From the NCBI GenBank assembly GCA_016125265.1, contig WGMC01000008.1, positions 1 to 64,000 on the forward strand: a stretch of 64,000 nucleotides of DNA, given 5' to 3'. How positions within the stretch are numbered: position 1 is the stretch's first letter; each line of letters begins with the position of its first letter. This stretch comes from Planctomycetaceae bacterium. GTDB taxonomy: Bacteria > Planctomycetota > UBA1135 > GCA-002686595. Below the pieces are notes generated by a model. That model searched no databases and had not been told where the DNA came from. It saw only the letters and a list, made by a program, of their open reading frames with translations. Positions 1 to 64,000 of the stretch are shown here, in pieces. The translations under genes were made by a program, and so were the position numbers.

Positions 1-164
1 ACGTGCGCGCGACCGAACGTGCGCGCGACCGAACGTGCGCGCGACCGAACGTGCGCGCGACCGAACGTGCGCGCGACCGAACGTGCGCGCGCGACCGAAC
101 GTGCGCGCGCGACCGAACGTGCGCGCGCGACCGAACGTGCGCGCGCGACCGAACGTGCGCGCGC
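1..164. repeat. GC-rich tandem repeat, 16-bp then 18-bp units
   Basis: Five copies of a 16-bp unit (ACGTGCGCGCGACCGA) fill 1-80. Four copies of an 18-bp form with one extra GC dinucleotide fill 81-152, and a partial copy follows. The array probably continues left of the window. It is read through in more than one frame as Arg/Thr/Ala repeats with no sign of selection, so it is taken as non-coding. The change of unit length halfway suggests a GC slip that was then amplified. Confidence 0.95.
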
Positions 165-244
165 ACAAGCGCAGACGCGAAGGCGCATGAATGCGGGCGA
201 CGCGACGTTTGTTTCGCTCGGCGTCGCACGTCCGCGTGTCCGGA

Positions 245-333
245 AGGGGCAACGCCCCGCCCGATAGTAGCCTGGGGCAACGCCCCAGGTTCGTGGGTAG
301 AGGGCGGCAAGGGCTGAAGGCCCGTCCCATATG
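245..333 (+). repeat. Dispersed three-hairpin element, copy 1
   Basis: The element has three short stem-loops in a row: GGGGCAACGCCCC, CTGGGGCAACGCCCCAG, and a GGGCTGAAGGCCC stem. The spacer GCCCGATAGTAG lies between the first two. The same order and spacer recur at 45623-45711 (inverted) and 45890-45962. Together with the tandem array it fills the gene-free stretch 1-414. Elements of this look are common in planctomycete-type genomes (recalled, not checked). Its function is unknown. Confidence 0.85.
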
Positions 334-414
334 CCGTTCTCCCGCCGCGATTGCTTCGACGACCCTCCGTGCGCATGCGTCGGCCGATGCGCCGATGCGT
401 TCCGGCTCGAAGGG

Positions 415-621
415 TTACTTGCGCCGGCGTCGCTGACGCACCGCCTCGCGCAGGAGATACTCGATGTGCCCGTTGAGGGACCGCAACTCCTCGTCCGCCC
501 AGGTGCGCACTTCGTCGTGCAACTCCTTGGGCAGCCGAAGCAAGAACGGCTTGCGACTGCGGCCGTCCGGCTCGTCGTCGGGCGGCGTGGCGTCGGCTTT
601 GCTGTGGGGCCGTTGGGCCAC
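415..621 (-). CDS. Arc-like ribbon-helix-helix DNA-binding protein
   Basis: This is a 68-residue basic protein. Residues about 23-60 carry the pattern of an Arc/MetJ-type ribbon-helix-helix domain: a short strand (KPFLLRLP) followed by two helices (KELHDEVRTWADEEL and SLNGHIEYLLREAV). Such dimers bind operator DNA through the strand. The start is GTG, 4 bases after the stop codon of the SPFH gene, so the two are almost certainly co-transcribed. Small Arc-like proteins paired with SPFH proteins are familiar in bacterial genomes. Autoregulation of the pair is a guess. Confidence 0.8.
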   Translation of the reverse strand: MAQRPHSKADATPPDDEPDGRSRKPFLLRLPKELHDEVRTWADEELRSLNGHIEYLLREAVRQRRRRK

Positions 622-625
622 GGGA

Positions 626-1510
626 TCAGTGGTAGAGCGTGCCAGTGTTCAGCACGGGCGTAGGCGATTCGTGGGCGCACAGCACCACCAGTAGGTTCCC
701 GACGAGGGCCGCCCGGCGCTCGGAATCCAGCTCCACGGCGCCACCCTTCTCGAGCTGTGCGATCGCCATCTCCACCATGCCCACGGCGCCCTCGACGATG
801 CGCGAGCGCGCGCTGATGATCGCGCTGGCCTGCTGGCGTTGCAGCATCGCCGACGCAATCTCCTGGGCATAGGCCAGGTGGGAGAGACGCGCCTCCAGCA
901 CACGCACGCCGGCTCGGTCCAAGCGCTCCTGCAACATGACTTCGAGTTCGTCGGCCACCAACTCGGAGCTGCCGCGCAGGGTCGTCTCGACCCCATCCGC
1001 CTGCCCGTCGTCGTAGGGGTGGCGGCTCGCGAGTTGCCGCACGGCGGCCTCGCTCTGCACGGAAACGAATTGCGTGTGGTCCTCCACGTCGAAGAGCGCG
1101 CGCGCGGTGTCCTCGACCTGCCAGACCACGACCACCGCGATCTCGATCGGATTGCCGAGCAGGTCGTTCACTTTGAGTCGCTCGCCATTCAAGTTGTGGG
1201 CCTTGAGGCTGACCTTCTTCTTGGCGGTGAAGGGGTTGGTCCAATAGAAGCCGTCCGTGCGCACCGTTCCGCGGTAGCGACCGAAGAGCACCAGCACGCG
1301 CGAGTCGTTCGGCGAGACGATGAAGAAACCGAACAACATCACGAACGCCGGCAGGAACACGAAGAGCAGGATCACCGGCAGCTTCGTCACTGCGGTGAGG
1401 ATCACCGAAACGGGCAGCACCACCAGCAGCGCGATGAGGATGGGCCAGGCCGAAATGGCGCGGAACGCGCGTTCGCTGTGGGCTTCGCGGAGGGGCATGA
1501 GTTCACTCAT
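626..1510 (-). CDS. SPFH/Band 7 domain membrane protein
   Basis: The protein has 294 residues. Two hydrophobic segments lie at about residues 17-60, followed by a Band 7/SPFH domain. Recognisable stretches are [21 protein letters not shown], and a helix with [16 protein letters not shown]. The C-terminal helical region ([24 protein letters not shown]) is typical of stomatin/flotillin relatives, which form oligomeric membrane microdomain scaffolds. ATG 1510 was chosen over an upstream in-frame start at 1600 because homology begins just after it and a good promoter lies at 1560-1587. It is followed directly by the Arc-like gene. Confidence 0.88.
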
Positions 1511-1559
1511 GGTGGAGCTCGTGGTGGGGGCCAGGGGGGGAGGGTCGGAGCTCGCTGCG

Positions 1560-1587
1560 ATGATATCACAAAGATATTTTTGCGCAA
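1560..1587 (-). promoter_or_regulatory. Sigma-70-like promoter of the SPFH/Arc pair
   Basis: On the minus strand TTGCGC is followed after 16 bases by TATCAT, in a short AT-rich island within very GC-rich DNA. The -10 matches the consensus at five of six positions. It lies 50 bases before the ATG at 1510. Confidence 0.55.
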
Positions 1588-1872
1588 TCTGCTTCCCCAC
1601 GTGCCGCGGCGCGCCCCAGGGGGTGCCCTCGGGGCGCCATTTGGCTCCAAAAGCGCCTTCCGGGCCGGTTTCGAGCCCGATCCACGCGCCCTCACGACCG
1701 GACTGGCCGTCCCGAAACGCGCGTTCTCGACCATCTAGGGCCCTTTCTGTGCTTGTCGCGCGGGCCGCGGCGCCCTAGAACGGGCGGGCTCGTGTGTGCG
1801 AGTTCGGGCCAAACCAGCCGATCCGAGGTCCAACTCGGCCGTCTGGGTCCGATGGAAAGAGGACGCTAGAAC

Positions 1873-1913
1873 CCAAACCCCAGCCGCTTCACGCGGTTGG
1901 GGTTTGGTCTTTT
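1873..1913 (+). terminator. Strong 15-bp stem-loop with T tract
   Basis: CCAAACCCCAGCCGC pairs with GCGGTTGGGGTTTGG (one G-U) around a 5-base loop. On the plus strand it is followed by TCTTTT. No plus-strand gene is visible upstream. The minus-strand RecD2 gene ends 23 bases to the right, and on that strand the hairpin lacks a clean T tract. It may still end recD2 transcripts, or mark an unseen plus-strand RNA. The rest of 1588-1935 shows nothing coding. Confidence 0.6.
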
Positions 1914-1935
1914 CCGCGGGGCCACGCACGCGCCT

Positions 1936-4200
1936 TCAGCCGGGCAGCCCCTGCAACCGCGCCAATAGGCCGCTTTCCCGATGGGCCTGGTCGCCGTTCG
2001 CCACTGCGATCTCGAGGGCTTTGGGGCTGCCGACGAGCACCACGAGGCGCCGCGCCCGCGTGATCGCCGTGTAGAGCAGGTGCCGCTGCAACATCAGCCA
2101 ATGTTGCATGGCGAGCGGGATGACCACCGCCGGGAACTCGCCCCCCTGGCTGCGGTGCACGGTGATCGCGAACGCGGGCGCGAGATCCCCGAGCTGTTCG
2201 ACGGTGTAGACCAACGAACGCTCCGGAAAACGCACCGTCAGGCACGACAGGTCGCTCGAGATCGACTCGATGCGACCCATGTCGCCGTTGAAGACTTCGC
2301 GCTCGTAGTCGTTGCGCGTGTGGATCACTCGCTCCCCGAGGCGCCATTCCCGGCCGCGTAGGCGCACAGGACCACCCGAGCTCTTCAGCGCATCCCGCAA
2401 ACGCTCGTTGAGCGCATCCACGCCGGCCGCGCCGCGGTACATCGGCGCGAGCACCTGCACGTCGCGTTCCCACACCAGCCCGAAGGTCTCGGGGATGCGC
2501 CGTGTGACCACTTCGACGAGCCGCTCGGCCGTGGCTTCGTCGCTTTCCGTGGGGAACAGATAGAAGTCCGAGAGCGGACCGCCCGCCGGCGGAAACACCG
2601 GCGCGCGCCCGACCAGGATGCGGTGCGCGTTCTCGACGATCAGGCTGGTCGCGTCCTGGCGGTAGATCTCCGTCAGGCGGAACGTGGGGATGCGCTTCGA
2701 CGCCAACAGATCGGCGAGCACGTTCCCCGGCGACACGGAAGGCAGTTGGTCCGGGTCGCCGACGAACACGACGCGTGTGGGCGCACGCACCGCCTTCAGC
2801 AGGTGGTGCGCCAGCACGAGGTCGAGCATCGAGATCTCATCCACCACGATCAGGTCCGCCTCGAGGGGTTTCGTGGCATCGTGGGCAAAGCGACTGCCCT
2901 GGGGCTCGAATCCCAGCATCCGGTGCACCGTGCTCGCTTCCATGCCGGTGGCTTCGCCCAGTCGTTTGGCGGCCCGGCCCGTGGGCGACGCCAAGAGCAC
3001 CCGGGCCCCCGCCGCCCGCGCCAGATCGACGACGAGGCGCACGATCGTGGTCTTGCCCACACCCGGGCCCCCGGTCAGCAGTGCGACCGGATGGCTCAAG
3101 AGGCCCAACACCGCCTCGGCTTGGCTCGTGTGCAGCGTGAGCCCCGAACGCCGCGCCGCGTCGGCAACACGGGCCGTGTCGGCCCACGGCCGCGTCTCGC
3201 CGGGGGCGAGGAGGCGCGCGAGGGATTGGGCGAGCCCCACTTCGCTCGCGAAGAAGCTCGGCAGGAAGGCGCGCTCGACACCCGCGTCGTCGGTTTCGAC
3301 GCGCAGCTCGCCCATCGCGGCCAATCCGTCCATGGCCTCGCGCAAGCGCGCCTCCGGCACCGTTTCGCCGAGCAGTTCCGCCGTCGCCTCGAACAGCGCC
3401 GGCACACGCCGCGCGGTGTGGCCCTCGCCGGCGGCCTGTTCCAGGCAGTGGAGCAGCGCGGCGCGACGGCGCTCGATGCCGTCGCTCGGCAAGCCCAATC
3501 GTTTGGCCACGCGGTCCGCCGTCAAGAAACCGATGCCCGCGATCCCGCTGGCCAGGAGGTACGGATCGCGCCGCAGCCTCTCCGCCGCGTCGACGCCGTA
3601 CTTCTTCACCACCGCCTCGGCCTGCCAAGGCGCCAGTCCCAGGCCCAGCAGGAACGCGACCAACTCGTGGGTGCCGAGCGCCAGCCGCACGGTTGCCGCC
3701 AGGTTCTCGCGCACATCGGCGCGCAGTCCGGGCACGCCGGCCAGGCTCTCGGGTTCGTCGCGGATGCGGCGCAGGGCGTCGGGCCCCAGGTGTTCGACGA
3801 TGCGTTGGGCCAGCACCTCGCCGATGCCCTCGAAGGTCTTCGACGACAGGTAGCGCACCAGGCCCTGGGTGTCCTTGGGGGGCAGGAGCTCGAGGCTCTC
3901 GAACTCGAACTGCAGCCCGTGGGCGCGGTGTTCGGTCCACCGGCCGCTCAGCCGGACGCGCAGGCCCTCGCTGGGGCGCGCGGTCGAGCCGACGGCCGTG
4001 AAGCGGGCGTCGAACAGGGCCGAGGTCGGTGCGGCGCCGGGCAGGTCCTGGTCCGTGCGCACCCGCAGCACGGTGTAGAGGGTGCCCTCGTTGTGGAACG
4101 TGACACGGTCGATCTCCCCCTCAACCTGGGTCGGCACCTGGTCGGAGGCCTGTGCGCGGCCGGGGCCCTGGGAGTGGGACTGTGAATCGACGGGGCGCAC
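1936..4200 (-). CDS. recD2: RecD2-like ATP-dependent DNA helicase (SF1B)
   Basis: The protein has 754 residues, close to the family norm. The N-terminal beta domain (EGEIDRVTFHN, YTVLRV) and the middle helix-hairpin-helix region are as in RecD2. The helicase core has Walker A at about residues 374-382 (GGPGVGKTT), Walker B at about 447-455 (VVDEISMLD), motif III (GDPDQLPSV) and motif VI near 712 (YTAITRARR). RecD2 is a 5'-3' helicase acting in repair without RecBC. The open frame starts at GTG 4200; a second GTG at 4137, nearer the conserved domain, is equally possible. It stands alone between a hairpin and the divergent rpsU. Confidence 0.92.
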   Translation of the reverse strand: MRPVDSQSHSQGPGRAQASDQVPTQVEGEIDRVTFHNEGTLYTVLRVRTDQDLPGAAPTSALFDARFTAVGSTARPSEGLRVRLSGRWTEHRAHGLQFEFESLELLPPKDTQGLVRYLSSKTFEGIGEVLAQRIVEHLGPDALRRIRDEPESLAGVPGLRADVRENLAATVRLALGTHELVAFLLGLGLAPWQAEAVVKKYGVDAAERLRRDPYLLASGIAGIGFLTADRVAKRLGLPSDGIERRRAALLHCLEQAAGEGHTARRVPALFEATAELLGETVPEARLREAMDGLAAMGELRVETDDAGVERAFLPSFFASEVGLAQSLARLLAPGETRPWADTARVADAARRSGLTLHTSQAEAVLGLLSHPVALLTGGPGVGKTTIVRLVVDLARAAGARVLLASPTGRAAKRLGEATGMEASTVHRMLGFEPQGSRFAHDATKPLEADLIVVDEISMLDLVLAHHLLKAVRAPTRVVFVGDPDQLPSVSPGNVLADLLASKRIPTFRLTEIYRQDATSLIVENAHRILVGRAPVFPPAGGPLSDFYLFPTESDEATAERLVEVVTRRIPETFGLVWERDVQVLAPMYRGAAGVDALNERLRDALKSSGGPVRLRGREWRLGERVIHTRNDYEREVFNGDMGRIESISSDLSCLTVRFPERSLVYTVEQLGDLAPAFAITVHRSQGGEFPAVVIPLAMQHWLMLQRHLLYTAITRARRLVVLVGSPKALEIAVANGDQAHRESGLLARLQGLPG

Positions 4201-4326
4201 GGGTGTTCCGCGGTGTTCCGCGGGGGGGGGAGGGCAACAGGGGCTTGGCCGAGAGGGTCGGGAGGCCCCCCGGAGGGAGTCCAGGGGCCGCCCGAGGGCT
4301 TCCCGGTCCTCCCCGGCAGATAAAGC

Positions 4327-4354
4327 TTGCCCGATCGCCCCCGGGACCCATACT
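4327..4354 (+). promoter_or_regulatory. Possible rpsU promoter
   Basis: TTGCCC, a 16-base spacer and CATACT lie 57 bases before the rpsU ATG, in the divergent gap between recD2 and rpsU. The match to consensus is only moderate. The rest of 4201-4410 is GC-rich, with a short GTGTTCCGCG duplication and nothing else recognisable. Confidence 0.3.
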
Positions 4355-4410
4355 GGTCGCCCCGCGGCCCCGACCGGGACGGTCCGGGTCCCCTAACGAT
4401 TCCTTCCAGT

Positions 4411-4632
4411 ATGGCGATCAAAGTCCAAGTCCGTGCCAACGAGTCGCTCGAAGCTGCCCTGCGCCGCTTCAAGCGCCAGTGCAATTTCGGCGGCATCTTC
4501 CGCCTCGCAAAGGCCTACACCTGGCACGAGAAGCGCTCCGACGCGCGCCGCCGGGAGCGCCGCGAGCGCCTGCGCACCATCCTCAAGGCCACGCGCAAGA
4601 GCCAGCGCCGGGCCGGCGGCCGCGTCCGCTGA
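4411..4632 (+). CDS. rpsU: 30S ribosomal protein bS21
   Basis: This is a 73-residue, strongly basic protein with the bS21 layout: a short N-terminal strand (MAIKVQVRANESLEAALRRF), a K-R-x-C segment, a helix with YTWHEKRSDARRRERR, and a basic tail. bS21 sits on the 30S platform near the anti-Shine-Dalgarno and helps initiation. The frame is open upstream to 4327, but all homology starts at ATG 4411. The pseudouridine synthase gene follows 42 bases later in the same direction, so a translation-related operon is likely. Confidence 0.95.
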   Translation: MAIKVQVRANESLEAALRRFKRQCNFGGIFRLAKAYTWHEKRSDARRRERRERLRTILKATRKSQRRAGGRVR

Positions 4633-4674
4633 CTCTTCGCCGCGCTCGGGCGCGGCACGCAGAGGGCGAATCCG

Positions 4675-5742
4675 ATGCGCCTCTTTCCGCGGGACCGCGA
4701 TCTGTCGCAGCCGGTGGAACGCGCCGAACTGGTGGTGCGCGCCAGTGACTTGAACCTCCCCGTGGAGGACGTGCACATCCGCCTCGACGCGTTTTTGCAG
4801 CGCGCCCTGCCCTGGCGTTCGCGCACCTCGATCCAGGCCCTGATCCGCGAGGGCTACGTGCTGATCGAAGCGGCCGCGCCGGACCGGCCCGCGGGTGCGG
4901 GCGAGTTGGTGGAGGAGCACCGCCCGGGTCGCAGGCTCCTGCACAACAGCCGCGTGGTGGTGGTGATCCCCGAACCGCTGCGCATCCAGCGTTCGACCAG
5001 CTCGGCCGCGGATCTGTCGGTGCTGTACGAGGACGACGTGCTGATCGCCGTCGACAAGCCTCCGGGGCTGCCGGTGCATCCGAGCGGTCGGCACCTGTCG
5101 GACACACTGATCCAGCGTGTCTACGTGCACTGGAACCTGGGCGAGGCGCGGCGCGAGGATCGCATCAAACTCTGCCACCGCCTGGACAAGGAGACGAGCG
5201 GCGTGGTGCTCCTCGCCAAGGATCCCACCAGCCACGCGGCGGTGATGCGGCAGTTCGAGGACCGCCTCGTCGAGAAGGAGTATCTCGCGATCGTGCGCGG
5301 GCATCCGGAGGCCGACGCGGGCACGGTCGACACGGACCTCGGACCCGCGCCGGGCTCCGAGGTGCGCCTCAAGATGGCGACGGTCGCGCACGGTCTGCCG
5401 TCGCGCACGGATTGGCGCGTGCTCGAGCGCTACGAGGACTGTGCGCTCGTCCTGTGCCGCCTGCACACGGGCCGCCAGCACCAGATCCGCGTGCACATGG
5501 CTTCGATCGGGCTGCCGCTCGTCGGCGACAAACTCTACGGCGTCGACGAGCAGGTGTTCCTGCGGGCGTCCGCGGGCGAACTGTCGCGCCGCGACCAACT
5601 GGAACTGGGCCTGCCGCGCCACGCCCTGCACGCACACCGCCTCGCGCTGACTTCGCCGAAGGACGGCAGCCCGCTCGAGATCAAAAGCCCGCTGCCCGAG
5701 GACCTAGTGCAGTACCTGGCGCAGCGAGAGCGCCGCCCTTGA
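4675..5742 (+). CDS. RluA-family RNA pseudouridine synthase
   Basis: The protein has 355 residues. An N-terminal S4-like domain (about residues 35-100: IRLDAFLQRAL, SIQALIREGYVLI) precedes the RluA catalytic domain. The signature HRLDKETSG places the catalytic Asp at residue 171; HTGRQHQIRVH and GDKLYG follow in family order. These enzymes isomerise uridines in 23S rRNA or tRNA. Which position is modified cannot be told. It lies downstream of rpsU and converges on the YgjP-like gene, with 10 bases between the stops. Confidence 0.93.
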   Translation: MRLFPRDRDLSQPVERAELVVRASDLNLPVEDVHIRLDAFLQRALPWRSRTSIQALIREGYVLIEAAAPDRPAGAGELVEEHRPGRRLLHNSRVVVVIPEPLRIQRSTSSAADLSVLYEDDVLIAVDKPPGLPVHPSGRHLSDTLIQRVYVHWNLGEARREDRIKLCHRLDKETSGVVLLAKDPTSHAAVMRQFEDRLVEKEYLAIVRGHPEADAGTVDTDLGPAPGSEVRLKMATVAHGLPSRTDWRVLERYEDCALVLCRLHTGRQHQIRVHMASIGLPLVGDKLYGVDEQVFLRASAGELSRRDQLELGLPRHALHAHRLALTSPKDGSPLEIKSPLPEDLVQYLAQRERRP

Positions 5743-5752
5743 CCGGCCCGCC

Positions 5753-6370
5753 CTACCCCCGGCCGCGGCGGCCGCGGCGGCTCCGGTCCGCGCGCCGACG
5801 CTCTTCTTGATCGGGGTGGTTGGCGCGTGCGTCCGAGTCCGGGTCGTCGCGCTGGTCTGCTGGCTGGTCTGCGGCCTGTCCCTCGAGCTCGCGCGCCGTC
5901 AGGAGGAGTCGCAGGTCGAACTCGTACTGGTGGTAGTTCGGCTCCATCGCCTCGCACAGGCGGTAGAAGGCCTTGTTGTGGTCGCGTTCGCGCAGGTGGG
6001 CGAGTTCGTGCACGACGATCATGCGCAGGAACTGCGGTGCGGCGTCGCGGAACAGGCCGGCGATGCGCATCTCGCTGCGCGCGCGCAGCCGCGACCCGTG
6101 CACGCGTGACTCGAACGTGTGCAGGCCGAGGGCGTCTCTGACCGCGACCACGTGGTCGTCGTAGGTGACGCGTGCGACGGCCGGCGCCGTCTTCATGTGC
6201 CGCTGCCGGAGCTCGCTGACGTACCCCTGCAATAGCTTGTTCGTCGTGTAGGGATGGCGTCCGGGGTACCGCTTTGCCACGTGCGCCCCGAGCTGCCCTC
6301 GCGCGACGAGCGCCCGCACCTCGTCGAGCGTCTCCTCCGGATACCCGGCGAGGTACGGCAGATCGGCCAC
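5753..6370 (-). CDS. YgjP-like metal-dependent hydrolase (HExxH)
   Basis: This protein of 205 residues resembles Escherichia coli YgjP over nearly its whole length: YLAGYPE at the start, AKRYPGRHPY, then HELAH at 121-125, a third histidine at 131 (HNKAFY) and MEPNYHQYEFD. The zinc site is complete. The family has a WLM/SprT-like metallopeptidase fold; a UTP pyrophosphatase activity has been reported for the E. coli protein. GTG 6370 was chosen because it matches the YgjP N-terminus and has AGGA 9 bases upstream; the frame is open to 6433. The last 45 residues are a charged tail absent from YgjP. Confidence 0.85.
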   Translation of the reverse strand: MADLPYLAGYPEETLDEVRALVARGQLGAHVAKRYPGRHPYTTNKLLQGYVSELRQRHMKTAPAVARVTYDDHVVAVRDALGLHTFESRVHGSRLRARSEMRIAGLFRDAAPQFLRMIVVHELAHLRERDHNKAFYRLCEAMEPNYHQYEFDLRLLLTARELEGQAADQPADQRDDPDSDARANHPDQEERRRADRSRRGRRGRG

Positions 6371-6436
6371 GCGCCAAATCCTAGCAGTCCGGTCGCGTCT
6401 GCGATTGGCCAAGCCGGCGCCGCGGTCGAACACCGT

Positions 6437-7912
6437 TCAAGGATTCGCTTGGGGTGCTGCGGCAGGTGCGCGGCGCCACGCGCGGCCCAGCAGAAGTTCG
6501 TGGGCGATGAGCGGCGCGAGCGCGGCGAGTGCGAGGGGCCAGGTCGTCAGCAGTTTGGCGGCGAGCACGGCGAACAGCGTCGCAAGCATCGCGGCGCCGA
6601 ACAGCGGTCCCGAGAGATTGAGGCCCTCGGCGGCGCGCTCGGGTGGCAGGGACAGCGGCAAGTCCTTGGCGCTCGCGAACCAGGAGCGGCGCAGTGTTGC
6701 CAGGGCGAAGAGGGCCGCGAGCGGCGCGATGCGCGCGGCGAACGACCAGTCCGCCAGGGCGCCGGCGAAGAGGAATAGCACGAGGTAGAGCGGCACCAGG
6801 GCGCGCAACACGAGGGCTTTGAACGCGCCGCCCTGCAGCGCGCCGAGCGGCAGCGGTGCTCCGTCCAGGATCCAGCGCGCCCGGTGGCTCGCCGACGCCG
6901 GCACGTGGGCGGCCAGCACGGGAAGGTAGATGCCGGCCGCGAAGAGCAGCAGCGCGAGCAGACCGTCTCGTTCGGGTCCCGGCTCGCGATCGAAGGCGGC
7001 CAAAAGGAAGAGCAGCGGCAGCGCGACCAGGGGGCGCGTGCGCAGGTTGGTTTCGCGCTCGTGGGGCAGGGCGTCGAACACCAGTTCGAAGCTGGCGCGC
7101 TCCTCCCGGCGGACCCACGTGCGCACGACGAGGCGCCGCAGCGGCTCGAGCAGGGTGCCGAGCGCGTCGCGTCCTCGCAGGGGCGCCGACCGTGGCAGGG
7201 GCAAAAGCCCAAGCAGGCCAGCCCCGAGCACCACCGCCCCGATGGGAACGAACGGCGCCCAGAACGGCCCGCCAGCGGCAAACGGCGCGGCGAACCAGAC
7301 CGGCGGCGCGAGCCACACGAGCGGCGCGCCGAGGTCCGATAGCTCCGCGACCCCTGCCAGGAGCCGGACCTTTGGCAGCCCCACCACGGCGAGCAGCAGC
7401 AGCCCCGCGAAGAGCGCCGTGTGCGCGAGCGAGAGCAACGCCGGCCGCCGGGCGAGCACCTGCTGCACGGCCAGCAGAATCCCGCCGAGCGCCAGCGCCG
7501 CCCCCAGGCCCGCGGGCACGATGGCCATCCGACCCAGTGCCGTGAACCCCTCCGGCGCCAGCAGGGCCGCAGGCACCAGGCTGCCGAGCGCCAACGCCCA
7601 GAGGATCACCACCACCGCGAGGGCCCGTGCGGCCCGCTGCTCGCGGCCGGTGGCGGGCAGCGCTCGGCTCCACTCCGACGCCGGGTCGTCGCGCAGCAGG
7701 AAGCCCAGCTCGCCCAGGAACGGCAGCACGAGCAGGGCCCCGGACACCGTGAACGCGAACAGCGCGTAGCCGAGTGGCTCGAGGAAGCCGCGCGTCAAAC
7801 CGCACAGAACCGCGCTGATCAGCGCGTGCACGGCCAGCACGGTTAGCGGCGGATCGGCCGCTCGCCAGGCGGCGAGGTGGGCGAGGACGAGGGCGCGGAT
7901 GCGTCGCAACAA
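6437..7912 (-). CDS. Polytopic membrane protein, possible ABC-2-type permease
   Basis: The protein has 491 residues and about ten hydrophobic segments separated by short Arg-rich loops. The layout recalls permeases of ABC exporters, including an N-terminal cytoplasmic start (LRRIRALVLAHL) and a middle soluble loop around WVRREERASFELVFDALPHE. No family signature is certain. The start is taken as TTG 7912. The nearest ABC ATPase gene, at 18958-19752, has no permease beside it; a link between the two is only a thought. It lies upstream of the YgjP-like gene in the same direction and is divergent from the alpha/beta hydrolase. Confidence 0.65.
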   Translation of the reverse strand: MLRRIRALVLAHLAAWRAADPPLTVLAVHALISAVLCGLTRGFLEPLGYALFAFTVSGALLVLPFLGELGFLLRDDPASEWSRALPATGREQRAARALAVVVILWALALGSLVPAALLAPEGFTALGRMAIVPAGLGAALALGGILLAVQQVLARRPALLSLAHTALFAGLLLLAVVGLPKVRLLAGVAELSDLGAPLVWLAPPVWFAAPFAAGGPFWAPFVPIGAVVLGAGLLGLLPLPRSAPLRGRDALGTLLEPLRRLVVRTWVRREERASFELVFDALPHERETNLRTRPLVALPLLFLLAAFDREPGPERDGLLALLLFAAGIYLPVLAAHVPASASHRARWILDGAPLPLGALQGGAFKALVLRALVPLYLVLFLFAGALADWSFAARIAPLAALFALATLRRSWFASAKDLPLSLPPERAAEGLNLSGPLFGAAMLATLFAVLAAKLLTTWPLALAALAPLIAHELLLGRAWRRAPAAAPQANP

Positions 7913-7964
7913 GGGTGGGCACCGGTGGCGAAGGGCCGCGGCGCTGCCCTATAGACTAGGGCTC

Positions 7965-8630
7965 ATGTCTCCGACTCCGTCCCACCCCGGCAGCGGGTTC
8001 CTGATCCCCGGCCCCGCGGGCGCCCTGGAGGCGCTTTACCACGCGGCTGGCGGTGTGGAGCGCCCCCGGGCCGTCGCCGTCGTCTGCCATCCCCACCCCG
8101 AGCACGGGGGCAACATGAACAGCACCGTCGCGTTCCGCACGGCGCGGGGCCTCGAATCGGCGGGGATCGCTGTGCTCCGCATCAACTTCCGCGGCGTGGG
8201 GGCCAGCGAGGGCAGCTACGACGGCGAGGGCGGCGAAGAGGGCGACGCGCTGGCGGCCCTCGAATGGCTCGCCGAACAGCATCCCGGGGTGCCCTGGTGG
8301 GCGGGCGGTTTTTCGTTCGGCTCGCGCACCGTGTTCGGCCTCGCCAAACGCGAGACGCGCATCGAGCGACTGGTGCTCGTGGGATTCCCCATGCGAATGT
8401 TCGAACTCGGCGGTGTCGACGAGTTGCGCCAGCCCACGTTCTTCATCTGGGGCGATCAGGACGAGTACGGCACCCGCAAGGACCTGCTCGAGCGTTACCC
8501 GGTGCTCCCGACCCAGGTCACGACCCACGAGATCCCCGGCGGCGACCACTTCTTCAAGGGTCACAGCAAGGAACTCGAACAGCGAGTCCACGCTTGGGCC
8601 GAAGCCCAGTTAGGTCAAGGCCGTCCATGA
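7965..8630 (+). CDS. Alpha/beta hydrolase (COG2945-like)
   Basis: The protein has 221 residues. An N-terminal CHPHPEHGG motif after the second strand and NFRGVGASEG are typical of the COG2945 group of small alpha/beta hydrolases. The nucleophile elbow is GFSFGS, the acid is in WGDQDEYG and the catalytic histidine is in GGDHFFKGH, so the triad is complete. The substrate is unknown. ATG 7965 sits 7 bases after a TAGACT box (7952-7957), so the transcript may be leaderless. Its TGA overlaps the ATG of the thioesterase gene, implying translational coupling. Confidence 0.85.
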   Translation: MSPTPSHPGSGFLIPGPAGALEALYHAAGGVERPRAVAVVCHPHPEHGGNMNSTVAFRTARGLESAGIAVLRINFRGVGASEGSYDGEGGEEGDALAALEWLAEQHPGVPWWAGGFSFGSRTVFGLAKRETRIERLVLVGFPMRMFELGGVDELRQPTFFIWGDQDEYGTRKDLLERYPVLPTQVTTHEIPGGDHFFKGHSKELEQRVHAWAEAQLGQGRP

Positions 8631-9082
8631 ACTCACCGATCCAAAGCCACACCTCCCGCAGCGACGAGGAGGACTTCTCCGCCGAGTACCCGCGGCACAA
8701 ACACCCGGCCATCCGCGTCGTGATGATGCCCCGGGACACGAACGCCCTCGGAACCATCTTCGGCGGTGTGATCCTGTCCGAGATCGACTTGGCGGCCGCG
8801 ATCGAAGCGCACCGCTACCACTCGGGCCGCATTGCGACCGTGGCCATGGACACGATTGAGTTCAAACGCCCGGTTTTTGTGGGCGATTTGGTGTCGTTCT
8901 TCACCGAGACGACCCGCGTCGGTACCACGTCCGTCACGGTCAAGGTGTCCGTCTGGGCGCAACGACGCTTTGGCAGCCACGTGCGTGTGCCCGTGACGGA
9001 AGCGAGTGTCACGATGGTCGCGGTGGGCGAGGACGGCCAGAAGATGCCGCTCGAACGCCGCGAGCCCGTGGACATCGACTGA
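8627..9082 (+). CDS. Hotdog-fold acyl-CoA thioesterase (YciA/BACH-like)
   Basis: The protein has 151 residues and one hotdog domain. The motif RDTNALGTIFGGVILSEID carries the conserved N-x-x-G-x-x-F-G-G pattern and the acidic residue of the YciA/BACH acyl-CoA thioesterases; FKRPVFVGDLVSF is also typical. Members hydrolyse acyl-CoA to free acid and CoA in the cytoplasm. The gene overlaps the hydrolase gene by 4 bases (ATGA), so the two are made together. The nested palindromic repeat begins just downstream. Confidence 0.88.
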   Translation: MNSPIQSHTSRSDEEDFSAEYPRHKHPAIRVVMMPRDTNALGTIFGGVILSEIDLAAAIEAHRYHSGRIATVAMDTIEFKRPVFVGDLVSFFTETTRVGTTSVTVKVSVWAQRRFGSHVRVPVTEASVTMVAVGEDGQKMPLERREPVDID

Positions 9083-9129
9083 AGGGGGTGAGCGCGCGGG
9101 TGCGTTGCGCGGCCCGATTGCGCGGCCCG

Positions 9130-9400
9130 ATTGCGCGGCCGTATTCGCGGGCCGGGTGCGCGGGCCGGGTGCGCGGGCCGGGTGCGCGGGCCTCCAGGCC
9201 CGCCTTGGAGCGCACCCCATCCCGCGATCTGTAGGGGCGCGGCCCTGTCCGCGCCCAAGGGGCGTCGCGCCGCGACAACCGCCCACCGCCCCAAGGCGGG
9301 CCTGGAGGCCCGCGCACCCGGCTCTCCTGCGCCAACCTCCCGCGCACCCGGCTCTCCTGCGCCAACCTCCCGCGCACCCGGCTCCCGTGCACCCGCCTCT
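9130..9400. repeat. Nested palindromic repeat locus 1
   Basis: Arms at 9178-9208 and 9291-9321 are perfect 31-bp inverted copies containing GGGCCTCCAGGCCCGCC. The loop holds a second module at 9228-9262 (starts TCTGTAGGGGCGCGG, ends CCCAAGGGG). Left of the palindrome are repeats of GCGGGCCGGGT; right of it a 30-bp unit with CTCTCCTGCGCCAACC occurs twice. Both modules recur at 18775-18964 with their roles swapped. No gene is credible in 9083-9445. Confidence 0.9.
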
Positions 9401-9445
9401 CGCGCGCATGTCGCCCGCACCGCGCGCGCGGTGGTAGTCCGCGCA

Positions 9446-10501
9446 TTAGAGCGAAATCGGCAACCCCTCGCGGCGAATCAGGGCGCGCGCTTCGGCGAGG
9501 CGCTCCTCGGCCCGATCGTGCGCGCCCAGGTGGTAGTGCCATGCGGCTTCGCTCGACAAGAGCCGCACCAAGGCGGCCGAATCCGACTCCTTCGCCAGCG
9601 TGACCTTCGCGCGCTCCAACTGCGAAGCGCCCTCCTCGGTGCGGCCCCGCGCGAGCAGCACGAGCGCCAAATCGGCCCGCGCGCGGCCGGCACCTGGCCA
9701 TGCCGCGGGCTCTTCGAGGGAGCGGCGCAGCATGCTCTCCGCAAGCTCCAGTTCGCCGCCCTGCGCGTGCACGGCCCCGCTCAGCGCCAGGGCTTTGCGC
9801 CGCGGAACTTCGCTTCCTGAGTTCTCCAGTTCCGCCGCGCGCGCGAGCGCCGCCGCGCGCGAACCCAGCGCAAGCAACGCCTGGGCCTCCAAGAGCACCG
9901 CCGTGTTGCGCGTGAGCCCGCTCTCCGCGGCCGCCTGCGCGCGGCGCGCGGCGACCAAGGCCTCGGCGGACTCCGAGCGGAGCAGGTGCAGTTCGGCGAC
10001 ACGGACCAGCACGGCGGCTTCGTCGGCGGGCGTGGCGCCGGCCGGCCACGGGCTTCCCGCCGGCCGCAGCTCGAGCGCCTCGGTCAGGCCGAAGGGATCG
10101 CCGCTCGTGCAACCGAGTTCGACGGCGCGCCACCACGTTCCGTTCGCGCCGGCACCCGCGCGCGCGCGCCGCAGCGCCTCCTGGAAGAGGATCCAGCCGC
10201 GCCCCGCCTCGCTCGCGAAGAACGCGCCAAGATCCGAGCCAAGGGGACCTTCGCTCGAGGCGTTGCGCAACGCGAGCGCCCGCTCGGGATGGAGCGCCGC
10301 CAACCGCTCGACAGCGCGCGGGCCGCTCCTCTCCCGCCAGCGCAGCCATTCGGCGAGCAGGGCACCGTCGCTCGGTGCATCCGGCGCGGAAACCACCGCG
10401 CCATCCACACGGACTTCGGGCGCTTCGGGGCGCGGTTTCGGTGCGACGGCGGTGCACGACGAAACCACCGCGACGAGCACAAGGGCGAGTGCGGCCTTCA
10501 T
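9446..10501 (-). CDS. TPR-like outer-membrane lipoprotein of the secretin locus
   Basis: The protein has 351 residues with a lipoprotein signal (MKAALALVLVAVVSSCTAV; lipidation Cys about residue 16). The rest is almost all helical, with Ala/Leu/Glu-rich repeats of about 34 residues that look like tetratricopeptide repeats, for example in ALALSGAVHAQGGELELAE. The ATG overlaps the secretin TGA by 4 bases, so the protein is coupled to the secretin and could act as its pilotin or assembly factor. That role is inferred from position only. Confidence 0.75.
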   Translation of the reverse strand: MKAALALVLVAVVSSCTAVAPKPRPEAPEVRVDGAVVSAPDAPSDGALLAEWLRWRERSGPRAVERLAALHPERALALRNASSEGPLGSDLGAFFASEAGRGWILFQEALRRARAGAGANGTWWRAVELGCTSGDPFGLTEALELRPAGSPWPAGATPADEAAVLVRVAELHLLRSESAEALVAARRAQAAAESGLTRNTAVLLEAQALLALGSRAAALARAAELENSGSEVPRRKALALSGAVHAQGGELELAESMLRRSLEEPAAWPGAGRARADLALVLLARGRTEEGASQLERAKVTLAKESDSAALVRLLSSEAAWHYHLGAHDRAEERLAEARALIRREGLPISL

Positions 10502-12183
10502 CCGCCGTCCGGGAGGCCGCTCTGGTAGAGGAACATCTCCCACAGGGGCTGGGTGCCGAGTCCGCCGCGCGGCGCTTCTTCGGGACCGAACGTGCCGAGA
10601 GGGACGTCGCCGAGCGCCGCACCCGACGGATGGAGCAACCCCTCGCCCAGAGCGCGGCTTGCGGCCTCGCCCTCGCCCGGCGTGAACAGCACCCAAGGAC
10701 GCACGATCACGACGAGTTCGCGGCGGCTGCGCACCTTGCGCTCCGCGCGGAACAAGAACCCCAGCACCGGAATGTCCATCAGGAACGGCACACCGGTCCG
10801 CACATCGGCGACACGCTCGTCGATCAGCCCGCCGAGCGCCAACGCCAATCCGTCCTTGGCGACCACCGTTCCGACGACAGAACGCGCCGAGACCACGTCG
10901 ATCGGTTGGTTCGTAACCGTACCCAGGGGACCGACGATGGGGATCGTCGCGCCGCCGACCTGCACTTGGCTCGTTTCCTGCAACACACGCAACGTCACTG
11001 TGCGATCGGCGTTGATGCTGGGCGTGAGCAACAGCGTCGTGCCGACGGAGCGAATCTCGAACTGCGTGTCCGGCGTGTTGGTGACGCTGTTCTCATTCAC
11101 CGTGGTCTGGCTCGTGATGCTGCGCACGATGGGACGCTCTTCGCCGACGAACAGGCGCGAGGCCTCGTTGTTGGCGACCAGAAGCATCGGCCGCGCCAGT
11201 GTGGTCACACGGCCCGCGCGTTGCAGCAATTCGAGGCGCGCGATCAACTCGGAATCCACGAACTGGTAGAGCAGCGTGCCAGCTCCCCGCGTGTTGGCGA
11301 GCGGGCCCGGCCCGTCCCCGAAGAGCAGGGTGCTTTCGCCGCCGCGGTTCAGGTCGAACTCGAAGGCGGACGAAAAACCGTCCTCGAGGTCGAGCTCCAG
11401 AACCTTCACCTCCAGCAGTACCTGCGGCGAGGGCACGTCCAGCGAGCGCACGATTTCGGCGATCTCGTCCAACGCCGCGCGGTCGCGACTGCGCAGGGCG
11501 AGTTGGTTGTTGCGACGCAGCACGGAGAGGTAGATCGGCGCCTCCGGCGGCGCCACCGGGTGGGGTTCGCCCAGGCGTTGGTCCCGTGCCGCCTGGGCGG
11601 TGAGCGCCGTGTCGCCACCCGTCGAGGCGAACGAGGCCGCGCGCCGCGCGGATCCCGAAAGTGTGTCGCTCAAGAGCTCGAGCCTCTCGAAGCGTTTGCC
11701 GATTTCCGCGAGGTCCTCTTCGGCACCCGCCGTATCCGTGTGCAGTTGCACCCTGGGCCCAAACAGGTTGGCGATCGCGCGCGCCACTTCGAGTGCGTTG
11801 GGATAGAGCACCGTCAGCACACGCATCTGTGCGCCCTCGGGCTCGGCATCCACGCGCACCGGTTGGGTTTCGTCGCCCGCGCCAATGCGCAGGAGGCCCA
11901 GTTCGACGTCCTCCGCGACCCAAAGTCCCGCCGACTGCGCCAACGCTTCGACGGCCTGGCGCACGGAAACGCCGCTCAAGTGGCACGAAACGGGCCGTGC
12001 GGCGGATTCGGCCGAAGCGATGATGCTGGCGCTCGACTCCGCCGCGAGCAATGCCAGCGCATCGCCGAGTGGCACGGCGCGCAGTTCGAGCCGCGCGATG
12101 GTCGCGCCCAACTCGCCCTCGGACCCGGGCGTGAGTCCAGCGGCGAGCGCCAACCAGAGCGGGGCAAAAAGACCGCGGTACAT
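10498..12183 (-). CDS. Secretin (GspD/PilQ/MshL family)
   Basis: The protein has 561 residues with a signal peptide (LFAPLWLALAAGLTPGS). An N0/STN-like domain (about 20-95) and an N1-like region (LTVLYPNALEVARAIANLF; NQLALRSRDRAALDEIAEIV) precede the secretin domain. The secretin signature VPFLMDIPVLGFLFR and the RRELVVIVRPWVL tail are clear. It should form the outer-membrane ring of a type II or type IV pilus-like machine. ATG 12183 lies 5 bases after the stop of the upstream gene; an earlier in-frame start at 12216 would overlap it. The N-terminal region is shorter than in GspD. Confidence 0.92.
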   Translation of the reverse strand: MYRGLFAPLWLALAAGLTPGSEGELGATIARLELRAVPLGDALALLAAESSASIIASAESAARPVSCHLSGVSVRQAVEALAQSAGLWVAEDVELGLLRIGAGDETQPVRVDAEPEGAQMRVLTVLYPNALEVARAIANLFGPRVQLHTDTAGAEEDLAEIGKRFERLELLSDTLSGSARRAASFASTGGDTALTAQAARDQRLGEPHPVAPPEAPIYLSVLRRNNQLALRSRDRAALDEIAEIVRSLDVPSPQVLLEVKVLELDLEDGFSSAFEFDLNRGGESTLLFGDGPGPLANTRGAGTLLYQFVDSELIARLELLQRAGRVTTLARPMLLVANNEASRLFVGEERPIVRSITSQTTVNENSVTNTPDTQFEIRSVGTTLLLTPSINADRTVTLRVLQETSQVQVGGATIPIVGPLGTVTNQPIDVVSARSVVGTVVAKDGLALALGGLIDERVADVRTGVPFLMDIPVLGFLFRAERKVRSRRELVVIVRPWVLFTPGEGEAASRALGEGLLHPSGAALGDVPLGTFGPEEAPRGGLGTQPLWEMFLYQSGLPDGG

Positions 12184-12187
12184 GGGT

Positions 12188-12715
12188 TCAGCGCAGCGGG
12201 ACGGGCGCCCCTCCATCGATCACGACCCAAAGCCCGCGGTCCTCTACGAGTTGCAGCCGGCGCTCGGCGCCGTTGTCGTTGAGCACCAGAGTTTCGCCGA
12301 CGGCGAGCCGCTGCAAACCGCGCTGACCCTCGACCTCGAGCAGCACCACCAGGGGCCCTGCTTCCATCTGCAATCGACCGCGCAACACAAGATGCAGGGG
12401 GGCGGGCGCAGCGGGCTCGGGTTCCAGCGCGACGGCGGTGGGCAGGTCCACGGCGGGGCTGCTTTCCTTGGGCGCGAGGAGTCTCTGCATGCGCGCGCTG
12501 GCGCGGAACGGATCGCCGTCGCCCGGTTGTGCGCCGCTGGCGCCGCGGCTGAAGGCAATGGCGAGGAGGAGTATCGGCGCCAGGCACAGAGCAAGTGCGA
12601 GGGCCCGGTTCCCGCGCGACGAGCTCTGCCAAAGGGAGCGACTGCGTGCGAGCGCCGCGCGGGGCACCTTCGACAAGGCTCGCAGTTGGTCCCTTCGTTT
12701 CAGATCCAAAGCCAC
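12188..12715 (-). CDS. GspC/PilP-like inner-membrane protein
   Basis: The protein has 175 residues: a basic cytoplasmic N-terminus, one membrane segment (about 38-56, LALALCLAPILLLAIAF), a linker, and a small beta-rich periplasmic domain (LHLVLRGRLQ, GLQRLAVGETLVLND, VVIDGG). This is the layout of GspC HR domains or PilP, which join the inner-membrane complex to the secretin. The sequence match is weak, so the call rests on layout and position directly before the secretin gene. The GTG start overlaps the preceding gene by 16 bases. Confidence 0.65.
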   Translation of the reverse strand: MALDLKRRDQLRALSKVPRAALARSRSLWQSSSRGNRALALALCLAPILLLAIAFSRGASGAQPGDGDPFRASARMQRLLAPKESSPAVDLPTAVALEPEPAAPAPLHLVLRGRLQMEAGPLVVLLEVEGQRGLQRLAVGETLVLNDNGAERRLQLVEDRGLWVVIDGGAPVPLR

Positions 12716-14880
12716 AGTTTCACCTCGATTTCGCCCTGTTCGCCGCTTTGGTCGAGTTCCAACGCGGCGGGCAACAGGAAGTCCGGTTCCTCGGCGAGGG
12801 CCTGCAGACGCCGCGTCAGGACCGGGAAGGACGTGCGCATGTCGATGCGCCAGCCGACGGGCTTCTCGCCGAGGCTGACCAGCATCTGCGCGAGCGCGAC
12901 CAGCTCCTCCGACGAGCGCGCGATGGCGCCCTCATCCGGGCTGGACGCCGTGATCGTTGCGCCTTCCGAAGCCAAGGCTTCGTTCAACCGCTCGACGATG
13001 CTGCTGCGACTGGAGATGTTGGGCAGGGTCGCGGCGCCGCCGAGCGGCAATGCGTCCCGCGGTACGGCGACGGGCGTGAGCTCGATCACGAAGTCGTACC
13101 CATCGCGCCCGGTCGGGAACGCGCGCCGCCGCTGGTCGGCGGGTGCGACCGACCAACCGGCGCGCGAGAGTTCGCCGGCGAGTGCGTCGGCGAGCTGGTT
13201 CGCCGCGTGGGCGTTGTCACTCACTCCCTCGATGGCGATGGCTCCCCCGAACTTGGCGGCCACACGTCGCACCACGAAGTCCTCGTGGGCGTGGCGGCCG
13301 AGGGCCGCGAGCAGTGCGGGTAAACGCCGGCGCTGCACGTGGTTCTCGTGGGTGAGCGAACGCGCGGGATCGTCTCCCTGCATCCCGGCGACGAACCCAT
13401 CGTCGTTCCGTGCTGCTCGCGCGCGGTCCGCAGCCGCGGCGCTGGATCCCGCGTCGATGGCGGCGTCCGGCAAGGATCCCTCCGGCATGGTCCCCGCGCG
13501 CTGGCCGTCGGACGCCGCAACTTCAGCGACCTTCGCGGCAGCGAGGCTCGACGTCGCGCGGTGTTGGTGCCAGAAGATGCCGCCGACCACGGCCGCCGCC
13601 ATGGCGGCCGGTACGAGCCACGGTGCACCCGAAACGCGCTTCGGCAGCTCCGGGTACGGTGCGGGCTTCGCGGTCGACGGATCGCGTCGCGGTGTGCCGT
13701 GGGGGCTGTCGACCTGCTCCGCGACCTTCGTGGGCTGCGAGCCCAAAGCGGCCCCGGCGCCTGCGGCGGAAGCTGGTTCGGCGGTGCGCACTGCCGCCGC
13801 GACGGGCGCTGGCGCCGGGGGCGCAGATTCGCGGGGAGCCGGCGGTGTCTTGGCGGCCGGTGCTGCGGTGTTGGGCGACGGAGGCGTTTGCGCCGCGCTC
13901 GTCGTTGGCGCCTCCACCTGGTTGCCGAGCGGCGCAGCGGGCGCGTCGCCCATGACGATCGCAGCGGCCACGACGGGTTCCGCGGCGGGGGGCATGGATT
14001 CGGGCTCCGCGCGCGCGCGGAAGTTGTAGTTCTCCTGCGCGTGCACGGTCGCGTTTGCCGGTGCGCGCGGTTCCCGCGCACGCACCTGGCTTTCCGCGTC
14101 GACCGGCACCGCGTGGCCAGGCGGACACGCGGCGAGGCGCGCGGCGACACCGTGCAGCAGTTCCAGGGCGCGGCGCTGGGGCAACAGCGAACGCCGCGGC
14201 AAGAGCCCCGACTTGCTCAACAGGTCGCGGTGGCTTTGTTCGCCGACGAAGAGCGGCGCCGAACCGCGCAACTTCTCGATCCAATCGCCGACGGCGAGCG
14301 CCCAGTGACCTTCGCCCGGCGGACCGTCCACGATGTGCACAGGCGCGCCGTCGCCGCCGCACCACGTCAGATCGGACCATGCTTCCACACGCAGGCCGCT
14401 GCTCTCGCGCAAGACACCCGCCGGATGGGCGATCCAAAGCAGTTCGGAACCCTCCGCGCGCAGCACTCTTCCTGCACCTTCCAACAGGCGCCGATCGGCG
14501 ATCGTGGCCCAATACCGGACCCGGCGGTCGGGCGAGACCAGCTCGTCGAAGCCCACGGCGGCAGCGTCGGGGGTGAGGCCGGTGTGGTCCTCCGCGGCCA
14601 ACGCAAGCGAGCGCCGCAAGCCGCGGATCCCGAGGGCCTGCGGGTCCTCGAGCGGCAAACGCAGCACCCCGGTCCACAATCGGTCGGTCAGCAGGGCGGA
14701 GCGACTGCCCACGGGCGGGGAGCCCTCGAGCAACATGGCCAGAGCCGCACCAAGACCCCCGGCGGGGCCCTCCAGCACACGTCCGTGTGCACGGCGACCT
14801 TCGCGGCCGACGACGTCCACGCGCGCACAGAGCCCGTCCACGAGGAGGAACAGGCTGAAATCCCCTTGCCCAGAGTCCAT
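12700..14880 (-). CDS. GspL/PilM-PilN-like fusion protein
   Basis: The protein has 726 residues. Residues 1 to about 210 resemble the actin-like cytoplasmic domain of GspL/PilM (SALLTDRLWTGVLRLPLED, LRRSLALAAEDHTGL). A long Pro/Ala-rich linker follows, then one membrane segment at about 415-435 (WLVPAAMAAAVVGGIFW), a charged helical stretch, and a periplasmic region with a ferredoxin-like pattern as in PilN/GspL (GAIAIEGVSDNAHAANQLAD). It may combine PilM and PilN roles. ATG 14880 was chosen because homology starts there; a TACGAT box ends 8 bases before it. Confidence 0.65.
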   Translation of the reverse strand: MDSGQGDFSLFLLVDGLCARVDVVGREGRRAHGRVLEGPAGGLGAALAMLLEGSPPVGSRSALLTDRLWTGVLRLPLEDPQALGIRGLRRSLALAAEDHTGLTPDAAAVGFDELVSPDRRVRYWATIADRRLLEGAGRVLRAEGSELLWIAHPAGVLRESSGLRVEAWSDLTWCGGDGAPVHIVDGPPGEGHWALAVGDWIEKLRGSAPLFVGEQSHRDLLSKSGLLPRRSLLPQRRALELLHGVAARLAACPPGHAVPVDAESQVRAREPRAPANATVHAQENYNFRARAEPESMPPAAEPVVAAAIVMGDAPAAPLGNQVEAPTTSAAQTPPSPNTAAPAAKTPPAPRESAPPAPAPVAAAVRTAEPASAAGAGAALGSQPTKVAEQVDSPHGTPRRDPSTAKPAPYPELPKRVSGAPWLVPAAMAAAVVGGIFWHQHRATSSLAAAKVAEVAASDGQRAGTMPEGSLPDAAIDAGSSAAAADRARAARNDDGFVAGMQGDDPARSLTHENHVQRRRLPALLAALGRHAHEDFVVRRVAAKFGGAIAIEGVSDNAHAANQLADALAGELSRAGWSVAPADQRRRAFPTGRDGYDFVIELTPVAVPRDALPLGGAATLPNISSRSSIVERLNEALASEGATITASSPDEGAIARSSEELVALAQMLVSLGEKPVGWRIDMRTSFPVLTRRLQALAEEPDFLLPAALELDQSGEQGEIEVKLWLWI

Positions 14881-14971
14881 CTGGGAGATCGTACCCCGCT
14901 CCCGGGGCCGCGGTCGGCGGGGTCCATCTGCCATGATGCCCCCGTTCCCCCGAACCCCCGGAGTCCGTGCC

Positions 14972-15529
14972 ATGAAGCAGCGCCAGCGTCCCCCCGCCGC
15001 CCGTCCGAACGCCATCCAGTTGGGCCGCGTCGGAGTGGGTCCGTTGGCCGTGTCCGCGCTGCTCGCGGTGGCTGCGCTCGGGGCAGTTTGGATGTGGCTG
15101 CGCATCGACACCCAAGGCGCCGCGGAGCCACACGTCGCGGCCGCGCCGCCGGCCGCGGTGGGCACGCCCCAGACCGCGGTCGACGCCCCGCTCGACGGCG
15201 CCGCGCCGACCCCCGAACCGCGCCGCGAGACCAACGCTCCCAGCGCGCCCGCCGACAGGTTGTTGCGCGTGCACGGCGCGCTGGTGAGCTGGGCCGAGGC
15301 CAACGGCGGCAACTATCCCCAGACGCTGGCCGCCCTAGCCGCGGCGGATGGGGCTGGCCGCCGCTACCTGAACGAGGCCGATCTCGTGGACGGGTTCGGA
15401 CGCCCGTGGATCTACGTGGCCCCGAGCAACCGGGCGCCCTACCAACTGCACAGCTTCGGCCGGGACGGACAGCCCGGCGGCGAAGGCGAGGACCAGGACC
15501 TTTTCCTGGCCGACGTGCTGCCCCGCTGA
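14972..15529 (+). CDS. GspG-like C-terminal fold on a plain membrane anchor
   Basis: The protein has 185 residues. Its C-terminal half matches the end of major pseudopilins: YLNEADLVDGFGRPWIY, then LHSFGRDGQPGGEGEDQD, the calcium-binding region of GspG. The N-terminus does not have a prepilin signal (no G-F/T-L-x-E before the hydrophobic stretch). Instead it has a basic start and one membrane segment at about 28-46. It is divergent from the GspL/PilM-like gene and probably belongs to the same machine. The start follows the first ATG before the anchor. Confidence 0.75.
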   Translation: MKQRQRPPAARPNAIQLGRVGVGPLAVSALLAVAALGAVWMWLRIDTQGAAEPHVAAAPPAAVGTPQTAVDAPLDGAAPTPEPRRETNAPSAPADRLLRVHGALVSWAEANGGNYPQTLAALAAADGAGRRYLNEADLVDGFGRPWIYVAPSNRAPYQLHSFGRDGQPGGEGEDQDLFLADVLPR

Positions 15530-15568
15530 CCGCGAGTCCGCGACATCGAGCGCTCCCCCAAAAGAGCA

Positions 15569-15619
15569 GGGCCCCCGCACACGGGATCCGCCGGAAAGCG
15601 GAGCCGAGTGCGGGGGCCC
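15569..15619. terminator. Bidirectional hairpin between convergent genes
   Basis: A perfect 12-bp stem (GGGCCCCCGCAC with GTGCGGGGGCCC) encloses a smaller TCCGC/GCGGA hairpin. It lies between the stops of the GspG-like gene and the di-haem peroxidase gene. No T tract flanks it. Confidence 0.55.
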
Positions 15620-15648
15620 ATGCGATGGGCCCGAGCCTCAGGTGGGGC

Positions 15649-17745
15649 TCAACTGATGTCCTGGCTCGCGAAGTTCATCTCGTCGATGCCCTTCTCGATC
15701 AGCTTGCGCCGAGTATCCCAGTCCATCGGCGCCATGGCCCAGAAGAAGAAACACTTCGCTTCTTTCAGGTGCTCGCGGGCGACGGGGTTCAGGTCGACTT
15801 CGCTGAGCACCCGCAGGGTGTCGTCGATGTCGCGCAGCGCCAATCGCAGGAACAGGTTGACCGCGGCGTGGTGCTGGGCGTCGAAGATCGACGTCGGCGC
15901 GAACGCACAGGAATCGTGGGCGCGTTTTGCGAACAGGATGCCCGTGTTGATGTTGTCGATCGCGTTGATCGAACGCAGGAACTTGCCCACTTGCTCGCGG
16001 CCCGCTCCGGGGAAGGAGACGGTGAACCCCTGGGCCTGGAAGAACTCGTTGGAGCGGTAGAAGTCGATGGCCTCTTCGATGCCGCCCCAGACGATGTTGT
16101 TGTGGAAGAAGGGGCCCGTGTCGGCCGATTCCACGATGCTGGGTGTGTTGAACTCGCCGTTGCCGAAGCTGCCGGCGGGGCGGTTGGGATCCGAGCCGTT
16201 GTTCGGCACGGGCACGGCCGGGAACAGGCCGTTGGGATCCGTTCCGAAGCCGCCGTCCGCCGGACGCGGTTGGCCGGTCGGGTCGGGGTTGTTGATCAGG
16301 AACTGCTCGACCCCGGTGTTGAAGTTGAAGTTGGGCTGACCGGCACCGGCGTCCGGGTGGCACTTGTTGCAAGAGCTCTGCTGGAACAGGATCTTGCCCG
16401 TTTCCGTGTCGGGGTCGTTGAACGTCAGGACGTTCAAGTCGAAGTCGTTCTGGCGGCCCAAGCTGAGCTGGAACGCTTCCATCGCGACCAACTCCGCGTT
16501 GGTCGGCATGATGAAGTCGATGCCGTTCACGCGGCCGGTGGTGCGCGGGAAGTGTTGGATGACCGCGCCGACGGCGAAGTCGAAGAGGCGGCCCGCGGTG
16601 GGGATGCCGTTCACGATGCCGTGGGGTGCGCCGTCGCCGCTCCAGCCGGTGCGTTCATCCGGCGGTTGGATGCCGTTGCCCGCCTGGATCGACACACCCT
16701 GCGCGAACGTGTGCGGCACGCTGCGCATCACGAACATCTTTTTCAGGTTCGAGAACCCGTCGAGGTTCTCCGTGATCAGACCCAGCTTGCGCATCAACAC
16801 GGGGTTCTCGAAGCGCCGGCTGCCGTTCAGCTCGAACGTCAGCGCGGGCTCGAACTCCGCAACGAACAGCGGGTCCGTGTTGGCGAGCTTCGAAATGAAG
16901 TCCGGGTCGATGGTCAGGTTGTTGTCGGCGGGGTGGCACGTACCGCACGTGCGCTGGTTGCCCATGAAGGTCCCGTTGAAGAACAGGTCCTCGCCTTGGG
17001 CCACGAGCGCGCCGATCGGGCCCGTTCCGAGGGGCCCACCCAGTTGCACGGGCATGGCCAAACCGAGGAGCAGGGCCTGGTCCTTGGCTGCGCGCTCGTC
17101 GGAGACTTCCTTCGCCAGCAGGCGCTGGAACAGCGTGGGACCGCCGAAGAGCACCGCCCCCGTGTCGAGCGGCTCGTCCGAGGCGGCCAGGAAGATCTGG
17201 TCGAGTTCGAAACCCGCGGGCAGCTTGGCGGGCAAGCGGCCCACGAGACGCGTGCCGTCGTCGACGATCTCCATGTCGCGGATCGTCAGCACGATGTCGG
17301 CGGGCTCGAGAAGACTCGTGCCACCGCCTTCGCCGCGGTCGTCCACGAGGCACAGTTGCAGGACCTGGGGACCCGTATCGCGGCTGATGGCCACCGACAC
17401 CTCGCCCGTGGCCAAGTCCACGGACGCACTGCCGGAGAGGTCGGCGAGCGGTTCGCCCTCGCCGCGCAGGCTGTTCATCGGGAACACGAAGCGTGTGCCC
17501 GTGTCGGACGCGAACACCTGGCTCTTCCAGGTTTGGTAGCGGGCCCACAGGCGCTCCGCGTTGCCGTGCAGGGGTTGTCCGAGGGGCAGTTCGACCTTGG
17601 GCCGGGGTGTTGCCCGGCCGACGGTGTCACCGGCCGATGCGACGGTCGCATGGGTCGGCTCGGGCGGTGGTGTGCCCAATGTGGTCGCGGCGTAGATCGC
17701 ACTGCTGGCGCCGAAAGCGCCCAGCAGGAGGGTGACGTGCTTCAT
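15649..17745 (-). CDS. Di-haem cytochrome c peroxidase-like protein
   Basis: The protein has 698 residues with a signal peptide (HVTLLLGAFGASSAIYA). Two haem c sites are present: CGTCH at 266-270 and CNKCH at 459-463. The arrangement is that of the bacterial di-haem peroxidase/MauG group, which acts in the periplasm. It is roughly twice the length of classical CcpA; the first 250 residues are a family-unlike extension. ATG 17745 was chosen for the signal peptide; the frame stays open for another 900 bases by chance. The gap 17746-17978 shows nothing else. Confidence 0.87.
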   Translation of the reverse strand: MKHVTLLLGAFGASSAIYAATTLGTPPPEPTHATVASAGDTVGRATPRPKVELPLGQPLHGNAERLWARYQTWKSQVFASDTGTRFVFPMNSLRGEGEPLADLSGSASVDLATGEVSVAISRDTGPQVLQLCLVDDRGEGGGTSLLEPADIVLTIRDMEIVDDGTRLVGRLPAKLPAGFELDQIFLAASDEPLDTGAVLFGGPTLFQRLLAKEVSDERAAKDQALLLGLAMPVQLGGPLGTGPIGALVAQGEDLFFNGTFMGNQRTCGTCHPADNNLTIDPDFISKLANTDPLFVAEFEPALTFELNGSRRFENPVLMRKLGLITENLDGFSNLKKMFVMRSVPHTFAQGVSIQAGNGIQPPDERTGWSGDGAPHGIVNGIPTAGRLFDFAVGAVIQHFPRTTGRVNGIDFIMPTNAELVAMEAFQLSLGRQNDFDLNVLTFNDPDTETGKILFQQSSCNKCHPDAGAGQPNFNFNTGVEQFLINNPDPTGQPRPADGGFGTDPNGLFPAVPVPNNGSDPNRPAGSFGNGEFNTPSIVESADTGPFFHNNIVWGGIEEAIDFYRSNEFFQAQGFTVSFPGAGREQVGKFLRSINAIDNINTGILFAKRAHDSCAFAPTSIFDAQHHAAVNLFLRLALRDIDDTLRVLSEVDLNPVAREHLKEAKCFFFWAMAPMDWDTRRKLIEKGIDEMNFASQDIS

Positions 17746-17978
17746 CGCAGGCTGCTCTTTGGGGGGTTGTGGTCCGATCGACCGGGGAGAGCGATTCCTG
17801 TCCGCCATGGGCCCTGTCTGCGAAAGGCAGAGTGTTCGCGGGGCAGCGCGACCGGGCGGCGAGGTCTGGTCTGTAGCGTGCCCGCAAAAATCCGCAGCGC
17901 CACACCTGGCCCAGAAACAGTGCTCGCGTTTCCCAAACTCAGGGATGTCTTCCCTGCGACATTCCCCTGGTGAAGGGT

Positions 17979-18743
17979 TTACCCGTGGTGTTGCCGCTGG
18001 CTTCCCCTCCACAGCCCCGCCGCGAGCCAGATTCCGAAAATTGCGAGCGCCGCAGGTGTCCCTCCGGCCGTCCGCACGAAGCCGTCCAGTTCGTCGGCGA
18101 GCAGCAGACCGCCGTTGTGGGCCGCGTGCAGAGCGATGGGCGCGAGCAACCCGCCGCCCACACGGCGGGCGATCCCCAAGGCGCACCCGAGCAGCAGCGC
18201 CCAGATGAGGCCCTCGCCGCCTCCGTGCGCCGCGGCGAACAACAGTGCCGCGCCCACGACGCGTGCGGGCCAGGGCAGTGTCCGAAGCGCCGACCAAAGG
18301 GAGCCGCGGAAGAAAAGCTCTTCCATGATCGCCGCCAGCCCCGCGATCAACAGCAGCCGCGCGCCCAAGCTCAGCCCCGCAAGGTCGAACCCCGCACCCG
18401 TGGGCAGACCGATCGCGGAGAGGTCCATCCAGCCCCGTTGCCAATGCAGCCAGTGGGGCGCCAGCGCCGCGAGTGTCAGTCCGCCGAGCGCCGCCCAGGG
18501 CACGGCCCACGGCGCCCGGGCCACGCCGAGTTCGCGCCAAGCCGGACCGACCGACGACACACGCGCCAACACCAACGCCGCGAGCCCCCACACGCCGATC
18601 GCCAGGGCCGCCCAAACGACCACCGGCTCCCCACCGACGCGCGCCAGTTGCCGCGCGGCCCACGCAGCGGCAACGGCGAGGACCACTCCGACGACGAACG
18701 GACCGCCCCCCCGGCCCGTTCCTCGCCTCCGGTCCCCACCCAT
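17979..18743 (-). CDS. CPBP-family intramembrane metalloprotease
   Basis: The protein has 254 residues and about seven hydrophobic segments. The CPBP (ABI) motifs are in order: EELFFRG at about 138-144 (EExxxR), a later FAAAH segment and HAAHNGG near the C-terminus. These supply the glutamates and histidines of the intramembrane active site. Members act as CAAX-type or other membrane proteases; the substrate is unknown. ATG 18743 was chosen because the frame upstream runs into repeat DNA. The nested repeat 18775-18964 separates it from the ABC ATPase gene. Confidence 0.85.
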   Translation of the reverse strand: MGGDRRRGTGRGGGPFVVGVVLAVAAAWAARQLARVGGEPVVVWAALAIGVWGLAALVLARVSSVGPAWRELGVARAPWAVPWAALGGLTLAALAPHWLHWQRGWMDLSAIGLPTGAGFDLAGLSLGARLLLIAGLAAIMEELFFRGSLWSALRTLPWPARVVGAALLFAAAHGGGEGLIWALLLGCALGIARRVGGGLLAPIALHAAHNGGLLLADELDGFVRTAGGTPAALAIFGIWLAAGLWRGSQRQHHG

Positions 18744-18774
18744 ACCGCCAGTGTGCCGCACGGGCGTGTCGCGG

Positions 18775-18964
18775 TCTGTAGGGGCGCGGCCCCGTCCGCG
18801 CCCAAGGGGAAACCCAAGACGCGCGGTCGCCGGTCGCGCATCGCCAGGTACGCGGGCCGGGTGCGCGGGCCGGGTGCGCGGGCCTCCAGGCCCGCCTTGG
18901 AGCATGGGGCGGTTCCCCGCAGTGCGCCGCCCCTTGGGCGCGGACAGGGCCGCGGCCCTACAGA
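18775..18964. repeat. Nested palindromic repeat locus 2, modules swapped
   Basis: Arms at 18775-18809 and 18930-18964 are 35-bp inverted copies of the TCTGTAGGGGCGCGG module, with two mismatches. The centre (18870-18900) is the 31-bp GGGCCTCCAGG module that forms the arms of locus 1 at 9178-9321. Repeats of GCGGGCCGGGT precede it here too. The right arm runs over the end of the ABC ATPase gene: its CTGTAG supplies the last Leu codon and the stop. Confidence 0.9.
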
Positions 18965-19752
18965 TCGGAATCGGCGGGGCCCAGGAGGCGGGTGGCGGCG
19001 GCCCTGGGGTCGTCGGCTTGGGTCAGGGCCGCGAAGACCTGTTCGAGGGTGCCCTCGCGGCCGGCCCGTTGGCGCAGGTCGTCGAGGGCGCCCTCGGCCA
19101 CGAGTTTGCCCTTGTCGAGCACCGCCATGCGGTCGCACACCCGCTCGACCACGTCGAGGAGGTGCGAGGTATAGAGCACCGCGCCTCCGCGGTCCGCCCA
19201 GGTCCGCAGCACCTCCTTCAGGAGGGCCGTGCTGGTGGCGTCGAGACCGGTGAGCGGTTCGTCGAGCACCAACAACTTGGGCCGCGGCAACAGCGCGCAC
19301 GCAATCGCCGTTTTCTGCCGCATACCGCGGCTGAAGGTGCCAACGGGATCGTCGGCCCGCTCCAACAGGTCGAATCCGCCCAAGAGGCGCGCCGCATCGG
19401 CCGCGATCGCCCCCTCGCCCAGCCCAAACAGCCGACCGACCAACTGGAGGTGCTGGCGCGGCGAGAGCTGCGCGTAGAGCGGCGCGCCGTCTGGCACGTG
19501 GCCGATCGCGCGTTTGGCCGCGAGCGGATCCTTCGCCACGTCGTGGCCCGCCACGAGCGCCCGTCCGGCGCTGGGCTCAAGCAAGCCGCACACCATGCGC
19601 AGGGTAGTGGTTTTTCCCGCGCCGTTGGAGCCGAGCAGGCCGAAGACCTCGCCTGAGCGTACCTCGAGATCGAGCGGCGCCACGGCTTCGCGATCGCCGA
19701 ACCGTTTGGTCAGGCCCTCGAGGGCGAGCACCACTTGCCCGCCGCGCGCCAT
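18958..19752 (-). CDS. ABC transporter ATP-binding protein
   Basis: The protein has 264 residues: one nucleotide-binding domain with Walker A at 41-48 (GSNGAGKT), Walker B at 159-164 (LLVLDE) and a TSH switch histidine. The signature loop is FSRGMRQ rather than LSGGQ, as in several drug/ABC-2 exporter ATPases. It needs a permease partner; none is adjacent. ATG 19752 overlaps the ispH TGA by one base (TGATG), so it is coupled to ispH. Its last codon and stop come from the arm of a dispersed repeat, so the original C-terminus may have been trimmed. Confidence 0.9.
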   Translation of the reverse strand: MARGGQVVLALEGLTKRFGDREAVAPLDLEVRSGEVFGLLGSNGAGKTTTLRMVCGLLEPSAGRALVAGHDVAKDPLAAKRAIGHVPDGAPLYAQLSPRQHLQLVGRLFGLGEGAIAADAARLLGGFDLLERADDPVGTFSRGMRQKTAIACALLPRPKLLVLDEPLTGLDATSTALLKEVLRTWADRGGAVLYTSHLLDVVERVCDRMAVLDKGKLVAEGALDDLRQRAGREGTLEQVFAALTQADDPRAAATRLLGPADSDL

Positions 19753-20654
19753 CAAACCGGTTGGCGCAGCGAGAGCCGATCCACGAGGTGCGCCACGATG
19801 GCGTCGATCACCTCGACGGGTGTGGATGCGCCCGCGTGGATGCCGACGTGGCCCTTGCCTTCGAACCACTCGAGCTGCACGTCCGCGACCGTTTCCACGC
19901 GGTGCGTGGGCACACCGCCGGCGCCGCAGACCTCGGCCAGCTTGATCGTGTTCGAGCTGTGGGGCGAACCCACCACCAAGATCACGTCGGCCGCGCCGGC
20001 CAGGTGGTTGGCCTCGGCCTGGCGCTCCGTCGTCACGTGGCAGATCGTGTTCACGATCTTCACTTCCCGGGCCTTCGGTACGAGCGCCGCGGCGATCTTG
20101 CCGGCCTTCTCGGCGATCAACGTCGACTGGATGACGATGCCGGCCTTCTTGAGGAGAGGCAGGGCCTGGGCTTGTTCCAACGTCTCGAGCACCGTCGCCT
20201 TGCCGCCGTGCTCTTCCACCGACGCGACCACGCCGATGATCTCAGGATGCTGGGCCTGGCCGACCACGAACACCTCGTAACCCTCGTCCACCAGGGCCCT
20301 GGCCTTGCGGTGGATGATGTCGACCAGGGGGCAGGTGCCGTCGAAGACTTCGAGGCCCGCCGCCTTCGCCTCGCGTTTGACGGCCGGGGGCACACCGTGG
20401 GCCCGGATCACGAGGGCCGAGCCGACCGGCGCGGCCAGGTGGTCGTCGACGTGGGTGACACCGTGCTCCCGACGCAGCTTCTCGACGGTGTGGGAGTTGT
20501 GGATCAGTTCCCCGTGCGTGAACACGGGGCGCTCTTTGTTCTCCGCGGCCTTGACGGCGAAGTCGATGGCGCGCTCCACACCCCAGCAGTAGCCGGCGCT
20601 GTCGGCAACCTCGATCAGGACCGAGTCGTCCTTGGACTTGGTGATGCGGGACAT
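19752..20654 (-). CDS. ispH: 4-hydroxy-3-methylbut-2-enyl diphosphate reductase
   Basis: The protein has 300 residues. The three cluster cysteines are at 23 (GYCWGV), 108 (GTCPLV) and 205 (NTICHVT). The substrate-binding stretches THGELIHN, RAHGVPP and GSPHSSNT are present. IspH makes IPP and DMAPP from HMBPP in the last step of the MEP pathway, in the cytoplasm. It follows the radical-SAM-like gene by 29 bases and overlaps the ABC ATPase gene, so all three form an operon. ATG 20654 fits the family; the frame is open far upstream by chance. Confidence 0.95.
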   Translation of the reverse strand: MSRITKSKDDSVLIEVADSAGYCWGVERAIDFAVKAAENKERPVFTHGELIHNSHTVEKLRREHGVTHVDDHLAAPVGSALVIRAHGVPPAVKREAKAAGLEVFDGTCPLVDIIHRKARALVDEGYEVFVVGQAQHPEIIGVVASVEEHGGKATVLETLEQAQALPLLKKAGIVIQSTLIAEKAGKIAAALVPKAREVKIVNTICHVTTERQAEANHLAGAADVILVVGSPHSSNTIKLAEVCGAGGVPTHRVETVADVQLEWFEGKGHVGIHAGASTPVEVIDAIVAHLVDRLSLRQPV

Positions 20655-20683
20655 GGTGGGGGAGAGCGTCGCTGGAAGAGGTT

Positions 20684-21388
20684 CTAGTCTTCGAGAACTT
20701 CGACCGAGAAGCCGGTCTTTTCCGCCACCTGGGCGGCGATTTCCTCGAGCCGGGCCTTCGGTGCGGGCTTGCGCTTCGCGTCCTTCGGATGGCCCCCGAT
20801 CAGCACTTGCGCGGGTTTCAGGTTCTTGAGGTTCCCGATCCACGCCTTGACCTCGGCGTCCGAACTGTTGTCCGCGGGCGCCTTGCCGAAGCGGGCCAGC
20901 AGGATCCAGCGCTCGAGTTCGATCTTCTCGAGGTTCTCGATGGCCTGTTTCATGCTGCCCGCGCCGCGCTCGCCCGTGAGGGAGCTGAACACCTTCTGGG
21001 TGCCCGCTTCGAAACGCACGATCGGCCGGTGGAAGATGGTCAAGAGGTGGCGGTACTCGGCCGTTGTCAGGCGCAGGGCCTCGGCCTCCAGGGTCAACTG
21101 GACCTTGGGGTACCACTTGTGGCAGAGCTCCTTGACGTTCTCGCACACCTGACGGATGTCGGGGTGCAGCATCGGGTCCTTCTCGCCGGCCACCAGCACG
21201 TTCTGCAACTTCTCGCCGGCCTTGGACAGCTCGATCAGGCGCCGGGCGGCGGTGGTGACGATGACCGCCTGGGTGGGGAAGTGGCCGGGCCGACCGGAAT
21301 CGCAGGTCGGATCGACGCGCAGCGTGCGTCCGTAACGACCGGAGTCCTCCGGACCCTGGACAACGCGCTCGAGCATGGCAGCGAACAT
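20684..21388 (-). CDS. Radical-SAM-like protein without the CxxxCxxC motif
   Basis: The protein has 234 residues. Its beginning (GPEDSGRYGRTLRVDPTC) looks like the start of radical SAM proteins of the S-R-R-Y-G-R-S-L group. Later stretches recall the barrel: LVAGEKDPMLHPDIRQV resembles the G-x-G-E-P/T strand and KVQLTLEAEALRLTT a later strand. The cluster motif is absent: only one Cys (about residue 28) lies where CxxxCxxC is expected. It may be an inactive relative with a binding role. ATG 21388 has GAGG 7-8 bases upstream; a TAGACC box lies at 21470-21475. It is the first gene of the ispH operon. Confidence 0.6.
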   Translation of the reverse strand: MFAAMLERVVQGPEDSGRYGRTLRVDPTCDSGRPGHFPTQAVIVTTAARRLIELSKAGEKLQNVLVAGEKDPMLHPDIRQVCENVKELCHKWYPKVQLTLEAEALRLTTAEYRHLLTIFHRPIVRFEAGTQKVFSSLTGERGAGSMKQAIENLEKIELERWILLARFGKAPADNSSDAEVKAWIGNLKNLKPAQVLIGGHPKDAKRKPAPKARLEEIAAQVAEKTGFSVEVLED

Positions 21389-21621
21389 GAAGGGACCTCG
21401 TGCGGGCTGGGTGAGGGTCCGGGGTCGGGGGAGGTGCGTTCTGCCCCTCATCGCGCGCCGGACCACGGGGGTCTACGTGTCCCGGGATTCCCCCGGGAAC
21501 CGCCCAGGACCCCCCGCGGGGCCGAGTGCGGACCAACCCTCGCGGCCCCATTGTAGTCGCCCGGGGCCCCGATCCCAATTCCGAACCCGCCGCACTGGCG
21601 TACCGCTCGGTGCGGGAGTCC

Positions 21622-21858
21622 TCACGGCGGTCGAAGGTGGACCCAGGCCGCGGTCGCCAGGCCCACGGCGAGGGCCGTGCGCGGCCCGTGGTCCAGGGCT
21701 TGGCGGGCAAACCGCAGGACAAGCGGTTCGTCCAACTGCGCTGGCCGTTCGGCCACGGCGATCCACAGAAGGGTCCACACGAGGCCGCCCGCGGCGACCC
21801 CCCAGCCGAGGGCGCGGCCCCACGGCGGCGGGGGAAAGTGGGGCTCGTCGGTACGCAT
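21622..21858 (-). CDS. Small two-segment membrane protein, unknown
   Basis: The predicted protein has 78 residues and two hydrophobic segments (about 16-32, ALGWGVAAGGLVWTLLWIA, and 57-70, ALAVGLATAAWVHL). It resembles no family known to me. It lies 88 bases after the glycosyltransferase gene in the same direction. The frame is open upstream to 21906, and ATG 21858 gives the more protein-like N-terminus. It could be a chance frame. The gap 21389-21621 holds only a possible promoter of the operon to its left. Confidence 0.4.
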   Translation of the reverse strand: MRTDEPHFPPPPWGRALGWGVAAGGLVWTLLWIAVAERPAQLDEPLVLRFARQALDHGPRTALAVGLATAAWVHLRPP

Positions 21859-21946
21859 GGGGAGCGAAGACCGCGGCTCGGACCGGCGGTTGCGCCTCTT
21901 CCCCACGAAAAGTTGGTCGCCGAATCTCTGGGCTTCGGGGCCGCCG

Positions 21947-23125
21947 TCAGTCCGCCAGCAGGCCGTCCACGATCACGTCGAGGCTCTCGAGCACCCGCTC
22001 CCAGTCGTAGTGGGCCTCGACGAATGCCCGGCCGGCCCGGCCCAACTCGGCCGCCCGCGCGCGGTTGACGAGGAGGGAGTCGATGGCGCGGAACTGGGCG
22101 TCGGGGTCGTCGGCAACGAGGTAGTGCTTGCCCGGGACGCCTTCGACTCCCTGTGTGGCCGACGTGGTGCCGACCACCGGAAGCCCCATGGCCATGGCCT
22201 CCAGCACCTTGTTCTGGATGCCGCGGGCGATGCGGAGGGGTGCGACGGAGACCGCGCCCCGCGCCAGCCAGTCGGCGGTGTCGGGGACTCGACCGGTGAC
22301 CTCGATGCCCGGTCGTTCGGCGAGCTTCTGGATGGCCGGCGTCGGGTTGGAGCCGACGATCGAAAAACGCGCGATCGGGTGGTGCTCGCGCAGCTTCGGG
22401 AAGACCTCGTCGGCGAACCAGACACACCCATCGACGTTGGGCAGGTAGTCCATCACCCCGGTGAACACCAAGTGGCCGGGTTCGCTCAAGCCGAGCCTGG
22501 GCTGGAACTGCCTCAAGTCCACGCCGTTGCGCAGGACCGCGCTCTGGGCGCCGGGGATGCGCTCCTTGAACAGCCGTTCCTCGAGCGGCGTGCAGAACAC
22601 GTTCTGCTCCGAGCCGCGCGCCAGTTGCATCTCGTACTCCAAGAGCGTGCGGGCTTCGCGGCGGTAGATCCACGCCATCGGGCCCTTCGCGCGTCGCGAG
22701 TACTGCAGCCACTTGTCGGAGTCGAGCTCGGCCATGTGCATCACGCGCGGCAGGGCGTGTGGCTCGAGGAACGCGCCCATCGACGACGAGTACGCGTAGG
22801 CGCACTCGGCCCACGTGGCCAACTCGTCCACGGCGCGTTGCATCGCGGCCGAACCGTAGTGCACGAGGGTCAGCGGACGGTCGTCGAACAGGGCCAGGAC
22901 GGACAATCCGTGGCGCACGAGTTTGTGGCGCAGGGGCACCGCCTGGGTATCGATGCCGCGCCGGGTCAGCTCGGCCGCCGCGTCCACGTCCGCCGCATCC
23001 TGGGCGAAGGCCAGCACGCGCACCTCGTGCCGCCGCGCCAGCCGCTCGACGAGCCGAAAGGTCGTGATCTTGTCGCCGCGGTCCGGGGGAAACGGCACCC
23101 GCTGGGAAAGGAACAGAATGCGCAC
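21947..23125 (-). CDS. GT4-type sugar transferase, PEP-CTERM/EPS-associated type
   Basis: The protein has 392 residues. The N-terminus (ILFLSQRVPFPPDRGDKI) matches the TIGR03087 type of sugar transferases found with exosortase/PEP-CTERM and exopolysaccharide loci. The GT-B fold shows FTGVMDYLPNVDG, the second-domain nucleotide-sugar site (RIARGIQNKVLEAMAMGLPVV) and an E-x7-E pattern. It adds a sugar to a lipid-linked or surface glycan at the inner face of the membrane. GTG 23125 was chosen to match the family start. No exosortase gene is visible nearby. Confidence 0.85.
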   Translation of the reverse strand: MRILFLSQRVPFPPDRGDKITTFRLVERLARRHEVRVLAFAQDAADVDAAAELTRRGIDTQAVPLRHKLVRHGLSVLALFDDRPLTLVHYGSAAMQRAVDELATWAECAYAYSSSMGAFLEPHALPRVMHMAELDSDKWLQYSRRAKGPMAWIYRREARTLLEYEMQLARGSEQNVFCTPLEERLFKERIPGAQSAVLRNGVDLRQFQPRLGLSEPGHLVFTGVMDYLPNVDGCVWFADEVFPKLREHHPIARFSIVGSNPTPAIQKLAERPGIEVTGRVPDTADWLARGAVSVAPLRIARGIQNKVLEAMAMGLPVVGTTSATQGVEGVPGKHYLVADDPDAQFRAIDSLLVNRARAAELGRAGRAFVEAHYDWERVLESLDVIVDGLLAD

Positions 23126-23253
23126 GCCCGAGCAGGGTACTAAAGGCCCTCGGGAATCCGGGTGGGTGCGCCGCGTACTCTTTCGCCGCCGAGTTCCCGA
23201 TTCCAAACCCACGGATCCAGATTCACCCACGCCCGAACAGGAAGCCCCCGACG

Positions 23254-25032
23254 ATGAAGCCCCCGAAGATGAAGCACAAGTCCAACAGTTTCCTGCGTGT
23301 GCTCCTGCTGCTCTTCGCCGTTCTTGGGCTTTCGCTCGTGGCGTTGGTCGTGGTGGTGCTTCTCCTGGGTGGCAGCCGGGTGCCCGAGGGTGCCGTTCTC
23401 GTGGTGGACTTCGATCTGCCGCTCAGCGAGGGCGGCGGTGCGCCGTCGCCGATGGCCGCGATCCTGGGGCAGGTCGCGCAACCTCTCGCCGCGCACGAAG
23501 CGGCCAGGGCCGTGCGCCATGCCGGTACGGACGAGCGCATATGCGCGATCTTGATCCGCGGGGGCGCGTCGGGTTCGCTGGGTGCGCTCGACCAAGTCCG
23601 GTCGGCCCTTCGCGACGCACGGGCGGCGGGCAAGCCGGTGTACGCGGCGCCCGGTTCGGCCGACGAAGCGACCCTTTGGCTGGGCTCGGTCGCCGACGAG
23701 GTCTGGCTCGAACCCCTCGGCGGTGTCGAGTTCGACGGTTGGGCGGCGGAGGTGCCCTACTTCGCCGAGGCCCTCGAGCGCTACGGGATCGACGTGCAGG
23801 TGACCCGTGTGGGCAAGTACAAGTCCGCGGTCGAGCCCTTCCTCCTGGACAGCATGAGCGCCGAGAACCGCGAACAACTGGACGCGGTGCTTGCGGCGAT
23901 CGAGCGCAAGCTCTTGGGCGATTTGGCCGATGCCCGGGGCAAGGACTTCGAGACCCTGGCCGCATGGACGCGGGAGCGCGGTTACTTCGGCGCCGACGAA
24001 GCCCTGGAGCTGGGCCTCGTCGACAAGGTGGCTCCTCACCACGAGCTCTTGGACGTGCTGCGCGGCCTCGGGGGCGTGGACGCCGGCGAGCCGCTGGCCC
24101 AGGTGTCGCTCCTGGACTACGCGCGCTCCACCTTCGAGGAGCCCGACGGCGGTCCGGGCATCGCCGTGGTCGTCGCCGATGGGGAGATCGTGGACGGTTC
24201 GTCGCTCGAGGGCATCGGCGGCGACGATCTGGCGCGGGAACTGCGCGCGGCTCGCGAGGACGAGGACGTGCGCTCCGTGGTGCTGCGCGTGGACTCGCCC
24301 GGCGGCAGCGCAACGGCCAGCGACGTGATCCGGTCGGAGATTCTCGCCCTGCGCGCCGCCGGCAAACCGGTGGTGGTGTCGATGGGGTCGCTCGCGGCAT
24401 CGGGCGGCTACTGGATCAGCGCCGACGCCGACCACGTCGTCGCGCAACCCGAGACGCTGACGGGCTCCATCGGCGTCTTCGGACTGCTGCCCAGTTTCCA
24501 GACCCTCGCCGAGCGCCACGGTCTGCGCACGCAGACGGTGCGCACCAGCCCGCTCGCTGGCATCCAATCCACCTGGCAGCGCAAGGACCCGGCCCAGTTG
24601 GCCCTGGTGCAGGCCATCGTCGACGACATCTACACGCGTTTCGTCGATCTGGTCGCCGAGGGCCGCGACATGCCGCGCGAGCAGGTCGAAGAGGTGGCGC
24701 AGGGCCGCGTCTGGACGGGCGCCCAGGCGCTCGAGTTGGGTCTGGTGGACGAGCTGGGTGGCCTCGAGCGGGCGATCGAGCGGGCGCGCGAGCGGGCCGG
24801 TCTGGGAGCCGATGCGCCGGTGCGCTTTGCGCGGGAGGAGCCCCACTGGATCGAACTCTTGGTGGAGGAGGCCTTGCGGGGCGAGCCGGGTGAACTGGCC
24901 CGCGGTCTGGGTGAGCCGCTGGAGGCGCTGGCGCCGCTCGTGCAAGCCGCGGAGCACATGTCGCGGCTCGAACGCCTGGCGGGCCCCCGCCGCGTGATCG
25001 CGCGCCTGCCGTTCGAGTTCCAGTTGCGCTGA
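23254..25032 (+). CDS. sppA: Signal peptide peptidase SppA, long (67K) type
   Basis: The protein has 592 residues with one N-terminal membrane anchor (about 13-38). Two tandem S49 domains follow. The catalytic dyad is split as in the Escherichia coli enzyme: Lys190 in VGKYKSAVEPF of the first domain and Ser383 in AASGGYWIS of the second. SppA degrades leftover signal peptides in the membrane from the periplasmic side. It is a single gene divergent from the glycosyltransferase gene, and is followed by repeat DNA. Confidence 0.95.
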   Translation: MKPPKMKHKSNSFLRVLLLLFAVLGLSLVALVVVVLLLGGSRVPEGAVLVVDFDLPLSEGGGAPSPMAAILGQVAQPLAAHEAARAVRHAGTDERICAILIRGGASGSLGALDQVRSALRDARAAGKPVYAAPGSADEATLWLGSVADEVWLEPLGGVEFDGWAAEVPYFAEALERYGIDVQVTRVGKYKSAVEPFLLDSMSAENREQLDAVLAAIERKLLGDLADARGKDFETLAAWTRERGYFGADEALELGLVDKVAPHHELLDVLRGLGGVDAGEPLAQVSLLDYARSTFEEPDGGPGIAVVVADGEIVDGSSLEGIGGDDLARELRAAREDEDVRSVVLRVDSPGGSATASDVIRSEILALRAAGKPVVVSMGSLAASGGYWISADADHVVAQPETLTGSIGVFGLLPSFQTLAERHGLRTQTVRTSPLAGIQSTWQRKDPAQLALVQAIVDDIYTRFVDLVAEGRDMPREQVEEVAQGRVWTGAQALELGLVDELGGLERAIERARERAGLGADAPVRFAREEPHWIELLVEEALRGEPGELARGLGEPLEALAPLVQAAEHMSRLERLAGPRRVIARLPFEFQLR

Positions 25033-25042
25033 TCACCGCGGG

Positions 25043-25215
25043 TTGCGCCGGGCGCGCGGGCCTGTTGCATACGACGCCGGGTGTGCGGCCCGGGTGGTTG
25101 GGCCGGGCGGTTGGGCCGGGTGCGCCCCGGCGTCGCAAACGGCCCGCGCACCCGGCGGCGGGCGCGCCCCGGCGTCGCAAACGGCCCGCGCACCCCGGCG
25201 TCGCGCGTGCACCCG
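25043..25215. repeat. GC-rich repeat block with a 42-bp tandem
   Basis: A 31-32-bp sequence beginning GCGCCCCGGCGTCGCAAACG occurs at 25122-25153 and again at 25164-25195 (period 42 bp), with a third fragment after it. Left of it are short GGTTGGGCCGG-like units. The make-up resembles the flanks of the nested palindromes at 9.2 and 18.9 kb, but neither module is present. It fills the space between sppA and the next gene. Confidence 0.8.
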
Positions 25216-25288
25216 CCTCCGTCCCGCCCCCGGGCCTCCGCGTGCCGCGGCTCCCAAGCGCTCTGGCCGCCCCAGCCGATGCCCGAGC

Positions 25289-26989
25289 ATGGAGTCCCAC
25301 CCCACCCTGCCCGCGAACCTCCCCCCCCGATTCGATGCGCGCCGCCTCGCGGCAAACCTGGATGCCCTCGGACGGGTGAACCGGGCCCTGGCGCGGCGCC
25401 TGGCGTGGCCCTGCGGCAGCGATCACGTGGGTTTCGGGCCGGACGGAGCGCTGGTGCTGCACTGGCGCCGCACGCCCCTCCGCATCGACCTTGAAGGCCC
25501 GCGCGAACTGCCCGCCCCCCGCCGGCCCGCGGGCGACGCCACTTCTCCGGGCTGGCTCTTCGGCCTGGGCCAGGGCGAGCCGATCGAAGCCGCGCTCGCG
25601 TCCGATCCCACTCGCACCTGGATCGCGTGGGAGCGCGACCCCTGGCTGCTGCGCCTGACCCTCGCGCGCCTCGACCTGACGGACGCGATCCGCTCCGGGC
25701 GACTCCAGTTCGCGCTGGGCACGGACCTGTTCCAAGGGCGCGCCACGGACGGTCCGATCCACGTGCACCCCACGCTGGGGCAGGTCTACGGGCGCGAACT
25801 CCGCCTGCTCGAAGCCGGTGCCGGATCGGCCGACGTGCTGCTCGCCGAGGGAGGTCTCTTCGTCGACCAGTTGGGCGCGGCGCTCGCGCGGCGCGGCCAC
25901 TCGGTGTTCACGGTGGACCTGGAGCGCCTGTCCCTCGAGGAGCTCAGCCACGGCGTCCGCGAATCCGGCGCGCGCAAGCTGTTCGCCATCAACTACACCC
26001 ACGGCCTCGCCGAGTTCGCCGCCGAGGCGGGGCTCGAACTGTTCGTCTGGGAGATCGATCCGTCGCTCGACGAACTGCGCCCCCTCGCCGGATCCAGCGA
26101 GCGCACGCGCATCTTCACCTACCGCGCCGCGCACGTGGCCGAGTTCCGCGCCAGCGGCTTCGAACACGTGCAGCACCTGCCCCTGGCGGCGGACACGGAA
26201 CTGCGCCAACCGGTCGCCCTCGATGGTGCGGACAAACAGCGCTACGGCGTGCCGCTCGCCTTCGTGGGCTCGTCCATGGTGGCTGAAGCGGGCCAATACC
26301 GCGCCGCGTTCTTGGACCTCTGTGCTGCCGTGCGCGGGGAGTCCAGCCGCGCCGCCGAGGCCACGCGCCTTGACGCGTTGTTGGAGCGCCAGCGGGCGAG
26401 GCCCACGAGCTACCAGTTGGTGGAGTGGATCGAGCGGATCTACGGCGATGTGCTCGAAGCGGCCCGCGCCGCGGCACCGGGCAGCAATCCGATTCGGTTG
26501 CTCGCCGACGTGGCGGCCGCCGACAAGCGGCTGGTGCTGGTCGGGGCCCTCGGGTCGCGCGGCATCCACGTCTGGGGCGACAGCGGTTGGGACCTTCTCG
26601 GTGAGTTCGGCGTGCACTACCGCGGTCCGGCGGGGCACCAGCGCGAGCTCAATCGCATCTACTCCGGCGGCGGTGTGCAGCTCGACGTCAACCGCATCTA
26701 CCAGCCGGACATCGTGACCATGCGCGTCTTCGACGTGCTGGCGTGCGGCGGGTTCTGCTTGACAGAACACGGCCGCGAGCTGGACGCGCTGTTCGATGTG
26801 GGCGCCGAGCTGGACAGCTACCGCGGTCCGGAGGAGCTGATCGCCAAGGTGGACCACTACCTCGCCCATCCCGACGAGGCGCGCGCCATCGCGGCCCGTG
26901 GGCTCGCGGCCGTGCGCGAGCGCCACTCCATCGACCTGCGCCTCGACGCGATGCTCCGCGCGCAGGCCTCGGCGCTCAGCGCGGCCTAG
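25289..26989 (+). CDS. CgeB-like glycosyltransferase
   Basis: The protein has 566 residues. The middle part (ARKLFAINYTHGLAEFA, FVWEIDPSLDEL) resembles DUF3880. The end matches the Glyco_trans_1_2/CgeB module: YGVPLAFVGSSM, YSGGGVQLDVNRIYQPDIV, MRVFDVLACGGFCLTEHGRELDALF. Members glycosylate surface structures or spore polysaccharide. The first 150 residues are not assigned. ATG 25289 was chosen because the open frame upstream is repeat DNA. Its TAG overlaps the TAG of the convergent gene. Confidence 0.82.
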   Translation: MESHPTLPANLPPRFDARRLAANLDALGRVNRALARRLAWPCGSDHVGFGPDGALVLHWRRTPLRIDLEGPRELPAPRRPAGDATSPGWLFGLGQGEPIEAALASDPTRTWIAWERDPWLLRLTLARLDLTDAIRSGRLQFALGTDLFQGRATDGPIHVHPTLGQVYGRELRLLEAGAGSADVLLAEGGLFVDQLGAALARRGHSVFTVDLERLSLEELSHGVRESGARKLFAINYTHGLAEFAAEAGLELFVWEIDPSLDELRPLAGSSERTRIFTYRAAHVAEFRASGFEHVQHLPLAADTELRQPVALDGADKQRYGVPLAFVGSSMVAEAGQYRAAFLDLCAAVRGESSRAAEATRLDALLERQRARPTSYQLVEWIERIYGDVLEAARAAAPGSNPIRLLADVAAADKRLVLVGALGSRGIHVWGDSGWDLLGEFGVHYRGPAGHQRELNRIYSGGGVQLDVNRIYQPDIVTMRVFDVLACGGFCLTEHGRELDALFDVGAELDSYRGPEELIAKVDHYLAHPDEARAIAARGLAAVRERHSIDLRLDAMLRAQASALSAA

Positions 26990-27570
26990 TCCGCGGCACC
27001 GATGCGCAGCTCCAGCCCCGCGAAGTCCGCGGGCGGATCCGTCTCCAGGGCGTCGAAGAGCGCCTTGGAGTCCACCCCCAGGTCGTGGCCGCGCCAATAG
27101 TGCCTCGACCGCGGCGCGGCGCCGGGGGTCGCCCGTTCCACCCACTCGCCGTGGCGCAGGCCGCGCACGTACGTTCCAGCTTCGCGCGGCTCCCCACCGG
27201 GATGGCTCCGCGCGAACGCGCCGTGCAGCTCATCCGACTCGAACGCGGCGGACAGCAACTCGGCCTGCGTGCCCTCCCCGTCGGTCCCGCGGTACGGGCG
27301 ACCGAACTGGTGCCACTCGCCCACACGCCGTCCGCCCTCGAAGTACGACTCGCTGGCCTTCCAGCGGTCCTCGTACCAGGTGACCCAGGCCCGCGCCGGC
27401 CGCCCCTTTTCGAAGGGACGCACCGCCAGGTTCGTCCCGCCCGGGTGGTGGCTCGAAACGACGTCGCGCTGGGGTTTCGCGGCCCACACGGCCATGGCTG
27501 CCGCGAGGCCGCCGAACAGGGCGAGGAAACCCAGGAACTTGCCGTTCACCTTGCCGGACCGTTCTCCCAT
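26986..27570 (-). CDS. MORN/YwqK-like repeat protein
   Basis: The protein has 194 residues with one N-terminal membrane segment (about 11-27, FLGFLALFGGLAAAMAV). It then has repeats of the MORN/YwqK kind: W-Y-E-D-R-W-K-A-S-E-S-Y-F-E-G-G-R-R-V-G-E-W and Y-V-R-G-L-R-H-G-E-W-V-E. Such beta repeats bind partners or membranes. Its function is unknown. It is the last gene of a probable operon behind fadE and the sulfatase-like gene, and ends tail to tail on the CgeB-like gene with a 4-base overlap. Confidence 0.75.
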   Translation of the reverse strand: MGERSGKVNGKFLGFLALFGGLAAAMAVWAAKPQRDVVSSHHPGGTNLAVRPFEKGRPARAWVTWYEDRWKASESYFEGGRRVGEWHQFGRPYRGTDGEGTQAELLSAAFESDELHGAFARSHPGGEPREAGTYVRGLRHGEWVERATPGAAPRSRHYWRGHDLGVDSKALFDALETDPPADFAGLELRIGAAD

Positions 27571-27623
27571 GGGGCGGGCGAGCCTACCCGACGGCGGCCC
27601 GGGCTTGCCCTGGCGAAGCCGAT

Positions 27624-28562
27624 TCAGCCCCCGTTTGCCTCGCTCGCTTCCGCTGCGGCTGGGGCCGGCTCCGCCAGCAGATCGCGGCCTTCGAGTTCGG
27701 CGAAGGGCGGCGTGGCGTCGAGCGGCGGGTGCGCGCCGAGCCGCGCCAACAGCGTCGGCAGAAGGTGCACGGGGTCGTTCACTTCCGTGTCGAGACGGGC
27801 CGTCTGACCCGGCACACGCAGCCAGAACGGCGCGACGTACGAGAAGCTGTCTTGCGCCGGCAGGAACCAGGCGGCCAGGACGTGGCGTGGGTCCGCCTCG
27901 AGCGCGGCCGAGAGGCGCGCAAACGCCGCGTCCAGGAAGGGTCCCTGCTCGGCCGCGGGCAACTGCGCGAGGTCGAGGTGCACCCAGAGCAGCGCGCCGT
28001 GCTCGACCGCCCGCGCCATGCGCGCGTCGAGGAACTCGACCGATGCGTTCAAGGCCGCGGTGAGGGGGAGAGCTCCGTCCTGGCGCGTTTCGAGCCGTTC
28101 GCGATCCCAGAGGTGCACGGCACCCTGCGGCAGGCCCGATTCGAGGCCCAAACCCGCGCGGCTCAACACCGCGGCCGTTTCGAAGCCCCGTGGCGCGGCG
28201 CGCTCGAACAACGTGTCGACCGAACCTGGGAGCGGCGCGCCGGGGCCGAGCGGCGGCTGCAGCGCGGCCGTCGTGCCCTCGGGGAGCGGAGCGTCGCGGA
28301 GCCCGCTGAAGAGCAGCGCCAGGGCGCGCGGCACGGAGGGGCTGACGAGATCGATCCCTTCGAACCGCACGCACTGCCCGGCCAGTTGGCGCAGGTTGTT
28401 GGCTTCGCTGAGGTCCGCCTGGCCGAGCCCTTCCACGGTGATCAGCACCAGGTGGGGGCGGGCGGGCGTGGGCCGTGTGCAGGCCGGAGCCGCGGCGACC
28501 AGGGCCAGTGCCGCGGCGAGCGCGGTACCAGAGCTTCGACCAAAGAACCCGTTGCTTCTCAT
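27624..28562 (-). CDS. Degenerate sulfatase/alkaline-phosphatase-fold lipoprotein
   Basis: The protein has 312 residues with a lipoprotein-type signal (ALALVAAAPACTRPTP). HLVLITVEGLGQADL aligns with the first strand of sulfatases (normally V-x-V-D-x-x-R-x-D). LLWVHLDLAQLPA and PFLDAAFARLSAALE match later landmarks. The metal-binding Asp pair and the formylglycine Cys/Ser motif C/S-x-P-x-R are not seen, so it is probably not an active sulfatase. It sits 74 bases after fadE in the same direction. Confidence 0.6.
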   Translation of the reverse strand: MRSNGFFGRSSGTALAAALALVAAAPACTRPTPARPHLVLITVEGLGQADLSEANNLRQLAGQCVRFEGIDLVSPSVPRALALLFSGLRDAPLPEGTTAALQPPLGPGAPLPGSVDTLFERAAPRGFETAAVLSRAGLGLESGLPQGAVHLWDRERLETRQDGALPLTAALNASVEFLDARMARAVEHGALLWVHLDLAQLPAAEQGPFLDAAFARLSAALEADPRHVLAAWFLPAQDSFSYVAPFWLRVPGQTARLDTEVNDPVHLLPTLLARLGAHPPLDATPPFAELEGRDLLAEPAPAAAEASEANGG

Positions 28563-28636
28563 GCGTGCGCGGCGTGGGATCGGTCGGCGCCACCAATCCC
28601 GCGCCGCCTTGGCGTCGGGCCAAGGGCCCTCGGCGG

Positions 28637-31135
28637 CTACTTCGGTTCGGCGGTCGCGACTTCCTTCGAAGCCGCCAGGCTACCCGCTTCGTGCAGGGCC
28701 TGCGAGAGCGGACCGGGCGCCGGGCTGGCGCCGGTGCCCAGGCGCTCGAAACTGTCGACGTGCACCACTTCCGTGCGCAGTTCGCGGGCCCGGTCGAGCA
28801 CCGCCTCCTCTTCGGAGCTGATCACGCCGGCCTGCGCCGCGCGTGCGGCCAGCGTGTCCGCCGGGGCCTTCGCCACGCGTTTGCTCTTGATCGCCTCGCG
28901 CAGCTTCTTCTGCACCGGAGCGGCCGCGATCACCGCGGCGTACGCCTCCTCGAGGCGCCCCAAACCGATTTCGGTCTCCGAGGGCACGTACACGTCCTGC
29001 GTGTGGGCCTCGCGCGCTTCGGCTCCTTCGATCATGGCCCGGGCCACGGTCGCGTTGATGCGGTCACTCGGCCCGCGGAACGTGCGTCCCAGCGGGAACA
29101 CGAGGGGCCGTAGCATCGCGCCGAGGCCCGGTGTCGGCAAGTTGGTGAGCAGCCCGTCGAGCGCGTCCTGGATCTGCTTCAAGGAGTGCTCCATGGACCA
29201 ACGCACGAACGGCAGGTCCCGCGCCGGCTGGCCCGCGTCGACGAAGCGTTTGATCGTGGCGCTGGCGAGGTACTGCCACGCCAACGCGTCGGCGAGGCGC
29301 CCGGTCAACATCTCCTTGAACTTGAGGCTGCCGCCGAGGGTTCCCATGGCGACGTCGGCGAGGAACGCGAAGGCCGCGGAGAACCGCGACAGGTGCTGCA
29401 AGTACCGCCCGGCGGGGCCGCCGAAGGGAGCCTCGGCGAGTAGGCCGTGCGAAAGGCCGAGGATCGCCGTGCGCGCCGCATTCTGGAACACGAAGCCGAC
29501 GTGTCCGAAGAACGCCGCGTCGAATGCGGCGACGTCGCGGGCCTCGACGGAGCGGATCTCCTCCTTGGCAAACGGGTGGCAGCGCAGTGCACCCTGGCCG
29601 AAGATGATCATCGAGCGCGTCAGGATGTTGGCGCCCTCGACGGTGATGCCGATCGGCACGGCCTGGTAGGCCGTGGCGAGCAGGTTGCGCGGACCGCGGC
29701 AGATGCCCGCGCCGCCGACCACGTCCATCGCGTCGTTGACCACCGTGCGCATGCCCTCGGTGGCGTAACACTTCACGATGGCCGAAACCACCGACGGCTG
29801 TTCGCCCGAGTCGATCGCACCCGCCGTCAACTTGCGCGCGGCGTTCATCAGGTAGTTGAACCCGCCGATGCGCGCGAGGCGCTCTTCGACGCCCTCGAAC
29901 CGCCCGATCGACATGCCGAACTGCTCGCGCACCGTGGCGTACGCACCGACCGTGCGGGCGGCCAACTGGGAGGCGCCCGCGGACATGGACGGCAGCGAAA
30001 TGCCGCGTCCCGCCGCAAGGCTCTGCATCAGCATGCGCCAGCCCTTTCCGGCCATGGCTTGCCCGCCGATGATGTAGTCGAGGGGCACGAACATGTCCTT
30101 GCCCCAGAGCGGCCCGTTCATGAACGGCACACCGAGCGGATCGTGCCGTTCGCCGGCCACCATGCCCGGAGTGTCGCGCGGGATCAATGCACAGGTGATG
30201 CCGAGGTGCTCTTCGCCGCCGAGCAATCTGTCGGGGTCGAGCAGTTGGAACGCAAGGCCCACCACCGTCGCGATCGGCGCCAGCGTGATGTAGCGCTTCT
30301 CGAACGTGAGGCGCATGCCGAGCACCTCCTCGCCGTTCCATTGGCCGCGGCAAACCACGCCGAAGCTGGTCAGCGATGCGGCGTCGGAGCCTGCCCCCGG
30401 TTCGGTGAGCGCAAAGCAGGGCACCTCTTCACCGCGCGCCAAACGCGGCAGGTAGTGCTGCTTTTGTTGTTCGGTGCCGTAGTGCAAGAGCAGCTCGGCC
30501 GGGCCCAGGGAGTTGGGCACCATCACGGTCACGGCGGCCGTCACGCAGCGGCTCGAGAGTTCGGTGACCACCGCCGAGTGTGCGAGCGCGGAGAAACCTA
30601 GGCCCCCGTGTTTCTCGGGGATGATCATCCCGAGAAAACCCTTCTCCTTGATGAATCGCCACACGGCCGGCGGCAGGTCGCCCTCGCGCTGCACGCGGTG
30701 GTCGTCCAGCATGGCGCACAGGTCTTCCACCGGGCCGGCGAGGAAGGCGCGCTCGCGTTCGGAGAGCTCCTGTGTGTGGAAGTCGAGCAGTTTGCTCCAC
30801 TTCGGGTTCCCCGAGAACAGGTCGGCGTCCCACCACACCGTGCCCGCATCCAGCGCGGCCTTTTCGGTCTCGCTCATGCGCGGCAGGATCGGCGCGATGA
30901 TCTTCATCACGAGCGGCGAGAGCGCCGTGCGGCGCAGCGGTTCCACCCCTGTCAGGATCGCGACGGCGAAGAACGCCGCCGCGCAGATCCAGAAGAACAC
31001 CGAGCCAGCGCCCGATTGCGCGGCCCACAGGACCAGGAGGGCGGCGCCGGGCAGAACCCAGGCCAGCCATGTGCGGCCCGTGTAGAGCAGGACACTGGCC
31101 ACGATCACGACGGTGAGGAGGACTAGGAACCACAT
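28637..31135 (-). CDS. fadE: FadE-type long-chain acyl-CoA dehydrogenase
   Basis: The protein has 832 residues, close to Escherichia coli FadE (814). It has two N-terminal membrane segments (about 2-50), then a dehydrogenase core with CFALTEPGAGSDA, the FAD/substrate region, and a DUF1974-like C-terminal part as in FadE (GSLKFKEMLTGRLADALAWQYLASA). It catalyses the first oxidation of beta-oxidation. ATG 31135 starts the hydrophobic N-terminus. A TACGAT box lies at 31195-31200. Two genes of other function follow as a possible operon. Confidence 0.93.
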   Translation of the reverse strand: MWFLVLLTVVIVASVLLYTGRTWLAWVLPGAALLVLWAAQSGAGSVFFWICAAAFFAVAILTGVEPLRRTALSPLVMKIIAPILPRMSETEKAALDAGTVWWDADLFSGNPKWSKLLDFHTQELSERERAFLAGPVEDLCAMLDDHRVQREGDLPPAVWRFIKEKGFLGMIIPEKHGGLGFSALAHSAVVTELSSRCVTAAVTVMVPNSLGPAELLLHYGTEQQKQHYLPRLARGEEVPCFALTEPGAGSDAASLTSFGVVCRGQWNGEEVLGMRLTFEKRYITLAPIATVVGLAFQLLDPDRLLGGEEHLGITCALIPRDTPGMVAGERHDPLGVPFMNGPLWGKDMFVPLDYIIGGQAMAGKGWRMLMQSLAAGRGISLPSMSAGASQLAARTVGAYATVREQFGMSIGRFEGVEERLARIGGFNYLMNAARKLTAGAIDSGEQPSVVSAIVKCYATEGMRTVVNDAMDVVGGAGICRGPRNLLATAYQAVPIGITVEGANILTRSMIIFGQGALRCHPFAKEEIRSVEARDVAAFDAAFFGHVGFVFQNAARTAILGLSHGLLAEAPFGGPAGRYLQHLSRFSAAFAFLADVAMGTLGGSLKFKEMLTGRLADALAWQYLASATIKRFVDAGQPARDLPFVRWSMEHSLKQIQDALDGLLTNLPTPGLGAMLRPLVFPLGRTFRGPSDRINATVARAMIEGAEAREAHTQDVYVPSETEIGLGRLEEAYAAVIAAAPVQKKLREAIKSKRVAKAPADTLAARAAQAGVISSEEEAVLDRARELRTEVVHVDSFERLGTGASPAPGPLSQALHEAGSLAASKEVATAEPK

Positions 31136-31194
31136 AAGCGGAGCTTCGGGGGTGCGGGCCAGCGAGTGTCGGGGGTGAGGGCGCCCGTCGACCG

Positions 31195-31200
31195 ATCGTA
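31195..31200 (-). promoter_or_regulatory. TACGAT -10-like box before fadE
   Basis: TACGAT is read on the minus strand 60 bases before the fadE ATG. The same hexamer lies before three FGE paralogues and the GspL/PilM-like gene. No clear -35 is seen. The rest of the divergent gap 31136-31365 shows nothing more. Confidence 0.35.
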
Positions 31201-31365
31201 CGCAATCCCTGTAGCCCCCTCTGCGTCCCGGATCGACACTGAGCCCACGCAAACCGTACGCGGCCAGGCCTCAGCGACGTGTCCCGATTGTGGGCGTCGC
31301 GACGAAATCCATCTAAACTTCACGGCTAGGTGGGTGGACGCGGGGTTCGCCCCCGATCGTTCGCC

Positions 31366-32406
31366 ATGGACGTCGCCGCGCACACCCTCACGACAGGTGG
31401 GCCCCCTCGGGTGGGGGATTTCGAGTTGGAGCTGCGGGACCTGGGCTTGCTGCTCGGTTTCGCCGCGGCGACGCTGCTGGCCGATCGGGTGCTGTTGACC
31501 ATGGAGGGGCGCGAGGTCCACGGTCAGGGCGGCGCGCTCGAAGAGGCCGGCGAAACACGGCGCATCGCGCGCGACAATCCCCTGCACCCGGCTGGGGGCC
31601 AGTGGCAGCTCGACCCCGAATGCGGTTATGTGCCCACCCCTGGCAATCCCGACTACGGGGCCCACGGGGCGCTCGCCAACGACTATCCGCTCGATCGCAC
31701 ACCCGGCGTGGGCCGTGTGTTGTTCGTGGGGGACAGCGCCACACGGCGTGGGCGTGTGCTGGAGGGCCTGGGGCCGGCTGCCGCGGCGCGGCGTGTGGAG
31801 CTCTGGAACGCCGGTGTGGACGCATTCGGCACGGCCCAGACGGCGGCGTACCTGGACCGTGTGTTGCCCAAGGTGCGCCCCGACGCCGTGGTCCTGACGT
31901 TCCACCTCAACGACTTCGAAACCACGCCGATCGTGTTCCTCGACGACAAAGGCGATCTGGTGCAGTTCTTCCCGGGCAATCCCAGGTACCTGTCGCCGTT
32001 CCTGCTGGCGAACAGCGGCCTCTACCGCCACTGGGTGCGGCGCACCGCGGAGGCGCCCGATCCCGCGTACCTCGACCAGGAGATCGAAGCGGCGCTGCAG
32101 CGGATGAAGCGAGCCTGCGAAGCGCTCGGGGCGCGGTTCGTGGTCGCGATCTTGCCGCTGATGGCGAGCCCCGGCCAGTACGACGAGGGCATCGAACGCC
32201 ACGCCGAGGCGCTCCACCTGCGCGCGCAAATGCGCATTCGAGCGGCGGGCATCGACCCCTGCGACTGGCGTCCGGCCGTCGCCCAAGCCGTCGCGCTTGG
32301 CGAAAACGTGCAAGCGGTGCCGGGGGACGTGATGCATCCGCACCCCGAGGTGGCGGCTCGCCTGGCCCAGGCCCTGCTCGACTGCGGACTCTTCGACGGG
32401 CTGTAG
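31366..32406 (+). CDS. SGNH/GDSL-like hydrolase, membrane anchored
   Basis: The protein has 346 residues. One hydrophobic segment at about 28-42 anchors it. The SGNH blocks are visible: VLFVGDSATRRG (nucleophile Ser in GDS), the Asn block as HLNDFE, and the catalytic Asp/His as GDVMHPHPEVA. These enzymes remove acyl groups from sugars or lipids, often during glycan modification. ATG 31366 was chosen over an upstream GTG at 31330 because the upstream part is not protein-like. The stop overlaps a TAGACT box that may serve the next gene. Confidence 0.82.
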   Translation: MDVAAHTLTTGGPPRVGDFELELRDLGLLLGFAAATLLADRVLLTMEGREVHGQGGALEEAGETRRIARDNPLHPAGGQWQLDPECGYVPTPGNPDYGAHGALANDYPLDRTPGVGRVLFVGDSATRRGRVLEGLGPAAAARRVELWNAGVDAFGTAQTAAYLDRVLPKVRPDAVVLTFHLNDFETTPIVFLDDKGDLVQFFPGNPRYLSPFLLANSGLYRHWVRRTAEAPDPAYLDQEIEAALQRMKRACEALGARFVVAILPLMASPGQYDEGIERHAEALHLRAQMRIRAAGIDPCDWRPAVAQAVALGENVQAVPGDVMHPHPEVAARLAQALLDCGLFDGL

Positions 32407-32437
32407 ACTGGGCTCCAACCCCGCGAGGGCCCCGAAC

Positions 32438-33283
32438 GTGAGCGAGATCCCCTGGAGCTTCGGACCTAGGGCCCTTGGGGCCGAACCCGCACTTTGGACC
32501 CGTTCGGCGGAGGATCCGCCGCCCGCCGAAACCGAGCACGGGAACTTTGTGAGCGACGCGCGCCGTTTTGTGCTCGCGTTCGCCGCGGCACACCGGGAGC
32601 CAGTGGCGGAGCTCGTCCCAGGCGACCTCGACGTGCGCGGCGACTTCTTCGGTGACCGCACGGAGGAGTTGGTCGTCAACACCGAGCGTTTTGCCGAGCA
32701 CCCGGAAGTGGTGGCGGACCTGGTGCGCCAGGCCCAGGAGTTCCTCAGCCAGAAGCGCTGGCAATCCTGGCGGTTCCTGATGCCGCTGCGCGACTTGAGC
32801 GAAGGAGGCATCCTCGCCATCTACCGCGACGGTGTGTTCGCGCGCGCGGAACTGGCGCCGGAGGAGCTCGAAAACCACGTGCGCCGGCTCGTGCTGCGCG
32901 ACGCCGCCGAACGCGAGGGCGAACACGCGGTGCGGCGAGAGAGACTGACGCGCCTCGGCCCTCTTGTGCGCGACGCGATCCTCCCGTTCCTGGCCGCCGG
33001 CGAGTGGGCACGTGTACTCGCGAGCGAACCCGGCGACGACGGCTTCGCCCTGGTCTGGACCCTGCACCGCTTCGCCCCGGGCGAAAGCCTCGACGACCTC
33101 GAGCTCGAACCGGAAAGTGGCTACCAAGAGGTCTTCCCGGTAGGCGACGACGGAACGTTCGTCGACCACTACGCGAACCGCGACCGCGAGTGCCTGCGCC
33201 TCGTGTGCTGGGAAGTTCCCTCCCAATCGACCCGCTGGCTGCGCCTGCGCCTGGCGGAACGGAGCGTGGAGCTCTTCTTCTGA
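32438..33283 (+). CDS. Hypothetical protein, charged
   Basis: This is a 281-residue protein with a GTG start, no signal peptide and no membrane segment. It is rich in Glu and Arg, with alternating helices. The end contains VCWEVPSQSTRWLRLRL. I recognise no family. It follows the SGNH gene by 31 bases in the same direction. Coding is supported by the long frame, third-position GC bias and spacing to neighbours. Confidence 0.7.
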   Translation: MSEIPWSFGPRALGAEPALWTRSAEDPPPAETEHGNFVSDARRFVLAFAAAHREPVAELVPGDLDVRGDFFGDRTEELVVNTERFAEHPEVVADLVRQAQEFLSQKRWQSWRFLMPLRDLSEGGILAIYRDGVFARAELAPEELENHVRRLVLRDAAEREGEHAVRRERLTRLGPLVRDAILPFLAAGEWARVLASEPGDDGFALVWTLHRFAPGESLDDLELEPESGYQEVFPVGDDGTFVDHYANRDRECLRLVCWEVPSQSTRWLRLRLAERSVELFF

Positions 33284-33340
33284 GCCCAGCGGGCGCGATT
33301 GAATCTCGCAGCAGCCCACGCACGCACGGCAATCCCGTTC

Positions 33341-34192
33341 ATGGCGAAACACAAGACCTTGGTCAGCGTCGTCCACAATACGGTGCACTCCTTCGCGAGC
33401 CTGATGAACTACGTCGGCGACGACTACGTCCTGGGCCACATCGTGCAAGCCGCGTGGGCTACCGGCGCGACCGAACTTCGTGTCGATCTTATGACCGGAG
33501 CCACCAACGCCTCGCCGCTGCTGGTGCCCGAAGTGCGCTATTCCGTGGCGCGGGCGGTGGAGTGGTTTCCAGACCACGTCGCCCGATCGAAATCCTCCCT
33601 CGACTTCATCGCCGAAGCGGAGCTGCTCGTCCGCGTTGATCCCAACACCCGCCGACCGTCCCCCCACCCGGGATTGCTCGAGTCGCCCTTCATCTGTAGC
33701 GCGCGCATCACGGACGACCGAGGCAAGGTCTACCTCCACGAGATCCGCGACTGGTGGTACCCGGAGAAGGTCCCGCCGACGCCCGCGATACGGTGGAACT
33801 CACCGGGCAAAAAGCTGCTCCTGTCGGTCGGCGTGATGATCGCCGCGCTGCCGTATGTCCACCTCAGCCACTGGGCTGCGGGCGGGAGTCTCGTGGCGTT
33901 TCTCCTATCGATCCTCTTCTGCATGGACTTGGCCACCGAGCTGCGCGCCGCAGAGAACCCCAGCACCCTGCAGAGGGTCCTCGGCATCCTCCTTTCGACG
34001 CCAAAGGTGCTTTTCGGTCTCTGCGCGGTCGGGTTTGGCATCGCGCTCGCGGCGTGGATCCTCTACAACGTCTTTGGCGAACGCCAAGTCGAGTTCGAAA
34101 TGCAAGATTGGACCTCCGTCGCCATCGTCCCCGTGATGATCGGCGTCGGCATCCACTGGATCGTCGGGCCCTTTCGTCGCCAACCAGGATGA
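33341..34192 (+). CDS. Hypothetical membrane protein
   Basis: The protein has 283 residues. A soluble N-terminal half of about 160 residues (LVSVVHNTVHSFASLMNYV, YLHEIRDWWYPEK) is followed by four hydrophobic segments, for example KKLLLSVGVMIAALPYVHL and VLFGLCAVGFGIALAAWIL. No family is recognised. Base composition is a little lower in GC than in the neighbours. ATG 33341 was preferred to an upstream in-frame start at 33299. It ends 100 bases before the toxin gene, which runs the other way. Confidence 0.7.
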   Translation: MAKHKTLVSVVHNTVHSFASLMNYVGDDYVLGHIVQAAWATGATELRVDLMTGATNASPLLVPEVRYSVARAVEWFPDHVARSKSSLDFIAEAELLVRVDPNTRRPSPHPGLLESPFICSARITDDRGKVYLHEIRDWWYPEKVPPTPAIRWNSPGKKLLLSVGVMIAALPYVHLSHWAAGGSLVAFLLSILFCMDLATELRAAENPSTLQRVLGILLSTPKVLFGLCAVGFGIALAAWILYNVFGERQVEFEMQDWTSVAIVPVMIGVGIHWIVGPFRRQPG

Positions 34193-34292
34193 CCACTTCG
34201 ACGGCGGACTCGCCTCTCGAGTCGTTGGTCTATCCGCCAGCGGCGTACGGGTTCAGCCGCGTCTCGACCGCCGCGGTAGCTTAGGTGTTGAG

Positions 34293-35051
34293 TTAGGGCC
34301 TAGGCTGGGAGTGCAGCCACTCGATCAGGCGGGCCACGGCGCCGCGGAGGCGGGGGATCAGGGAGGCCAGCTCGGTGGGGGGGAGGATCGGGGCGAGCTC
34401 GTCGGCGAGGAGGGTGTCGGTGAGCTCGCTGGCGGCGGATTCGAGCGCTCCGCACAACTCCTCGACGGTCATCGACTGGCGACGTCGCAGGGCGGGCAGC
34501 CGGGATTCGATGTGCTGCAGGCGGGTTTGCAGCACGTCCGTGGCTGGGCGCACTTCGAGGCGCGCGACCAGGAAGTAGATGTCGAAGAGGTCGCGCAGGA
34601 GGCGTCGCTCGTTCCAGGCGGCGATCTTGTGCGCCAACGAGTGGTCGAGGCGCATCGCGCGCACCAATCGCGAAGGTTGACCTTGGGCTAGCGCTAGAGC
34701 GGAGGTGGGTACAGCCACGGAGGGGCAGACGAGATCGACGTTCGCTTCGATCTGGATCGCGGCCTTGTCCACCCGCAGATCCGCGCGGATCATCTTGGAG
34801 TGCACTTCGACCTTTACCCGCGCGTCCTCGATCTCTGCGAGTATGGCACGCAGTTGTTTCACGACGTCCTTCTTCGATTCGTAAGGCACGAACACGTAGT
34901 CGATATCCGTTGTCATGCGCGGGCAGTCGTACAACGCAAGCGCGATGCCGCCCTTCAGCACCGCATGCTCCTCGAAGACCTCCGCGAAGCGGTGCAGCAC
35001 CCACACGAACAGACCCTCCTGGGTGGCCGGGCGGGACAGGATCGGTTTCAT
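34293..35051 (-). CDS. abiEii: AbiEii-type nucleotidyltransferase toxin
   Basis: The protein has 252 residues. The nucleotidyltransferase motif is LKGGIALALYDCP then Asp49-x-Asp51 (TTDIDY), matching the G-[GS]-x(9-13)-D-x-D pattern of DUF1814/AbiEii toxins. A conserved downstream stretch (LVRAMRLDHSLAHKIAAWNERRLLRDLFDIYFL) supplies the K and D of motifs III-IV. Toxins of this type IV system transfer nucleotides (shown for relatives on tRNA) and can cause phage abortive infection. It overlaps the antitoxin gene by 4 bases. Confidence 0.9.
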   Translation of the reverse strand: MKPILSRPATQEGLFVWVLHRFAEVFEEHAVLKGGIALALYDCPRMTTDIDYVFVPYESKKDVVKQLRAILAEIEDARVKVEVHSKMIRADLRVDKAAIQIEANVDLVCPSVAVPTSALALAQGQPSRLVRAMRLDHSLAHKIAAWNERRLLRDLFDIYFLVARLEVRPATDVLQTRLQHIESRLPALRRRQSMTVEELCGALESAASELTDTLLADELAPILPPTELASLIPRLRGAVARLIEWLHSQPRP

Positions 35052-35647
35052 GGAAGGCCCAATACCCCGCGCGCAAAGGCGACAAACCGCGGATTGCGGT
35101 ACTGCGCGAGGTACTTTTCCAGTCGAGCGGGATCGAGCCGGGCGACGTCGACGTCCGAGTAGATGTCGAACGGGTAGCGCCGTCCGCGCAGGTGGAAGTA
35201 CAGCGTGTCCAGGGTCGCCTTTTCCGCGTCGGCCCAGCGCACACCGTCTTCGACCTGGTAGCCGAAATCCAGATGCGGGGCGACGTGGACGTGCACGATC
35301 TCGTAGCCCAGTCCGCGGTACTGGTGGGCTCGTCCCGCTTTGGCGGCGAGCAACTGCCGCTCGGGCCGCGTTCCGATCATTAGCCGCTTGGCGAGGGCGT
35401 TGCCGAAGCTGACGTACGAGTCGGGCGCCAGACGCTGGCTGAGCGTCGCGAGGTCAAAGCCGTCGCGCACGTACATGCCGCGCGAAAAACGCCGAAGCAC
35501 GCCCGTCTCTTCCAGCTTCCGCACCCGGCGCCCAAACGCGGCGGGGTGACGCTCGGCCAGCAGAACCTGGAGGTCCGCCTTGCTGAACACGCCCTTTTGA
35601 GCATTGGCCAGCGCCCGCACCTGCTCTGCGTCTTCCACGGCGTTCAT
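35048..35647 (-). CDS. abiEi: AbiEi-like antitoxin/transcription regulator
   Basis: The protein has 199 residues. The N-terminal winged helix (about 10-60: GVFSKADLQVLL, RRVRKLEETGVLRRFSRGMYV) and the C-terminal domain (VSFGNALAKRLMIG, YEIVHVHVAPHLDFGYQV, PFDIYSDVDVARLDPARLEKYL) fit the AbiEi/type IV antitoxin regulators. These do not bind the toxin but oppose it and repress their own promoter. ATG 35647 lies inside a strong palindrome that should be the operator. The ATGA overlap couples it to the toxin gene. Confidence 0.87.
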   Translation of the reverse strand: MNAVEDAEQVRALANAQKGVFSKADLQVLLAERHPAAFGRRVRKLEETGVLRRFSRGMYVRDGFDLATLSQRLAPDSYVSFGNALAKRLMIGTRPERQLLAAKAGRAHQYRGLGYEIVHVHVAPHLDFGYQVEDGVRWADAEKATLDTLYFHLRGRRYPFDIYSDVDVARLDPARLEKYLAQYRNPRFVAFARGVLGLP

Positions 35648-35690
35648 ATCGCAGGAAAAACTACGAATCTGTAGTCGTTCCTGCCATATG
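35645..35690. promoter_or_regulatory. Palindromic operator over the abiE start codon
   Basis: Arms CATATCGCAGGAA and TTCCTGCCATATG match at 12 of 13 positions. Inside them is a second inverted pair (ACTAC/GTAGT). The first arm contains the ATG of the antitoxin gene, so a bound regulator would block both transcription and initiation. AbiEi proteins are known to bind inverted repeats before their own genes. The rest of the gap up to 36017 shows nothing recognisable. Confidence 0.75.
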
Positions 35691-36017
35691 AAAGTCGGAC
35701 GGCGAGGCGATGGGACCCGATTCGCGCCGTTTCGGGCGGGGTCGACGCGGGCTGATGATGCCCCGGCGCCCTGTCGGGCCAGCCCACACCATGTGTCTGA
35801 CAAGGGTGAGGGCGCCCCGGGCGGAAGCTCGGAAGGGAAAACTCGAGCGAGGGCTCCTACGCCACTGGTGCGTCGGGGCCGGTGGCCTCGGCGCGAGTGA
35901 CTCCGCTCGCCAGGAAGTACGGCAGGGCAGCTAAGGAATTTCATGGTTGGCGCGATCGTCGATTCGGTCTGATGTTTGCCGCCACGACGCCAACCACACG
36001 GAGCGGTTGTCACACCC

Positions 36018-36245
36018 ATGCCCTACGTCAACGTGCAGATCCTGAAGGGCGCGAGCCGCGAGCAGAAAGCGCAGCTCGTGCAAGACATCACGGCGTCGCT
36101 GGTGCGGGTGCTCGGCAAGAAGCCCGAGCACACCCACATCGTCATCCAAGAGATCGCCGACGAGAACTGGGGTTACGCCGGGATGCTCACCGACGACTGG
36201 AAGAAGGCGCAGGGGCAGCGATCCGGCCCTCTCGACCCCAAGTAG
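36018..36245 (+). CDS. 4-oxalocrotonate tautomerase-family protein
   Basis: The protein has 75 residues and starts MPYVNVQI, so the catalytic Pro1 becomes N-terminal after Met removal. The rest fits the family (SREQKAQLVQDITASLVRVLGKKPEHTHIVIQEI, then NWGYAG). Members are small hexameric tautomerases of aromatic breakdown or unknown acids. ATG 36018 is required for Pro1. The VOC gene follows 40 bases later and could share the transcript. Confidence 0.92.
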   Translation: MPYVNVQILKGASREQKAQLVQDITASLVRVLGKKPEHTHIVIQEIADENWGYAGMLTDDWKKAQGQRSGPLDPK

Positions 36246-36285
36246 CTTCGCCCCGGTGGACGACGTTACGCGCCGCCCACTCGCC

Positions 36286-36681
36286 ATGCTCCACCACGTC
36301 GAACTCTACGTGTCCGATCTCGAGCGCTCGATCGCGTTCTGGACGCCGTTCCTCGCGCTGCTCGGTTACGAAGCCGACCGCTGGTCGGGCGGCATGAACT
36401 ACGTCCGCGGGCGCGAGGACACCTACTTGTGTCTGTTGCCGGCGGACCCGGCGCACGTGGGTGCGGGTTACCACCGCAAACGCGTGGGCCTCAACCACCT
36501 GGCGTTCCGCGCGACGAGCCGCGAACAGGTCGACCAGATCGCGCGCTGGCTGCAGGCCAATGGTCACCGCCTCTTGTACGAGGACCGCCATCCCCACGCC
36601 GGCGGCCCCAACTACTACGCCGTGTTCTGCGAGGACCCGGACCGCTTCAAGTTGGAGGTCGTGGCGCCCGACCAGGCCTGA
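36286..36681 (+). CDS. VOC/glyoxalase-family protein
   Basis: The protein has 131 residues and one vicinal-oxygen-chelate domain: LHHVELYVSDLERSIAFW at the start, GLNHLAFRA in the middle, and YAVFCEDPDRFKLEVVAP at the end. His and Glu metal ligands (HHVE, NHLAF, KLEV) are in place. The substrate is unknown. ATG 36286 fits the usual M-x-H-H-V-E start; a GTG lies at 36256. It converges on prmA with 17 bases between the stops. Confidence 0.88.
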   Translation: MLHHVELYVSDLERSIAFWTPFLALLGYEADRWSGGMNYVRGREDTYLCLLPADPAHVGAGYHRKRVGLNHLAFRATSREQVDQIARWLQANGHRLLYEDRHPHAGGPNYYAVFCEDPDRFKLEVVAPDQA

Positions 36682-36698
36682 GCACCCCACGCGCCTGT

Positions 36699-37640
36699 TC
36701 AGCCGGGGCGGCGGCCGTGGAAGCCGTGCCAGCGTCCGCGGACCAGTTCGCGGGTGAGCTCGAGCTGCGCGTTGGCGAGCGCGGCGCGTGTCCCGGCGGC
36801 GCCGGGTTGCGAGCAGCCGGCGAGGGCGTACCAGCCGCCGGGGCCGAGGAGGCGCGCGATGTCGGGCGCGTGCTGTTGCAGAAGGTCGGCGTAGATGTTG
36901 GCGAAGAGCGCGCCGTAGGGGGCCTGGGCCAGGGGCGCTCCCGCGGCGACGAGTTCGAAGCCGCCGGTTTCGAAGTGGCAGCGGTCCGCGACGCCGTTGC
37001 GTTCGGCCAGTTCGCGCGCGGCGCGCACGCAGTGGGGGTCGATGTCGAAGCCGTGCACTTCGCTCGCGCCGAGTTTGGCGGCCGCGACGGCGAGCAGGCC
37101 GCTGCCCGTGCCGGCGTCGAGCACACGTTCGCCGCGCACCGGCAGGTCGGTGAGCGCGGCGAGGCACTGGCGGGTCGATGGATGGCGGCCCGTGCCGAAG
37201 GCGATCCCCGGTTCCAGTTCGATGCGGATGTCGCCCGGCTGCAGCGCGCCACGATGTCCGGGCAGCACCAGCGCGAATCGACCGACACGCATCGGTTTCC
37301 AGTTCTTCTTCCAACTGGTGGCCCAGTCCTCGGGGGGCAGCGCGCGGAACGTCAACGAGAGGCCGGCGAGTTCCTCCTCCTGGGTGATCTCGGCGAGGCG
37401 CTCGAGGCGCGCCTTGACCTCCGCGCGGCGCTCGGGACTGTCCTCCTCGGTGGGGTAGGACGCGCGCACGTACTCGAAACCGGCCGGCGGCTCCGGGCTA
37501 GCGAGCGAGGGCCGCCCGAACGCGATCGCGTCCCGCGGGCCAAACACCAGTGCATCGGCGACCAGTTCGAGCCAAGACTCGGGCGCGAGCACCCGCACTT
37601 CGATCCACGCGAGGGGAGCGCCGGTGGTTCCGCTGTTCAT
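36699..37640 (-). CDS. prmA: Ribosomal protein L11 methyltransferase
   Basis: The protein has 313 residues. The PrmA N-terminal domain ends with DWATSWKKNWKPMRVGR, a hallmark. The methyltransferase domain has FGTGRHPSTRQCL and the SAM motif VLDAGTGSGLLAVAAAKLGA. The usual N-[IP]-x-x NPPY-type motif appears as FANIYADLL. The enzyme trimethylates L11 in the cytoplasm. Its ATG overlaps the TGA of the DinG-like helicase gene by 4 bases, so the two are translated together. Confidence 0.95.
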   Translation of the reverse strand: MNSGTTGAPLAWIEVRVLAPESWLELVADALVFGPRDAIAFGRPSLASPEPPAGFEYVRASYPTEEDSPERRAEVKARLERLAEITQEEELAGLSLTFRALPPEDWATSWKKNWKPMRVGRFALVLPGHRGALQPGDIRIELEPGIAFGTGRHPSTRQCLAALTDLPVRGERVLDAGTGSGLLAVAAAKLGASEVHGFDIDPHCVRAARELAERNGVADRCHFETGGFELVAAGAPLAQAPYGALFANIYADLLQQHAPDIARLLGPGGWYALAGCSQPGAAGTRAALANAQLELTRELVRGRWHGFHGRRPG

Positions 37641-40600
37641 GATGTCGATTCCGATCGAAGGTCACTGGACCCGGGGCCGTCCTCGGCGACGAGTCCCATG
37701 TGTTCGAACGCGGCGGCGAGGCACTGCTCCGTGGCGCCCAACTCCAAACGCGCTCCGCCCTCGCCCACGGGCAGTTCGGCGAGGAACACCCGGTGCCGCG
37801 ATTCGCGCGCGCGTCCGTCGAGCACGAACACACAGCCGCGGTCCGTGCCGCGGCGCATGAGCCGACCAAAACCCTGGCGGAAGCGCGCCAACGCGCGCGG
37901 CAGGTAGATACGCCGGCGCTGCTCCGACGGGCCGAGGGCCGCTCCCTGCGCGTGGTGGTAGCGGTCGGGCACGCCGTAGGGGAGTTTGGCGATGACGAGG
38001 TATTCGAGCGCCTCGCCCGGGAAGTCCGCGCCAAACCAAAAGGTGTCGAGGCCGAGGAGCACCGCCTCGGGACCGGCGCGGAAGCGCTCGGCCAGGCGCT
38101 CCTTGCTCTCGCCCGGCATGCCCTGCCACAAAAGATCCACCCCGCTCGACGCCAGCGCCGGCACGAGCATTCGACCGACCGCCGCGCAGTCCTCCGCCGC
38201 CGTGAACAGCACCAACGTGCGGCCGCGTGTGCGCCGCACGAGCCGCGCGACGAACTGCGCGACGTGTTCGAGCCAAAGGACTTTGCCCGCTGCGTACGCC
38301 GGTGTGTCCGCGGGGATCGCGACCAGCACACGGCCGTAGTCGAAGGACTCGGGAGCCCGCGCGCAACGCACGGTGCGGGGTTCGCGGTTCTCGTCCTCGG
38401 CGGGTTCCGCGGCGCGATCAAGACCCAGGTACGCACGCGCGGCGTCGAAACTGCCGCGCAGCACCGTGGTCGCGGAGATCAAAACGGCGCCCGCGAGGTC
38501 CGGGAAGAAGTACCGTCCGAGCACTTCGGGAGGCAGGAGTACACGCGCGACCAGCGCGAATCCGCGCGGAAGTTCCTCGACGTCGTAGAACGTCTCGCGC
38601 CGATGCACGGGTGCGCCGTCGGCGGACGGCAACCAAGCGGTCAGCGCGTTCGCCAGCTCCTCCAAGTCCGCGCGCGAGCGCTCCAGCCTGCGCAACTGGC
38701 GCCGCGCCTGTGCCGCGGCCGGACCGACGAGTTCGCTGGGCAGTTGCAACAGCGCCACGACGACCTGGCGCAGAGCCCGCGCGGCGCGCCCGTGCGCGGC
38801 GACCAGGTCCGGGCCCTCGCCCGAGCGGATGTACTCCACGCAGAGGCCGTGTGCGAGGCGCTCTCCCACACGCTCCAGCTCTTTGGCGCGCCAGCGCTGG
38901 AAGCGGCGCAGCGACACGTCGAGCGCGTCGATGGCGGACAGGGCTTCCCCCGCGCCGACGAGTGCCGTATCGACGAGGCCCCGCGCAGGTGCATCGATGG
39001 GCAACTGCCCGAGCAATCGCTCGAGCGGCGCTCTTCCCGAACCGCTTCCGCAAAGCCGCGCCAGCTCCTGCCGCGCACCCGCTAACGGGAAGCGGTGGCT
39101 GAACGCCGCGTGCGCCTGGTCGTGCAGGTGTTCGCACTCGTCGAAGACGACGTGGGCGAGGAAGTCGCTGCGCGCCAGGACAAGCGCCTGATTGGTCAAC
39201 ACCAGGTGCGAGCGCTCGGCCCGCTTGCGCGCCGTCTCCGCCGCGCAGGTCGCGCGGTCCGCGCCCGAGGTGCAACAGCCCGTGTCGCCGTGCACGTCGC
39301 CGAGCAGGCGGTCCAGTTCCGCTTCCGTGTCGAGATCCTCGGCGCCGAAACTCGGCCGCGCCAGCTCGTCGAGGTCGCCGCTCGGCGACCCCAACGCAAA
39401 GGAGAGAACATGCGCCGCGGCGAGCCAACGCGCGGCGCCGTCGGTCGCACCGGGCAACGCGGCCAGGAACGCGCGCCAACACAGGTACGCACTGCGGCCC
39501 TTCAGCACGGCCGTGCGCGGCGCGTCGGCGGATCCGGGTGGGAAGACACCTGCGCGCACGAGCAGTTCGAGTGCGAGCGGCACGTCGCGCCGCATCGCTT
39601 GGGTCTGCAGCGCACGTGTGTACGTCGCCACACCCACACGCAGGCGGTGGCGCAGTCCGAACAGGATCGCCGGCACGAGGTACGCGAGTGTCTTGCCGGT
39701 CCCCGTGGGCGCGTGCAACAAAAGCAGCTCGCGCTGGCCCAGACTGCGCGCCACGTCGCGCGCCACCTGCGCCTGCGCGGGGCGCTCCGAAAGGCCCGTG
39801 AGCGCGGGCACGAGCGCGCCGAAGATGTGGTCGACGAGCGCGAGGTCCTCTTCGCCAAGGGGCTTCACCCAAGGCGCGTCCGGCGGCAGGGACGGGCCGT
39901 CGAACAGCTCGCCCGCTCCCAAGGACGACCGCGGCGCGAGCACGTCGAACCCCGTCTCGAGCGAGTGCACCGCCCGCGCCGCCGCGGTCAGCCAGCCGTC
40001 CTCGGGCAGTTCGCCCGGCGGCGAGGTCATGGCGCGCGCCAGCAGGCTCGGCCGGTCGAGCACTTCCAGGGCCGCACCGAGCCGAGCGCCGACCTCCGGC
40101 GCCTCCTCGTGCAGCGCGATCAGCGCCCGCTGCCACAGCAGCGCCAGCGTCCCGGCGCCCACCCGCCCGAAACGCTCCAGCGCGCGGACCAACTCCAAAG
40201 TCGCGGCGGGTAGGTCCGCTGCACCGAGGGCCGACAAACGCGGTGCACGGGCGGCGGCGGCGAGCCACTCGGCGCCCCCGAGGCCGGGCGCGACCAATGC
40301 GACCAACTCGTCGAGCCCGAGTGCCCGCGGCGGCGTCCGATCCGGCGCGAGCCGCGCGGCCCAAGCCACGAACGGCAGCCGCTCCGGCACCAGCGTCCAC
40401 CGACCGCCGAGGGCCGGGGCGAGTTCGTTCCAGAGCTCCCCCCCGTCCGCCGCCTCGGCCAACCGCCCGGGAGCGAGACCCTGTTCCGCTTCGATGCGTC
40501 CCGACAGGACTCCCGCCCGCACCGGATCGGCGACGTCGGGCCCCACGAAGTGGTCCTCGCGCCGCCAACCGGCTCCCTCCGGCACGACCAACCCCACGCG

Positions 40601-40717
40601 GTACACGCCGTCGCGCAGGGGGTCCAGCCCAGTCGCGACGAGGGCCGCGTAGGCGAGGCCAGCCCCGAGGCCGTTGCCGAGGCCTGCGCCCGGCGCCCAG
40701 CCCTCGGCCGCGGGCAT
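37637..40717 (-). CDS. DinG-family helicase with a degenerate exonuclease domain
   Basis: The protein has 1026 residues. The C-terminal two thirds is an XPD/DinG-type SF2 helicase: Walker A at about 333-341 (HAPTGTGKT), iron-sulphur cysteines at about 412, 483, 484 and 492 (YLCWRAF; GCCTSGADRATC), the DEAH-like box VFDECEH near 525, and motif VI QGFGRLMRR. The first 200 residues look like a DnaQ-type exonuclease (YAALVATGLDPLRDGVYRVG), but the first D-x-E pair is gone. ATG 40717 is the likely start; the frame is open to 40897. It is coupled to prmA. The gap 40718-41139 holds only the topA promoter. Confidence 0.87.
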   Translation of the reverse strand: MPAAEGWAPGAGLGNGLGAGLAYAALVATGLDPLRDGVYRVGLVVPEGAGWRREDHFVGPDVADPVRAGVLSGRIEAEQGLAPGRLAEAADGGELWNELAPALGGRWTLVPERLPFVAWAARLAPDRTPPRALGLDELVALVAPGLGGAEWLAAAARAPRLSALGAADLPAATLELVRALERFGRVGAGTLALLWQRALIALHEEAPEVGARLGAALEVLDRPSLLARAMTSPPGELPEDGWLTAAARAVHSLETGFDVLAPRSSLGAGELFDGPSLPPDAPWVKPLGEEDLALVDHIFGALVPALTGLSERPAQAQVARDVARSLGQRELLLLHAPTGTGKTLAYLVPAILFGLRHRLRVGVATYTRALQTQAMRRDVPLALELLVRAGVFPPGSADAPRTAVLKGRSAYLCWRAFLAALPGATDGAARWLAAAHVLSFALGSPSGDLDELARPSFGAEDLDTEAELDRLLGDVHGDTGCCTSGADRATCAAETARKRAERSHLVLTNQALVLARSDFLAHVVFDECEHLHDQAHAAFSHRFPLAGARQELARLCGSGSGRAPLERLLGQLPIDAPARGLVDTALVGAGEALSAIDALDVSLRRFQRWRAKELERVGERLAHGLCVEYIRSGEGPDLVAAHGRAARALRQVVVALLQLPSELVGPAAAQARRQLRRLERSRADLEELANALTAWLPSADGAPVHRRETFYDVEELPRGFALVARVLLPPEVLGRYFFPDLAGAVLISATTVLRGSFDAARAYLGLDRAAEPAEDENREPRTVRCARAPESFDYGRVLVAIPADTPAYAAGKVLWLEHVAQFVARLVRRTRGRTLVLFTAAEDCAAVGRMLVPALASSGVDLLWQGMPGESKERLAERFRAGPEAVLLGLDTFWFGADFPGEALEYLVIAKLPYGVPDRYHHAQGAALGPSEQRRRIYLPRALARFRQGFGRLMRRGTDRGCVFVLDGRARESRHRVFLAELPVGEGGARLELGATEQCLAAAFEHMGLVAEDGPGSSDLRSESTS

Positions 40718-41045
40718 GCGGCCCCCGTTCGGAGGCTGGGGAGGGTGCCCCAGGGCGCCGGCGGGGTCGGAGGGCAGGATCACGGAGCACGAGGGTAGGG
40801 CCGCCCGGGCCCGGTTCCAGCTCCTCGGACCGCTCCCGGTGTCGCCCGGTGGCGCCCCGTCCCTGGGTCGGACGCGAAGAGGCGTGCATAAATCCATGCC
40901 AGAGCGAGACTTATGGCGGGGGAGCGCCCCCGTGTGGTGCCCGGCGCCGCGGACCCGACGCGTCGATCCTAAGTGCTTGTCGGAAAAGCCGTTAGGACGG
41001 AAGCCGCGGTCGGCCTGGCCCGCGGACGCGCGCGCCGCCTCTCCC

Positions 41046-41073
41046 TTGACTCGCTTGGCTCCGGCGCTAGACC
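41046..41073 (+). promoter_or_regulatory. Possible topA promoter
   Basis: TTGACT, a 16-base spacer and TAGACC lie 66 bases before the topA ATG. The -35 matches at five of six positions; the -10 resembles the TAGACT boxes before two other genes in the window. Confidence 0.35.
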
Positions 41074-41139
41074 TGGCCCCCCAAGATCGGTCGACCGACG
41101 CCTGCTTCGGCGCTCCGGCGGCCCCCCCGATACAGCCCC

Positions 41140-43815
41140 ATGGTCCAGAAACAAGGCAAAGCCCTGGTGATTGTCGAGTCGCCCACGAAGGCCAAGACGA
41201 TCTCCGGTTTCCTGCCGAAAAACTTCGTCGTCGAGGCCAGCGTCGGCCACGTGCGCGACCTGCCCGGCTCCGCGGCCGAGATCCCGGCCTCCGCGCGCGG
41301 CGAGGCCTGGGCGCGCACGGGCATCGACATCGACAACGACTTCAAGCCGCTCTACGTGGTGCCAGCCGCGAAGAAGGCCCAGGTCAAGAAGCTGAAGGAC
41401 CTCCTCAAGGACGTCGACGAGCTCTACCTGGCGACTGACGAAGATCGCGAGGGGGAGTCGATTTCCTGGCACCTCATGGAGGTGCTTTCGCCCAAGGTGA
41501 AGCCCAAGCGCCTGGTGTTCCACGAGATCACCCGCGACGCGATCCAAAAGGCCCTGGCGAACCCCCGCGAGCTCGACGAGGGCCTCGTGCAGGCACAGGA
41601 GACGCGACGCATCCTCGATCGCCTCTACGGCTACGAGCTGTCGCCGATCCTGTGGCGCAAGATCGGCCCGGGCCTCTCCGCGGGCCGTGTGCAGTCCGTC
41701 GCGGTGCGCCTGATCGTCGAGCGCGAACGCGAGCGCCAGCGGTTCGTGCGCAGCAGCTACTGGGACCTCTCGGCGCTCTTCGCGAAGTCGGAGATCCAGT
41801 TCCCCGCGACGCTGCTCTCGGTCGGCGGTCGGCGCGTCGCCAGCGGCCGCGACTTCGATACCACCACGGGCAAACTCGACTCGAAGGACGCGCTGCTGCT
41901 CGACGAAGCCGCGGCGCGGGCGCTCGTCCAGCGTTTGACCGGTGCCCAATGGTCCGTCACCAAGGTCGAGCGCAAGGAATACACCGAGCGCCCCCAGCCG
42001 CCGTTCACGACGTCGACCCTGCAGCAGGAAGCCAACCGCAAGCTGCGGCTCTCCGCACGCGCCACCATGCAGGCGGCGCAGCGGCTCTACGAAAACGGCT
42101 TCATCACGTACATGCGGACCGACTCCACCAGTCTGTCGGACGAGGCCATCGGCGCCACCCGGCGCCTGGTGGGCGAGCTCTACGGCAAGGAGTACCTGCC
42201 CGATAGCCCGCGCCTCTACCGCACGAAGGTCAAAAATGCGCAGGAAGCCCACGAGGCGATCCGGCCGTCGGGCGAGTTCAAACGCCCCGAAGAGCTGCGC
42301 GCGCAACTGGGACTCGACGAACTGCGTGTGTACGAGCTGATCTGGAAGCGCACGATGGCGTGCCAGATGGCCGATGCTCGCGGGCACCGCATCTCCGTGC
42401 ACGTGACCGGCGCGGACGCCGTGTTCCAAGCGAGCGGAAAGACGATCGCGTTCCCCGGATTCCTCCGCGCCTACGTCGAGGGCGCCGACGATCCGGACGC
42501 GGAACTTGCCGACAAGGAAGTGCTGCTTCCGGACGTGAAGACCGGCGAGGCGCTGACCTGCGGGAACCTCGAAGCCCGCGGCCACACGACCCAACCGCCG
42601 CCGCGCTACACGGAGGCGAGCCTGGTCAAGAAGCTCGAGGACTCGGGTGTCGGCCGCCCCAGCACCTACGCGATGATCATCGATACGATCACGCGCCGCG
42701 AGTACGTGGTCAAACAGCGCAACGCGCTCCAGCCGACGTTCATGGCGTTCGCGGTCGTCGGCCTCCTGGAACGCTACTTCGCGCACCTCGTCGACGTGAA
42801 CTTCACGGCCGACATGGAAGGGGACCTCGACGCGATCTCGCGCGGCGAGAAGGAGTGGTTGCCGTACATGCGCCACTTCTACTTCGGCGACGGCCAGGAA
42901 ACGGGCGCGGCGGCCGGCCTCAAGAAGCTGCTCTCCAGCGAAATCGACCCGCGGGAATCCTGCACACTGCCGTTGGGCGTGGACGCCGAGGGGCGCCCCG
43001 TCGCCGTGCGCATTGGCCGCTACGGGCCCTACCTGGAGCGCGGCGAAGAGCGCGCGACGATCCCCGAAGGCCTCGCGCCCGACGAACTGACGCTCGACAA
43101 GGCAGCCGAGTTGTTGGCAGCCGGATCCGGTGCGCGGGAACTCGGTGCGGACGAGGAGTCCGGGAAAACCGTCTACCTGAAGAGCGGCCGGTTCGGTCCC
43201 TACGTGCAGCTCGGCGAGAACGGCGAAGAGCCGAAGATGAAGTCGCTCCTGCCCGGCATGCTGCCCGAGGAAGTGACGTTCGACCAGGCCATGCGGCTGC
43301 TCAGTCTGCCGCGCGAGGTCGGCGTCGATCCGGCGAGTGGCGAGCCCGTGCTCGCCGATTTCGGACGCTACGGTCCGTACATCCGGCGCGGCACGGACAC
43401 ACGCTCTCTGGACAGCGCCGAGTTGGTCTTCGACGTGGACCTCGACCGCGCCCTCGAGATCCTGGCCACCGAGAAGAAGAGCGGCTTCCGCGGCTCCAAA
43501 CCGAAGGTGCTGCGCGAGCTGGGCGAGAACCCGAGCGGCGCGAAACTGCAGATCCTCTCCGGTCGTTACGGTCCGTACGTGACCGACGGCGACACCAACG
43601 CGTCCCTGCCCAAGGGAGTGGACCCGGAACAGCTCGCGCTCGACCAGGCCCTCGAACTCCTGGCCGCTCGGGCCGCGTCGGGTAAGGGCAAGAAGAAGGC
43701 AAGCAAGAAGGCCTCCAAGAAAGTCGCCAAGAAGGCCGGCAAGAAGGCGACCAAGAAGGCGGGCAAGAAGGCGGGCAAGAAGGCGGGCAAGAAGGCGGGC
43801 AAGAAGGCGAGCTGA
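41140..43815 (+). CDS. topA: DNA topoisomerase I with H1-like tail
   Basis: The protein has 891 residues. The Toprim domain (LVIVESPTKAKTI, TDEDREGE) and the catalytic Tyr324 in GFITYMRTDST are intact. Instead of zinc fingers, the C-terminal third carries four repeats of the type GRYGPYxxxG (around 43010, 43190, 43365 and 43560). The last 45 residues are Lys/Ala/Gly-rich in KKA-x steps, like histone H1 or AlgP tails, encoded by a 12-bp DNA repeat. It relaxes negative supercoils. It stands alone before the dehydrogenase gene. Confidence 0.96.
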   Translation: MVQKQGKALVIVESPTKAKTISGFLPKNFVVEASVGHVRDLPGSAAEIPASARGEAWARTGIDIDNDFKPLYVVPAAKKAQVKKLKDLLKDVDELYLATDEDREGESISWHLMEVLSPKVKPKRLVFHEITRDAIQKALANPRELDEGLVQAQETRRILDRLYGYELSPILWRKIGPGLSAGRVQSVAVRLIVERERERQRFVRSSYWDLSALFAKSEIQFPATLLSVGGRRVASGRDFDTTTGKLDSKDALLLDEAAARALVQRLTGAQWSVTKVERKEYTERPQPPFTTSTLQQEANRKLRLSARATMQAAQRLYENGFITYMRTDSTSLSDEAIGATRRLVGELYGKEYLPDSPRLYRTKVKNAQEAHEAIRPSGEFKRPEELRAQLGLDELRVYELIWKRTMACQMADARGHRISVHVTGADAVFQASGKTIAFPGFLRAYVEGADDPDAELADKEVLLPDVKTGEALTCGNLEARGHTTQPPPRYTEASLVKKLEDSGVGRPSTYAMIIDTITRREYVVKQRNALQPTFMAFAVVGLLERYFAHLVDVNFTADMEGDLDAISRGEKEWLPYMRHFYFGDGQETGAAAGLKKLLSSEIDPRESCTLPLGVDAEGRPVAVRIGRYGPYLERGEERATIPEGLAPDELTLDKAAELLAAGSGARELGADEESGKTVYLKSGRFGPYVQLGENGEEPKMKSLLPGMLPEEVTFDQAMRLLSLPREVGVDPASGEPVLADFGRYGPYIRRGTDTRSLDSAELVFDVDLDRALEILATEKKSGFRGSKPKVLRELGENPSGAKLQILSGRYGPYVTDGDTNASLPKGVDPEQLALDQALELLAARAASGKGKKKASKKASKKVAKKAGKKATKKAGKKAGKKAGKKAGKKAS

Positions 43816-44040
43816 GATCGGGCGGGGCCTGAAAAAAGTGGCTCCGCGCGCCCGCCACGGGCCCTGGGCGGCCCACCGCTCGACGGGGCGCGTTTCCGCC
43901 CCTATCCTGGCTGCCCCCTGGGGAGAGCGCGGGCCCGAGCCCTCGTCCCTGCCCCCGTGGGATTCCAACATCCGAGGCCGCCTCGGACCGCAGCACTCGA
44001 GGCGCCCCGCGCGTCTCCCGGAGCCTTCATCCTTCTCCCC

Positions 44041-45111
44041 ATGCAGATCACCCCGATCCCGACTCCTGGCTACGAGCAGGTCATGCGCTGCCGCGACGAG
44101 GCCACGGGCCTCCACGCGCTCATCGCCGTGCATGACACCACGCTCGGCCCCGCCCTCGGCGGCATGCGCATGCTGCCGTACACCTCGGAAGAGGAAGCGC
44201 TGTTCGACGTGCTGCGCCTCGCCAAGGGCATGACGTACAAGTCGGCGGTTGCGGAGACGGGACTCGGCGGCGGCAAGTCGGTGGTGATCGGCGATCCGGC
44301 TCGGCACAAGAACCCGGCGTTGATGCGCGCCATGGGGCGCTTCGTCGACAGCTTCGGCGGCAAGTACATCACCGCCGAGGACATGAACATCGGCATCTCC
44401 GACCTCGAGGAGTGCCAGAAGGAGACCAAGTACGTCACGGGATTGCGGCGCGAAGCGGGCAGCTCCGGCAACCCCAGCCCGTACACCGCCTATGGCGTCG
44501 TGGTGGGCATGCGGGCCGTTCTGGAGGAGGCCTTCGGTTCTGCGTCGTTCCAGGGGCGCTCCATCCTGATCCAAGGTGTGGGTGCGGTCGGCGGCGACAT
44601 GGCCCGCCAACTGAAGGAACTCGGCGCCAAGGTGGTGGTGTGCGACTTGAACGAGGCGCGCGCCAAGGCCCTTGCCGCCGAGCACGGCTACGAGTTCGTG
44701 CCTGACGCTGGCCACCACAAGATCCAGGTCGACGTGTACGCCCCCTCCGCTCGCGGCGCCGGCGTGAACGACCAGACGCTGCCCGAACTGCGCTGCAAGG
44801 CCATCGCAGGCTGTGCGAACAACGTGCTGCTCGATCCTCGCCACGGGGACGAGTTGAAGGCCCGCGGCATCGTGTACGCCCCGGACTACGTGATCAACGC
44901 GGGCGGCATCATCAACGTGTCGATCGAGGTCCAACCCGGCGGCTACGACGAGAAGAAGTCCCTGGCGAAGATCGAGGGCATCTACGGCAACTTGAAGCGA
45001 GTGTTCGAGATCAGCCGCACCGAGAACATCTCGACGCAGGCCGCGGCCGACCGCCTCGGGGACATTCGCCTCGAACAGGGGCGCAAGCAGCGCGCCGCCG
45101 CGAAGGCCTGA
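44041..45111 (+). CDS. Leucine dehydrogenase-like enzyme (ELFV family)
   Basis: The protein has 356 residues, the size of leucine dehydrogenase. GGMRMLPY, the substrate lysine 67 (MTYKSA) and the catalytic lysine 79 (GGGKSVV) are in place. The Rossmann motif is VGAVGGDMA. C-terminal APDYVINAGGIINVS fits leucine/valine dehydrogenases. It deaminates branched-chain amino acids with NAD+. ATG 44041 fits the family start; the 225-base gap before it shows no certain promoter. A strong terminator follows. Confidence 0.92.
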   Translation: MQITPIPTPGYEQVMRCRDEATGLHALIAVHDTTLGPALGGMRMLPYTSEEEALFDVLRLAKGMTYKSAVAETGLGGGKSVVIGDPARHKNPALMRAMGRFVDSFGGKYITAEDMNIGISDLEECQKETKYVTGLRREAGSSGNPSPYTAYGVVVGMRAVLEEAFGSASFQGRSILIQGVGAVGGDMARQLKELGAKVVVCDLNEARAKALAAEHGYEFVPDAGHHKIQVDVYAPSARGAGVNDQTLPELRCKAIAGCANNVLLDPRHGDELKARGIVYAPDYVINAGGIINVSIEVQPGGYDEKKSLAKIEGIYGNLKRVFEISRTENISTQAAADRLGDIRLEQGRKQRAAAKA

Positions 45112-45137
45112 ACGCTGCGTCGCGGTCGGTCCCCGCG

Positions 45138-45175
45138 CCGCCCCGCTGGAGCAAGGTCTCCCGCGGGGCGGTTTT
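45138..45175 (+). terminator. Rho-independent terminator after the leucine dehydrogenase gene
   Basis: CCGCCCCGC pairs with GCGGGGCGG (perfect 9-bp stem) around a 16-base loop, followed by TTTT. It lies 27 bases after the dehydrogenase stop and 22 bases before the next ATG, so that gene needs either read-through or its own start. Confidence 0.85.
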
Positions 45176-45197
45176 GTTCCCGCAACGCCTCTTGCCC

Positions 45198-45560
45198 ATG
45201 CAACTCCCCGACAGCCTCGCGCTCGCGCGCCTGATCGCGGCCCTCGACCACCTCGAGCAGAAGACCCTGCTCGGGTTCGTGCTGTTGCTCGCCGACAATC
45301 CGACCCGCGCGCGCGACCGGGAGTGGTGCGCCGAACACCTCCTGCAAGCGGCGACCGTCGCCCACGGCATCGATGATGCCCCGAGCCTTGCGGCGCTGCA
45401 GTCCCTGGGCGAATGGCTGCGCGCGCGGGCCGATCTGTTGTTGCCCACGGCCCTCTCCGTGTTCGTGCGCGCCGCCGCCGATCTGCAAGAGAGCGGCGCC
45501 CCGATCACGCAGGAGTCGAAACAGGCCGCGCTGCTCGCCTACTTCGCGACGACACCGTAG
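45198..45560 (+). CDS. Small helical hypothetical protein
   Basis: The protein has 120 residues, all predicted helical and Ala/Leu-rich (LALARLIAALDHLEQKTLLGFVLLLADNP). No signal peptide and no known family. ATG 45198 was preferred to an upstream TTG at 45174, which would lie inside the terminator. The terminator directly before it makes its expression doubtful unless a promoter overlaps the hairpin. Dispersed repeat DNA begins about 60 bases after its stop. Confidence 0.6.
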   Translation: MQLPDSLALARLIAALDHLEQKTLLGFVLLLADNPTRARDREWCAEHLLQAATVAHGIDDAPSLAALQSLGEWLRARADLLLPTALSVFVRAAADLQESGAPITQESKQAALLAYFATTP

Positions 45561-45622
45561 GCCTCGCGCGCATCCGCGCACGCCGCGTCAACATGCGCTG
45601 CGTGCGCTTCGAGGCGCCAACG

Positions 45623-45962
45623 CGATGGGGCGGGCTTTCAGCCCTTGCAGCTATGCCCGCAGAACCTGGGGCGTTGCTCCAGGCTACTATCGGGCGGGGC
45701 GTTGCCCCTTCGCGGCGAGCGCACGTCGCCGCGACACCGATGTCGCCGCGACGCGCATGTCGCCGATATCGCTGTGACGAGGATGCTACTGCGACGAGGA
45801 TGTCGCTGTGACGAGGATGTCGCTGTAACGGTGTGTTGCTGTAACGGTGTGTTGCCCGGCGCCGAAGGCGCTCCGAAGCGCCGAAGGCGCGCCCGATAGT
45901 AGCCTGGGGCAACGCCCCAGGTTCTTGGGGTCGCGGAGCCAAGGGCTGAAAGCCCGCTCCAT
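45623..45962. repeat. Inverted pair of three-hairpin elements around simple repeats
   Basis: Copy 2 (45623-45711, minus orientation) and copy 3 (45890-45962, plus orientation) of the element at 245-333 face each other. Copy 3 lacks the first hairpin. Between them are short tandem repeats: GACGAGGATGTCGCTGT (17 bp) about three times, then a 15-16-bp unit with AACGGTGTGTTGC twice, then GCGCCGAAGGCGC-type inverted repeats. The arms could form a long cruciform. There is no gene in 45561-46003. Confidence 0.9.
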
Positions 45963-46003
45963 GGCGCGCGCCGACTCTGGCGCCCGCGAAGGCAGGCCGC
46001 CGC

Positions 46004-47134
46004 CTACAACTTGTCTTCGGGGGGCTGTGCTTCCGCCGCGGCGTCGGCCGCGGCCTGCACCGCGTCGGCCCGGTCCTGGACCAGTTGTTGGTTCGCCGCG
46101 GCCCGTTGGGCCTGACGCGTTTGCTGGAGCTTGTGCGCGTACTCGCGCATGTTCTCGACCGTGTCGCTCTCGTCCACGATCTCGACACCCAACAACGTCT
46201 CGAGGATGTCCTCGAGGGTGATCACCCCGTCCGTGCCGCCATACTCGTCGACGACGAGCAACAGGTGCTCGCGCTTCGAGAGCAACATCTCGAGCGCCTT
46301 CGAGGCCCTGGCACTGGGCGGAATCGCCTGGATCGGACGCGCCAGATCGCGGAACCGAACCGTGCGTTGGCCGCTGCGAAACCCCTGCAGGATCACCATG
46401 CGGTGCACCAGGCCGATCACTTGATCGATATCGCCGTTGTTCGTCACCGGCAGGCGCGCAAAAGGTGTCTCGCGCTCGCGGTGGGCGAACTCGAGCAACG
46501 TCATGTCCGCGTCCACACACTGCACCGCGGGGCGCGGCGTCATGATGTCCGACACGCGGATGTCGCGCAGGGCGAGCAAGTTCCGGATGGTGCGCGCCTC
46601 GGCACTGGAGAGCTGCCCGCCGAGCTTGCCCATGTCCGCCATCGCGGCGACCTCCTCCCGGCCCACCTTCACGTGGGCTCCGCCGCCTCCCAGAAGTCGC
46701 GACAGCCTCTCGGCCAACCACACCAAGGGAAACAGACCGAAGATCAGGGCCTGGATGGTGCGCGCGCTGAACCCCATCAGGTTCTGCGCCTTGAGGCTGC
46801 CCAGCGTCTTCGGGATGATCTCGGTGAAGAACAGGATCGTCAGCGTCAGAACGCCGCTCGCCACGCCCAACCACTTGTCGCCCCAGATCGCCGCCACCTG
46901 CGCGCCCACGCCGGCCGCGCCAACGGTGTGCGCGACCGTGTTCAAGGTCAGGATCGCCGCCAGCGCCCTATCCGGCGCCGACTTGTAGCGGTGCATGATG
47001 GCCGCGGCCCGCGAACCCTTCTCGAGCTGCGCGGAGACGTAGGCCGGCGATACCGAGAGCAGCGAGGCCTCCAGCAAACTGCACAGGAACGAGACCGTGT
47101 GCGAGAGGGCCAAGTAGGCGAAGAGCAGTTCCAT
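46004..47134 (-). CDS. CNNM/CorC-type transporter (DUF21 plus CBS pair)
   Basis: The protein has 376 residues. A DUF21 membrane domain (about 1-150, three to four segments, with FFTEIIPKTLGSLKAQ) is followed by two CBS domains (VSDIMTPRPAVQCVDADMTLLEFA; LVVDEYGGTDGVITLEDILETLLG). The usual CorC_HlyC end domain is missing and replaced by a Gln/Ala-rich helix. Members are linked to magnesium or cobalt export. ATG 47134 was chosen over a GTG at 47143. It follows the HEAT protein gene by 37 bases on the same strand. Confidence 0.88.
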   Translation of the reverse strand: MELLFAYLALSHTVSFLCSLLEASLLSVSPAYVSAQLEKGSRAAAIMHRYKSAPDRALAAILTLNTVAHTVGAAGVGAQVAAIWGDKWLGVASGVLTLTILFFTEIIPKTLGSLKAQNLMGFSARTIQALIFGLFPLVWLAERLSRLLGGGGAHVKVGREEVAAMADMGKLGGQLSSAEARTIRNLLALRDIRVSDIMTPRPAVQCVDADMTLLEFAHRERETPFARLPVTNNGDIDQVIGLVHRMVILQGFRSGQRTVRFRDLARPIQAIPPSARASKALEMLLSKREHLLLVVDEYGGTDGVITLEDILETLLGVEIVDESDTVENMREYAHKLQQTRQAQRAAANQQLVQDRADAVQAAADAAAEAQPPEDKL

Positions 47135-47171
47135 GGGGCCCACGGAGGTTGGCCGAGCGGCACCCCCCGCG

Positions 47172-49487
47172 TCAATCCCCGGCCAAACGGCGCAGGCGGA
47201 CGAAGTTGGTGATCAGTCGGAACACCGAGAGGTCAGGCACGGCGTTGGCGGCCTTCGGCGTGGTCTCCCAGAACTCCTCGTCGCGGGTCTTGCGCAGGTC
47301 CGCGTAGGTGTACCCCATGTGATCGACTGCGTAGGCCTGGCGCTCCTCGGGTTTCTTGAGGCCCAGGGCCAGCTCCAGCCCCTGCACGTCGAAATGGTTG
47401 ACGGAGTCCAGCACCATGCCGTGTCCGACCCGGAACCAGGCGGCCAGCTCGCCGCCGCCCCAGCGTTCGGCGGCCTCGGGGCTGTCGACCAACACCTCCA
47501 CCCGTTCCGGGGCGAGCACGTCGATCAGATAGGCCCCTTGCAGTTCGTAGATGGGCACCGCACCTTCGACGAACACACCTTCGAGGTAGGGGCTGCCCGG
47601 CGCCGCGGCGAACGCGCGCACGCTGTCGACCACCTCGTCCTTCGTCACGAGTCGGCGCACGTCGCCCGGCGCGATGCGCGCGATCGTCTCCTCGACGGCC
47701 CAACAGGATCCGAAGAGGTACCCACCCGCGTGCAGGAAGAACGCGAGGATCTCCGCGTCCGCCGGTTGGATCTCGCCGGTGCAGTTCGCCACGAAGACAC
47801 CGCGCGGATCGGGGCCGTCGGTGCGCACACGTCCGGCCTGGCTGAGGCGGTGTTGCAGGTTCAACTGTTCGAGCAGGTCCTGCACGTGGTCGCCGCGACT
47901 TTCGAGCACGAGCACGTCGAGACCGCGGTACACCGCCTCGGGCGGCGCGCTGGCGTAGCCGTAGCGCTTCTCGCGCTCTTCGCGTTCGGCCATGTCGACG
48001 AGCGCCACGCGACTGCCGTTGGCGGCCCACCACGTGCGCCAGGGTTCCACCTCGGCAGGCAGCGTCTGGTTCGTCGCGGCGATCAACCAAACGTGGGCGA
48101 GGCGCCGGATCAAGGCCTCGGGATCGACCAGGGAGTCGATCACCTGCGGCACTGCATCGGCGCGGTAGAGCTGCGCCAATCCGACGACCGCCGCCGCACG
48201 CGCGCGCCAGTCCTCGGTGGCTTCGCGGCGCTGCTTTTCGAGCGGAACCTGCGCCGAGGCGAGTCGTGTCTTGCCCAGGGACACCGCGGCGGCGACACGC
48301 ACGCGCCAATCGGGATGGCCGAGTTCCTTGATCAGCGGCTCGACGGCGCCTTCGAGCCCGCGGCGTCCGAGTTGCACCACGAGGTCTTCGCGCGCGAGCG
48401 CGTCCTTCTCGGCCCCGAGTCGCGCCAGCGTGAACTCGAGCGAGTCGACGCCGTCTTCCCCCGAGAGCGCAAACGCGGCGGCGGTGGCCGCCCGGCGCAC
48501 ACGCACGTCGCCGTCCGCGAGCGCGAGCGCACGGGCTTGGTCGCGGGCCGCCTCGCCCGGCAGGGACGGCAACACGGCGGCAGCCTGGGCACGAACGGCG
48601 GAACTCTGGTGTTGCAGAGCGGGCGAAAGGGACGCCAGCAAGTCCTTCGAGTCGCTCCAACCCTGCCCCGCCAACTCCCTCAAGAGCCGCGCGCCCCGTG
48701 CCGCAATGGATTCCTTCGCCCCGTGCAACCTCCGCAGCAGTGCGCCCGAATCACCGTGGCGCTTCTCGGTCGGTTCCAACTTCGATAGGCACGCGGTGAT
48801 CGCGCGCCGCAGGCGCCGCTCGACCACCGGATCGAGGGTGTCGCGTTCGAACTGCGCGATGAGCGGCGCGAGCAAGCTCTCCTCCGCCGTCGTCGCCGCC
48901 GCTTCGGCCGCCGCGGCGCGCACCATCAGGTAATCCGACTCGAGCAACTCCTTCAGGACTTCGGCGCGTTCGGCTCCTGCGACCGCGAGAAGCGCGGCCG
49001 CACCGGCGGCGCGCAGGCGGCCGTCCTTCTCCTTCAGCATGGACTCAAGCGCGCGCGGGTTGAGCTTCGCTTCCGCGCTGGCCGACGGTGCCACGATGGC
49101 GAGCGCCTCGGCCGCGACGAGCGCCGTCTTGCCGCGCGCCTTGCCGAGCAAACTCTCCGCGGCCTTGTCCGCGTCCAACTTCGCCGCGCTGTGCGCCGCG
49201 GCCGCACGCACGCGCCGCACGGGTCCCTCGAGGGCCAGATCGACCGCATCGTCGACTTGGTCCGCGGTCCCGATCTCGCCGAGCCGCTTGGCCGCGCGCT
49301 CGACGACCTCCCAATCGTCGTCCTTGAACAACTTGACCAGAAGCTTCCCACCCGCTCCGCGCTCACCCGCCTCGACCTGGTCCACGGCCGCGAGCCGCTC
49401 CAGGGGATCCTTGGATTTGAGGCCGTCCTGGGGCAGAAACGCCGCCATCGATACGAGCAGAAGGAGCGCGGCGAGGGAGATCTTCAT
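47172..49487 (-). CDS. Secreted HEAT-repeat protein with a DUF4159-like end domain
   Basis: The protein has 771 residues with a signal peptide (ISLAALLLLVSMAAFLP). Residues 25 to about 510 are HEAT/PBS-lyase-like helical repeats (VRRVRAAAAHSAAKLDAD, RVRVAAAVSLGKTRL). The last 230 residues look like a DUF4159/glutamine-amidotransferase-like domain (VFVANCTGEIQPADAEILAFFLHAGGYL, then GSCWAVEE). Such fusions probably bind partners in the periplasm. ATG 49487 starts the signal peptide. The stretch 49488-49704 shows nothing. Confidence 0.8.
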   Translation of the reverse strand: MKISLAALLLLVSMAAFLPQDGLKSKDPLERLAAVDQVEAGERGAGGKLLVKLFKDDDWEVVERAAKRLGEIGTADQVDDAVDLALEGPVRRVRAAAAHSAAKLDADKAAESLLGKARGKTALVAAEALAIVAPSASAEAKLNPRALESMLKEKDGRLRAAGAAALLAVAGAERAEVLKELLESDYLMVRAAAAEAAATTAEESLLAPLIAQFERDTLDPVVERRLRRAITACLSKLEPTEKRHGDSGALLRRLHGAKESIAARGARLLRELAGQGWSDSKDLLASLSPALQHQSSAVRAQAAAVLPSLPGEAARDQARALALADGDVRVRRAATAAAFALSGEDGVDSLEFTLARLGAEKDALAREDLVVQLGRRGLEGAVEPLIKELGHPDWRVRVAAAVSLGKTRLASAQVPLEKQRREATEDWRARAAAVVGLAQLYRADAVPQVIDSLVDPEALIRRLAHVWLIAATNQTLPAEVEPWRTWWAANGSRVALVDMAEREEREKRYGYASAPPEAVYRGLDVLVLESRGDHVQDLLEQLNLQHRLSQAGRVRTDGPDPRGVFVANCTGEIQPADAEILAFFLHAGGYLFGSCWAVEETIARIAPGDVRRLVTKDEVVDSVRAFAAAPGSPYLEGVFVEGAVPIYELQGAYLIDVLAPERVEVLVDSPEAAERWGGGELAAWFRVGHGMVLDSVNHFDVQGLELALGLKKPEERQAYAVDHMGYTYADLRKTRDEEFWETTPKAANAVPDLSVFRLITNFVRLRRLAGD

Positions 49488-49704
49488 CGCAGGGGCTGGC
49501 GTCGGGGTTCGGGGGCAGCCTGTGCCGCCCCGCGGAGGACCAAGACGCCACTTTAGGCCAACAGCCGCCCAACGCAGCCCGGGTTCGCGCGGGATGCCCC
49601 ACCGATCCCCCCGCGATGCCCGCGGGGGTCCCACGACCCCGGCGGTGCCGATGCTTCTTGGCCCCGATTCGGCCGGCCCGCGACGCGGCGGGCCCTCGAC
49701 CGAC

Positions 49705-50631
49705 CTACTGCTTGCGCAGGAAGGCCACGAGGTCGCGCTCAAGCTCGGCCAAGCCGTACTCCGGCACCGTGAGGCACCGGTAGACGATCTGCGCGAGGGC
49801 CTCGGGCGTGTTGGGGTTCAACTCGCGCGGGGGCGCGTAGGAAAGGAAGTAGGAAAGCGACAGGCGCTCGACCTCGCCGCCCTGTTCGCGGCCCGCGTAC
49901 TGCCAGGGCACGTCGTCGAAGGGCAGGGTGCCCGTCAAGATCTCATAGAGCATCACGCCGATGCCCATCACGTCGGCCTTCGGCGACTGCAGGAGCAGCG
50001 GGTTGTAGTGCGGCGTGGTGGTGATCAAACCGCGTTCGGGGTCGCGCAGGGCCGGGTCGATCATCACGACCGATCCCGACGGCTTGACCAGGATGTTTTC
50101 GGGCTTCAGATCGCCGTGGTAGTTCATCGGGCCGGTGCGGCCCAGGCGCTCCAGGGCGCGCACGATCGACAGGAACCAGTTCAGACGGATCCCTTCGAGC
50201 GCGCGGATCTTCTCGCGCAGCGTTTTGCCGCGCACGTGGTCCAGGGCGAGCACCGGGCGGCCCTCGTGTTCGAAGACCTCGCGCAGGCGCACCAGGTTCT
50301 GGCTCTTGGCGCGGGCGAGAAGGCGCGCCTCCTGGCGCATCAGCTCGTCGATTTCGTGCAGGTCCAGGAAGTCGATGCGCACGCCGTCGCCGCGGAAGAA
50401 CACCGCCTCACCGGGGGTCTCGTCGGGGCTGATCCAGTCGGGCGAGCGTCGGCTCGTGACCTCGAGGCAGCGCGTGATGTAGCGCCCGCCGCCAGCCAAG
50501 TCTCCGACTTTGAGGGCCACCTTGTGGCCCTTTTGGTCTTCTGCGGCGTACACGCAGGCGAAACCGCCTCGACCGAGGAATTCCGTGACGCGGTAGGTGC
50601 CGAGGTGCTCGCCGGCTTCGAGGCGGATCAT
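49705..50631 (-). CDS. Serine/threonine protein kinase
   Basis: The protein has 308 residues and a single Hanks-type kinase domain with no membrane segment. The Gly loop is LGRGGFACVYA, the ATP lysine is in VALKVGD, the catalytic loop is HGDLKPENI (HRD changed to HGD, Asp kept), and the DFG site reads IDPA (Asp kept). GIGVMLYEILTGTLPF follows. An insert of about 60 residues lies between the lysine and helix C. It is probably active. ATG 50631 starts just before the domain. The divergent gap 50632-50968 shows no certain promoter. Confidence 0.9.
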   Translation of the reverse strand: MIRLEAGEHLGTYRVTEFLGRGGFACVYAAEDQKGHKVALKVGDLAGGGRYITRCLEVTSRRSPDWISPDETPGEAVFFRGDGVRIDFLDLHEIDELMRQEARLLARAKSQNLVRLREVFEHEGRPVLALDHVRGKTLREKIRALEGIRLNWFLSIVRALERLGRTGPMNYHGDLKPENILVKPSGSVVMIDPALRDPERGLITTTPHYNPLLLQSPKADVMGIGVMLYEILTGTLPFDDVPWQYAGREQGGEVERLSLSYFLSYAPPRELNPNTPEALAQIVYRCLTVPEYGLAELERDLVAFLRKQ

Positions 50632-50968
50632 GGTGGGGCAGGATCGGGGTCGTGGGAACGGTTCAGGTCCGCCCCGTGGGGAGGAGCGCACCCAACCCCC
50701 CCTCTTTCGTGCCCGACCCCGGCGAAAGTGAAGTGCCGTTCCGCCGTCCCGCCGAAGCCCACCGGGTTCGTCCCGCCTGGGACCCGCGGCCGGGTCCGTG
50801 GGGGCGCGGGGCCGCTCCCCCCGGTTTTGCCAGGTGCGGTAAGCTTCGGCTCGGTGTTCCCTTCCGCCTTTCCGGCGGGCGGATCCTGCGTTCGGGAGTG
50901 CTTTCAGTTCCCCGGGCCCGTGGGTCCAAGCCGCGGGGCGGGCTCCGTGACCCCCAATATCGCTGCCC

Positions 50969-52534
50969 ATGCTCGCCAACCGCCCCTGCCTGCGGTCCTT
51001 TTCCCTCCTCGCAACCCTCGCGCTGCTTCTGCTCTTGAGCGGCCTCGGCCGCGCGGGCACACCTCCCGCGAGTGTGCTCTACGTCGACGCCGCGCTCGGT
51101 GCGGACGTCTCCGGCGGGGGAGCGCCGGGCGCCCCCCTGCGCACGATCGGCTTCGCGCTCTCCCAATCCACCGGCTTGGCCAAGCCCGTGGAGGTGCGCG
51201 TGGCCGCGGGCGTGCACGACGCCGCCCTCGGCGAGGTGTTCCCGCTCTTCGTGCCGGCGCGCGTGCGGATCGTCGGAGCCGGCGTCGGCAAGACGGTGGT
51301 CGCGGCCGCGTCCGCAACCGGTGCCTTCCAGTTCGACGCGTCGGGGACGGGCGGGCTGCCCTACACCGCCGATGCGGGTCTCGCGCGCCTCACGTTGACC
51401 GGTCTGGGAACGGGTGTGGAGGTGCAAACATTGTCCTCGCCCGCAGCGCGCCCCGAACTGCGCGAGCTCGAGTTGATCGGCTTCGAGACCGGCATCTACG
51501 TCCTCGGCTGGAGCTCGCCGGCCGAACCCAGCCTGTCCGACCTTTTCTTCGATGCGTGCGGGACCGGCATCGACCTTCGCAATCTCAACACTCCCCAGAG
51601 CTGGAATCTGTCGGACGCGCGCTTCCAAAACTGCGGCATCGGACTCCGCGCGAGTGCTTCCGGCACGCCCTTCGCGAACACCGACACGGTGGCGAACCGC
51701 TGCCAGTTCGAGGGGTGTGACCTGGCGGTGTATGCCACGGGCAGTCGCCCCGCCACGATCGAGCTGTTGGACTCGGCGATCCTCGGGGGCGGCGATGGCT
51801 GCTCCGCCTTCGGATCCTTTCCCGCGTCGGCCACCATCCGATTGACCCGTTGCACCGTGGCCGGAAACCAACGCGGCCTCCTGGGCAGCACCGTGGGCCT
51901 GGGCCGGTTCTCCCTCGACCACACGATCGTCTGGGACAACGCCGTGGGCTACGCGTTCACCGGCCCGTTCCCGGAGCAGGAAATGCAGGCCGTGTGGTCG
52001 AACCTGCAGCCCAACTGGCCCGGCGCGTTCGACGCCAGCAACTTCGAACTCGCGCCCCTCTTCGTCGATCCCCAGGGACTCGACTACCGCCTCTCCGCGC
52101 TGTCGCCGCTGGTGGACCTGGGGAGCCCCACGGCCCCGCAAGTAGGCATCGACCTCGACATCCAGCCGCGCCTTGTGGACGGCGACGGCGATCTCATCGT
52201 CCGGCTGGACATCGGAGCCTACGAGTACAACCCGGTGGGCCTGGCGGTCTCCGGCAACGCCGTGCTCGGCGGAGTTCTCGACGTCGACGTGACTAGCCCC
52301 GTCGGTTGGCTCGAGTTGGTCTTCGCCGGCTTCGCACCCGCCGACATCCCGCTCGGCGGTCTGGGCTCGCTACTGTTGGATCCGGTCGGACTGACGATGC
52401 TGCCGCAGGGCGCTTTGCTAGTGCCCAACCAGCCCGCGCTCCTCGGCCTCGAGCTCTATCTGCAAGCGGCCGGAATCGAAACCGCCACCACCGCGGGCGC
52501 GACGAGCCGCCGCGTGCGGTTCGAACTGCGCTGA
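50969..52534 (+). CDS. Secreted right-handed beta-helix protein
   Basis: The protein has 521 residues with a signal peptide (LLATLALLLLLSGLGRA). The beginning (VLYVDAALGADVSGGG, APLRTIGFAL) is the DUF1565-type entry to a parallel beta-helix. A solenoid follows, with ladders such as LRELELIGFETGIYVLG. A C-terminal Ig-like domain ends in LGLELYLQAAGIE. Such proteins bind or cleave polysaccharides outside the cell. It is a single gene. Confidence 0.83.
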   Translation: MLANRPCLRSFSLLATLALLLLLSGLGRAGTPPASVLYVDAALGADVSGGGAPGAPLRTIGFALSQSTGLAKPVEVRVAAGVHDAALGEVFPLFVPARVRIVGAGVGKTVVAAASATGAFQFDASGTGGLPYTADAGLARLTLTGLGTGVEVQTLSSPAARPELRELELIGFETGIYVLGWSSPAEPSLSDLFFDACGTGIDLRNLNTPQSWNLSDARFQNCGIGLRASASGTPFANTDTVANRCQFEGCDLAVYATGSRPATIELLDSAILGGGDGCSAFGSFPASATIRLTRCTVAGNQRGLLGSTVGLGRFSLDHTIVWDNAVGYAFTGPFPEQEMQAVWSNLQPNWPGAFDASNFELAPLFVDPQGLDYRLSALSPLVDLGSPTAPQVGIDLDIQPRLVDGDGDLIVRLDIGAYEYNPVGLAVSGNAVLGGVLDVDVTSPVGWLELVFAGFAPADIPLGGLGSLLLDPVGLTMLPQGALLVPNQPALLGLELYLQAAGIETATTAGATSRRVRFELR

Positions 52535-52619
52535 CCGGCGGTTCTCACTCGGTTCCGGATCGGTTCGCGATCCACGGCGGACCGGAACGGGCGGCGGGCC
52601 GGACCGGCAGAATGTCAGG

Positions 52620-54581
52620 ATGGGTGAGGACGCCGAATCTCTCGCGGCTGCGGTCGAGCATGTGCTGACCCGCATTCCGGGACCACTGCGCGTGGGGGCA
52701 CCGCTCGGCCTCGGCAAGCCCCATCGGTTGCTCAACGCGCTCTACCGGCGCATTGCCAGGGAGCCAGCGCGGGAACTCGTGATCTGCACGGCGCTTTCGC
52801 TCGATGTCCCGGAGGCGTCCGGGGCTCTCGAGCGTCGTTTTCTCGAACCCTTCGTCCGCCGCCACTTCGGCGCCGACTTCGAGCGCCTCGACTACGTCGT
52901 CGACCAAGGCCGCGACCGGTTGCCCGCGAACGTGCGGGTCGAGGAGTTCTACCTGCGTTCGGGATCGATGCTGGGCTCGCGTCAGGCCCAGCGCACCTAC
53001 ACGAGCCTCAACTACACCCACGTCGCGCGCGCGCTCGTGGACCGCGGTGTGAACTGCATCGTGCACCGCGTCGCGCTCAGCCCGGACGGCGCGCGGATCT
53101 CCCTTTCGTCCAACCCCGACGTCACACTCGACGCAGTCGATGCGTTCGCGCGCGCGAAACGACCGCGCCCATTGCTCGTTGCCGAGGTCGATCCGGAGCT
53201 GCCCTTCCTGGGCGGCGTCGCGGCGGTGGAGCGCGAGTGGTTCGACCTCGTCGTTGCGCCGCCGGCTCCCCACGGAAAACTCTTCGGTGTGCCGCGGCAA
53301 GCGGTGGGGGATGCGGACTACGCAACGGGTTTCCTTGCGAGTGCGTTGGTGCGCGACGGCGGCACGTTGCAAGTCGGCATCGGCGCGCTGTCGGACGCGC
53401 TCTGCCACGCCTTGGTTCTTCGGCGCACCGACAACGCGACATGGCGACGTGTGTTGCGCGCGCTCGATCCGGACATCGAACACCACTCGGCGGTGCTTGC
53501 ATCGGGTGGGTTCGACGACCTCCCCCAGGGCCTCTACGGCTGCAGCGAGATGATCAGCGAGGGTTTTCGGGTGCTGGTCGAACGCGGTGTGCTGCGCCGC
53601 CGGGTGGTCGACGACGAGGCTTTGATGCAACGCGCCGCCGACGGCACGGCGAGTCCAGCGGATCTCGATCGGATCGAGCGCGACGGCGAGTTCCTGCACG
53701 GCGCCTTCTACTTGGGCTCCCACGAGCTCTACCGCTGGCTGCGCGAGTTCGGGGCTTCGGGAAGGACCGGCATCGGCATGCGCCGCATCAGCGAGGTCAA
53801 CGAACTCTACGGCAACAATGAGACGTTGGAGCGTCTGCAGCGCCGCGACAGCCGGTTCTTCAACACCTGCATGCTGGCGACCGCGTTGGGGGCCGCCACC
53901 TCCGATGGGCTGGAGGACGGGCGCGTCGTTTCCGGTGTCGGTGGGCAGTACAACTTCGTTGCGATGGCCCACGCCCTGCACGACGGTCGCTCCGTGCTGA
54001 TGCTGCGAGCCACACGGGACGCGGGGGGCAAAACGGCTTCGAATGTGCGTTGGAGCTACGGACACACCACGATCCCGCGGCATCTGCGCGACGTGTACGT
54101 CAGCGAGTACGGCATCGCCGACGTGCGCGGCGCCTCGGACGAAGAGTGTGTGCACGCCATGGTTTCGATCGCGGATGCGCTATTCGCGTCTGGCGTGCTC
54201 GAGGAGGCGCGGGCGGCTGGCAAGGTCGCGCGAAACGCGCGACTGGCGCAGCCAGTGCGCCAGAACACGCCCGACGAGCTGCGCCGACGCCTCGCGCCAT
54301 TCCGCTCGGATGGAACTCTGCCCGACTACCCGTTGGGTAGCGACTTCGACCCGGTCGAACAGCGCATCGTGCGCGCCCTGACGCGACTTAAGCGCGCCAC
54401 GCCTACGCGGTCCGGCCAGTTGCGCACGTTGGCGGCGGCGTGGCTCGGCGGCGCACGCGCCGATGCCGCCGTGCTGGCGCGCATGCAACTCGACCGTCCA
54501 CGGGGCCTCCGAGAGCAGACGCAAGCGCGTTTGCTAAGCCACGCCTTGTCGTTCGAAACGGGGCTCCCCCGACACGAGTAG
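52620..54581 (+). CDS. Acetyl-CoA hydrolase/transferase-family protein
   Basis: The protein has 653 residues, longer than the usual 430-550. The N-terminal half (IPGPLRVGAPLGLGKPHRLLNALY, VNCIVHRVALS) and the C-terminal CoA-transferase domain (YGCSEMISEGF, VVSGVGGQYNFVAMAH) fit the family; the catalytic Glu is probably in SEMISEG. A late motif (WSYGHTTIPRHLRDVYVSEYGIADVRG) is typical. It moves CoA between carboxylic acids. It is a single gene before the FGE array. Confidence 0.87.
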   Translation: MGEDAESLAAAVEHVLTRIPGPLRVGAPLGLGKPHRLLNALYRRIAREPARELVICTALSLDVPEASGALERRFLEPFVRRHFGADFERLDYVVDQGRDRLPANVRVEEFYLRSGSMLGSRQAQRTYTSLNYTHVARALVDRGVNCIVHRVALSPDGARISLSSNPDVTLDAVDAFARAKRPRPLLVAEVDPELPFLGGVAAVEREWFDLVVAPPAPHGKLFGVPRQAVGDADYATGFLASALVRDGGTLQVGIGALSDALCHALVLRRTDNATWRRVLRALDPDIEHHSAVLASGGFDDLPQGLYGCSEMISEGFRVLVERGVLRRRVVDDEALMQRAADGTASPADLDRIERDGEFLHGAFYLGSHELYRWLREFGASGRTGIGMRRISEVNELYGNNETLERLQRRDSRFFNTCMLATALGAATSDGLEDGRVVSGVGGQYNFVAMAHALHDGRSVLMLRATRDAGGKTASNVRWSYGHTTIPRHLRDVYVSEYGIADVRGASDEECVHAMVSIADALFASGVLEEARAAGKVARNARLAQPVRQNTPDELRRRLAPFRSDGTLPDYPLGSDFDPVEQRIVRALTRLKRATPTRSGQLRTLAAAWLGGARADAAVLARMQLDRPRGLREQTQARLLSHALSFETGLPRHE

Positions 54582-54607
54582 CACCAGGGGGTACGGAGCG
54601 GTACCGG

Positions 54608-54760
54608 TACCGAGTACGGACAAGATCTGCCGGTCGTCGACCGCCCCGCACCCGGTTGGCTCCCAAGGTGTGGCGCCGTCCGACGGACCAGTGGTTGCTT
54701 TGTAGCCGCGGCAGCCGCCGCTGGAGACCGAGTGACCGGCGGCTTTTATCCTGACTCGGT
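54608..54760. repeat. Palindromic element C, long form
   Basis: Arms at about 54609-54635 and 54734-54760 match at 21 of 27 positions when inverted (ACCGAGTACGG... and ...TGACTCGGT). About 98 bases lie between them. The arm sequence is that of the compact hairpin at 62985-63042. It lies between the CoA-transferase gene and the first FGE paralogue. No gene is credible in 54582-55036. Confidence 0.65.
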
Positions 54761-55036
54761 TCCTCGGCTCCCCGTGTCCGTTCGCCCGGCGCTGGTGGGC
54801 TTGGAGGTGGGCTTCCAATCAGCCCATGTCGCGACGTCGTCGCCGGGGCAACCGGTGACGCTGAGCAATGGCCTCGTGGGGCGCATCCTGCCCTAGTTTC
54901 CCGGGGTTTGCAGCGGCCTCGTGGACGCGCATGGGCATGCGGTATTGGATCGGTCTAGCGGGGGCTGACGGATCGGGAGGGGCGGTGTAGGCTCGCTCCG
55001 AGCCCCCGCCGCGGACACCACCTGCAACCTCGCCCC

Positions 55037-56320
55037 ATGCAATCGCTCCACCACCGACCGTTCCGGTTCGCATCGCCGCGCGACGCAGCCGTGGTCGCGC
55101 TGACCCTCACTGCCTTGGCACCTCTCCTGCAGGCCCAGGTAACCGCCTATGGCTCTGGCGTCAACCCACCGGGCAGTTTGGTGGTGACGTCGGGTCTCGC
55201 GATGGTGGGTGAGAGTTTCACCGTCGGTGTGGCCAACACGGCCAGGGCCGATGCGCCGCCGTCGCTCGCGTTCTTGAGCCTCGCGACGGCGCCGGATCCC
55301 ACGTTCCCCGCGGGCACGGTGTTGCCCGGTTTCGGCCTCGCCTTCCCCGGCGCTCACGGCGAGTTGCTCCTGAGCCTGGCTGGCGTCGACCCGTTTGCGA
55401 CCCTGGGCCCGGTGCCGTGGGCCGGTGGCGCGTCCGCGCCGGCGAGCTTCGCACTGTCGGTGCCCTTGGTGCCTTCCCTCTTCGGTCGCACGATCTATCT
55501 GCAAGGCACGTTGTTGGACGTCCACTCGGGGCCGAGCCTCGGCGTGACCAATGGCCTTGCGGTGACCCTCTCCGCACCGAGCATTCCGGGCCTCGTGCTG
55601 ATCCAACCGGGCACGTTCGCGATGGGCTCGGACGCACCGGCGGCCCCGCCGTATTGGAACAGCAGCGTGCAGAAACCGGTCCACCAGGTCACGATCAGCA
55701 AACCCTTCTGGATGGGCCGGTATGAGGTGACCCAGGCCGAGTACGAAGCGGTCACCGGGGCTAACCCCTCCGCCCACGTCGAGACCGACCTGCCTGTCCA
55801 TCGCACGACGTGGTTCGACGCGATTGCCTACTGCGACGCGTTGACGAACGAACTCGCCGCATTGGGCAAGCTCCCCGCCGGATACGAGTACCGTCTGCCC
55901 ACGGAAGCAGAGTGGGAGTACGCCTGCCGGGCGGGCACCACATCGGAGTACCACTACGGTCCTGGCCTCCTCTGCGACCAGGCGAGCTTCTCCTACAGCT
56001 ACTTCTCGACACCCCCTGCCTCTTGCGTCAACCAGCCGGCGGGTCCCTCGCCCGTTGGCAGTTTCTCTCCCAACGCGTGGGGCCTCTACGACATGCACGG
56101 GAACGTCTCGGAGTGGTGCATGGACAGTCTTGCTCCCTACACGGCGTCGGCGAAGGTAGATCCCTTCGTCACCGGCCTCGCAAACCGGGTGTTCCGCGGC
56201 GGCGGTAGGGCGGATTTGTCGGACGACTGCCGCACCGCGGTCCGGAACCTCACGTCTCCCTCCAATGTCCTCGCCTTCAGCGGGTTCCGGGTCGTGCTCG
56301 CGCCCGTTCTCGTTCCCTGA
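55037..56320 (+). CDS. Secreted FGE-fold protein, paralogue 1
   Basis: The protein has 427 residues: a signal peptide (about 1-34), a beta-sandwich domain of about 150 residues (AYGSGVNPPGSLVVTSG to GLAVTLSAP), and a C-terminal FGE/SUMF1 domain of about 230 residues (LIQPGTFAMGS, YEVTQAEYEA, YRLPTEAEWEYACRAGT, GLYDMHGNVSEW, SGFRVV). The copper-binding cysteine pair of true FGE is missing (FRGGGRADLSDDCRTAVR has one Cys in another place), so it probably does not make formylglycine. It differs most from paralogues 2-4 and lacks their TACGAT box. It ends 18 bases from the convergent CR1. Confidence 0.85.
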   Translation: MQSLHHRPFRFASPRDAAVVALTLTALAPLLQAQVTAYGSGVNPPGSLVVTSGLAMVGESFTVGVANTARADAPPSLAFLSLATAPDPTFPAGTVLPGFGLAFPGAHGELLLSLAGVDPFATLGPVPWAGGASAPASFALSVPLVPSLFGRTIYLQGTLLDVHSGPSLGVTNGLAVTLSAPSIPGLVLIQPGTFAMGSDAPAAPPYWNSSVQKPVHQVTISKPFWMGRYEVTQAEYEAVTGANPSAHVETDLPVHRTTWFDAIAYCDALTNELAALGKLPAGYEYRLPTEAEWEYACRAGTTSEYHYGPGLLCDQASFSYSYFSTPPASCVNQPAGPSPVGSFSPNAWGLYDMHGNVSEWCMDSLAPYTASAKVDPFVTGLANRVFRGGGRADLSDDCRTAVRNLTSPSNVLAFSGFRVVLAPVLVP

Positions 56321-56338
56321 GCGGCGCGTCGAGTCCCG

Positions 56339-57742
56339 TCAGGGCACTTCGATCCGCGGTGGGGGCGAGACCAGGTCCACCTTCACGGGCGCGCGGCCGG
56401 AGACGGTCAGCTCGGCCTCGAGTGCGAGGGTCGGGACGGCAACGAACAACCGCCCGTTCGCGTCCGTGGGTGCCTGTCCGCGCGCTTCGCTCGCCGCGGG
56501 TTCGACGTCCTTGACGGCGATCCAAACGACTTCGTTCGCGATGGCCGCGCCCGTGCGGTCGACCAGCACGAGATCGAGGGGTTTGGCACGCGCGCGCAAG
56601 TCGATCGTGCCGAGCTCCCCGTCCGTTTCCGGCGGCAGCGCGAATACCTCCTTGAATAGCACGAGCCCGAGGGCCGGTTGCGTCACCTTCACCTCGATGG
56701 AGCGGGTGGAACCAACCGCGCTGAAGTTGCCGTCCGCGCCGGGCGAGATGCCGATGCCCATGCCCTCTTCGCTGAGCCACACGCCGTAGCTCGGGACTGG
56801 CGGCCCCTGCTCTGGGACCAGGATTCGTCCACGCAGGCGAATCCGGCGGGCTAGGGCCACTTCCAGGCCGTGCGTCGGCACTTCGATGTCGTACAAGTCC
56901 TCCTCTTGGTACCCCTCTGCGGCGAACAGCAAGTTCAGGGTTCTCGAGGTGGGTGGCCCGTAGGCCGCGAAGGATCCGTTGGGTTGGATCACAACCTCGC
57001 CTTCCCAAAGTTCGACCGGACCTTCGGGCTCGTCACCGCCGACGAAGACGTTCCGGGCGGACACGAACCCGACGATTCCTGGAATGGGAGCCATGCGGCT
57101 GTCACCCACCCGTCCCGTTGCCAGGGGGACGGGGTAGGGCTCGCGCGGCAGCGTCAGCACGAGGGTCCCAAGGTCCCGGTCGACACCCTCCGACACGCTC
57201 ACCGCTTCGGCCCAAGCCCAGTCCCCGCGTTGGGTGTCCTTCACCCGGAACGAGATCGGCGAATCCGCCAACGCTTCCGCGTCGATTCCGAACTCCACGG
57301 CGCCGTCTTCCCCGGCGCGCGCGACGGCGATCGGTTGCGGCGTCTCGATCGTCTGCTCTTGCGGGCGCCAGGCGAGTTCGAGTTCGCGCCCCGCGAGCGC
57401 ACGTCCGCCGAAGTCGACCGCTCTTGCGCGGATGACCGTTGCCGTCACCGTGCGTTCGCTCACGATGACCAGCTCTTCCTCTTCCGCGACGGATGGGACG
57501 TGCTTCTCCTCGACGTGCTCCTCCGCTACGGGTTGCGGCGATGGCGGCGGCGCCGCTTGTTCGTTCCGCGGCCCGATCCCATCGACTTCCGCGAGGAACA
57601 CTTCACCCGTGTCTTGGTCCGCCGCACGCTCCGCCCTTCGTTCCGGCGCGTGCGCGCGATCGGGGCCCTCCCCGTGGACGGCAAACCACACCACCAACCC
57701 CACGGAGACGAGCAGCGCCGAAAGTGTGAGGATTCGTCCCAT
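56339..57742 (-). CDS. Membrane-anchored beta-domain protein CR1
   Basis: The protein has 467 residues: one N-terminal membrane segment (about 4-20, ILTLSALLVSVGLVVWF), a Pro/Glu-rich linker, and several beta domains of the carboxypeptidase-regulatory type (IRLRGRILVPEQGPPVPSYG, VTQPALGLVLFKEVFALP). It is a tandem paralogue of the next gene; the two share the order of landmarks throughout. Its function is unknown; a periplasmic binding or scaffold role is a guess. ATG 57742 gives the membrane anchor. It is convergent with FGE paralogue 1. Confidence 0.72.
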   Translation of the reverse strand: MGRILTLSALLVSVGLVVWFAVHGEGPDRAHAPERRAERAADQDTGEVFLAEVDGIGPRNEQAAPPPSPQPVAEEHVEEKHVPSVAEEEELVIVSERTVTATVIRARAVDFGGRALAGRELELAWRPQEQTIETPQPIAVARAGEDGAVEFGIDAEALADSPISFRVKDTQRGDWAWAEAVSVSEGVDRDLGTLVLTLPREPYPVPLATGRVGDSRMAPIPGIVGFVSARNVFVGGDEPEGPVELWEGEVVIQPNGSFAAYGPPTSRTLNLLFAAEGYQEEDLYDIEVPTHGLEVALARRIRLRGRILVPEQGPPVPSYGVWLSEEGMGIGISPGADGNFSAVGSTRSIEVKVTQPALGLVLFKEVFALPPETDGELGTIDLRARAKPLDLVLVDRTGAAIANEVVWIAVKDVEPAASEARGQAPTDANGRLFVAVPTLALEAELTVSGRAPVKVDLVSPPPRIEVP

Positions 57743-57822
57743 GCTGCAAAGGGTACCGCGCGGGGAGAATCTCCGCTGCCCATCGATCGCAACGCCATCT
57801 CCCGACCATGACGGCCGCGATC

Positions 57823-59211
57823 TCAGCGCAATTCGACGCGCTCGGGCGGCGTAACCAAGTCCACCACGACCGGCGCGCGACCTAGCACCGTCAATTGGGC
57901 TTCGAGGGCATGCGCGGGCACGCACACGAAGAGGCGGCCAGTGTAGTCGGTTCTCAAGCTCGCGCGGGCATGGCCAGTCGCGTTCGCGGCGCCCTTCACT
58001 TCCATCTGAACGGTCACCTTCGCGAGCGCCGAGCCGGTGCCATCGACCAGTTGGACGTCGAGCGGTTTTGCGACGGGACGCAGATCGATCGTTCCGAGAT
58101 CGCCACCGGTTTCGGGGGTCACCGCAAAGACCTCGTGGAACAACACGAGCCCCAATGCTGGTTGAGTGACTCTCAGTTCGACGGAACCGGAGGGACCTCT
58201 CGCATGAAACTCCCCGTCGCGCGTCGGCGTGACACCTCCGCCGTTGCCTGCGTCGCTGAAGAGCCACACACAGTAGCTCGTGACCGATGGCCCATGCTCG
58301 GGCACGATCAGTCGGCCGCGCAAGCGAAGTTCGCGCGACAGGAACACCTCGAGGCCATGGGTTCGGGGCTGGACTTCCGACAGATGCGCGTTGCTGTACC
58401 CGGACGAGGAGAATCCGAGTGACAGGTACTCCGTGGTCGGCGGTCCATACACGGCGAAGTGGCCTGTGGTTGCGATTACCACTTCACTCTGTGAAGGCTC
58501 GTTCCGCCGGTCTCCGCCCGTCGCGTCGTCAAGAGACCGGTGCGCGAACGCACGCCCCTTCACTCCCGGCACAGGCGCGAAATCGTGGTCCGTGACACGG
58601 CCGCTCACGAGCACCTCCGGATAGAGCTCACGCGGCAGCGCCAGCACGAGCGTTCCGAGATCCAGTTCTCCTTCCGAAGGCAATACCGCCTCAGCAATCC
58701 AGGTCCTAGCTCCGGTTTCGCTGTCGCGAACGTACAGCGAGACGTTTGCGTTCGCGAGCGAGCCTGGCGTGACCCCGAAACGCACGGCGCCGCTCGCATC
58801 TGCGCGCGCACGGGCGACGGGTTCTGGCACGGCGTGTGTTTCTTCCGCCCGGTGCCAGGCGAGTTGGAGCTCCCGGTCGGCCATCGGACGGCCCCGATGG
58901 TCGACCGCGAGAGCGACGACGTGCGTCGCAAAGCTGGGCTCGTCGTCCATCTCGGCCAAACCATCCGCAGCCCGCGTAGCCGAATCGTCGACCGCAGCTC
59001 CCGATACTGCCGCCATCGTGCGTGTGGGCTCGTCACTTCGCGGCTCGACCGCGCCAACTCCTGCGAGGGAGACCGCGCCCGTGAACTCGTCGGCGGCGCG
59101 GGTCGGGCTGCGCTCCACCACGTCGTCACGCTCGGGGGCCTCCGCAGTCGCCACCCACCAGACCGCGACGAGGAGCGACCCGAGCAAAGCCAAGAGGAGG
59201 ACTTGTTTCAT
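57823..59211 (-). CDS. Membrane-anchored beta-domain protein CR2
   Basis: The protein has 462 residues and the same architecture as CR1: a membrane segment (about 2-20, QVLLLALLGSLLVAVWWVA), a linker, and beta domains with LRLRGRLIVPEHGPSVTSY and VTQPALGLVLFHEVFAV. It lies 80 bases upstream of CR1 on the same strand, so both may be made together. ATG 59211 was chosen for the anchor. It is divergent from FGE paralogue 2. The pair FGE-CR1-CR2-FGE looks like one duplicated and partly inverted unit. Confidence 0.72.
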   Translation of the reverse strand: MKQVLLLALLGSLLVAVWWVATAEAPERDDVVERSPTRAADEFTGAVSLAGVGAVEPRSDEPTRTMAAVSGAAVDDSATRAADGLAEMDDEPSFATHVVALAVDHRGRPMADRELQLAWHRAEETHAVPEPVARARADASGAVRFGVTPGSLANANVSLYVRDSETGARTWIAEAVLPSEGELDLGTLVLALPRELYPEVLVSGRVTDHDFAPVPGVKGRAFAHRSLDDATGGDRRNEPSQSEVVIATTGHFAVYGPPTTEYLSLGFSSSGYSNAHLSEVQPRTHGLEVFLSRELRLRGRLIVPEHGPSVTSYCVWLFSDAGNGGGVTPTRDGEFHARGPSGSVELRVTQPALGLVLFHEVFAVTPETGGDLGTIDLRPVAKPLDVQLVDGTGSALAKVTVQMEVKGAANATGHARASLRTDYTGRLFVCVPAHALEAQLTVLGRAPVVVDLVTPPERVELR

Positions 59212-59387
59212 GTCGCGCTGGGCCGCTCCACGCGGGGAGTGGGTGTGGCCCACATTCGACCCGCGCGACATCGGCGCGGCCCGGCGCGGGGGGCTCCAGG
59301 ATCGAGCATAGACTCCCCTGAAGCCCCACCGGGGTCAAGTCGCCCGGCACGCACGGCGGGAGGCCCCCCACTCGCGCGGAGAAGCGG

Positions 59388-59393
59388 TACGAT
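59388..59393 (+). promoter_or_regulatory. TACGAT box before FGE paralogue 2
   Basis: The TACGAT hexamer ends 51 bases before the ATG. The same hexamer has the same spacing before paralogues 3 and 4. It resembles a -10 element; no good -35 is seen. Confidence 0.5.
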
Positions 59394-59443
59394 CGCCCCC
59401 GCCGTTCTGACGTCTCCGCGCTTCCACCCCGGAGCGACGCCCC

Positions 59444-60706
59444 ATGGCCCAACGACTTCCCACCCTTGGCCGCTCGGCGGCCCTTGGATTCGCGCTTTCT
59501 GCGTTGGCGGCGACGGACGCGACCGCCGTCCAAGTCACGCCCTACGGCTCCGGCGTGAATCCGCCGGGCAGTTTGATCGTGACGTCTGGCATCCCCATGG
59601 TGGGGGGGAGCTTCACGGTGGGCGTGTCGAACACGAGCTCGGCAAGCGCGCCCACGGCCTTGGCGTTCTTGAGCTTCGCCACGGCACCGGATCCCGCATT
59701 CCCCGCAGGCACAGTGCTGCCGGGCTTCGGACTTGCAGATGGGAGCACACCCGGCGAGTTGCTCCTCAGCGTGGCAGCGCCGAATCCGCTCGCGACCTTG
59801 GGACCAGTGCCTTGGGCGGGCGGCAGCGCGGCACCGGCGAGCTTTAGCCTTTCGGTGCCGCCCGTGCCATCCCTCTCGGGCCTCTCGATCTACATGCAGG
59901 GCGCATTGCTCGAGCTCGTTTCGGGCCCGGGCCTCGGCGTGACCAACGGACTCCAAGTGACGCTGTCGGAGCCGAGCTTCCAAGGCCTCGTGCCGATCCA
60001 ACCGGGCACGTTCCAGATGGGGTCGAACGCCGCGACCGGGACGCCGTACTTCGGCAGCGACAATCACAAACCCGTTCACCAGGTGACGATCAGCCAGCCG
60101 TTCTGGATCGGCCAACACGAGGTGACGCAAGCGGAGTACCTAGCCTTGATGGGCACGAACCCCTCGCAGCACGTGAGCGCGGATCGACCGGTGGAGCGAG
60201 TGACGTGGTTCAAGGCCATGGCGTACTGCGAGGCCCTGAATGTCCAGCAGACGGCGTTGGGGAAGGTGCCCACGGGTTACCAGTACCGATTGCCCACCGA
60301 GGCGGAGTGGGAATACGCCTGCCGCGCGGACACGACGACGGAGTTCCACTACGGCGACGCGCTGCTCTGCGACCAGGCGAGATTCGCACACTCCAACCAC
60401 TCCGACTCCTCCTGCGTGAAGCACTGGGGTCCTTTCCCCGTGGGTAGCTACACGCCCAACGCCCGCGGTCTTTATGACATGCACGGGAACGTGTGGGAGT
60501 GGTGCTTGGACGGGTTCAGCAACTACACCCCTTCCGCGAAGACGGATCCCTACGTCTCGAGCAGCCCGATCCGGATCATCCGCGGCGGCAGTTGGCGCAG
60601 CGACTCGCACAACTGCCGCGCTGCGGTGCGGCACTACATCATTCCCCTCTATTCGGACGACGACTACGGATTCCGTGTGGTGCTCGCCCCAGTTCTCGTG
60701 CCGTAG
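59444..60706 (+). CDS. Secreted FGE-fold protein, paralogue 2
   Basis: The protein has 420 residues with a signal peptide (AALGFALSALAATDATA), the shared beta domain (TPYGSGVNPPGSLIVTSG) and an FGE domain (IQPGTFQMGSN, QHEVTQAEYLALMGTNPS, PTEAEWEYACRADTTTEFHYG, GLYDMHGNVWEW, YGFRVV). The end region reads RGGSWRSDSHNCRAAVRHYI; the cysteine pair of true FGE is absent. GGAG lies 9 bases before the ATG. Compared with paralogues 1 and 3 the sequence differs most between GGSW and GFRVV. The function is unknown; a ligand-binding role is more likely than catalysis. Confidence 0.87.
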   Translation: MAQRLPTLGRSAALGFALSALAATDATAVQVTPYGSGVNPPGSLIVTSGIPMVGGSFTVGVSNTSSASAPTALAFLSFATAPDPAFPAGTVLPGFGLADGSTPGELLLSVAAPNPLATLGPVPWAGGSAAPASFSLSVPPVPSLSGLSIYMQGALLELVSGPGLGVTNGLQVTLSEPSFQGLVPIQPGTFQMGSNAATGTPYFGSDNHKPVHQVTISQPFWIGQHEVTQAEYLALMGTNPSQHVSADRPVERVTWFKAMAYCEALNVQQTALGKVPTGYQYRLPTEAEWEYACRADTTTEFHYGDALLCDQARFAHSNHSDSSCVKHWGPFPVGSYTPNARGLYDMHGNVWEWCLDGFSNYTPSAKTDPYVSSSPIRIIRGGSWRSDSHNCRAAVRHYIIPLYSDDDYGFRVVLAPVLVP

Positions 60707-60885
60707 CCGGGCACAACGGACGTCCGCCCGTTGGCGCACTCCCTTACGCCTCTAGTTCGCGGGGTCGAAGGCGGCGGAGCCCATGGTCCGCCCAGCGTCA
60801 GGGTAGTTGCCGCAGCGACGGGCAATGGAAGGGAAATCTCCGCGGACTTCGGGCGCAGGCCCATGCTCACCCAACGGACGCCGGC

Positions 60886-61446
60886 ATGGATTCGAACTAC
60901 GACCGACTCGTCGAACAACTCGCGCGGTTCGACGGCAAGCACACCGATACCCTCGAAGAGCTGGCGCGGGGCACGGAAAACGTCCCGGGTGCGCTCGAAC
61001 GATGGCTCCGCGCTGCCGACGACGAAGGCGAGGAGCGCATTCGTGTGGCCGCTACCTGGCTGCTCTTGCACCGATGCAGGACCGACCCGCGAGCGGTGGC
61101 GATCCACGCGCCCACGCTGGCAAGACTGCTGGCGAGCGAACCCTGCGCGGACGTGCGTCTGCACCTCCTGCAAATGCTGGATCGTGTGGATCTGGGCGGG
61201 GACCTCGATGGTTCGGCCCAAACCGCTCTCCTCCATGCGGTGCGCAGCTTGGCAGAGCGAGAGCCCAAGGCCTTCGCGCGCGCCTGGGCGTTGAGCGTGC
61301 TCGCACGTCTCGGCCACTTCGTGCCCCGCGCCCGCCGGACCATTCGCCCCATCCTCGCGGACGCGCAAGCCAATGGGGCCGCATCGACGAAGGCCCGTTT
61401 GCGCCAGCTGCGAACCAGCGGCCAATTGGATTGGATGGGGTCCTGA
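60886..61446 (+). CDS. Small HEAT-like helical protein
   Basis: The protein has 186 residues with no signal peptide. It is helical, with Leu/Ala/Arg repeats of about 35-40 residues (IRVAATWLLLHRCRTDPRA, VRLHLLQMLDRVDLGG, AFARAWALSVLARLGHFVP) like HEAT repeats. ATG 60886 starts the charged N-terminus; the frame upstream runs into the end of FGE paralogue 2 in another phase and is not used. It is 179 bases after paralogue 2 and 270 before paralogue 3. Confidence 0.7.
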   Translation: MDSNYDRLVEQLARFDGKHTDTLEELARGTENVPGALERWLRAADDEGEERIRVAATWLLLHRCRTDPRAVAIHAPTLARLLASEPCADVRLHLLQMLDRVDLGGDLDGSAQTALLHAVRSLAEREPKAFARAWALSVLARLGHFVPRARRTIRPILADAQANGAASTKARLRQLRTSGQLDWMGS

Positions 61447-61545
61447 TCGGGGCCGCTGCCCGCTCGCCCGGGCCCTCTGCCTTGCTACCGCCAACGGTCA
61501 TGCCCGCGAGGCTCGGCGCGCTGGGCACCAGCGGGTACCGAGGTA

Positions 61546-61620
61546 CCAAGTACGGTGCCGATGACGGACGGAATCCGCATGTCATTCTTCCGATGACCGG
61601 CAGATTTTGTCTGTACTCGG
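61546..61620. repeat. Palindromic element B, damaged left arm
   Basis: The right arm (61593-61620, GACCGGCAGATTTTGT then CTGTACTCGG) matches the arm of element A at 62985-63042. The left arm (61546-61585) fits at both ends but has an insertion of about 13 bases. It lies 97 bases before FGE paralogue 3. Confidence 0.6.
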
Positions 61621-61660
61621 AGGACGGTAGACCGTCGCCCCCGTGATTCGAGGACGGAGG

Positions 61661-61666
61661 TACGAT
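61661..61666 (+). promoter_or_regulatory. TACGAT box before FGE paralogue 3
   Basis: The box ends 51 bases before the ATG, as before paralogues 2 and 4. The region from here to the ATG is nearly the same as before paralogue 4. Confidence 0.5.
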
Positions 61667-61716
61667 GAGCTGCTTCGGCTTGATCTCCCCCTCCCCTTCC
61701 CCGGAGTGACTTCCCC

Positions 61717-62970
61717 ATGATTCGATCCTTCCGTGCGGTCGGCTGCGCCGCTGCCCTGGTCCTTTCCGCCGTGGCCGCGAACGACGCGGCCGCATTCCAA
61801 GTGACGCCCTACGGCTCCGGCATCAACCCGCCGGGCAGTTTGGTGGTGACGTCGGGCATCCCCATGGTGGGGGAGAGCTTCATCGTGGGCGTGTCGAACA
61901 CGGCCTCGGCGAGCGCGCCGGCTGCCCTCGCGTTCTTGAGCCTCGCCACGGCGCCCGACCCCGCGTTCCCCGCGGGCACCGTGCTGCCGGGCTTTGGCTT
62001 GGCGTTCCCCGGCGCGCCGGGCGAGCTGCTGCTCAGCTTGGCGAGCCCCAACCCTTTGGCGACCTTGGGCCCCGTGCCCTGGGCAGGCGGCACCGCGACA
62101 CCGGCCAACTTCGCCTTGTCGGTGCCGCTCTTGCCTTCCTTGTCGGGCCTTTCGATCTACCTGCAAGGCACACTCGTGGACCTCGCCGCGGGCCCGAGCC
62201 TGGGCTTGACCAACGGCCTGCAAGTGACCCTGTCCGAGCCGAGTTTCCCCGGGCTTGTGCTGATCCAACCTGGCACGTTCCAAATGGGGTCGGATGCGGC
62301 GTTTGGGGCGCCCTACTACGGGCCGGTCGGCCCCGTCCACCAAGTCACGATCAGCAAGTCCTTCTGGATGGGCCAGTACGAAGTGACGCAAGCGGAGTAC
62401 CAGGCGTTGATGGGCAACAACCCGTCGCATTTCTTGGGCGCGGACCGGCCTGTCGACACTGCCACTTGGTTCAACGCCGTGGCGTACTGCAATGCCTTGA
62501 ACGCTCAGGCAACGGCCCTTGGCAAGGTGCCTCCTGGTTACCAGTACCGCCTACCCACGGAGGCGGAGTGGGAGTACGCCTGCCGCGCGGGGACCACGAC
62601 GGAGTTCCACTATGGGCCGAGCTTGTTGTGCAACCAAGCGAGGTTCTTGTTCTCCCACCACTCGTCTCCGGCGGCGAACTGCCAAGATCCGAATGGTGCG
62701 GTGCCCGTGGGCAGCTACGCGCCGAACGCCTGGGGTCTTTACGACATGCACGGCAACGTTTGGGAGTGGTGCATGGACAGCTTCAGCAGCTACACGGCAT
62801 CGTCCAAGACGGACCCGTACGTTTCTGGCGGCCCGTTCCCGGTCATCCGCGGCGGCAGTTGGCTCAGCGATTCGGGCGGCTGCCGCTCCGCGGTCCGGGG
62901 CAGCTTCGACCCCGGCAGCGCCGACTTCCTCGGGTTCCGGGTTGTGCTCGCCCCAGTTCTCGCACGCTAA
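61717..62970 (+). CDS. Secreted FGE-fold protein, paralogue 3
   Basis: The protein has 417 residues. The signal peptide region (AALVLSAVAANDAAAFQ) is the same as in paralogue 4. The beta domain (TPYGSGINPPGSLVVTSG) is followed by the FGE domain (LIQPGTFQMGSD, YEVTQAEYQALMGNNPS, PTEAEWEYACRAGTTTEFHYG, GLYDMHGNVWEW, LGFRVV). The end region is RGGSWLSDSGGCRSAVRGSF, without the copper-binding cysteine pair. GGAG lies 10 bases before the ATG. A hairpin element follows 14 bases after the stop and serves as the boundary to the next copy. Confidence 0.88.
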   Translation: MIRSFRAVGCAAALVLSAVAANDAAAFQVTPYGSGINPPGSLVVTSGIPMVGESFIVGVSNTASASAPAALAFLSLATAPDPAFPAGTVLPGFGLAFPGAPGELLLSLASPNPLATLGPVPWAGGTATPANFALSVPLLPSLSGLSIYLQGTLVDLAAGPSLGLTNGLQVTLSEPSFPGLVLIQPGTFQMGSDAAFGAPYYGPVGPVHQVTISKSFWMGQYEVTQAEYQALMGNNPSHFLGADRPVDTATWFNAVAYCNALNAQATALGKVPPGYQYRLPTEAEWEYACRAGTTTEFHYGPSLLCNQARFLFSHHSSPAANCQDPNGAVPVGSYAPNAWGLYDMHGNVWEWCMDSFSSYTASSKTDPYVSGGPFPVIRGGSWLSDSGGCRSAVRGSFDPGSADFLGFRVVLAPVLAR

Positions 62971-62984
62971 TACCGAGACCTACC

Positions 62985-63042
62985 GAGTACGGGCAAAATC
63001 TGCCGGTCATCCACCAATGACCGGCGGAATCTGCCCGTACTC
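62985..63042. repeat. Palindromic element A, compact hairpin
   Basis: Two 26-base arms (GAGTACGGGCAAAATCTGCC... and ...GGCGGAATCTGCCCGTACTC) pair with three mismatches around a 6-base loop. It lies directly after FGE paralogue 3 and 99 bases before paralogue 4. It could end transcription of paralogue 3 as a very stable RNA hairpin, although no T tract follows. The same arms occur in elements B and C. Confidence 0.85.
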
Positions 63043-63085
63043 GCAGGCCGGAAGCCCGTAGCCCCCCGTGATTCGAGGAGGGGGT

Positions 63086-63091
63086 TACGAT
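63086..63091 (+). promoter_or_regulatory. TACGAT box before FGE paralogue 4
   Basis: The box ends 51 bases before the ATG at 63142. Its surroundings copy those before paralogue 3 with an offset of 1425 bases. Confidence 0.5.
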
Positions 63092-63141
63092 GAACAGCGT
63101 TGGCTTGCTCTCCCCTTCCCCTTCCCCGGAGTGACTTCCCT

Positions 63142-64000
63142 ATGACTCGATCCCTACTTGCCGTCGGCTGCGCCGCTGCCCTGGTCCTGTCCGCCGTGGC
63201 CGCGAACGACGCGGCCGCGTTCCAAGTGACGCCCTACGGCTCCGGCGTGAACCCGCCGGGCAGTTTGGTGTTGACCTCCGGCATCCCCATGGTGGGGGAG
63301 ACCTTCACCGTGGGTGTGTCGAACACAGCCGTCGCTTCGGCGCCCGCGTCGCTTGCGTTCTTGAGCTTGGCGACGGCGGCTGACCCCGCGTTCCCTGCGG
63401 GCACGGTGTTGCCGGGTTTTGGCCTTTCCGCGCCGGGCGCGCAGGGCGAACTGCTGCTCAGTTTGGTCGCGCCCAATCCGCTCGTCACGTTGGGCCCCGT
63501 GCCCTGGGCCGGCGGCGCCACACCGCCTGCAAGCTTCGGTCTATCTGTGCCGCAGGTGCCGAATTTGTCTGGCCTGACGCTGTACCTGCAAGGCACGCTG
63601 GTCGACGTCGCGGCAGGACCCAGCTTGGGGTTGACCAACGGTCTGGCGGTGACCTTGACGGCGCCTAACTTCCCCGGCCTCGTGCCCATCCAACCGGGCA
63701 CGTTCCTGATGGGCTCGAACGCGGCGAGCGCGGCGCCCTACTTCAGCCAAAGCAGTGAGAAGCCCGTCCACCAAGTCACGATCAGCCAGCCCTTCTGGAT
63801 GGGCCGGTACGAGGTGACGCAGGCGGAGTACGAGGCGCTGATGGGCACCAACCCGGCGCAGCTCTTGGGCGCTGACCGGCCGGTGGAGCGCGTCAATTGG
63901 TTCAACGCGGTGGCCTACTGCCACGCCCTGAATGCCCAACAAACGGCGCTCGGCCAGGTACCCGCCGGCTACCAATATCGCCTGCCCACGGAGGCGGAAT
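63142..64000 (+). CDS. Secreted FGE-fold protein, paralogue 4 (cut by window end)
   Basis: The first 286 codons are visible, with no stop before the window end. The signal peptide (LAVGCAAALVLSAVAANDAA), beta domain (TPYGSGVNPPGSLVLTSG) and the first half of the FGE domain (IQPGTFLMGSN, YEVTQAEYEALMGTNPA, YQYRLPTEAE) follow paralogue 3 closely. The variable end region lies outside the window. The ATG is fixed by the signal peptide and by GGAG 10 bases upstream, exactly as in paralogue 3. The array may continue to the right. Confidence 0.88.
   Translation, partial: MTRSLLAVGCAAALVLSAVAANDAAAFQVTPYGSGVNPPGSLVLTSGIPMVGETFTVGVSNTAVASAPASLAFLSLATAADPAFPAGTVLPGFGLSAPGAQGELLLSLVAPNPLVTLGPVPWAGGATPPASFGLSVPQVPNLSGLTLYLQGTLVDVAAGPSLGLTNGLAVTLTAPNFPGLVPIQPGTFLMGSNAASAAPYFSQSSEKPVHQVTISQPFWMGRYEVTQAEYEALMGTNPAQLLGADRPVERVNWFNAVAYCHALNAQQTALGQVPAGYQYRLPTEAE

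Follow-up and report, generated by a model that had tools for sequence, protein, structure and literature searches.

The two palindromic repeats of the analysed window (the whole stretch of 64,000 nucleotides) are both REP elements and represent two REP families of this genome, named here A and B. The commonest arrangement of paired A copies is a composite, A-B-A', in which two inverted copies of A enclose a single copy of B, and it is likely that this composite is a REPIN which was spread as a unit and moved by a RAYT-like transposase encoded on contig C3.

The A unit consists of GCCGGGTGC followed by GCGGGCCTCCNGGCCCGC and CTTG, and its tag is CCGGGTGC instead of GTAG. About 149 copies were counted genome-wide using the pattern with CTTG and at most one mismatch, and none with the reversed pattern as control; a higher count of 198 matches was rejected because A nearly equals its own reverse complement and some copies had been counted twice. 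The B unit is composed of CTGTAG, the stem-loop GGGCGCGG-loop-CCGCGCCC and AAGGGG (consensus TGTAGGGGCGCGGCCCTGTCCGCGCCC), and 121 copies were found when up to three mismatches were allowed (control, 0), with CTGTAG present in 93 of 119 copies. GTAG REPs are recognised by an unpaired GTAG adjoining a stem of 6-13 bp with a short loop, and B has this structure, with the tag unpaired next to an 8-bp stem (TGTAG followed by GGGCGCGG-ccctgt-CCGCGCCC). Both copy numbers are those of high-copy short palindromic repeats, as in REPINs. The sequence around the genome-wide matches was inspected in 97 stretches (269 kb).

Copies of both families are strongly paired in inverted orientation. Adjacent A pairs (n = 54) were head-to-head (HH) in 47 cases, tandem in five and tail-to-tail (TT) in two (p about 1e-21), and among the 35 adjacent B pairs the corresponding numbers were 28, four and three (p about 1e-11), some of the HH B pairs enclosing an A. 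The inverted pairs of A and of B carry their tag on the outside, which is the arrangement of REPINs, and in both families they are mostly doublets with a short spacer that are predicted to form hairpins as single strands (z = -9.4 and -6.3 at the two window loci). A comparison of sequence conservation between doublets and singlets is biased, as laxer criteria had been used to find the paired copies. A lack of preferred pairing or inversion, which the sequence-only reading had named as the outcome that would speak against it, did not occur; its suggestion of a REP/RAYT-like system gained support from the many loci, the strong inverted pairing and the presence of a Y1 gene of RAYT type adjoining an A-A' pair.

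Locus 1 of the window (9177-9322) is a complete composite, with an A-to-B offset of 44 and an A-to-A' offset of 110, matching about 30 other loci. Its arms (9177-9212 and 9287-9322) have 36 nt each, are 97% complementary and are separated by a loop of 74 nt; the predicted hairpin has a folding energy of -71.9 kcal/mol (z = -9.4) and none of 200 shuffled sequences folded equally well, which confirms the palindrome of A arms with B in the loop that had been described at this place. The left arm contains the exact A core GCGGGCCTCCAGGCCCGC (9186-9203, plus strand) preceded by the tag GCCGGGTGC, and the right arm an exact copy on the minus strand (9296-9313). The B in the loop (9230-9262, plus strand; also given as 9230-9256) matches the consensus exactly and has CTGTAG at the 5' end, and the arm on its GTAG side carries GGAGC, a minority state among the composites. 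The locus is placed between convergent genes, with ORFs ending at 9082 (plus) and 9446 (minus). Outside the left arm the A tag is repeated in tandem as 13-nt units (GCGGGCCGGGTGC; direct repeats at 9146-9185, plus strand), and outside the right arm there are tandem 30-nt units made of the A end CCCGCGCACCCGGC and flanking bases (9309-9405, plus strand; repeat family D1). The repeat units reported earlier beside A were recovered at both window loci, as GCGGGCCGGGT arrays at 9147-9170 and 18852-18875.

The canonical composite consists of A, 18 nt, B, 25-26 nt and A', has a length of about 145 bp and is present in about 30 copies. The gap between A and B of the same orientation was 18 nt in 33 of 50 pairs, and that between copies of opposite orientation was 25-26 nt in 43 of 48. 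Moreover, the arms, spacers and B of the composite are conserved at a mean information of 1.3-1.8 bits, against 0.33-0.46 bits outside the tag. The two inner flanks are different. GTTCC-type sequence adjoins the GTAG-side arm in 17 composites out of 31 and is never seen on the opposite side, where 26 of the 31 carry a flank of the GGAGC type. As the inner flanks of the two arms differ in this way, the composite must have been copied as one unit. The earlier proposal of a process that assembles palindromes from two modules is therefore not upheld: A-B-A' is one fixed, asymmetric composite which is copied whole. Among other A pairs, some lack B and have a short loop of 27-31 nt, and some enclose a B-B' pair.

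Template switching at hairpins had also been suggested. That the palindromes are made locally in this way during replication, one arm being repeatedly copied from the other so that A-B-A and B-A-B are built independently, is rather unlikely. Four copies of B are perfect palindromes (TGTAGGGGCGCGG...CCGCGCCCCTACA), as the correction of quasi-palindromes would yield, and the tag units and adjacent host bases standing in tandem outside the arms are a sign of slippage. However, the arms of a composite are no more similar within a locus (92.7%) than between loci (92.2%), the base in the loop is shared between the arms no more often than by chance (p = 0.28), and this asymmetric composite has the same spacing and the same spacers at unrelated sites. 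Local homogenisation of the arms, for which no excess similarity was found, was thus rejected; local errors of hairpin copying do occur, but they do not explain the composite, given that the two arms of a locus show no homogenisation.

The four palindromic B copies lie at C9:221291 (L040), C11:3456 (L008), C11:89950 (L010) and C39:3755 (L099), and their form suggests hairpin-templated correction. The tandem units of A tag and a few host bases run outward from the A arms (9146-9185, 9309-9405 and 18850-18877 in the window) and are seen at many other loci as well; they probably arose by replication slippage.

At locus 2 the arms (18772-18809 and 18930-18967) have 38 nt, are 92% complementary and enclose an exact A core (18878-18895), and the hairpin predicted for them (z = -6.3) was equalled by none of 200 shuffles; the palindrome with B arms and an A centre is therefore also real. 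Its parts are of unequal standing. The right-hand portion (18869-18962) is half a composite, with A at 18878-18895 (plus strand) and B at 18930-18962 (minus strand) separated by 26 nt, the gap of the canonical composite, while the second A arm is absent and the sequence beyond this B is unrelated to the composite. Tandem A-tag units adjoin the A (18850-18877, plus strand, containing the GCGGGCCGGGT pattern noted above). The outer B (18777-18809, plus strand, one mismatch) has its GTAG directed outward and is separated from the next A by 68 nt, a distance that is not fixed. Locus 2 is thus a copy of the composite minus one A arm, with a second B upstream, and the idea that the two window loci are equivalent products of a reciprocal swap of arms and centre could not be maintained: the spacing of A-B-A' is fixed and that of B-A-B is not. 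When all 22 B-A-B triplets were listed, 20 had one A-B gap equal to that of the composite (18 or 24-26 nt), and the other gap ranged from 28 to 225 nt.

The outer B can nevertheless not be regarded as a mere independent neighbour, a view that proved too simple. At about ten loci a conserved linker of about 90 nt, T, connects the outer B to A, from which B-A-B and A-B-A appear as fragments of one nested family. The outer B has its GTAG outward in 20 cases and inward in eight (p = 0.036), which is a modest bias, and a single locus (C24:131180-131490) shows a degraded symmetric form, B-T-A-A'-T'-B'. T is not recognisable at locus 2 of the window. With its second B upstream, this locus probably represents part of a larger nested arrangement, B-T-A-b-A', which is found at other loci.

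A further reading, that A-B-A and B-A-B result from random insertion of both REP families into targets already rich in repeats, with nesting as a mere consequence of target preference, is quite improbable. Clusters of REPs and REPs inserted in other palindromes are known (PMC3733652), the distance from A to the outer B varies, and insertion into a REP-rich target is a fair account of some of the outer B copies. Against this reading, the central B occupies the same position, with the same flanking sequence, in about 30 copies, and this requires that the arrangement was founded once and its parts were then transferred together.

Two Y1 transposase genes were found in the genome, a RAYT-like one on contig C3, which is not the contig of the window, and an IS200-like one on C27. 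The product of the C3 gene matches PF01797 above the cut-off and scores 70.8-71.1 bits (E about 1e-19) with the model NF047646 (REP_Tyr_transpos), for which the curated cut-off of 80 is not reached; it is therefore called RAYT-like and not a certified member of that model, the cut-off of which was passed in only one of 14 control genomes. It has a conserved HUH motif (H120 and H122, MPNHVH) and two conserved tyrosines (163 and 180), candidates for the catalytic residue. A search of solved structures with this protein gave no match. Downstream of the gene, at about 50-140 nt from its 3' end, there is an A-A' pair with a short loop, and the C3 RAYT is thus flanked by REPs of family A. Homologues from other phyla (46-61% identity) are flanked by A-like REPs with the same design, CYGGGNNCGCGG and a GC-rich stem (for example CCTGGGTGCGCGGGCC...GGCCCGCGTACCCAGG in L120), which are few in the genomes of these homologues, with 0 to 9 matches. 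This ties CCGGG-tagged, non-GTAG REPs to a defined RAYT clade across several phyla. In 153 other genomes of the same order just one weak homologue (35%) was found, and within this order the link between RAYT and repeat is based on one genome. Only A, of the two modules, is linked to the RAYT that was found; neither PF01797 nor NF047646 revealed a B-specific or B-flanked RAYT in the assembly, which is 92% complete.

The inverted A pairs, with the tag outside and the ability to form a hairpin as single strands, would be REPINs dispersed by a RAYT, most likely the one encoded on C3. An A REPIN would at some stage have received a B REP in its loop, and the resulting A-B-A' composite of about 145 bp would then have spread as a unit. 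The C3 RAYT may thus move A-ended hairpins, including the composite, as single strands with B as cargo. Against this reading counts that neither transposition events nor empty sites nor target duplications were seen. Further points against it are the NF047646 score below the cut-off (71 of 80 bits), the failure to find a B-flanked RAYT in the assembly, the restriction of the link between RAYT and repeat to one genome of this order, and the modest orientation bias of the outer B. The dinucleotide cleaved by TnpA-REP is CT next to the REP (PMC8266576), and the CT beside the GTAG of B matches it, so that B probably had in the past, or has elsewhere, a RAYT of its own. It is tentatively possible that one RAYT spreads a second REP family, which lacks a transposase, by carrying its REP along as cargo in the hairpin loop of a composite REPIN, and that this gave a three-level nested palindrome, B-T-A-b-A'. 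If true, such transport would keep an orphan REP family spreading. The fixed two-family composite, with a single candidate transposase and hardly any copies in the relatives searched, offers a natural test case for the interaction between REPIN families.

REPINs and RAYTs were described by Bertels and Rainey in 2011 (PMC3116915; model in PMC8049555), and the repeats reported here share with them the inverted REP doublets with short spacer, the hairpins, the more than 100 copies and the single RAYT beside one doublet, but differ in that a REP from another family occupies a fixed position in the loop of the dominant A doublet. The unpaired GTAG of B, its 8-bp stem and its HH dimers are those of the GTAG REPs of Di Nocera et al. 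2013 (PMC3733652), where hybrid dimers, made of two families, have already been described, as have REP dimers within longer palindromes. In a comparison at the level of description, the tag of A and the abundance and fixed form of the two-family A-B-A' distinguish our repeats from these. In the same paper TIRtrons are RAYTs flanked by non-GTAG inverted repeats, in moderately abundant families and in several phyla, which resembles the present case, although the present repeats number about 149 and carry a GTAG REP as cargo. REPINs, RAYTs, GTAG REPs, hybrid dimers and REPs in palindromes are therefore known, and the abundant fixed two-family composite is the unusual feature. As the kind of RAYT known to spread such repeats is present in the genome, we regard it as an unusual variant and not as a new system.

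In 60 relatives B had no copy and A only one single weak match with one mismatch. The RAYT and both modules are, judged from the genomes compared, private to this genome, and the near absence of the modules from the relatives searched suggests a recent spread. That selection maintains the repeats as functional elements of the host, either terminators or RNA hairpins, their likeness to REPINs being secondary, is highly implausible even though locus 1 lies between convergent genes and locus 2 at the end of an ABC transporter gene, where the TAG of B is the stop codon, as the relatives lack the repeats save for that one weak A match, the repeats are tied to a transposase and REPs are common downstream of genes regardless (PMC3733652).

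The ABC transporter ORF occupies 18958-19869 (minus strand), and the stop codon that it shares with the GTAG tag of B falls within 18958-18962. Between the two window loci there is a secretin gene (PF00263, GspD-like; 10498-12216, minus strand).

A third REP family, the GTAG-tagged GTAGCCTGGGGCAACGCCCCAGG, is present in the window in three copies (267-289, plus; 45665-45687, minus; 45899-45921, plus). This family surrounds the IS200-like Y1 gene on C27 with several copies. Moreover, Acido-Lenti-1 (RF01687), listed in Rfam as an sRNA, matches this family in the window (45877-45921, minus strand) and at L061 and L066, and in this genome the RF01687 'RNA family' looks like the REP of a Y1 transposase.
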